A DNA stretch of 20,210 bases. Origin: a virus. Positions within the stretch are counted from its first letter, which is position 1. Every line of letters starts with the position of its first letter. Under the pieces are notes generated by a model. It was not told the origin of the DNA, did no database searches, and saw only the letters and a list, made by a program, of their open reading frames with translations. The position numbers were made by a program, and so were the translations under genes. The stretch is taken from positions 1 through 20,210 of IMG/VR virus record IMGVR_UViG_3300010885_007044; one strand, given 5' to 3'. Of the stretch, positions 1-20,210 are shown in pieces.

Positions 1-207
1 AGCGTGTCCTGTCCGCCCGTGAGCGTGCTCTGTCCGCCAGTCAGTGTGTCGTTACCGCCCGTGAGCGTGCTCTGTCCGCCAGTCAGTGTGTCGTTACCGC
101 CCGTGAGCGTGCTCTGTCCGCCAGTCAGTGTGTCGTTACCGCCCGTGAGTGTGTCATGTCCGCCAGTGAGCGTGTCCTGTCCGCCAGTGAGCGTATCTGT
201 TCCGGTG
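1..207. repeat. 21-bp tandem repeat array with 42-bp higher-order period
   Basis: Eight full 21-bp units lie at 19-186, with a partial unit at 1-18 and a degenerate one at 187-207. Two unit types alternate (gtgagcgtgctctgtccgcca and gtcagtgtgtcgttaccgccc). The 42-bp pair is repeated three times without a mismatch at 19-144, so the array amplified recently. On the minus strand each unit encodes one heptad such as NDTLTGG or QSTLTGG, so changes in copy number keep the frame. The array reaches the window edge and its true length is unknown. Confidence 0.95.
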
Positions 208-2507
208 GTGCCCGTCTCGCCAGTAGGGCCGGGAGGTAGGCCTAGCCATTCATTGAACGGTGGTGGGTTTGCACTAACTCGGACTTGAACATTATTGCCC
301 TCGCTCCAGCTGTACGTGTAATACGCTTTATCGGTGACAGGGTCGTAGTGTATAGTATACCCAATGGTGTTCCCGTTGGCATCAAGCTTAGTTACTTGAG
401 TGCTGTAGCCCGGGTCTGGATTTCCATTTTCATCCACGTCACCGGCATAAAAAATGTTGGACACTTTTGAGCCTTCAGGAGCTCCATTCTTCCCAATCAG
501 CGTGTTAATCTTGTCCGAAGCCTTCAGAAAATTAGCATCGCCTTGACCTGCTGCACCTATTTGAGCGTATTGTTTTACGGCTCCGCCATTGGGGGTAGTA
601 CCCGTACCTGCAGTCTGCTCCCCACCGGTCGTATCCGTAACCGGGGGTTTCCATGCGGCTGCATCGGCAACAAACTGAGCGCGTACTGCGTCCTCCGACA
701 TACCCATGTAGTCCGCCAGCTCAGTAGTGGTGGGGGGTCGCTTCCAAATAGACTCAAAAATTGCAGCGGCTTCAGTGGGATCAGTGTGGGCTTTGTCTTC
801 GGTGTCTAGTGCAGTCTGGTACTTGCCTACGTCTCCGCCAAACTCCTGATACTTAGCATAGTCCGGGAAGCCCGCAGTGGTAGCTGTGGCCGTATTCTGC
901 GCAGTCTGGTACTTGCCTATGTCTCCGCCAAACTCCTGATACTTAGCATAGTCCGGGAAGCCAGCAGTGGTAGCTGTGTGCGCATGCGCCTCGTCGCTGT
1001 TATTGATACCTGAGAGTACCGCGTCTAAACCTTGGTTTTTTACGGCATCTGCCCATCCGGCTATTTCCTCGGCGCTACCTTTTCGGCCTAACGCGGTCTC
1101 GTACGCATTGGCTATAGGTGTTTCAATGGCCACGTTTTTAGCCTCTGCTACAGCCGCCGTACCAATTTGAGTGACCAACAGGTTGGCATCTTTAGCGGCT
1201 TCGCCTTCAAAGGTAGCAGTATCTTTTACAACCGCAGCTGCTGTATCGTTTATTACTTTGTTGGTATTAGCAATATTGTTATTAACTGAGTTTACCGCGT
1301 CCACGTATGTCTGGTACGTGTTGGTTGCGTCAGTGTACTTGTTGACTGAGGCGGTGTAAGTCGCAGTATCGGTATTGGCTGTAGTGATTGCGGAGGTTAG
1401 TGTCTCTGCGGCAGAATTGATGCCGGGAATCATGGCATTGACTTCGTCAATTACCTGCTGCTTTGTTTTACCACTCAACGTTGAGGCAACATAAATTTCC
1501 TCACCGCCTCGACGCCCACCCCAGTCGTTAGTTTCAAAATGCGCTTGCTCTCCGGGTTGAACGTAATTCTCGGCATAAGGTTTAGCCGTATTCCAAGCAT
1601 CATATTTGTTTTGGTAGTCTTGTGCCGCAGTCTGCACTGTTGCCCGGCTCGCGTCTGCCGTTGTTTTTGCCCCTGTAACCCCATCCCACAGAGATTTTAC
1701 TGTGTCTTTGAAGTAGTTGTCGGCAGTGGTTTTTGCGGAATTAAAATCTTTCTGCAGTTGTGTCAAAGTTTCCGAACTGCTGACAATCTTGTCAACGCCA
1801 GATTGAATACTCGCAGTTAGCGCCGTCTGAACCACAGACCCCGTGACCGCCTTGGCAATATCCTGCCCTTTGAGGATAGCGTTAGTAGCCGAAGATATGG
1901 CCCCAGACACTAATTTGGTGTCTAGCTGCTTAGGGTCGGTGTACCCCAATTCTTTGGTTAGCTTTTGGGTTACCAGCGAGGTTACAGCCCCGTTGGCTGC
2001 GGCGGACAGGATGTCAGTAAGCGAGGATTTACCTGTGAGCGTTGCCACAGCGGCACTACCCGAGGCACTGGTAACGGCATTAGTTATAACTTTAGCAAGC
2101 GCGGGATCAATATCTTTAAGGCCTTTGGCAAAGTCTGAACCTTGAAATGCGGTACCTGCCTTGTCGCCTACGTAGTCGCCTATGTAAGAAGTGGCCATGG
2201 ATAAAACGCCCTGCTCAAAACTGCCACCATTTGCCATATTGACCATGGCACTTGCAACTGGTTGTGGAATTCCTACAGCGACAAGCGCATAGGTCGCCAG
2301 CGTAGGCAAGGGATTTTTGATTATGGCTTCAAGGGTTGAACCAACGCCTTCTAAGGCATGGCCAATAGCAGGTCCGGGGTCAATTGATGCAAGCGCATTA
2401 CTTACAGACGTCACCCCGGCAGAAAGCCCGAGACCAGAATCTAGGGCCGCCGCTGCATGGCCAATATCATTTCCAGCGTTTTCAATCCATTTAACTACGA
2501 AGGCCAT
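1..2507 (-). CDS. very large repeat-rich virion protein, 3' end beyond window (at least 835 aa)
   Basis: The minus-strand frame starts at the ATG at 2507, which overlaps the preceding stop as TAATG, and runs without a stop to the left edge. Residues 1-110 are Gly/Ala-rich with a hydrophobic stretch near 66-90 (LPTLATYALVAVGIPQPVAS). Residues about 240-440 are Ala/Thr-rich and probably helical or coiled-coil. Residues about 463-509 resemble a DUF4214-type unit (AYETALGRKGSAEEIAGW ... NNSDEAH). About 511-566 hold two tandem copies of a 30-residue unit (GFPDYAKYQEFGGD). A short collagen-like GPTGETGTTG stretch leads into heptads of the form [QNH][DS]TLTGG that continue past the window. Its place at the end of the tail genes suggests an internal/ejected or tail-associated virion protein. 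Function is unknown; the reading frame is certain, the role is inference. Confidence 0.85.
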   Translation of the reverse strand, partial: MAFVVKWIENAGNDIGHAAAALDSGLGLSAGVTSVSNALASIDPGPAIGHALEGVGSTLEAIIKNPLPTLATYALVAVGIPQPVASAMVNMANGGSFEQGVLSMATSYIGDYVGDKAGTAFQGSDFAKGLKDIDPALAKVITNAVTSASGSAAVATLTGKSSLTDILSAAANGAVTSLVTQKLTKELGYTDPKQLDTKLVSGAISSATNAILKGQDIAKAVTGSVVQTALTASIQSGVDKIVSSSETLTQLQKDFNSAKTTADNYFKDTVKSLWDGVTGAKTTADASRATVQTAAQDYQNKYDAWNTAKPYAENYVQPGEQAHFETNDWGGRRGGEEIYVASTLSGKTKQQVIDEVNAMIPGINSAAETLTSAITTANTDTATYTASVNKYTDATNTYQTYVDAVNSVNNNIANTNKVINDTAAAVVKDTATFEGEAAKDANLLVTQIGTAAVAEAKNVAIETPIANAYETALGRKGSAEEIAGWADAVKNQGLDAVLSGINNSDEAHAHTATTAGFPDYAKYQEFGGDIGKYQTAQNTATATTAGFPDYAKYQEFGGDVGKYQTALDTEDKAHTDPTEAAAIFESIWKRPPTTTELADYMGMSEDAVRAQFVADAAAWKPPVTDTTGGEQTAGTGTTPNGGAVKQYAQIGAAGQGDANFLKASDKINTLIGKNGAPEGSKVSNIFYAGDVDENGNPDPGYSTQVTKLDANGNTIGYTIHYDPVTDKAYYTYSWSEGNNVQVRVSANPPPFNEWLGLPPGPTGETGTTGTDTLTGGQDTLTGGHDTLTGGNDTLTGGQSTLTGGNDTLTGGQSTLTGGNDTLTGGQSTLTGGQDT
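811..978. repeat. 90-bp tandem duplication inside the large left-edge ORF
   Basis: Bases 811-888 and 901-978 match over 78 bp with two differences (830/920 and 873/963), at an offset of exactly 90 bp (30 codons). Both copies encode the peptide GFPDYAKYQEFGGD followed by GKYQTA. The in-frame length and near identity indicate a recent in-frame duplication. Confidence 0.95.
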
Positions 2508-2896
2508 TACAGAGTTACCTTTGCTTTAGAGCCTTGGTTAGCTACACCCGGCAAAATTTGAGCTTTGTATCCCGCACGTTCTATTACCCGATACATGGCG
2601 GGTCGGCCTATAGCAAACGTAACCTCAGTAAACCCGCACTTTCGCATGGACATAAAAAACTCTTTAATACTCTGTGCTAGTTCATGAGCGTTATCCGCTG
2701 TGGCCATTGCAATATCAGCTGTATGGTCACCGTTGTTATTAATTATGAACAGGCTGTTGTTAGCACGGAAAATACGGTGCTTGGGGTCTTTTACCAAGTT
2801 ATGGAGGTTAGCATACACCTGTTTCCAATCCGTACCACCGGGCATGGAGCGTTCAACTTCCGTCTTAACAATCTCCTGTGGGGTCATCTCTGCCAT
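2507..2896 (-). CDS. hypothetical phage protein, possibly GNAT-like (129 aa)
   Basis: The ATG at 2896 lies one base after the TGA of the preceding gene, and the stop TAA overlaps the next ATG (TAATG), so it is coupled on both sides. Residues 1-30 (MTPQEIVKTEVERSMPGGTD) look helical. The middle has a beta strand pair (HRIFRANNSLFIINNNGDH), then a helix and the segment GRPAMYRVIERAGYK. An alternating strand/helix pattern ending in a 'position-specific helix then RAGY' segment is reminiscent of small acyltransferase-fold phage proteins, but no acetyl-CoA loop is evident. It sits among tail genes and is probably virion-associated. No firm function. Confidence 0.8.
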   Translation of the reverse strand: MAEMTPQEIVKTEVERSMPGGTDWKQVYANLHNLVKDPKHRIFRANNSLFIINNNGDHTADIAMATADNAHELAQSIKEFFMSMRKCGFTEVTFAIGRPAMYRVIERAGYKAQILPGVANQGSKAKVTL

Positions 2897-2897
2897 A

Positions 2898-3197
2898 TCA
2901 AACCTTCACTTTCAGTACGTTGCCAGCGGTTGTGTCGTAGTAGATGTCCCCAACACGGAGATTGGCCACATCAGCTTGGGTTGGTAGGCTGGGGGTGGTA
3001 GCCCCTTGGTTAGGTGCAAAGCTTAGCCCTGCGATGATGTTGGTGCCATTAAATTGCGTAGAGGCTGCAATTGGCCCTGCGTTGTCTAGCCCGTTAAAGT
3101 ACAAGCGCAAGATGTTCAAAAGCTGATCCATCATATTGCGGTCGTACTCAGCAGTGGCGTTAGGTAACCGGGGGGCTACTACGTTTTTTTGAGACAC
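2898..3197 (-). CDS. small virion-associated protein of unknown function (99 aa)
   Basis: The start is GTG at 3197, preceded by a near-perfect GGAGG with a six-base spacer; the GGAGG overlaps the stop codon of the tail nozzle gene. Residues 1-40 carry YDRNMMDQLLNILRLYFN, a conserved amphipathic helix. The C-terminus LRVGDIYYDTTAGNVLKVKV is a short beta hairpin type often seen at the end of small phage proteins that follow tail genes. From memory this helix-plus-'GD.Y.D...GNVLK' arrangement recurs in freshwater phages next to gp10-like genes. I infer a minor structural role. The start codon is followed by a run of seven A that I do not consider a productive frameshift site. Confidence 0.85.
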   Translation of the reverse strand: MSQKNVVAPRLPNATAEYDRNMMDQLLNILRLYFNGLDNAGPIAASTQFNGTNIIAGLSFAPNQGATTPSLPTQADVANLRVGDIYYDTTAGNVLKVKV

Positions 3198-3200
3198 AGG

Positions 3201-5300
3201 TTACCTCCGTCCATCCGAGCGCAGGTCAATACGGGGGCTACCGAGTTGCCATTGGGTGCCCAACTGATTAGATGCAATTCTCATGGCCATCTGCCTACCC
3301 CGTATGCGAATGTTGACTTGCCCATTGTACGTATCAAGGTCGATGGGGTAGGTCTGCGTAGCAACTACCGCTTGCAAAGCCTCCGTACTAGTTCCACCTA
3401 CAGACTTAGGGTCGTTGTAGCCCGAGCCCGAATTTTTCAGAGGTAGCAACTGCATGGTCAGGCTAGGAGTAGTGCCGTTAGTAGACCCACGGAACGTCAA
3501 GTCAGGCAGCATACGCCACACAAACGCCATGTTGTTGCCATCGTCCAAGTCGAACTGAGCGCTGGTTATTGTGGCGTTGATTGGCAGTGGGTTGGCCAAC
3601 ATGGCATCGTCTACGCCAGATTCATGGCTTACCAAGTTGTTTACATAGGTAGCAGCGATGGGGTTGCTACGCAGGCCCGTGTCCAGCCATGCAGTTCGGG
3701 CTAGGGTACCGTAGTACCAGACGCCGTTGCCGTTGTCCTCCACGTAGTTGTACACCACATACCGATCGACCGTATTGGAGTTAGCGGAGCAGTAGAAAAA
3801 CCAGACCTCTTTAAACCCTTCGTTGGTGCTGGCAAAAATTTGGTCTGCTTGCAGAAGGTTGATATCGTCGTAGATGAATTGCCGCAGGTCACAGCGCAAG
3901 GTCTGCACCCGGCCATCGTACTTGTAGAACTTGTCTACACCCATCCAGTAGGTCACATCTGACGCCAAGGCTGCAGCGTTAGGGCCTGCAATCGACACGT
4001 TATCACCAAGCAACGAGGACCCCCACCAATTAGGAGGCCCCAAAAACTGCAAAGCGTATAGCGACGAATCTGTCCAGATAAGGATTTCCTTACGGCTTTG
4101 TAGGGCCGTCACAATTTTAGAGCCGTGAGATAGCTGCAAGCTGCCCGCTGAATTGGTTACTGACTGGGCCCAGTCAGTAACGGTCTCTTTGTCGGCCCAG
4201 CGTACTAGCATGGGGTTAAACGTGGTGTCCTTATAGTCGTTCGTACCAAAACAGATGACAAACCGACTGGTATCCGATACGAGAAAGTAGGTCTGCGACA
4301 GCGGTACGTTATCTGCGGCAGCCAAAGACGCCAAGGGTATCCCACTAGGAGATATTGACTGTACACCCGATTGTGTACCCGAGGTAGTAATCAGGGCCCC
4401 CGTAGGCGTCGTGGATAGGTTAAATGTAGTAGCCGATACATACCGGGTGTAGTACACCGTACCTGCAGTCAGGCCCGTAGGCAGTGCACTAGTAGTTTGC
4501 AGGACGATAGCCGTCAAGTCAGGCAAGTTGATCGTAGATGTGACAAGCGCAGGGGTCCCGATCGAAATGGTCACAGTGCTGGCGGTATAGCCAATAGTGG
4601 CATTCCAATAGTACAACGCTCCGCCACGCGGGCCAAATATCAGGTCTTGGCCGAAATTGTTTTGGTTCCAAATCCGTAGCGTATCCGTAGACGACGCGCT
4701 TGTGCCCCAGACGCCCGACCCCCAAGTGCCGGAACCCCAACCCACTAAAGGCACCGCGTATTCAGGTCCCGGAGATAGCTGGTACACCGCACGTACGGTA
4801 CCGCCGCCTGTAGCTGCTGTAGCTGCCGCAGATATTGTGATGTTGTACGAGGTGCTGCCAATCAGTGTAATCTTGTACTCGCCAGCAATAGTCTGGCCCC
4901 CTACTGCGGTGGCGCCTGAGAACGTGACGTACCCATTATTGATGTAGCCACCCGAAGCATCGGTCACCAATACTGTAGTCGTGCCGTTTGTGGTGAATGG
5001 GTTAGTCAGCGTGTGCGCTACGCTTATTGGAGTGATGTCGTAGTACGTTCCGCCGTTCTCAATGTAGAACTTTAAGTTGGTGCCTACCCCCAGCAAATTT
5101 TGATAGCCTAGGGTTACCCAGTTCCACAGTGAACGGCACACGCCCGCAAAGGTGTTGGCTGACGTGCGGACCCAACCGCCAATTTTTTCGGGCGTACCTT
5201 GGCGAAACCGAACCTTGTCGGATTCATACCAGCCGTTCTCATTGGTGTAGCGCGTGTTCTCGCGGTTAATCCCGGCCTTGAGGGTAAGTTTTTTCAGCAT
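3201..5300 (-). CDS. P22 gp10-like tail nozzle / DNA stabilization protein (699 aa)
   Basis: The N-terminus (GINRENTRYTNENGWYESDK, then VRFRQGTPEKIGGW) is the typical opening of podoviral gp10-like proteins. Later segments also fit that beta-propeller-like family: GPRGGALYYW, FGTNDYKD, VRWADKE, ILIWTDSSLYALQF, WMGVDKFYKYDGRV and the acidic/aromatic C-terminal domain. In P22 this protein closes the portal channel below gp4 and forms the tail nozzle that keeps DNA inside. Two extra beta modules seem inserted, at about residues 93-175 (VTFSGATAVGGQTIAGEY) and 240-315 (ALPTGLTAGTVYYTRYV). Start ATG at 5300 has only a weak upstream purine run (GGGA). A gp4/gp11-type adaptor at 16104-16808 supports the assignment. 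Confidence 0.82.
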   Translation of the reverse strand: MLKKLTLKAGINRENTRYTNENGWYESDKVRFRQGTPEKIGGWVRTSANTFAGVCRSLWNWVTLGYQNLLGVGTNLKFYIENGGTYYDITPISVAHTLTNPFTTNGTTTVLVTDASGGYINNGYVTFSGATAVGGQTIAGEYKITLIGSTSYNITISAAATAATGGGTVRAVYQLSPGPEYAVPLVGWGSGTWGSGVWGTSASSTDTLRIWNQNNFGQDLIFGPRGGALYYWNATIGYTASTVTISIGTPALVTSTINLPDLTAIVLQTTSALPTGLTAGTVYYTRYVSATTFNLSTTPTGALITTSGTQSGVQSISPSGIPLASLAAADNVPLSQTYFLVSDTSRFVICFGTNDYKDTTFNPMLVRWADKETVTDWAQSVTNSAGSLQLSHGSKIVTALQSRKEILIWTDSSLYALQFLGPPNWWGSSLLGDNVSIAGPNAAALASDVTYWMGVDKFYKYDGRVQTLRCDLRQFIYDDINLLQADQIFASTNEGFKEVWFFYCSANSNTVDRYVVYNYVEDNGNGVWYYGTLARTAWLDTGLRSNPIAATYVNNLVSHESGVDDAMLANPLPINATITSAQFDLDDGNNMAFVWRMLPDLTFRGSTNGTTPSLTMQLLPLKNSGSGYNDPKSVGGTSTEALQAVVATQTYPIDLDTYNGQVNIRIRGRQMAMRIASNQLGTQWQLGSPRIDLRSDGRR

Positions 5301-5318
5301 GGCTCATTTTCCCACGGA

Positions 5319-5741
5319 TCAGGCAAATGCGCGAGTGCCTGTTTTGTCAATAATAAGGGCCTGTCGGCGGGGTAACAGGGCAGTGGAGTTAGGCACGCTG
5401 ATATGTGTCCAAGCATCGAACTCGCGGATGATCTGGTCAAATGGCAGGTTGGCAGCAAGGATAGCCCGTACCACTTGATCGGGGGTCATACCCGGAATCT
5501 TCAGGTCAGCAGCACAGCCGACACGGTGCTGTGAGGTATCTTTGGAGCCAACGGCGTCATTGACCGCTTTAGATCGGAACGCAGAGTTGACCATGACGGG
5601 CTTACCTCCGAGGGCAGACTTGACCAGCTCCAGAAATTCAGCCAGTCGTTGGAGATTTGCTCGTTCTGTTTCATTGGGCGTGTTGTCCAGCGTGCGGTGG
5701 TCGGTGTGGGTCAGCTCTTCGAGCGTGAAGTGTTCGGTCAT
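5319..5741 (-). CDS. endolysin, zinc peptidase M15 family (140 aa)
   Basis: A single-domain murein endopeptidase that cuts peptide cross-links of the cell wall at lysis. The M15 signature is visible: residues 71-80 QHRVGCAADL give zinc ligands H72 and D79, the segment EFDAWTHIS gives the probable catalytic acid/base E107 and third ligand H113, and VNSAFRSKAVNDAVG is the conserved SxxRS-type segment before them. The N-terminus (FTLEELTHTDHRTLDNTP) matches the peptidase_M15_3-type opening. There is no signal peptide, so export should depend on the holin encoded immediately upstream. The ATG overlaps the holin stop codon as ATGA. The length is normal for stand-alone phage M15 enzymes. Confidence 0.92.
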   Translation of the reverse strand: MTEHFTLEELTHTDHRTLDNTPNETERANLQRLAEFLELVKSALGGKPVMVNSAFRSKAVNDAVGSKDTSQHRVGCAADLKIPGMTPDQVVRAILAANLPFDQIIREFDAWTHISVPNSTALLPRRQALIIDKTGTRAFA

Positions 5742-6148
5742 TTCTTGCTCCGCAGGTCTGCAAGTTTTTCAATCGTGCGGCCACCAAAATAGGCAAGAAA
5801 AATGATCTGACCCCATTGCCCCAGCAGCTGGACGTAGGACTCTTGGGCGTTGTAGCCAAACGCTGACATCATGGTGAACACAAAGTACGCCACAAATATA
5901 GCGATCAAAGCCATAGGACGGATGTTCTTGGACAGCCAAGAGTCGGACGCCATGTCCGCCTGCCAGCGGCTGGTGGTGTTCTGCTGCTCCACTTCAAATA
6001 ATTTGGTGTCGTTGGCCATCTTGGCCAGCTCACCGTTCTGGGCTAAAACCGCCAGATCAAGCTGGGCTTTGGCCTTGGCTTCAGGGTCTGGGATCAGCTT
6101 GTCGATCAGCTTGTTGCCGATACCAAGAATTGAGTCGAGTAGCATCAT
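5738..6148 (-). CDS. holin, three-TM GTA-type family
   Basis: The N-terminus SILGIGNKLIDKLIPDPEAK followed by a charged helix (ELAKMANDTKLFEVEQQ) and the SWLSKNIRPMALIAIFVAYF segment is characteristic of the 'holin of 3TMs' family first named from gene-transfer agents. Two hydrophobic segments (about residues 77-98 and 106-123) are obvious, and the N-terminal part is amphipathic. It should form the inner-membrane lesion that releases or activates the endolysin encoded next; the two genes overlap by four bases. The AAAGGA motif is only 2 bases from the ATG at 6148 but 5 from the in-frame ATG at 6145, so the second ATG (135 aa) may be the true start; the double start recalls dual-start holin control, but no lysine/arginine separates the two. 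Confidence 0.88.
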   Translation of the reverse strand: MMLLDSILGIGNKLIDKLIPDPEAKAKAQLDLAVLAQNGELAKMANDTKLFEVEQQNTTSRWQADMASDSWLSKNIRPMALIAIFVAYFVFTMMSAFGYNAQESYVQLLGQWGQIIFLAYFGGRTIEKLADLRSKK

Positions 6149-6160
6149 TGTCCTTTCGTA

Positions 6161-6682
6161 TCAGCGCAACTTTGAATTCCAGAACTGGTGAACCTGCATA
6201 GCCTCGCTAGCCACTACGGTAGCCGCGTTGTTGAGCAGTACTATGACATCTAACGCTGCGTGAGGAGCCCCAAATACTTCGCAAGCGCCCATGACTACCA
6301 GCACGGTGCCTTGGGGTACGTCCAACATCTCGCCTTGGGCCAAAGAACTGACCGCATGTTCTACACGTCCGCCATTGCGCGGAACTACACACAAATACTC
6401 ACTGTTGTCCTGTGTGGCGGTTACCGTGAAGAACTTGGTCTGCCGATCAACGGCAGGGGGCCAGATGTCTCCTACGGCCCGGGGGTCGGTTTCGCTCGGA
6501 AGTTCTTTGAAGGTAGCGGTGAAGCTTCCCTTGGTGACCAGATGCCGACGCGCATAGGTACTCGCCGTCATGGGAGCCGCAGACAAAGTGCGGTCGATGC
6601 TATCTCCGGCAAGTTCATACCGGGTAAGGTTGACTGCCAACCCGATGTCGGGGTAAGAGCTGACGCGGCCTGCGCTGACCAT
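6161..6682 (-). CDS. hypothetical protein, probably structural (173 aa)
   Basis: The ATG at 6682 overlaps the preceding TAA by one base (TAATG). The protein is beta-rich with no membrane segment. Its middle holds FFTVTATQDNSEYLCVVPR and then GEMLDVPQGTVLVVMGACEV, which reads like a short compact beta domain. A hydrophobic helix near the C-terminus (ALDVIVLLNNAATVVASEAM) may pack or oligomerise. It lies after the adhesin genes and just before the holin. I do not recognise the family. A tail-tip accessory or chaperone role is possible from position only. Confidence 0.75.
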   Translation of the reverse strand: MVSAGRVSSYPDIGLAVNLTRYELAGDSIDRTLSAAPMTASTYARRHLVTKGSFTATFKELPSETDPRAVGDIWPPAVDRQTKFFTVTATQDNSEYLCVVPRNGGRVEHAVSSLAQGEMLDVPQGTVLVVMGACEVFGAPHAALDVIVLLNNAATVVASEAMQVHQFWNSKLR

Positions 6683-6987
6683 TAGACCACCTGAATGTTC
6701 GGAACGATGTCAACCACGTCGTCCACCGTGACCGGGGCTTCGGGTGCGGACTCAACACGAGCTAGGATGTGCTCAAACCCGCTGGCGGATTGCGCAAGCG
6801 ATTTACGGTTGACCAGCCATGTGGGAGCCCGAGTCAGGATTTCTGCCTCCAAGGCATCACCCGTCAAGTAGGCACCGGCTACGATAGGCACGTCGATGGC
6901 ATAGGAAGCCAGTTCCACGCCATCCTCCGAGAAAGCCACTTGGATTTGGCCAATGGCGGCATCAGCCGCGACGATCTTGTATTCCAT
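6682..6987 (-). CDS. hypothetical protein following the adhesin gene (101 aa)
   Basis: It begins with an ATG overlapping the stop of the glycine-rich adhesin gene by one base and ends overlapping the next start by one base, so translation is coupled on both sides. The start MEYKIVAADAAIGQIQVAF and the later YAIDVPIVAGAYLTGDALEA form a beta-rich N-terminal half of a type I have seen in small phage tail-region proteins. An acidic tail (VDDVVDIVPNIQVV) follows. The position right after a tail-fibre-like gene would suit an assembly chaperone or a fibre-associated protein, but no diagnostic motif supports this. Confidence 0.75.
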   Translation of the reverse strand: MEYKIVAADAAIGQIQVAFSEDGVELASYAIDVPIVAGAYLTGDALEAEILTRAPTWLVNRKSLAQSASGFEHILARVESAPEAPVTVDDVVDIVPNIQVV

Positions 6988-7784
6988 TACGTTTGCGCTC
7001 CATAAACAGTGCCGGAAATACCCGAGCCTGAGTTAACAAAAGATTTACCTATCAAGGCCAGACCAGCGGAACCGCCAGTACCGGGGGAGGCAGTTTGGTT
7101 CCAGTAGGCAGGGTAGCTGCTATTTCCATCAGCTCCGTTGGTCCCCAACGACCCGCCATTGCCGCCGGAAAACTGACTTGAGGCACCCCCAGAACCGGGG
7201 CTAGATTGGTTTCCTGCGTTACCAGCGCTGCTGACATAGGATGCGCTTCCTATTGGGGGAGCTGCTCCACCTGCACCGCCGTAATAGCCTTGGGCTCCGC
7301 CACCGCCGTCGCCGTTGTAATAGACTACGCCGCCTTTACCGCCGGAGTTATAGAACCCTGCGGCACCACCTCCGCCGCCACCGCCACCGCCACCTATAGT
7401 GCCGTTGTTGGTAACCGTGGTTATGCGTTGAACATACAGAGCAGTGCCACCTGAGCCGCCGGGGCTTCCAGCAGTGGAAGAGTACGCACCACCCAAACCG
7501 CCAGCCCCGCCCATACCGAGGATAAAAGCCCCGGTCTCCACGACTACGGTAACCGTGTCACCCGCATTGAACGATGTATCAACAGTGAGCGCTGCGCTGC
7601 CGGTGGAGCTAGCCGCCATGTAGTAGCCAGAGGCCACAGTGAGCGTGACGTCAGTAGAGCCTGCCACGTAGCCGGTTACCACAGCAGTGTTCAGTACGAA
7701 GTCAAGCGTGTTGGATGCAATCACAACGGACGCCTTCACCCGGCTACCGCCAGAGGCCAACAGCATCTGCTGCATCGCGCCCAT
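6987..7784 (-). CDS. glycine-rich tail adhesin with polyglycine domain (265 aa)
   Basis: Residues 1-90 form a beta-rich attachment domain (MGAMQQMLLASGGSRVK ... TVVVETGAFILGMGG). From about residue 90 to 245 the protein is dominated by glycine, including ten consecutive glycines at 7365-7394, after NNGTI. Interleaved GG-x-GG and aromatic residues (GGGGAQGYYGGAGG) are typical of polyglycine-II sandwich domains in receptor-binding tips such as the T4-like gp38 adhesins. It probably contacts the host surface. Start ATG at 7784 lies one base after the preceding TAA. Assignment as an adhesin is by composition and neighbourhood, not by close similarity. Confidence 0.8.
   Translation of the reverse strand: MGAMQQMLLASGGSRVKASVVIASNTLDFVLNTAVVTGYVAGSTDVTLTVASGYYMAASSTGSAALTVDTSFNAGDTVTVVVETGAFILGMGGAGGLGGAYSSTAGSPGGSGGTALYVQRITTVTNNGTIGGGGGGGGGGAAGFYNSGGKGGVVYYNGDGGGGAQGYYGGAGGAAPPIGSASYVSSAGNAGNQSSPGSGGASSQFSGGNGGSLGTNGADGNSSYPAYWNQTASPGTGGSAGLALIGKSFVNSGSGISGTVYGAQT
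7365..7394. repeat. polyglycine codon run (10 GGN codons)
   Basis: Thirty bases of alternating GGT/GGC/GGA codons on the minus strand encode ten glycines in the adhesin. The run is G/C-rich and quasi-repetitive (cgccacc units on the plus strand), so it could gain or lose codons by slippage. Confidence 0.8.
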
Positions 7785-7785
7785 G

Positions 7786-8523
7786 TTAGGTCAACCCACT
7801 TCCAGAGATGATCCAAGTAGTTGCGGTCATCTTGAGCGCCGTGGCCAGCCCGTAGGTAGCCAAAGTGCGTGTGCCAGTAGCCCCAGTACCCGCCAAATAC
7901 ATGGTGTCCGAGGTGATGGCAATGGTAGACGAGCCGCTCATGTTCACAAAGGTCACCGCAGTGCCGATGGGGAACGCTACCGACGCATTGGCGGGAATGG
8001 TGAACGCACCAGCGGAGGTGAAGTAAATCTGCTTGCCTGCGTCGCCTGCCACGAGGGTATACCCCGCTGCTTGCGCGTTTTGCACAACCTCAAGATAGCC
8101 TGTGGCGTTGCCGTTAATGGACGAGTTGGCAGCTACGAAATCAACGCCGTTCCATGCCACGATGGCAGAGCGCCCTGCGGGTACCGTAACGCCTGTGGTG
8201 GGGCCAACCGCCCGGATGACGATTGACTGGGTGCCAGAGGTCTTGTTGATGACAATGTATGTCTTGGACTGTGCAGGGGCTGAGATGTACCGGGTGGTTG
8301 ACCCGCCTGCGGTCCAGAGGATGACGGCTTCTCGTGCCTCGTTTGCTGCAAGAGTTGTAGTCGACAGCGTGATATCGGCGTCCGTGCTGATGGTGGTGGT
8401 CCCTGCGATGGCGGAGTCCAGCAAAGACGTAAGGGAGGTGTTAACCACGTCTCCCCAAGTGCCCGAGAGTTCCCCCTGTACCGGTAGCGCAAGCCCTAGT
8501 AGTGATGTTGCTGCTGTAGTCAT
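7786..8523 (-). CDS. tail fibre-like structural protein (245 aa)
   Basis: The opening MTTAATSLLGLALPVQGELS followed by GTWGDVVNTSLTSLLDSAIAG is a conserved N-terminus that I associate with tail-fibre-like proteins of uncultured freshwater phages: a helix that registers the protein on the tail followed by beta structure. Further conserved-looking segments are NEAREAVILWTAGGSTTRYI, AQSKTYIVINKTSG and GRSAIVAWNGVDF. The C-terminal half is a Thr/Ala/Gly-rich beta region (YTLVAGDAGKQIYFTSAGAF). RBS AAAGGT precedes the ATG. It sits between two larger adhesin candidates, so it is likely part of the same host-contact apparatus. Confidence 0.82.
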   Translation of the reverse strand: MTTAATSLLGLALPVQGELSGTWGDVVNTSLTSLLDSAIAGTTTISTDADITLSTTTLAANEAREAVILWTAGGSTTRYISAPAQSKTYIVINKTSGTQSIVIRAVGPTTGVTVPAGRSAIVAWNGVDFVAANSSINGNATGYLEVVQNAQAAGYTLVAGDAGKQIYFTSAGAFTIPANASVAFPIGTAVTFVNMSGSSTIAITSDTMYLAGTGATGTRTLATYGLATALKMTATTWIISGSGLT

Positions 8524-8532
8524 TGTGTACCT

Positions 8533-11500
8533 TTAGCTCGTGGTAATGGGAGTCCAAGTCGGAGTCTGCGTGGTGTTGACGTCCCGCCAACCAACATAAA
8601 TTGCCCCGACCGCCCCGGTGGCTCGCACCCCGGATAGCGTCGCTGGGGTTATGCCCAAGTTTACCGTACCTACGGCACCTGTACCAGAAACTCCTGATAT
8701 GGCTGTGGCGAAGTTCCAGCCTGAGTTGTTACCCGCGTTGACGACCCCGAAGCTGTTAGACGCCGACCATGTAGCCCCGCCCGTAGCCGCAGAGTCTTGG
8801 ATGGTGATATTGGTAGCCGTGTTGGCTCCGCTAGAGTCCGAGATCGTGGCCTGTACGCCGGAGGTTGTAGCCTGCAGGTAGGTTTGGTTGGTACCCGTGG
8901 TCACGAAAGAACCGACGGTGCTGGTGGTGCCGGACTTGAGCTTTATAGTGCCATTGGTCAGCGTCAACGCTCGGGTAGACCCCATGGTCAAGGCATCTTG
9001 AAACGCCCACGTACCACCGATACCGTCAAAAGTGATGGGCATATCCAACGTTTTACCCGCAGTGGTAATCGTCTTGGTACCAGAGGTTGACCCAAAAGTA
9101 AGGGGATTGGTCTGCGAGGTAAGCGTCATCCCCGATGCAAGAACTAGGTTTCCATAAACAGTTTGCGTACCACCAATATTTCCAGTACCTGCCCCAAACC
9201 CCGTGAAGTCAATGGTGCCGAACTTACGGCCCGTGCCGGTAAAGTTCACGGTGTCCGTACCCGCCGTGACGTAGAAGTTAGGGGAGTTTGCCTCGGTGCC
9301 CCCGGTAATTCCGTGGTAAATACTTCGAGTTCCCGTCGAGCCTGAGTAGGACAATTCCACACGGCCCGTGCCGGTGTAAGTAAAGTTAGTTGCAGTATCC
9401 GTGTTCCAAATACTTGTAGCGTTTCCTGATATAACTAATTTACCCGTACCAAATGCAACAGCGCGGGTATTGGAATTGCTAGCTGAGAATAATCCGCTAG
9501 TAAAGGTAAAGTTGTTGAGGTCAACCGTACCATTGGTCAGGGTAAGGGTGTTGATCGCCGCCATGGTCAGGTTGTCCTGTAGCTGCCACGTTCCTCCCAC
9601 GCCATTAAAGACAAGGGGACTGGCAAATGTTTTGCCGTTGGACGTTATGGTACGGGAAGTTGCATTGGTAGAGTTAAAGTTAATGTTGCCCGAGCCCGTG
9701 GTCGGCGTGACCATGTTGGGGCTGAAGCTCCAGTTTCCGTAAACTTGAAATGAACTTCCTATATTAACGGTTCCCGTGAATCCGCTGGTGAACTCCACGT
9801 TCTTGTAGGCACTGCTGGTGGTAGTCAGGTTAACGATGTCCGCGCCCGCGCTTACCCGCAGGCTGACCGCGTTGGCTTCGGGGCTGGAGAAGGTGGTTCC
9901 CATGGCAATCTGACGGGTTCCGGTAGACCCAGAATAGGTAGCCTCCACCTGTGGGGTGCCCAGCAGCGTCAAGTTAGTTGCTGTGGCAATACTGAACACC
10001 GTAGCCGCGTTCCCCGTTACCACGATTTTGTTGGAGCCAAAGTTAATGGTACGGACAGTGGTGTTGGTAGAGCTAAAAAGTCCTGAGCTCAGATCAAAAC
10101 CGTTGAGCACAAGTGCGCCGTTGACCAGCGCAGTAGTACGGGTAGCCCCCATGGTCATCGCATCTTGCAGAGACCACGTCCCACCAACGCCGTCAAAGGT
10201 AACGGGGCAATCTATGGTTTTACCGTTGCTGGTAATAGTTTTGGTTCCTGACGTTCCTGCAAAAGTAAGCGCTGTTCCTCCGATAGAGGTTGCACCACCA
10301 AGGTTCAGGTTGCCGTATAGCGTAACTGCCGAGAACGTAAGCGTGCCTGTAAACCCGTTGTTGACAATGAAATCTTTGTACAAAACGCTCTGGGGGTTAA
10401 CAATGTCGCTGGCTGCTGCAATGTTGAAACTAACCGTATACGCCTCCGCCAATGTCCCTGTTCCCGAGCCCAATATGATTCGAGTCCCAGTAGCACCCGA
10501 ATATGTACAGTTAACCACCGGAGTTCCGGTTACCACCAAGTTGGTAGCGGTGTTGGTAGTCCAAATGGTAGTAGCGTTGCCGGTAAGCGTCATGCTACCC
10601 GTACCAAACGCAAGCGTGCGGGCATTGGAGTTGTTAGAGGCAAATACCCCTGTACTCAACACAAAGTTGTTTAGGTTTAGCGTACCAGCAGTAAGGGTAG
10701 TTGTGGAGGCAGCGGGTACGGTTGCGTTATCTTGGAGCTGCCAAGTCCCGCCTACACCGCTAAAGTTAATACCAACTGGGTAGGTCTTGCCTGCGGTGGT
10801 TACGGTTTTAGTGCCGGAGGTAGCCCCGAACATAAACGGGCCCTGAAAGGATGAGGTATTAGTAAAGCCGATAATGGAGCTGTTCAAAACCCAGTTGCCG
10901 TATATCGTGAATACCCAGTTATCGGAGTTTACGTAGCCAGCAAAACCCGTGAAGTCAATCGTGCCGTACTTGCGTTGGTTTGTAATTGATATTGCATCTA
11001 CACCGGCGGTAACGTAGAAGTTTAGGGAATTGGCTTCCGTGCCACCGGTAAAGCCAGCATCAATAATGCGTACTTGCGCACCCACCATAGTTTGGGATGC
11101 GTATGTTCCCCCAATAGTTACGACCCAAGCGTTGCCGGAGCCGCTGGCTATTGTGCCTAAACTAACACCTGTGGCCGATATGATAAGGTTACCAGCAGCA
11201 AGTGCTGGGCTGCCAGTGGTAGTAAGCGCCGTGCCTGAGCAGGATGCGGTGAAGCTGGTAGATGTGCCAGAACCAGATACTTCAACCCGTGGCGTTCCAG
11301 TTAAAGTTAGGTTGGTGGCAGTCTGGGTAGTCCAAGAGGTAGTGTTAAGCCCCGTCAATACAATCTTTCCAGTACCAAAAGCGATGGTACGAGCATTTGC
11401 GTTAGTAGAGGAAAATGCTCCTGCGGTCAGCGTGTAGTTGTTCAGGTTTAACGTACCATTGTTTAGCGTTACCGTTTGCGTAGAAGCGCAAGTTACCGCA

Positions 11501-12936
11501 CCGTCTAATACCAAAGTACCGCCAACAGAAGTTTGTGTAAACCCCATAGTAAACGCGACACCGTTAGTCGTCAGGGTTTGGGTAAGCCCTTGACCCTGAA
11601 AAGTTAATACCGAAGTTCCCGATACCGTGGTAACCGACGGAATGGTGAAGTCGCCGTACACAAAAAGTCCGGCGGTGCTTACATAGTTCCAAGCATTAGT
11701 GCGTGTAGAGTTTACTGTGCTTACCCACCAAGCGGCTTCCGTTGTGATGGTATTGCTTGCTGTCAATCCGGTATTGTCAATGATGGCAGTGTCTTGAGCC
11801 AGCGGAAAGTTGGCTGTAGCTACAGCACCACCAGAGGACGTAGCCCAAGCATTAGCGCTCCAGTTGCCGCCAGCCACAAGGTTCCAGTACACCGTCTTGC
11901 CAGCAGCAAATGTGATGTTGGTATTACCCAAGCCATTGCCCAACCGTGTACCAGACCAAGTGCCAGATGCTCCAGCAGCGGTAATATCCCGAAAATCAAC
12001 ATCCGATAGCGTGGCAATGGTGGCTACCGTAAAGGTAACAGGAATTCCATTGTTGGAACTATATAACTGAACTCGTTGATTGTAAGTATTGGTAGCTCCA
12101 AGAGTAAGCGTTCCGTTGACGGTTTGATTCGCACCAGTAAGTAATATTCTACGACCTGACCCCGGAGTAGTCTGGCTCAAGTTGTTAAAAGTATTAGAGC
12201 CTGTAATAGTTGTAGAAGCATTTGAACCAGAACTTGTAAAGCTGACGTTGTAGTACGTCAAGCCACCGCCAGTAAACGTGGGGGCTGCGTTGGAGCAAAC
12301 TATTGTGGATGTACCGGCGTTGAAGGTCAGGTTGGTGGTGTTTGCTATATTTACCGGAGTAGCTGCCGATACTGTTACCGTAGAAGACCCAAGGGTAATC
12401 GAGCGTGTAGTAGAGCCACTTGTACTAAGCAAGCTCGCAGTTACAGCAAAGTTACCCGTACTGAGCGAACCGCCTGTACTTCCAAAAGTTGAACTAGAGG
12501 TGAAAGCACTACCTAATGTCCACCCGCCCCCAACACCGACAAATAAAACTGAGCAGTTACTCAGCGTTACGTTATTGCTTGTGAAGGTTTTGCCGGTAGT
12601 TGTAGCCGACATATTAACTGTCGCGCCGGTGGTAGCACTAAACACAACCCCCGAACTCGCATTTAACCAAGACCCGTAGCAGTTGATAACCGCTGTAGCC
12701 CCCATCGTAATCGTCACGTTGCCCGCCAAGGGGCCAGCAATGGTGATGTCTTGCGCTACCGCGTTGGTTCCCACCGTAACGGCATAGGCCGTGGCGTTGG
12801 AGAGCGTGTCAAAGATGGCGTTATCAACAGACGTGGGGACGCCTGCATTGGCCGCGCCGCCGGAGCTGATTGCCCAGTGTGTGGTGGACGCGTTATCCCA
12901 AGTACCCGCCCCACCAACCCAGTAGTAGGTTGCCAT
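8533..12936 (-). CDS. giant beta-repeat tail protein / adhesin (1467 aa)
   Basis: Almost wholly Thr/Ser/Gly/Asn with little charge, as in beta-helical or beta-solenoid adhesins. The N-terminus MATYYWVGGAGTWD plus WAISSGGAANAGVPTSVDNA is reused in weaker form at residues 349-388. From about 455 to 1330 there are five copies of a roughly 190-residue unit, each with GKT, G[VI]GGTW-[QSA]-[LF]-QD, LTNGT/LNNF, a FGTGK-type turn, TATNL and a YSG[SA]TGTR segment; aligned positions are L475, W732, W921, W1117 and W1310. A weaker sixth copy may surround W139. Two short SGV-x-[GA]-TGAVG repeats close the protein (about 1414 and 1434). ATG at 12936 lies two bases after the preceding stop. A receptor-binding or fibre role is inferred. 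Confidence 0.85.
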   Translation of the reverse strand: MATYYWVGGAGTWDNASTTHWAISSGGAANAGVPTSVDNAIFDTLSNATAYAVTVGTNAVAQDITIAGPLAGNVTITMGATAVINCYGSWLNASSGVVFSATTGATVNMSATTTGKTFTSNNVTLSNCSVLFVGVGGGWTLGSAFTSSSTFGSTGGSLSTGNFAVTASLLSTSGSTTRSITLGSSTVTVSAATPVNIANTTNLTFNAGTSTIVCSNAAPTFTGGGLTYYNVSFTSSGSNASTTITGSNTFNNLSQTTPGSGRRILLTGANQTVNGTLTLGATNTYNQRVQLYSSNNGIPVTFTVATIATLSDVDFRDITAAGASGTWSGTRLGNGLGNTNITFAAGKTVYWNLVAGGNWSANAWATSSGGAVATANFPLAQDTAIIDNTGLTASNTITTEAAWWVSTVNSTRTNAWNYVSTAGLFVYGDFTIPSVTTVSGTSVLTFQGQGLTQTLTTNGVAFTMGFTQTSVGGTLVLDGAVTCASTQTVTLNNGTLNLNNYTLTAGAFSSTNANARTIAFGTGKIVLTGLNTTSWTTQTATNLTLTGTPRVEVSGSGTSTSFTASCSGTALTTTGSPALAAGNLIISATGVSLGTIASGSGNAWVVTIGGTYASQTMVGAQVRIIDAGFTGGTEANSLNFYVTAGVDAISITNQRKYGTIDFTGFAGYVNSDNWVFTIYGNWVLNSSIIGFTNTSSFQGPFMFGATSGTKTVTTAGKTYPVGINFSGVGGTWQLQDNATVPAASTTTLTAGTLNLNNFVLSTGVFASNNSNARTLAFGTGSMTLTGNATTIWTTNTATNLVVTGTPVVNCTYSGATGTRIILGSGTGTLAEAYTVSFNIAAASDIVNPQSVLYKDFIVNNGFTGTLTFSAVTLYGNLNLGGATSIGGTALTFAGTSGTKTITSNGKTIDCPVTFDGVGGTWSLQDAMTMGATRTTALVNGALVLNGFDLSSGLFSSTNTTVRTINFGSNKIVVTGNAATVFSIATATNLTLLGTPQVEATYSGSTGTRQIAMGTTFSSPEANAVSLRVSAGADIVNLTTTSSAYKNVEFTSGFTGTVNIGSSFQVYGNWSFSPNMVTPTTGSGNINFNSTNATSRTITSNGKTFASPLVFNGVGGTWQLQDNLTMAAINTLTLTNGTVDLNNFTFTSGLFSASNSNTRAVAFGTGKLVISGNATSIWNTDTATNFTYTGTGRVELSYSGSTGTRSIYHGITGGTEANSPNFYVTAGTDTVNFTGTGRKFGTIDFTGFGAGTGNIGGTQTVYGNLVLASGMTLTSQTNPLTFGSTSGTKTITTAGKTLDMPITFDGIGGTWAFQDALTMGSTRALTLTNGTIKLKSGTTSTVGSFVTTGTNQTYLQATTSGVQATISDSSGANTATNITIQDSAATGGATWSASNSFGVVNAGNNSGWNFATAISGVSGTGAVGTVNLGITPATLSGVRATGAVGAIYVGWRDVNTTQTPTWTPITTS
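8947..11574. repeat. five diverged ~570-bp coding repeats in the giant tail protein
   Basis: The aligned codons of the GGTW/QD motif fall near 11514 (degenerate, Leu for Trp), 10743, 10176, 9588 and 9009. Spacings are 257, 189, 196 and 193 codons. The first interval is longer because an extra module is inserted at about 11062-11259. The copies are diverged at the DNA level, so the duplication is old. Confidence 0.85.
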
Positions 12937-12938
12937 GG

Positions 12939-13394
12939 TTATGCGATCTGCAGCAGGGCGGTGGTGACCGCGTTAGTGGGCATCGTCAGGGTAAAGGTAC
13001 CCGCAGTGACGGTCTGGGCTCCGAAGGTGTGCACGCTCACGGCCTTGTTGCTTTGCGTGGAGTTGTAGACCAGCACAGCGTCAAACGACGTAGACAGCGT
13101 TACTGTAGTCCAAACGAAGCTCGCTGTAGGGGTTGTGATCGCCGTGGTGCCGGACGCCGCTGGGGTAGCCCATGCGCTAATTGTGGTGCCACCTGCCGTG
13201 TAGTTAGTGCCCGAGACTTCGCCGCTGGCAGAGTATGCCGTGGTGGCCGCGCCTAGCGTGGCAGTGGTCAGGTACAGAGCCGCTTTGAAGGTATCAGCCG
13301 TGGTGGCTGCACGCAGGGGGGCCGTGCCGAAGTTGTGGGTGCCAGTCAGCAACTCCGTCTTGAAAGAAGTGCACATTGCTTGATTGTTTGCCAC
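12939..13394 (-). CDS. beta-rich structural protein, paralogue of the 13592-14008 product (151 aa)
   Basis: It starts with GTG at 13394 behind AAGGA. It shares with the 138-residue protein two genes upstream the ordered motifs TSFK-x-EL, K-x-ALY, AATT-x-Y, EV-x(1,2)-S-x-YTAGG-T, VYNSTQSNK-AVSV-x-FGA, and a C-terminus ITMP/LTMP-TTALL. The protein is about 13 residues longer, mostly in the N-terminal loop (GTAPLRAATTAD). Lack of charged residues and strong beta propensity suggest a virion surface or tail component. Both paralogues lie just before the giant adhesin, so a tail or baseplate-like role is plausible. The exact function is not recognisable. Confidence 0.82.
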   Translation of the reverse strand: MANNQAMCTSFKTELLTGTHNFGTAPLRAATTADTFKAALYLTTATLGAATTAYSASGEVSGTNYTAGGTTISAWATPAASGTTAITTPTASFVWTTVTLSTSFDAVLVYNSTQSNKAVSVHTFGAQTVTAGTFTLTMPTNAVTTALLQIA

Positions 13395-13403
13395 GGGGAT
13401 TCC

Positions 13404-13595
13404 TTAAAAAGACGCTGCTATTGCTTCGCCTGTAACTGTTGGGGTTTTGAGAGTCACATGCACCGAGCGGTGCACACATTCGTCCAGCAGCCAGTACTCT
13501 GACCACTCGACGCGCTCGTTCTCATTTTCCTCTATTCCAGACCGGTGGTCTAGTGCGGAGGAGTCCATGTCGCCCTTGGTAGTCGTGACGATCAA
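13404..13595 (-). CDS. small conserved phage protein between two paralogues (63 aa)
   Basis: The ATG overlaps the stop of the preceding gene as ATGA. The opening MIVTTTKGDMDSSALDHRSG and the segment EWSEYWLLDECVHRSVHVTL resemble a small conserved protein I recall between beta-rich tail genes in related phages. It is acidic in the middle (GIEENENERVEW), beta-rich near the C-terminus, and has no membrane segment. It could bridge or chaperone the two flanking paralogues, but this is only from position. Confidence 0.78.
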   Translation of the reverse strand: MIVTTTKGDMDSSALDHRSGIEENENERVEWSEYWLLDECVHRSVHVTLKTPTVTGEAIAASF

Positions 13596-14008
13596 TTTGA
13601 GCTCCTGATGAGCGCCGTAGTAGACGTGAACTGAGGCATGGTGATGAGGAACGTGGTGGTCGAGGTCTTGTCCGCACCGAAGTCAATCACGGCTACAGAC
13701 TTGTTGCCCTTGCTGGTGTTGTAGATCAAGGCGCATCGCGCCGTCACCCCGGTTGTCCACGACACGTTGCTGAAGTTCACATAGGCTGTGTAGCCGTCTG
13801 TGCCCAACACAGCCCCGGTCAGGGTCGCTCCACCGGCTGTATATCCAGACGCTACAACCTCATTGGCACTGTTGTAGACCGTCGTGGCAGCGTTTAAATC
13901 TGCGTTGCCGGTGTACAGGGCGATCTTGAGAGTATCTGTGAGCAAGTTGTGTACCGCTTGATACAGCTCCGCCTTGAACGACGTGGTTTGGGTTTGAACG
14001 ATGCTCAT
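13592..14008 (-). CDS. beta-rich structural protein, paralogue of the 12939-13394 product (138 aa)
   Basis: It starts with an ATG that overlaps the upstream stop as ATGA. Ordered motifs are TSFKAELYQAVHNLLTDTLK, ALYTGNADLNAATTVYNSAN, VVASGYTAGGATL, CALIYNTSKGNKSVAVIDFG and FLITMPQFTSTTALI. The same series occurs in the 151-residue product downstream, so the two arose by duplication. A fold made mainly of beta strands with a conserved YN-[TS]-[ST]-x(2)-NK loop is likely. From position, between the connector-like gene and the adhesins, it is probably a tail component. No firm function. Confidence 0.83.
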   Translation of the reverse strand: MSIVQTQTTSFKAELYQAVHNLLTDTLKIALYTGNADLNAATTVYNSANEVVASGYTAGGATLTGAVLGTDGYTAYVNFSNVSWTTGVTARCALIYNTSKGNKSVAVIDFGADKTSTTTFLITMPQFTSTTALIRSSN

Positions 14009-14655
14009 GCTACGGTAGTCCTAACTTGGCCATCACGGTACGCATCCATACGTTGCTTGCCATCACCAAGGTTCTTAAGGAGCAGCACAGACTGGGTGTA
14101 CATCTTGTCGTACAACGCCACGAGGTCTGCGTCACCCTTCATGAACCGGATAGCCTCGACCAGTGCACCATTGAGCAGGGCAGAGTCAAAGTTGTCACCA
14201 AGCCACGAAGTACCTGCGGTCACGATAGACTGTGGGTAGTAGTAATAGTGCAGCTCTACGCTGTAGTTAGCGTCTGGTGTTGGGCCCACGATGTACGAAA
14301 GCTCCGTCACAGCACCGGACTGTGGGCCGAAGATAGCGTAGTGCTTGGGTAAACCGGAAGTTGACGATGAGGGGTAGGCCTCACGGATGAAGTTCACATC
14401 CTTGTTCAGCAGGAACGTGTAGTCCCCGTTGGCGTCAATGACTGCGATGGAGTACGTAGACAGGAAGTCATCAGGGCATGCAAGGTACTTGTTGCTCACC
14501 GACAACGCGCCAGTCACGTTCTTACGCAGGTTAGACAGCTGAACTGAGTTGTAAATCTTCTGTTCGGTCTGCTTTGTGAACATGGCGTACTCATCCGCCG
14601 TGAACTGGTTTTCACAGATGTCAGCGATATTAGTGCACAGTTCAGCGTAGTTCAT
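14005..14655 (-). CDS. putative head-tail connector / adaptor protein (216 aa)
   Basis: Helical N-terminus (MNYAELCTNIADICENQFTA, then FTKQTEQKIYNSVQL) followed by a beta domain (YLACPDDFLSTYSIAV, GLPKHYAIFGP) and a C-terminal helical bundle (DNFDSALLNGALVEAIRFMK). This helix-beta-helix order with a PxDFL segment is shared with phage adaptor proteins that dock under the portal, and I recall similar proteins in freshwater podoviruses. The gene encoding a gp4/gp11-type adaptor lies about 1.4 kb upstream, so the two may form successive rings of the neck, or this one may join the beta-rich tail proteins encoded next. RBS region is weak; the start follows the previous stop by three bases. Confidence 0.75.
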   Translation of the reverse strand: MNYAELCTNIADICENQFTADEYAMFTKQTEQKIYNSVQLSNLRKNVTGALSVSNKYLACPDDFLSTYSIAVIDANGDYTFLLNKDVNFIREAYPSSSTSGLPKHYAIFGPQSGAVTELSYIVGPTPDANYSVELHYYYYPQSIVTAGTSWLGDNFDSALLNGALVEAIRFMKGDADLVALYDKMYTQSVLLLKNLGDGKQRMDAYRDGQVRTTVA

Positions 14656-14658
14656 AGC

Positions 14659-14904
14659 TTAAGCCATTGGCCCCCGAGCCATAACACCCTTAGTAGCAGC
14701 GCCTGTACCACGAATCTTGATACCGTCGGTCTTCACTGACTCGTCACCAGCAGACTTGCTGATGCCACCGATGCTCACATCGTACGTGTCCAGCTTGCTG
14801 CGGTTCGGCTCTTTGCCGGGGTTCTCCACCACATTCACAGTTTTGCCGGACATGGTGTGGGGCTTGGCGTACGCCGAAGCAGGTTTGTTGTTAATCGTAG
14901 CCAT
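14659..14904 (-). CDS. small glycine/lysine-rich phage protein (81 aa)
   Basis: Begins ATG one base after the TAA of the preceding small gene. It is probably disordered. The C-terminus TDGIKIRGTGAATKGVMARG is the most recognisable part and resembles small proteins of related phages. The segment (T)DGI-x-x-RG is weakly reminiscent of the GIA-x-[KR]-GKT motif in three neighbours. No enzyme motif or membrane segment. Confidence 0.78.
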   Translation of the reverse strand: MATINNKPASAYAKPHTMSGKTVNVVENPGKEPNRSKLDTYDVSIGGISKSAGDESVKTDGIKIRGTGAATKGVMARGPMA

Positions 14905-14905
14905 A

Positions 14906-15091
14906 TTAGCCTCGCTTTTGATTCATGGCGCGGGCCATGTTGCGGCCAACGGAGCGCATAGCTTCACCGGTCACGCCAGCAGTCTTCTTACCACCGCTAT
15001 CGGTTTTGATCGCGGGGCCGCTATTACCAAGATTTTTGCCAGCGGTCTTGCCTTTTTGGGCTATGCCGTCTGCAGCTCGTCTGAATGTCAT
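14906..15091 (-). CDS. small basic protein with GIAQKGKT motif (61 aa)
   Basis: The start ATG is preceded by AGGAG with a six-base spacer, the TAG stop of the upstream gene being part of that site. The N-terminus MTFRRAADGIAQKGKTAGKN carries the motif that also ends the 164- and 194-residue proteins encoded at 17626-18120 and 17042-17626. The rest is basic and Gly/Ala-rich (MRSVGRNMARAMNQKRG) and likely disordered or nucleic-acid binding. Function unknown; the clear ribosome binding site and tight packing support translation. Confidence 0.78.
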   Translation of the reverse strand: MTFRRAADGIAQKGKTAGKNLGNSGPAIKTDSGGKKTAGVTGEAMRSVGRNMARAMNQKRG

Positions 15092-15100
15092 GGTTAACTC

Positions 15101-15490
15101 CTATGAAACGGAAACCGTTACTGTACCAACATAAGCTGTACCCACCAAATAGTTTGGAGTGAGCACCGCATCGAATTGAGACGAACCACCAACAGGTCTC
15201 CATCCCCACTGAAAATCTCTAGAGCCCCCCGATGGGAACCCCTGCACGTTCGTACCCGACTGCACATAGGTAGAGTCCCTGCGCGGTTCACGCACCGCCT
15301 GTGGGTCATCCACAGGGAACATACCTAGCTGTAGTTGCGGCTGGTCAGGGTCCCAGCAGGCAGAACAGACCAAGAGATTGTAAGTCTTAGTCTTCTTAAC
15401 TTCTTTCTTCAGCTGCCTGAGTTTGTACCGCTGTCCGCAACGGTCGCACTCCGCAATGCTATTTTTACCGGATGCGAACCGGTTACCCAT
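15101..15490 (-). CDS. zinc-ribbon virion-region protein (129 aa)
   Basis: Residues 15-45 hold a CDRC ... CSAC pair (C-x2-C, about 24 residues, C-x2-C), a four-cysteine zinc ribbon, with basic residues between (RYKLRQLKKEVKKTK). Next comes DPDQPQLQLGMFPVDDPQAV, then a Gly/Ser/aromatic region (GGSRDFQWGWRPVGG) and a beta C-terminus (YVGTVTVSVS). The combination is one I have seen repeatedly in uncultured phage structural modules. It starts ATG overlapping the HNH gene stop as TAATG. A role in neck or tail assembly is likely, with the ribbon either structural or nucleic-acid binding; not proven. Confidence 0.85.
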   Translation of the reverse strand: MGNRFASGKNSIAECDRCGQRYKLRQLKKEVKKTKTYNLLVCSACWDPDQPQLQLGMFPVDDPQAVREPRRDSTYVQSGTNVQGFPSGGSRDFQWGWRPVGGSSQFDAVLTPNYLVGTAYVGTVTVSVS

Positions 15491-16098
15491 TACGCAAGCT
15501 CCATACGGTTGCTTTTACGTAAGTTATCTACTGCGGGTATTACTTGCAGATTGTAGGGCGTGTGGAACCCTGAGGCTAGTTTTCCTCGTAGCGGTATGAC
15601 ATGATCTACGTGCCAAGGAAACCCAAACCGTGCTGTGCGCATAGCCGCTAGCTCGTAGGCCTGTTCAATCATCCAATGCTCATCCGCAGTTAACCATGAT
15701 GGTGTGCGCTGTAGTTTATCTGCGTGCTGTTTATTGCGTTTAGCCAGCATGCGGGGGTAGTTGGCCTCGTAGTACCGTTTGTACGCTAGCTTTACTTGCT
15801 CAAGATTAGCAGCTCGGTAGGCCTGTTTTCGTGCCGCATCATGCACTACATTGACCTCACGCCATTCTTGATGCCACTGCCGCACTTTGGCTTTGTTTTG
15901 CTCACGGTACTGCTTGTTTCGAGCATGCACAACCCCAAGGTCTTTTGCTTGGTTTTTCTTTACTGCGTCCAGTACGCATGAAATGCACCCGAAGGATGCC
16001 ACATACCGTAAACCTTGTAAGTTTGGGTGTTTGGCGCACACCTTCCCAACGTAGCGCGGTACGCCGTTGGCCTGTGCTTCTAAACGTGTTAGCGCCAT
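15490..16098 (-). CDS. HNH endonuclease, homing-type (202 aa)
   Basis: Three parts are visible. An N-terminal zinc-finger-like C21-x2-H24 ... C38-x2-C41 precedes a central lysine/arginine-rich region with Y-x2-N repeats (YREQNKAK, YRAANLEQ, YYEANYPR) that likely binds DNA. The C-terminal HNH nuclease contains HVDHVIPLRGKLASGFHTPY, then NLQVIPAVDNLRKSN. Metal/catalytic candidates are H163, D165, H166 and the later H179, N183 and N197. Stand-alone HNH genes of this type in phages are usually mobile and spread by cutting alleles lacking them. The gene sits between neck genes with a five-base gap upstream and a one-base overlap downstream, so it shares their operon. Confidence 0.9.
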   Translation of the reverse strand: MALTRLEAQANGVPRYVGKVCAKHPNLQGLRYVASFGCISCVLDAVKKNQAKDLGVVHARNKQYREQNKAKVRQWHQEWREVNVVHDAARKQAYRAANLEQVKLAYKRYYEANYPRMLAKRNKQHADKLQRTPSWLTADEHWMIEQAYELAAMRTARFGFPWHVDHVIPLRGKLASGFHTPYNLQVIPAVDNLRKSNRMELA

Positions 16099-16103
16099 AG
16101 GGT

Positions 16104-16808
16104 TTACGAGATGAACATTTGGCGTGGGACGAATCGAATAGCCGCCTTCTCACGGTCTTCCCCAGCTGCTAACTCAAAGGACTCGTCGTACACCTGCTTG
16201 AGCATTGGGATTCGGTCCATGGCCTCAGGAATCTTCAAAGCAATGTGGTACGCCAAACCTGCGGTCAGGGCAGGTAGAAAGCGGAAGTTCACGTCGGCGG
16301 TGTTCACACCGGTACCCGCATCGTCGATACGGCGCAAGCGCCAGTACTTAAAAACATAAGTAGGGCTAGCTACGGTGCCTTGGTCGGGAATAGGCCACAC
16401 GGTGATCCTAGGGTTATCCCTTAGACGCTCAATCCAGACTTGGATAGGCCGGGCTTGCTGCAGCTTGTTGGGGATCGTGGCGTACGTGGACACGCTGATG
16501 CGCGTGATAGTCAGGTCAGACTGTGTAGATACGCTACCTTGGCCCGTACGAATCACGTGCTCCAGCAGGTCAATGGTGTCTGCTGGTAGGTCGTAGGTGG
16601 CTTGGCCTTGGATGAGGTTGATGTACCCCTCATCAATCGTCCACATGTTGATGCCCTTGTTCTGCCACTCAATGGTCATCAGGTTCATCGACCGACGCGC
16701 TGTGCGCAGGTCATAGCCAGACCGCATCTCACGGCCCGCGCGCTCCCATGCCTCCTCAGCGATTTCCGTGAAGTCGAGATTGAAAGCGGTGGTGCCGGAT
16801 ACAGCCAT
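16104..16808 (-). CDS. head-tail adaptor, P22 gp4 / T7 gp11-like (234 aa)
   Basis: The start MAVSGTTAFNLDFTEIAEEA leads into a helix pair (WERAGREMRSGYDLRTARRS) and MNLMTIEWQNKGINMWTIDE, the hallmark of podoviral portal-docking adaptors. The sheet region follows (INLIQGQATYDLPADTIDLL), then VWIERLRDNPRITVWPIPDQ and FKYWRLRRIDDAG. A C-terminal helical tail holds LPALTAGLAYHIALKIP. Such a protein would form the dodecameric ring below the portal that joins the head to the nozzle protein encoded at 3201-5300. Start ATG follows the previous stop by three bases. Length and context fit the family; whether it is closer to gp4 or gp11 cannot be decided here. Confidence 0.85.
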   Translation of the reverse strand: MAVSGTTAFNLDFTEIAEEAWERAGREMRSGYDLRTARRSMNLMTIEWQNKGINMWTIDEGYINLIQGQATYDLPADTIDLLEHVIRTGQGSVSTQSDLTITRISVSTYATIPNKLQQARPIQVWIERLRDNPRITVWPIPDQGTVASPTYVFKYWRLRRIDDAGTGVNTADVNFRFLPALTAGLAYHIALKIPEAMDRIPMLKQVYDESFELAAGEDREKAAIRFVPRQMFIS

Positions 16809-16811
16809 GGT

Positions 16812-17045
16812 TTACTTCTTTGCGGTTTTTGCAGAGTCAAGGAAGGCTTGGTCGGTAGGGGCACCATTGGCACCCGCTTTGCGCATTTTAGCGCCTCGCT
16901 TGCGCTTTGCGTTAATGTTTGCGTACAAGCCTACCTGCCCGCCCTCAGCGTACTGCGTGAAGTCGGTGTCGTCGCGGCGTGCCTTCTTGACACCGCTAGG
17001 CATCTTGGAGGGGGAGATGGCCCCCATACCGCGACTGGCTCTCAC
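16812..17045 (-). CDS. small basic conserved phage protein (77 aa)
   Basis: The start is GTG overlapping the previous stop as GTGA; AAGGG lies six bases upstream. The sequence opens RGMGAISPSKMPSGVKK and continues with YAEGGQVGLYANINAKRKRG and AGANGAPTDQAFLDSAKTAKK, a pattern I recall as a conserved small protein near capsid genes of many uncultured phages. It is rich in Lys/Arg/Gly and lacks membrane segments. It shares the [MLY]A[KE]GG tetrad with its neighbours. Function unknown; possibly head-internal or assembly related, which is inference. Confidence 0.82.
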   Translation of the reverse strand: MRASRGMGAISPSKMPSGVKKARRDDTDFTQYAEGGQVGLYANINAKRKRGAKMRKAGANGAPTDQAFLDSAKTAKK

Positions 17046-17626
17046 TTGCGACCCTTAGCCATACCGCCACTGCACATCATGGTGCCACGGGTCTTGCCGC
17101 GTTGGGCAATGCCATCACCGCGAGACGAAGCGGAGCTGATGGAGCCGCCCTTAGCGTAGCCTTTGGCGGGCAGCAGTGTCTTGGGGTTCACGCGGCTTGC
17201 GTCAAACTTGCTAGCAGGCATGTTGCGCTGGCGCAAGCGCGCGGTTTCGGCTGCAGTAGACTCTTTAGCTGCCGACATCTCGTTGTTCTTACGGTTCATG
17301 CGATCGTACGGAGTCTCGTAAGGCTCCGACTTCTTCATGGGGGGTGTAGGTGCACGACCGGGGCCGGTGGCCATAGGTGCAGCAGCTTTGGTTGGGGCAC
17401 TAGCCAGATCAGTGGTGTACTTTTTGCCGTTGTACTCAAAGGTCTTGCCACCACCTTTACGAGCAGCAGCAAAAGCATCTTTGAATGAGCTGGGCTTAGC
17501 CATAGGCTGCTCTTCAGCCATAGGCGGCAATTCTGAAGACTCGATCTCTGGTGCAGGGTTAGCGCCGCCAACTTCAACTTCGCTGCCGTCTTCGCCGTCG
17601 TAGCGTTTTACTTTGTGTTTAGCCAT
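17042..17626 (-). CDS. disordered basic protein with GIAQRGKT C-terminus (194 aa)
   Basis: I chose the ATG at 17626, which overlaps the preceding TGA (TGATG), over the in-frame GTG two codons upstream, because it gives the usual MAKHK opening. The protein is Pro/Ala/Lys rich and largely disordered, with one compact-looking segment GGKTFEYNGKKYTTDLA (a short beta hairpin). Near the C-terminus it has YAKGGSISSASSRGDGIAQR, then GKTRGTMMCSGGMAKGRK. The GIAQRGKT motif is shared with the 61- and 164-residue proteins. Function unknown; probably not enzymatic. Confidence 0.8.
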   Translation of the reverse strand: MAKHKVKRYDGEDGSEVEVGGANPAPEIESSELPPMAEEQPMAKPSSFKDAFAAARKGGGKTFEYNGKKYTTDLASAPTKAAAPMATGPGRAPTPPMKKSEPYETPYDRMNRKNNEMSAAKESTAAETARLRQRNMPASKFDASRVNPKTLLPAKGYAKGGSISSASSRGDGIAQRGKTRGTMMCSGGMAKGRK

Positions 17627-18120
17627 CAGCACTTCCCACCTTTCTTCATGACGATCTGGGTACCTTTGGTCTTGCCTTTGGAGGCGATGCCATTGGCTGC
17701 CGAGCGGAACGCACCGCCTTTGGCTAGCTTCAGGGAAGTACCGCTGCTGCCTTTGTGTTCTTGGGCATCGTGCTGCTTGAAAGCCTTTTTAATCATGGCC
17801 TTGTCCTGAGCCATGTCAGTCGAGCCGCCTTCGGCCATCTTCTTCGATTTCAACTGGCTGAAGTCGAAGGCTTCCTCTTTTTTGGAGCCCTCTTTGCCCT
17901 TGCCTTTGACCTCAACGTCCTTGCCCGACTTCTCGAACTTGGTAAATGGGTTTACGCCTTTAGTAGCCATAGTGTCACCACCTTTTGAAAATTTCTTGCC
18001 GATATCGGCCTTGTTGAAGTCTTGTCCCACGGACTGTGGGACCCCTACTTTCTTGGCAAAAGCAGGGCTATGGGCCACAGCAGCCATGAAATTGCGTTGC
18101 TTTTTGGAGCTACTTGGCAT
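17626..18120 (-). CDS. small basic phage protein with GIASKGKT C-terminus (164 aa)
   Basis: The N-terminus SSKKQRNFMAAVAHSPAFAK and KVGVPQSVGQDFNKAD is a conserved opening that I recognise from phage proteins near capsid genes. The middle is charged (EVKGKGKEGSKKEEAFDFSQ) and the helix MAQDKAMIKKAFKQHDAQEH follows. The end is FRSAANGIASKGKTKGTQIV plus a Lys/Gly-rich tail finishing in Cys. It overlaps the preceding gene by 11 bases. Its mixture of conserved helix and disordered basic tail suggests a nucleic-acid- or capsid-interacting role; no function is established. Confidence 0.8.
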   Translation of the reverse strand: MPSSSKKQRNFMAAVAHSPAFAKKVGVPQSVGQDFNKADIGKKFSKGGDTMATKGVNPFTKFEKSGKDVEVKGKGKEGSKKEEAFDFSQLKSKKMAEGGSTDMAQDKAMIKKAFKQHDAQEHKGSSGTSLKLAKGGAFRSAANGIASKGKTKGTQIVMKKGGKC

Positions 18121-18355
18121 TTTTGATCTCCATCATGCGGTCTAGCTTCTCGCCTAGCTTGTCTATTCGGTCTAGCACACGGTTGATGTCCGCGTGCACT
18201 TCGGCCTTGGTGACGTACTCTTTGGCGATTTCTTCCCGCGTGCGGTTCAGCAAAGTCGTTACCCGTTGAAGCTCGGCAGCTTTGTCACGCAGTACCCATC
18301 CCATGACCGACATGGCCATCGTAAGTCCAGCGATCCAGATTGAGCTTGTGTCCAT
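18110..18355 (-). CDS. small membrane-anchored coiled-coil protein (81 aa)
   Basis: Residues about 6-22 (IWIAGLTMAMSVMGWVL) form one transmembrane helix, followed by a positive segment (RDKAAELQR) and a long amphipathic coiled coil through residue 78 (YVTKAEVHADINRVLDRIDK). By the positive-inside rule the coil would face the cytoplasm. The start ATG lies one base after the previous stop, and the end overlaps the next gene by 11 bases. Such small proteins are widespread in phages. A role in lysis control or membrane-linked assembly can be imagined, but nothing decides it. Confidence 0.78.
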   Translation of the reverse strand: MDTSSIWIAGLTMAMSVMGWVLRDKAAELQRVTTLLNRTREEIAKEYVTKAEVHADINRVLDRIDKLGEKLDRMMEIKNAK

Positions 18356-18356
18356 G

Positions 18357-18602
18357 TCAGCAGTTCCAAGCCTTAAGGCTCTTGTTGATGCGCGAGTTCG
18401 GGTCTTTGGCGGTTTTTTCGGAGGTGAGCTTCTTTTTCATTCCACTCATCCTTGCGCAGAAAGAGTCGCGCCTGCTGCCGCCTTCCGGCTGGGGCGGTTT
18501 CAAATTCATGCCTTGCTTTTTGGCCGAAGCTCGCCCCTTGGCGTTCAAGCCCCCCTCGGGGTTCTTGCCTTCCTTGCGCGTCCATGCTGCTGACTTAGCC
18601 AT
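18357..18602 (-). CDS. DUF6321-like small basic protein (81 aa)
   Basis: The segment GGLNAKGRAS, then LKPPQPEGGSRRDSFCARMS, and the ending SLKAWNC match the arrangement I recall for the DUF6321 family (GGL-x-x-KGR ... RRSFCARMSG ... WNC), a small protein common in phage structural modules. It contains only two cysteines, C49 and the C-terminal C81. It is very basic. The ATG overlaps the previous stop by eight bases. The family has no known function. Naming rests on memory of the motif rather than a search. Confidence 0.78.
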   Translation of the reverse strand: MAKSAAWTRKEGKNPEGGLNAKGRASAKKQGMNLKPPQPEGGSRRDSFCARMSGMKKKLTSEKTAKDPNSRINKSLKAWNC

Positions 18603-18888
18603 AGGTCACCGTGATGCCAATAGGTACCACAGATAGTGCGGTGTACCATACTCCGTTGGGAAACAGGATACCTTCACCCGGTAGTAGCACATTGGTCATG
18701 TTGGAGTTTGACCCTGTATCAAGTTCAAGCAATACATTGCCACCGGAAGCATCCAGAAAGCGTGCTGTGCCTGCGCCTGCGCCACCCACAATAATGACGG
18801 ATTTGACCCGAACACGGCCTGTGATAAGGGCTTGGTTAGTCTGTGCTCCGCCAGTATGCACTGACCTCACATCGGTTTGCATTGACAT
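18595..18888 (-). CDS. small beta-rich structural protein (97 aa)
   Basis: The ATG at 18888 is preceded by AGGAG with a seven-base spacer. The protein is almost all beta (ITGRVRVKSVIIVGGAGAGT, LLELDTGSN, GILFPNGVWYTALSVVPIGI) with no membrane segment. Its fold type and position after a decoration-like gene suggest a small capsid- or virion-surface protein. An alternative is a head-fibre piece. No family recognised with certainty. Confidence 0.8.
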   Translation of the reverse strand: MSMQTDVRSVHTGGAQTNQALITGRVRVKSVIIVGGAGAGTARFLDASGGNVLLELDTGSNSNMTNVLLPGEGILFPNGVWYTALSVVPIGITVTYG

Positions 18889-18908
18889 GCCTAGTCTCCT
18901 AAAAGTGC

Positions 18909-18922
18909 GGGGCCGAAGCCCC
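18909..18922 (-). terminator. UUCG hairpin, possible weak terminator or attenuator
   Basis: On the minus strand GGGGC-TTCG-GCCCC forms a five-bp stem with a C(UUCG)G loop right after the 176-residue gene stop. It is followed by GCACTTTT rather than an immediate U run. It may reduce read-through or stabilise the upstream mRNA end. Confidence 0.5.
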
Positions 18923-18931
18923 TGAGATCAA

Positions 18932-19462
18932 TTAGGCCGAAGTAGGCGAAGGAACCTGCGAGCCGTCCGAGTTAGCCACGGCGTACACAATGGTGTACTG
19001 AACCGTACCGGCGGTAACTGCAGCAACCGTTGGGGTCATGGTAGCCACGACTTTAACGTCCACAGAGCCCACACCTGCGCCATTGGGCGAAGCCGTAGTA
19101 GCAGCGCCAGCCCAGTTCACCAGCTTAGATGCAGCGTTGGTATTGGTCAGACGACCCTGAGTAGTCAGGTCACTGGAAGCCCAGTAAAGCGCAGCGGTAG
19201 AGCCGTCGCCAATAGTCACGTTAGCGGCAGTAGAACCTGTGAAGGCTACCAGCGTGTCAAGGAAGATGTTGACGATCTGAGCGCCAGCGGGCAGGACCCA
19301 GATAGTGTCCGTAGTGGCCGAAGCGGCTTGACCCGTGTAGTCCTTCTTGAAGGTCTGAGACACCAGCGTAGCGCCGGTATTGCGGATACTGCCGACGGTG
19401 GTGCCGGTGGTGTTTTTAACGGTGCCGAGCAGCCAAGGGCCGAGGTGAGTTGCGAATCCCAT
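18932..19462 (-). CDS. head decoration-like structural protein (176 aa)
   Basis: The opening MGFATHLGPWLLGTVKNTTG and TVGSIRNTGATLVSQTFKKD is a conserved N-terminus I associate with abundant small capsid-region proteins of freshwater phages. The rest is beta-rich (DTIWVLPAGAQIVNIFLDTL, ANVTIGDGSTAALYWAS) and ends in a Val/Thr/Ala region (VQYTIVYAVANSDGSQ). AAGGAAC precedes the ATG with good spacing. It is the first gene after the promoter at 19551-19579 and lies just downstream of the coat gene, the usual place for a decoration or cement protein. That role is inferred. Confidence 0.8.
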   Translation of the reverse strand: MGFATHLGPWLLGTVKNTTGTTVGSIRNTGATLVSQTFKKDYTGQAASATTDTIWVLPAGAQIVNIFLDTLVAFTGSTAANVTIGDGSTAALYWASSDLTTQGRLTNTNAASKLVNWAGAATTASPNGAGVGSVDVKVVATMTPTVAAVTAGTVQYTIVYAVANSDGSQVPSPTSA

Positions 19463-19550
19463 GATGTGTTCCTTACATACAAGCTAAGTGCGTCGGTCGG
19501 TATGTCGTCTGCTGGGGCAGTTCGGCGCACTGGAAGTCCCAGATGGAGCC

Positions 19551-19579
19551 AATATATCACGTTGCGTCAGGGGTTGCAA
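19551..19579 (-). promoter_or_regulatory. sigma70-like promoter, minus strand
   Basis: TTGCAA (19579-19574), a 17-base spacer and TATATT (19556-19551) form a good -35/-10 pair. TG plus one base directly before the -10 (GTGATATATT) adds an extended -10 element. It lies over the stop codon of the small W-x-D-P ORF and would fire into the decoration-like gene 89 bases downstream and the long operon after it. It is the only convincing promoter I found in the window. Confidence 0.65.
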
Positions 19580-19823
19580 TCTTTTTAGCTGCGCGGGCGG
19601 CTAACATTTTTGCTCTCCATATTGGGTCTGCCCATAGCGCTTTGGTTGCCGCAGCTTTGGCCGCTTTTACTTCCGCACGGTTAGCAATTTCTTGGTTGTT
19701 GGCGGTTTGCTTTGCAGCATACGCAGGATCGTTCCATTGGGCCTTGGCTTGCGCGCTAGTCTTAGCCTTGGACTCTGCGGTATTCCGGGCCTTGGCAATG
19801 CCTCCTTGCCGTTTTACGCGCAC
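19557..19823 (-). CDS. W-x-D-P repeat protein, likely remnant of a homing-endonuclease-type gene
   Basis: The annotated GTG start gives 88 residues, very rich in Ala/Lys. W-x-D-P motifs at W30 (QWNDPAYAAKQ) and W64 (LWADPIWRAKM) are 34 residues apart. A third copy (AWTDPEVRVKRQ) lies another exact 34 codons upstream at 19838-19836, before the first possible GTG, in a frame open back to the TAA at 19919-19917. So the coding signal extends beyond the annotated start (open frame 19557-19916), and no ATG, GTG or TTG is available there. Such W-x-DP, Arg/Lys/Ala-rich repeats are typical of the C-terminal DNA-binding part of phage GIY-YIG or HNH homing endonucleases (NUMOD3-like). I infer a 5'-truncated gene or one with an unusual start. 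No nuclease domain is present. Confidence 0.55.
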   Translation of the reverse strand: MRVKRQGGIAKARNTAESKAKTSAQAKAQWNDPAYAAKQTANNQEIANRAEVKAAKAAATKALWADPIWRAKMLAARAAKKIATPDAT

Positions 19824-19929
19824 CTCGGGATCAGTCCAAGCCTCAGCGCTGGCAATAGACTTTGCTGCGCGGGCCTCGGGGTAAATTCGTAATCCATTAC
19901 GAAACCGGTACTTGAGTTAGCCCCCAAAC

Positions 19930-19956
19930 AAAAAGGGCCCCGAAGGGCCCTTTTTT
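19930..19956 (-). terminator. strong rho-independent terminator after the capsid gene
   Basis: The symmetric stem AAAAAGGGCCC / GGGCCCTTTTT (11 bp) closes on TTCG when read on the minus strand, giving the very stable C(UUCG)G loop, with a U run. It lies 26 bases past the capsid stop. On the plus strand it reads GGGCCC-CGAA-GGGCCC-TTTTTT, so it could act in both directions, but the UUCG loop favours the minus strand, the direction of the genes. Confidence 0.9.
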
Positions 19957-19982
19957 ACTTAAAAACGACGTTTTAGGTCGGT

Positions 19983-20210
19983 TTAAGAGCTACCGGGGCT
20001 ACCAAAGATGCCCAGAGGGTCCGAAACACCGAACGAATAACGCTCGCGTGCTTTGTATCTCACGTTACCGGTATCGAAATCACCGTCCATGGAATTGGCC
20101 AGCGGAGTACGGACAAAGTGCTTCAAACCGTTAGGCACGTCAGTCAACAGGAACCAACCGTTTGTGTCGGTCAAGAAGTGATTGACGGTGTAGCCTTCAG
20201 GGATGGAACC
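19983..20210 (-). CDS. major capsid protein, C-terminal part (start beyond window)
   Basis: The minus-strand frame is open from the right edge through 75 residues to the TAA at 19985-19983. The end reads TVNHFLTDTNGWFLLTDVPN, GLKHFVRTPLANSMDGDFDT and GNVRYKARERYSFGVSDPLG, closing with a Gly/Ser tail. The segment F-x-VRTPL ... GNVRYKARERYSFG-x-SDP is the conserved C-terminus I know from HK97-fold coat proteins of podovirus-like phages. The terminator directly after it fits a highly expressed gene. Assignment to a specific coat family (for example P22-type or N4 gp56-type) cannot be made from this fragment. Confidence 0.8.
   Translation of the reverse strand, partial: GSIPEGYTVNHFLTDTNGWFLLTDVPNGLKHFVRTPLANSMDGDFDTGNVRYKARERYSFGVSDPLGIFGSPGSS

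Follow-up and report, generated by a model that had tools for sequence, protein, structure and literature searches.

A short peptide, GIA-x-[KR]-GKT, is shared by several otherwise dissimilar, small and basic proteins whose genes lie in the head operon of a single lineage of tailed phages from lakes and the sea. Its recurrence is confirmed and is far above chance. We give about even chances to the reading that it serves as a terminal docking tag, by which disordered small proteins would be brought to the head during its assembly.

The window, taken from IMG/VR, is a virus record of 20,210 bases, of which positions 14,906 to 18,120 were under study. Its genes lie mostly on the minus strand and represent the structural part of a tailed phage. 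Along this strand, the end of the capsid gene is followed by small structural genes, the genes for the DUF6321, 164-aa, 194-aa and 77-aa proteins, and the first head-tail adaptor gene. Then come an HNH-like ORF, a zinc-finger-like protein, the 61-aa and 81-aa proteins, the second adaptor, and tail and lysis genes (Table 1). A purine-rich stretch resembling a ribosome-binding site precedes the 164-aa, 194-aa and 61-aa genes. The sequence-only reading had reported the peptide at the C-terminal ends of the 164-aa and 194-aa proteins and at the start of the 61-aa protein, and all three copies are indeed present at these sites, on the minus strand. It had overlooked a fourth, divergent copy at the end of the 81-aa protein.

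Table 1. Positions of tagged proteins, tags and neighboring genes in the window.
Feature	Position	Strand	Remark
Major capsid protein gene, C-terminal end	19983..20174	-	Cut by the contig end
DUF6321 protein (PF19846)	18357..18602	-	Untagged in the window; tagged in some relatives
164-aa protein	17626..18120	-	N-terminal three-helix module (phrog_16759), disordered-looking middle, C-terminal tag
C-terminal tag of 164-aa protein, FRSAANGIASKGKTKGTQIVMKKGGKC	17629..17709	-	Class with about 22 residues from the motif's first Gly to the C-terminus
Tag core NGIASKGKT	17668..17694	-	Residues 143-151 of the 164-aa protein
194-aa protein	17042..17626	-	196 aa if GTG at 17632 is the start; C-terminal tag
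C-terminal tag of 194-aa protein with YAKGG lead-in, YAKGGSISSASSRGDGIAQRGKTRGTMMCSGGMAKGRK	17045..17158	-	
Tag core DGIAQRGKT	17090..17116	-	Residues 171-179 of the 194-aa protein
77-aa protein (GLYANINAKRKR..KMRKAG, phrog_16028)	16812..17045	-	Untagged; downstream boundary of the tagged slot
Head-tail adaptor 1 (SU10_adaptor, PF24175)	16104..16808	-	
202-aa ORF with HNH-like end (HVDHVIPLRG..NLQVIPAVDNLRKSN)	15490..16098	-	Between adaptor 1 and the zinc-finger-like gene
61-aa core protein, N-terminal tag MTFRRAADGIAQKGKTAGKNLGNSGP	14906..15091	-	
N-terminal tag core DGIAQKGKT	15044..15070	-	Residues 8-16 of the 61-aa protein
81-aa core protein	14659..14904	-	C-terminus TDGIKIRGTGAATKGVMARGPMA, a divergent tag form
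Head-tail adaptor 2 (SU10_adaptor, PF24175)	14005..14655	-	

Shuffling each protein 200,000 times regenerated the motif in 5 shuffles of the 164-aa, 1 of the 194-aa, and 3 of the 61-aa protein. Loci picked solely by similarity to the 164-aa protein (the best 80 listed) contain 151 copies in other ORFs compared with 0.0 in shuffled ORFs, and 73 of these 80 encode at least one further tagged protein. We also compared all ORF ends of capsid-chosen loci without reference to the motif, and found eight in-register shared ends, every one of which is the tag; shuffled ends gave none. The regular expressions defining tag presence were tuned after viewing matches and differ slightly between analyses, the capsid-chosen counts referring to the broader version.

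The tag is restricted to one phage lineage. A degenerate DNA pattern for the peptide matches at least 120 stretches in 2.9 million viral contigs, and a single one across 257 Gb of prokaryote genomes. The latter lies on a contig of a metagenome-assembled genome (CAIMTR010000124.1), which is binned to a gammaproteobacterium, has four tags, and probably derives from a phage. Plasmids have no match to the tag pattern. A looser pattern occurs in all 38 long virus records reached via tag loci, on one strand and usually clustered within a few kilobases, and its reversed control has zero matches in 38-39 long records. A search of isolated phages with the tag alone returned one weak match, MW202803, which we did not credit. 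All 120 listed tag-selected loci belong to one lineage and share one head-gene module, 119 directly and the last after extension of the record. This module is HTVC023P-related and runs in the order terminase, portal, GroES-like, scaffold-like, capsid, DUF6321, adaptor 1, zinc-finger-like, and adaptor 2; the window holds it only from the capsid end onward.

Among the capsid-chosen loci with at least 5 kb downstream, 32 of 34 have the tag and 23 have two or more copies. The two exceptions have decayed-looking tag ends, GIESKGKTKCKMR and GAGCETRTKKTRYV. The expectation that the motif always occurs at least twice per genome near the capsid gene is thus borne out for its recurrence beside that gene but not for the copy number, although a phage usually has more than one tag. 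Copy numbers per genome are lower bounds because most loci are fragments, and the genome counts are not independent events because members of the lineage are related. Most tagged genes sit in a stretch flanked by the 164-aa gene and a head-tail adaptor gene. In the slot bounded by the 164-aa and 77-aa genes, 163 of 186 ORFs are tagged, and the remaining 23 are mostly ORFs in a wrong frame, near-tags or copies of a small conserved module.

At least some 200 virus loci yielded 483 distinct tagged proteins, almost all with the motif at an end and in fixed registers. Exactly 13 residues run from the Gly to the C-terminus in 236 distinct proteins, and 21-22 residues in another 111, which usually end in a GG-K-C-like tail; in 37 proteins the Gly is residue 9 from the N-terminus. 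The consensus of the 13-residue class is GG-x-V-x-S-A-S-x-R-[AG]-D-G-[IC]-A-x-[KR]-G-K-T-[RK]-G-[KR]-[MFIY]-[CVIL]-stop, with a mostly hydrophobic or Cys final residue. The Asp before the Gly is conserved at 99%, the Lys at 97%, and the Thr at 100%, the last figure being partly built in as the search expression requires both Gly residues and the Thr. An N-terminal start resembling K-x-K[RK][YF]-x-[ED]-G is common to 37 tagged proteins. In 96 tagged proteins from different body clusters, mean column identity is 8%, and the sole invariant columns are an upstream GG and the core G, G, and T. The [MLY]A[KE]GG tetrad noted earlier in the neighboring proteins is for the most part no separate motif: it mostly overlaps the upstream part of the tag, whose GG is among the invariant columns, and so is mainly a lead-in to it. 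In the AlphaFold models of both the 164-aa and the 61-aa proteins, the tag is unstructured.

What is conserved is the peptide and not its DNA. The 413 tag copies comprise 408 distinct 36-nt strings encoding 141 peptides, and third-position identity is 0.50 within genomes and 0.46 between them. Synonymous codons thus vary freely, and therefore selection acts on the peptide. Tags of the same genome agree slightly more than random ones (0.811 vs 0.778; 3 of 1000 permutations), which is a small effect.

The bodies behind the tag are diverse. They fall into about 125 clusters, but the true number of independent families may be higher or lower, because in one large cluster, which holds the 164-aa family, other members were joined through short common modules and low-complexity stretches. 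Close members of the 164-aa family make up about a fifth of the distinct tagged proteins. Of the bodies, 88% are positively charged, and hydrophobic residues account for 15%, against 28% in the structural proteins used as reference. The median net charge of C-terminally tagged proteins is +15, and that of their last 29 residues is +6. The bodies look disordered. In the 164-aa protein AlphaFold predicts a confident three-helix module at the N-terminus (residues 6-39), with low confidence elsewhere, tag included, and in the 61-aa protein confidence is low except for one helix. DUF6321 is the only known domain among the bodies. Other matches in Pfam, PHROG, and PADLOC are single and weak, none is to an effector or enzyme family, and searches against solved structures returned nothing useful. 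A slot body has a homologue in just 5% of the other genomes, and 30 of the 163 have none at all. Given their disordered look and the lack of effector matches, the bodies may owe their variability to plain drift of disordered sequence and not to an arms race. The 194-aa protein contains, at residues ~30-70, a module of the form SFKDAFAAARKxGxKTFxYNGKKYTT, which has weak matches in a crAss-like phage (cr107_1), Rhizobium phages, and a rat-associated microvirus.

A fixed end peptide, changing disordered-looking bodies, and an operon beside the capsid and adaptor genes together make the peptide docking-tag-like. As a short linear motif exposed at the free end of small disordered proteins, it would bind one conserved component of head assembly, such as the coat, scaffold, portal or an adaptor. 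Binding would gather several unrelated, basic, and fast-changing proteins at one site in the forming virion, most likely in the head interior. The sequence-only reading had suggested a docking or packaging tag; its descriptive part stands, namely a transferable terminal peptide on dissimilar, basic, and probably disordered proteins of one operon by the capsid gene, to which recruitment to the virion, the partner, and any role as cargo are what we infer in addition. A cargo role is unsupported beyond gene location, the bodies matching no effector or enzyme family. The virion location is likewise inferred, from the place of the genes in the head module and from the N-terminal ~40 residues of the 164-aa protein (the phrog_16759 module), which also start protein CBB_322 of the jumbo phage CBB. 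In CsCl-purified CBB virions, CBB_322 was detected by mass spectrometry with 30 peptides and 43.6% coverage (PMC5259590). It differs from the 164-aa protein in being 847 residues long and in having a C-terminus without the tag. We found no virion mass spectrometry of any tagged protein. The 164-aa N-module (AFAKKVGVPQ) also resembles the end of the scaffold-like protein (DIAKRLGVPL). This similarity beats 60 column shuffles, with an hhalign probability of 33%, or 3% at full length, and offers a weak lead only. The N-terminal copy of the tag could be convergent.

A basic nucleic-acid-binding tail is the strongest competitor of the docking tag, albeit an unlikely one. The tagged proteins would then be protamine-like, condensing or coating DNA, and the peptide would contact packaged DNA or RNA. 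Their high net charge, including that of the last 29 residues, and their disordered-looking bodies are as expected for such proteins, and the RGKTRG stretch is similar to basic nucleic-acid-binding peptides. A nonspecific tail, however, needs neither the nearly invariant Asp and Thr (the latter partly built in) nor an exact distance to the C-terminus.

Somewhat less probable again is simple inheritance, by which the slot proteins would be one expanded family spread by duplication and recombination, with bodies that have since diverged. All copies do belong to one lineage and lie mostly in tandem in one operon, and about a fifth of the distinct tagged proteins are close 164-aa family members. 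Inheritance accounts for the origin of the tag, but not for why the end alone has been retained. Moreover, the tag is found on separate families (DUF6321, 164-aa, and 61-aa) and at opposite ends, and DUF6321 proteins exist with and without it.

We regard as improbable that the tag is a processing, stability or regulatory signal, i.e. a degron or a site of proteolysis or modification, instead of a docking element. Its position at the very end and the hydrophobic or Cys final residue in most of the 13-residue class would suit such a signal, against which stand the N-terminal occurrence, the extra tail of the 22-residue class, and the lack of an S78 protease in 20 long contigs. It is very improbable that the conserved element is DNA, namely a recombination or regulatory site translated incidentally: the slot varies strongly, as a recombination hot spot would, but third positions are free, with 408 strings for 141 peptides, and tag codons are largely at synonymous saturation. 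A DNA-level repeat was ruled out by the same synonymous variation. Chance has practically no standing, for although the tagged proteins are Lys/Gly-rich, the proposed refutation from composition fails on 151 copies against 0.0 in shuffled ORFs at loci not chosen by the motif, the reversed pattern gave zero matches in 39 records, and 257 Gb of prokaryote genomes gave a single match.

In its design the tag resembles the capsid targeting sequence (CTS) of phage T4, which is N-terminal and is removed by the prohead protease. Both are one common terminal peptide on several dissimilar small phage proteins. The tag differs in being mostly C-terminal (N-terminal only in the 61-aa family), in its unrelated sequence, and in the disordered-looking bodies that carry it, and by this comparison it would not be a member of the CTS family. 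The T4 internal proteins have been reviewed as diverse defence proteins in which only the CTS is conserved (PMC3012670), and they are packaged and injected with the genome (PMC9391042). In 20 long contigs, an S78 prohead protease is absent, the control search having matched elsewhere; a search for S77 (T4 gp21-like) proteases had zero matches in the same number of long contigs, and its control also matched nowhere. Encapsulin cargo-loading peptides offer a second comparison, being short, C-terminal, found on unrelated proteins, and docked inside an HK97-fold shell. Their sequence differs from that of the tag, and they serve cellular nanocompartments rather than phage heads, docking of the tag being our proposal. 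GIAxRGKT is a formal match to Walker A (GxxxxGK[ST]). We rejected a P-loop NTPase, as some copies have F, H, R or Y in place of the Lys, the motif lies in an unstructured end, and Pfam returned no NTPase match.

The relatives of the tagged lineage indicate how far the peptide extends. The capsid protein of one lineage member (L124), typed as phrog_371 and PF25209 (Phage_capsid_4), shares 73% identity with its counterpart in Planktothrix phage Pag-Yong1 and 65% with the capsid proteins of pelagiphages HTVC023P and HTVC027P. HTVC023P-type pelagiphages, DSL-LC04, and Pag-Yong1 are like the tagged lineage in capsid, portal, terminase, GroES-like, and adaptor genes, in similar order. Pag-Yong1 has one clear C-terminal tag, RDGCAKRGRTKGRFI, on a protein of about 308 aa (UMO75986.1) encoded in the same slot between the 164-aa and adaptor genes, while HTVC023P and DSL-LC04 have only degenerate look-alikes (an end, GGAAVRGMGFKGVF, and a start, MAGRGMGCATRGGG). 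The passages covered from the papers on the HTVC023P-type phages and DSL-LC04 describe no such terminal peptide, and we found no described shared terminal phage peptide in the open-access literature; the tag appears to be undescribed. Three phage records with different named cyanobacterial hosts (OQ594354, OL906435, and PP438419) are all 65,014 bp long and share the same capsid match. Compared by length and capsid match alone, the three may represent a single phage, whose host could be a companion bacterium.

More distant relatives have a terminal RGMG[AC]AT[KR]GG, with 119 matches, of which 68 are C-terminal, 49 N-terminal, and 2 internal. In one locus (L397), three unrelated neighboring proteins in the same slot share a terminal RRGMGAATRGG. 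Loci chosen by this second peptide have in-register copies on several proteins in 1 of 120 cases. We propose that the second peptide and the tag are homologous, judging by the alignment R-[AG]-x-G-x-A-x-[KR]-G and by position. A joint switch of peptide in the N-terminal core gene and the C-terminal tags of sister phages was looked for and not seen, as no locus has both N- and C-terminal forms of the second peptide, and we make no claim of it. Because related phages have the variant RGMGAATRGG, the tag and its reader may have changed together. A lineage-wide address system, in which one head component reads the peptide and loads a changing set of disordered proteins into each virion, is a tentative extension of the docking tag that we hold to be possible but less probable than docking itself. 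If virion loading is true, the targeting signal would be readable from sequence and virion-delivered proteins could be listed in many uncultured aquatic phages. The tag would then be an independent counterpart of the T4 capsid targeting sequence and could be used to load proteins into phage heads. Its function aside, it ties together about 125 clusters of proteins that otherwise lack annotation.

Two further features of the window concern other elements. The 202-aa HNH-like ORF has no significant match in a Pfam search and is probably a free-standing homing endonuclease insertion; in L124, adaptor 1 and the zinc-finger-like gene are adjacent, without this ORF between them. Tandem repeats are present at window positions 1-194, at the contig end (4.3 copies of a 42-base unit), and at 811-978 (1.9 copies of a 90-base unit).
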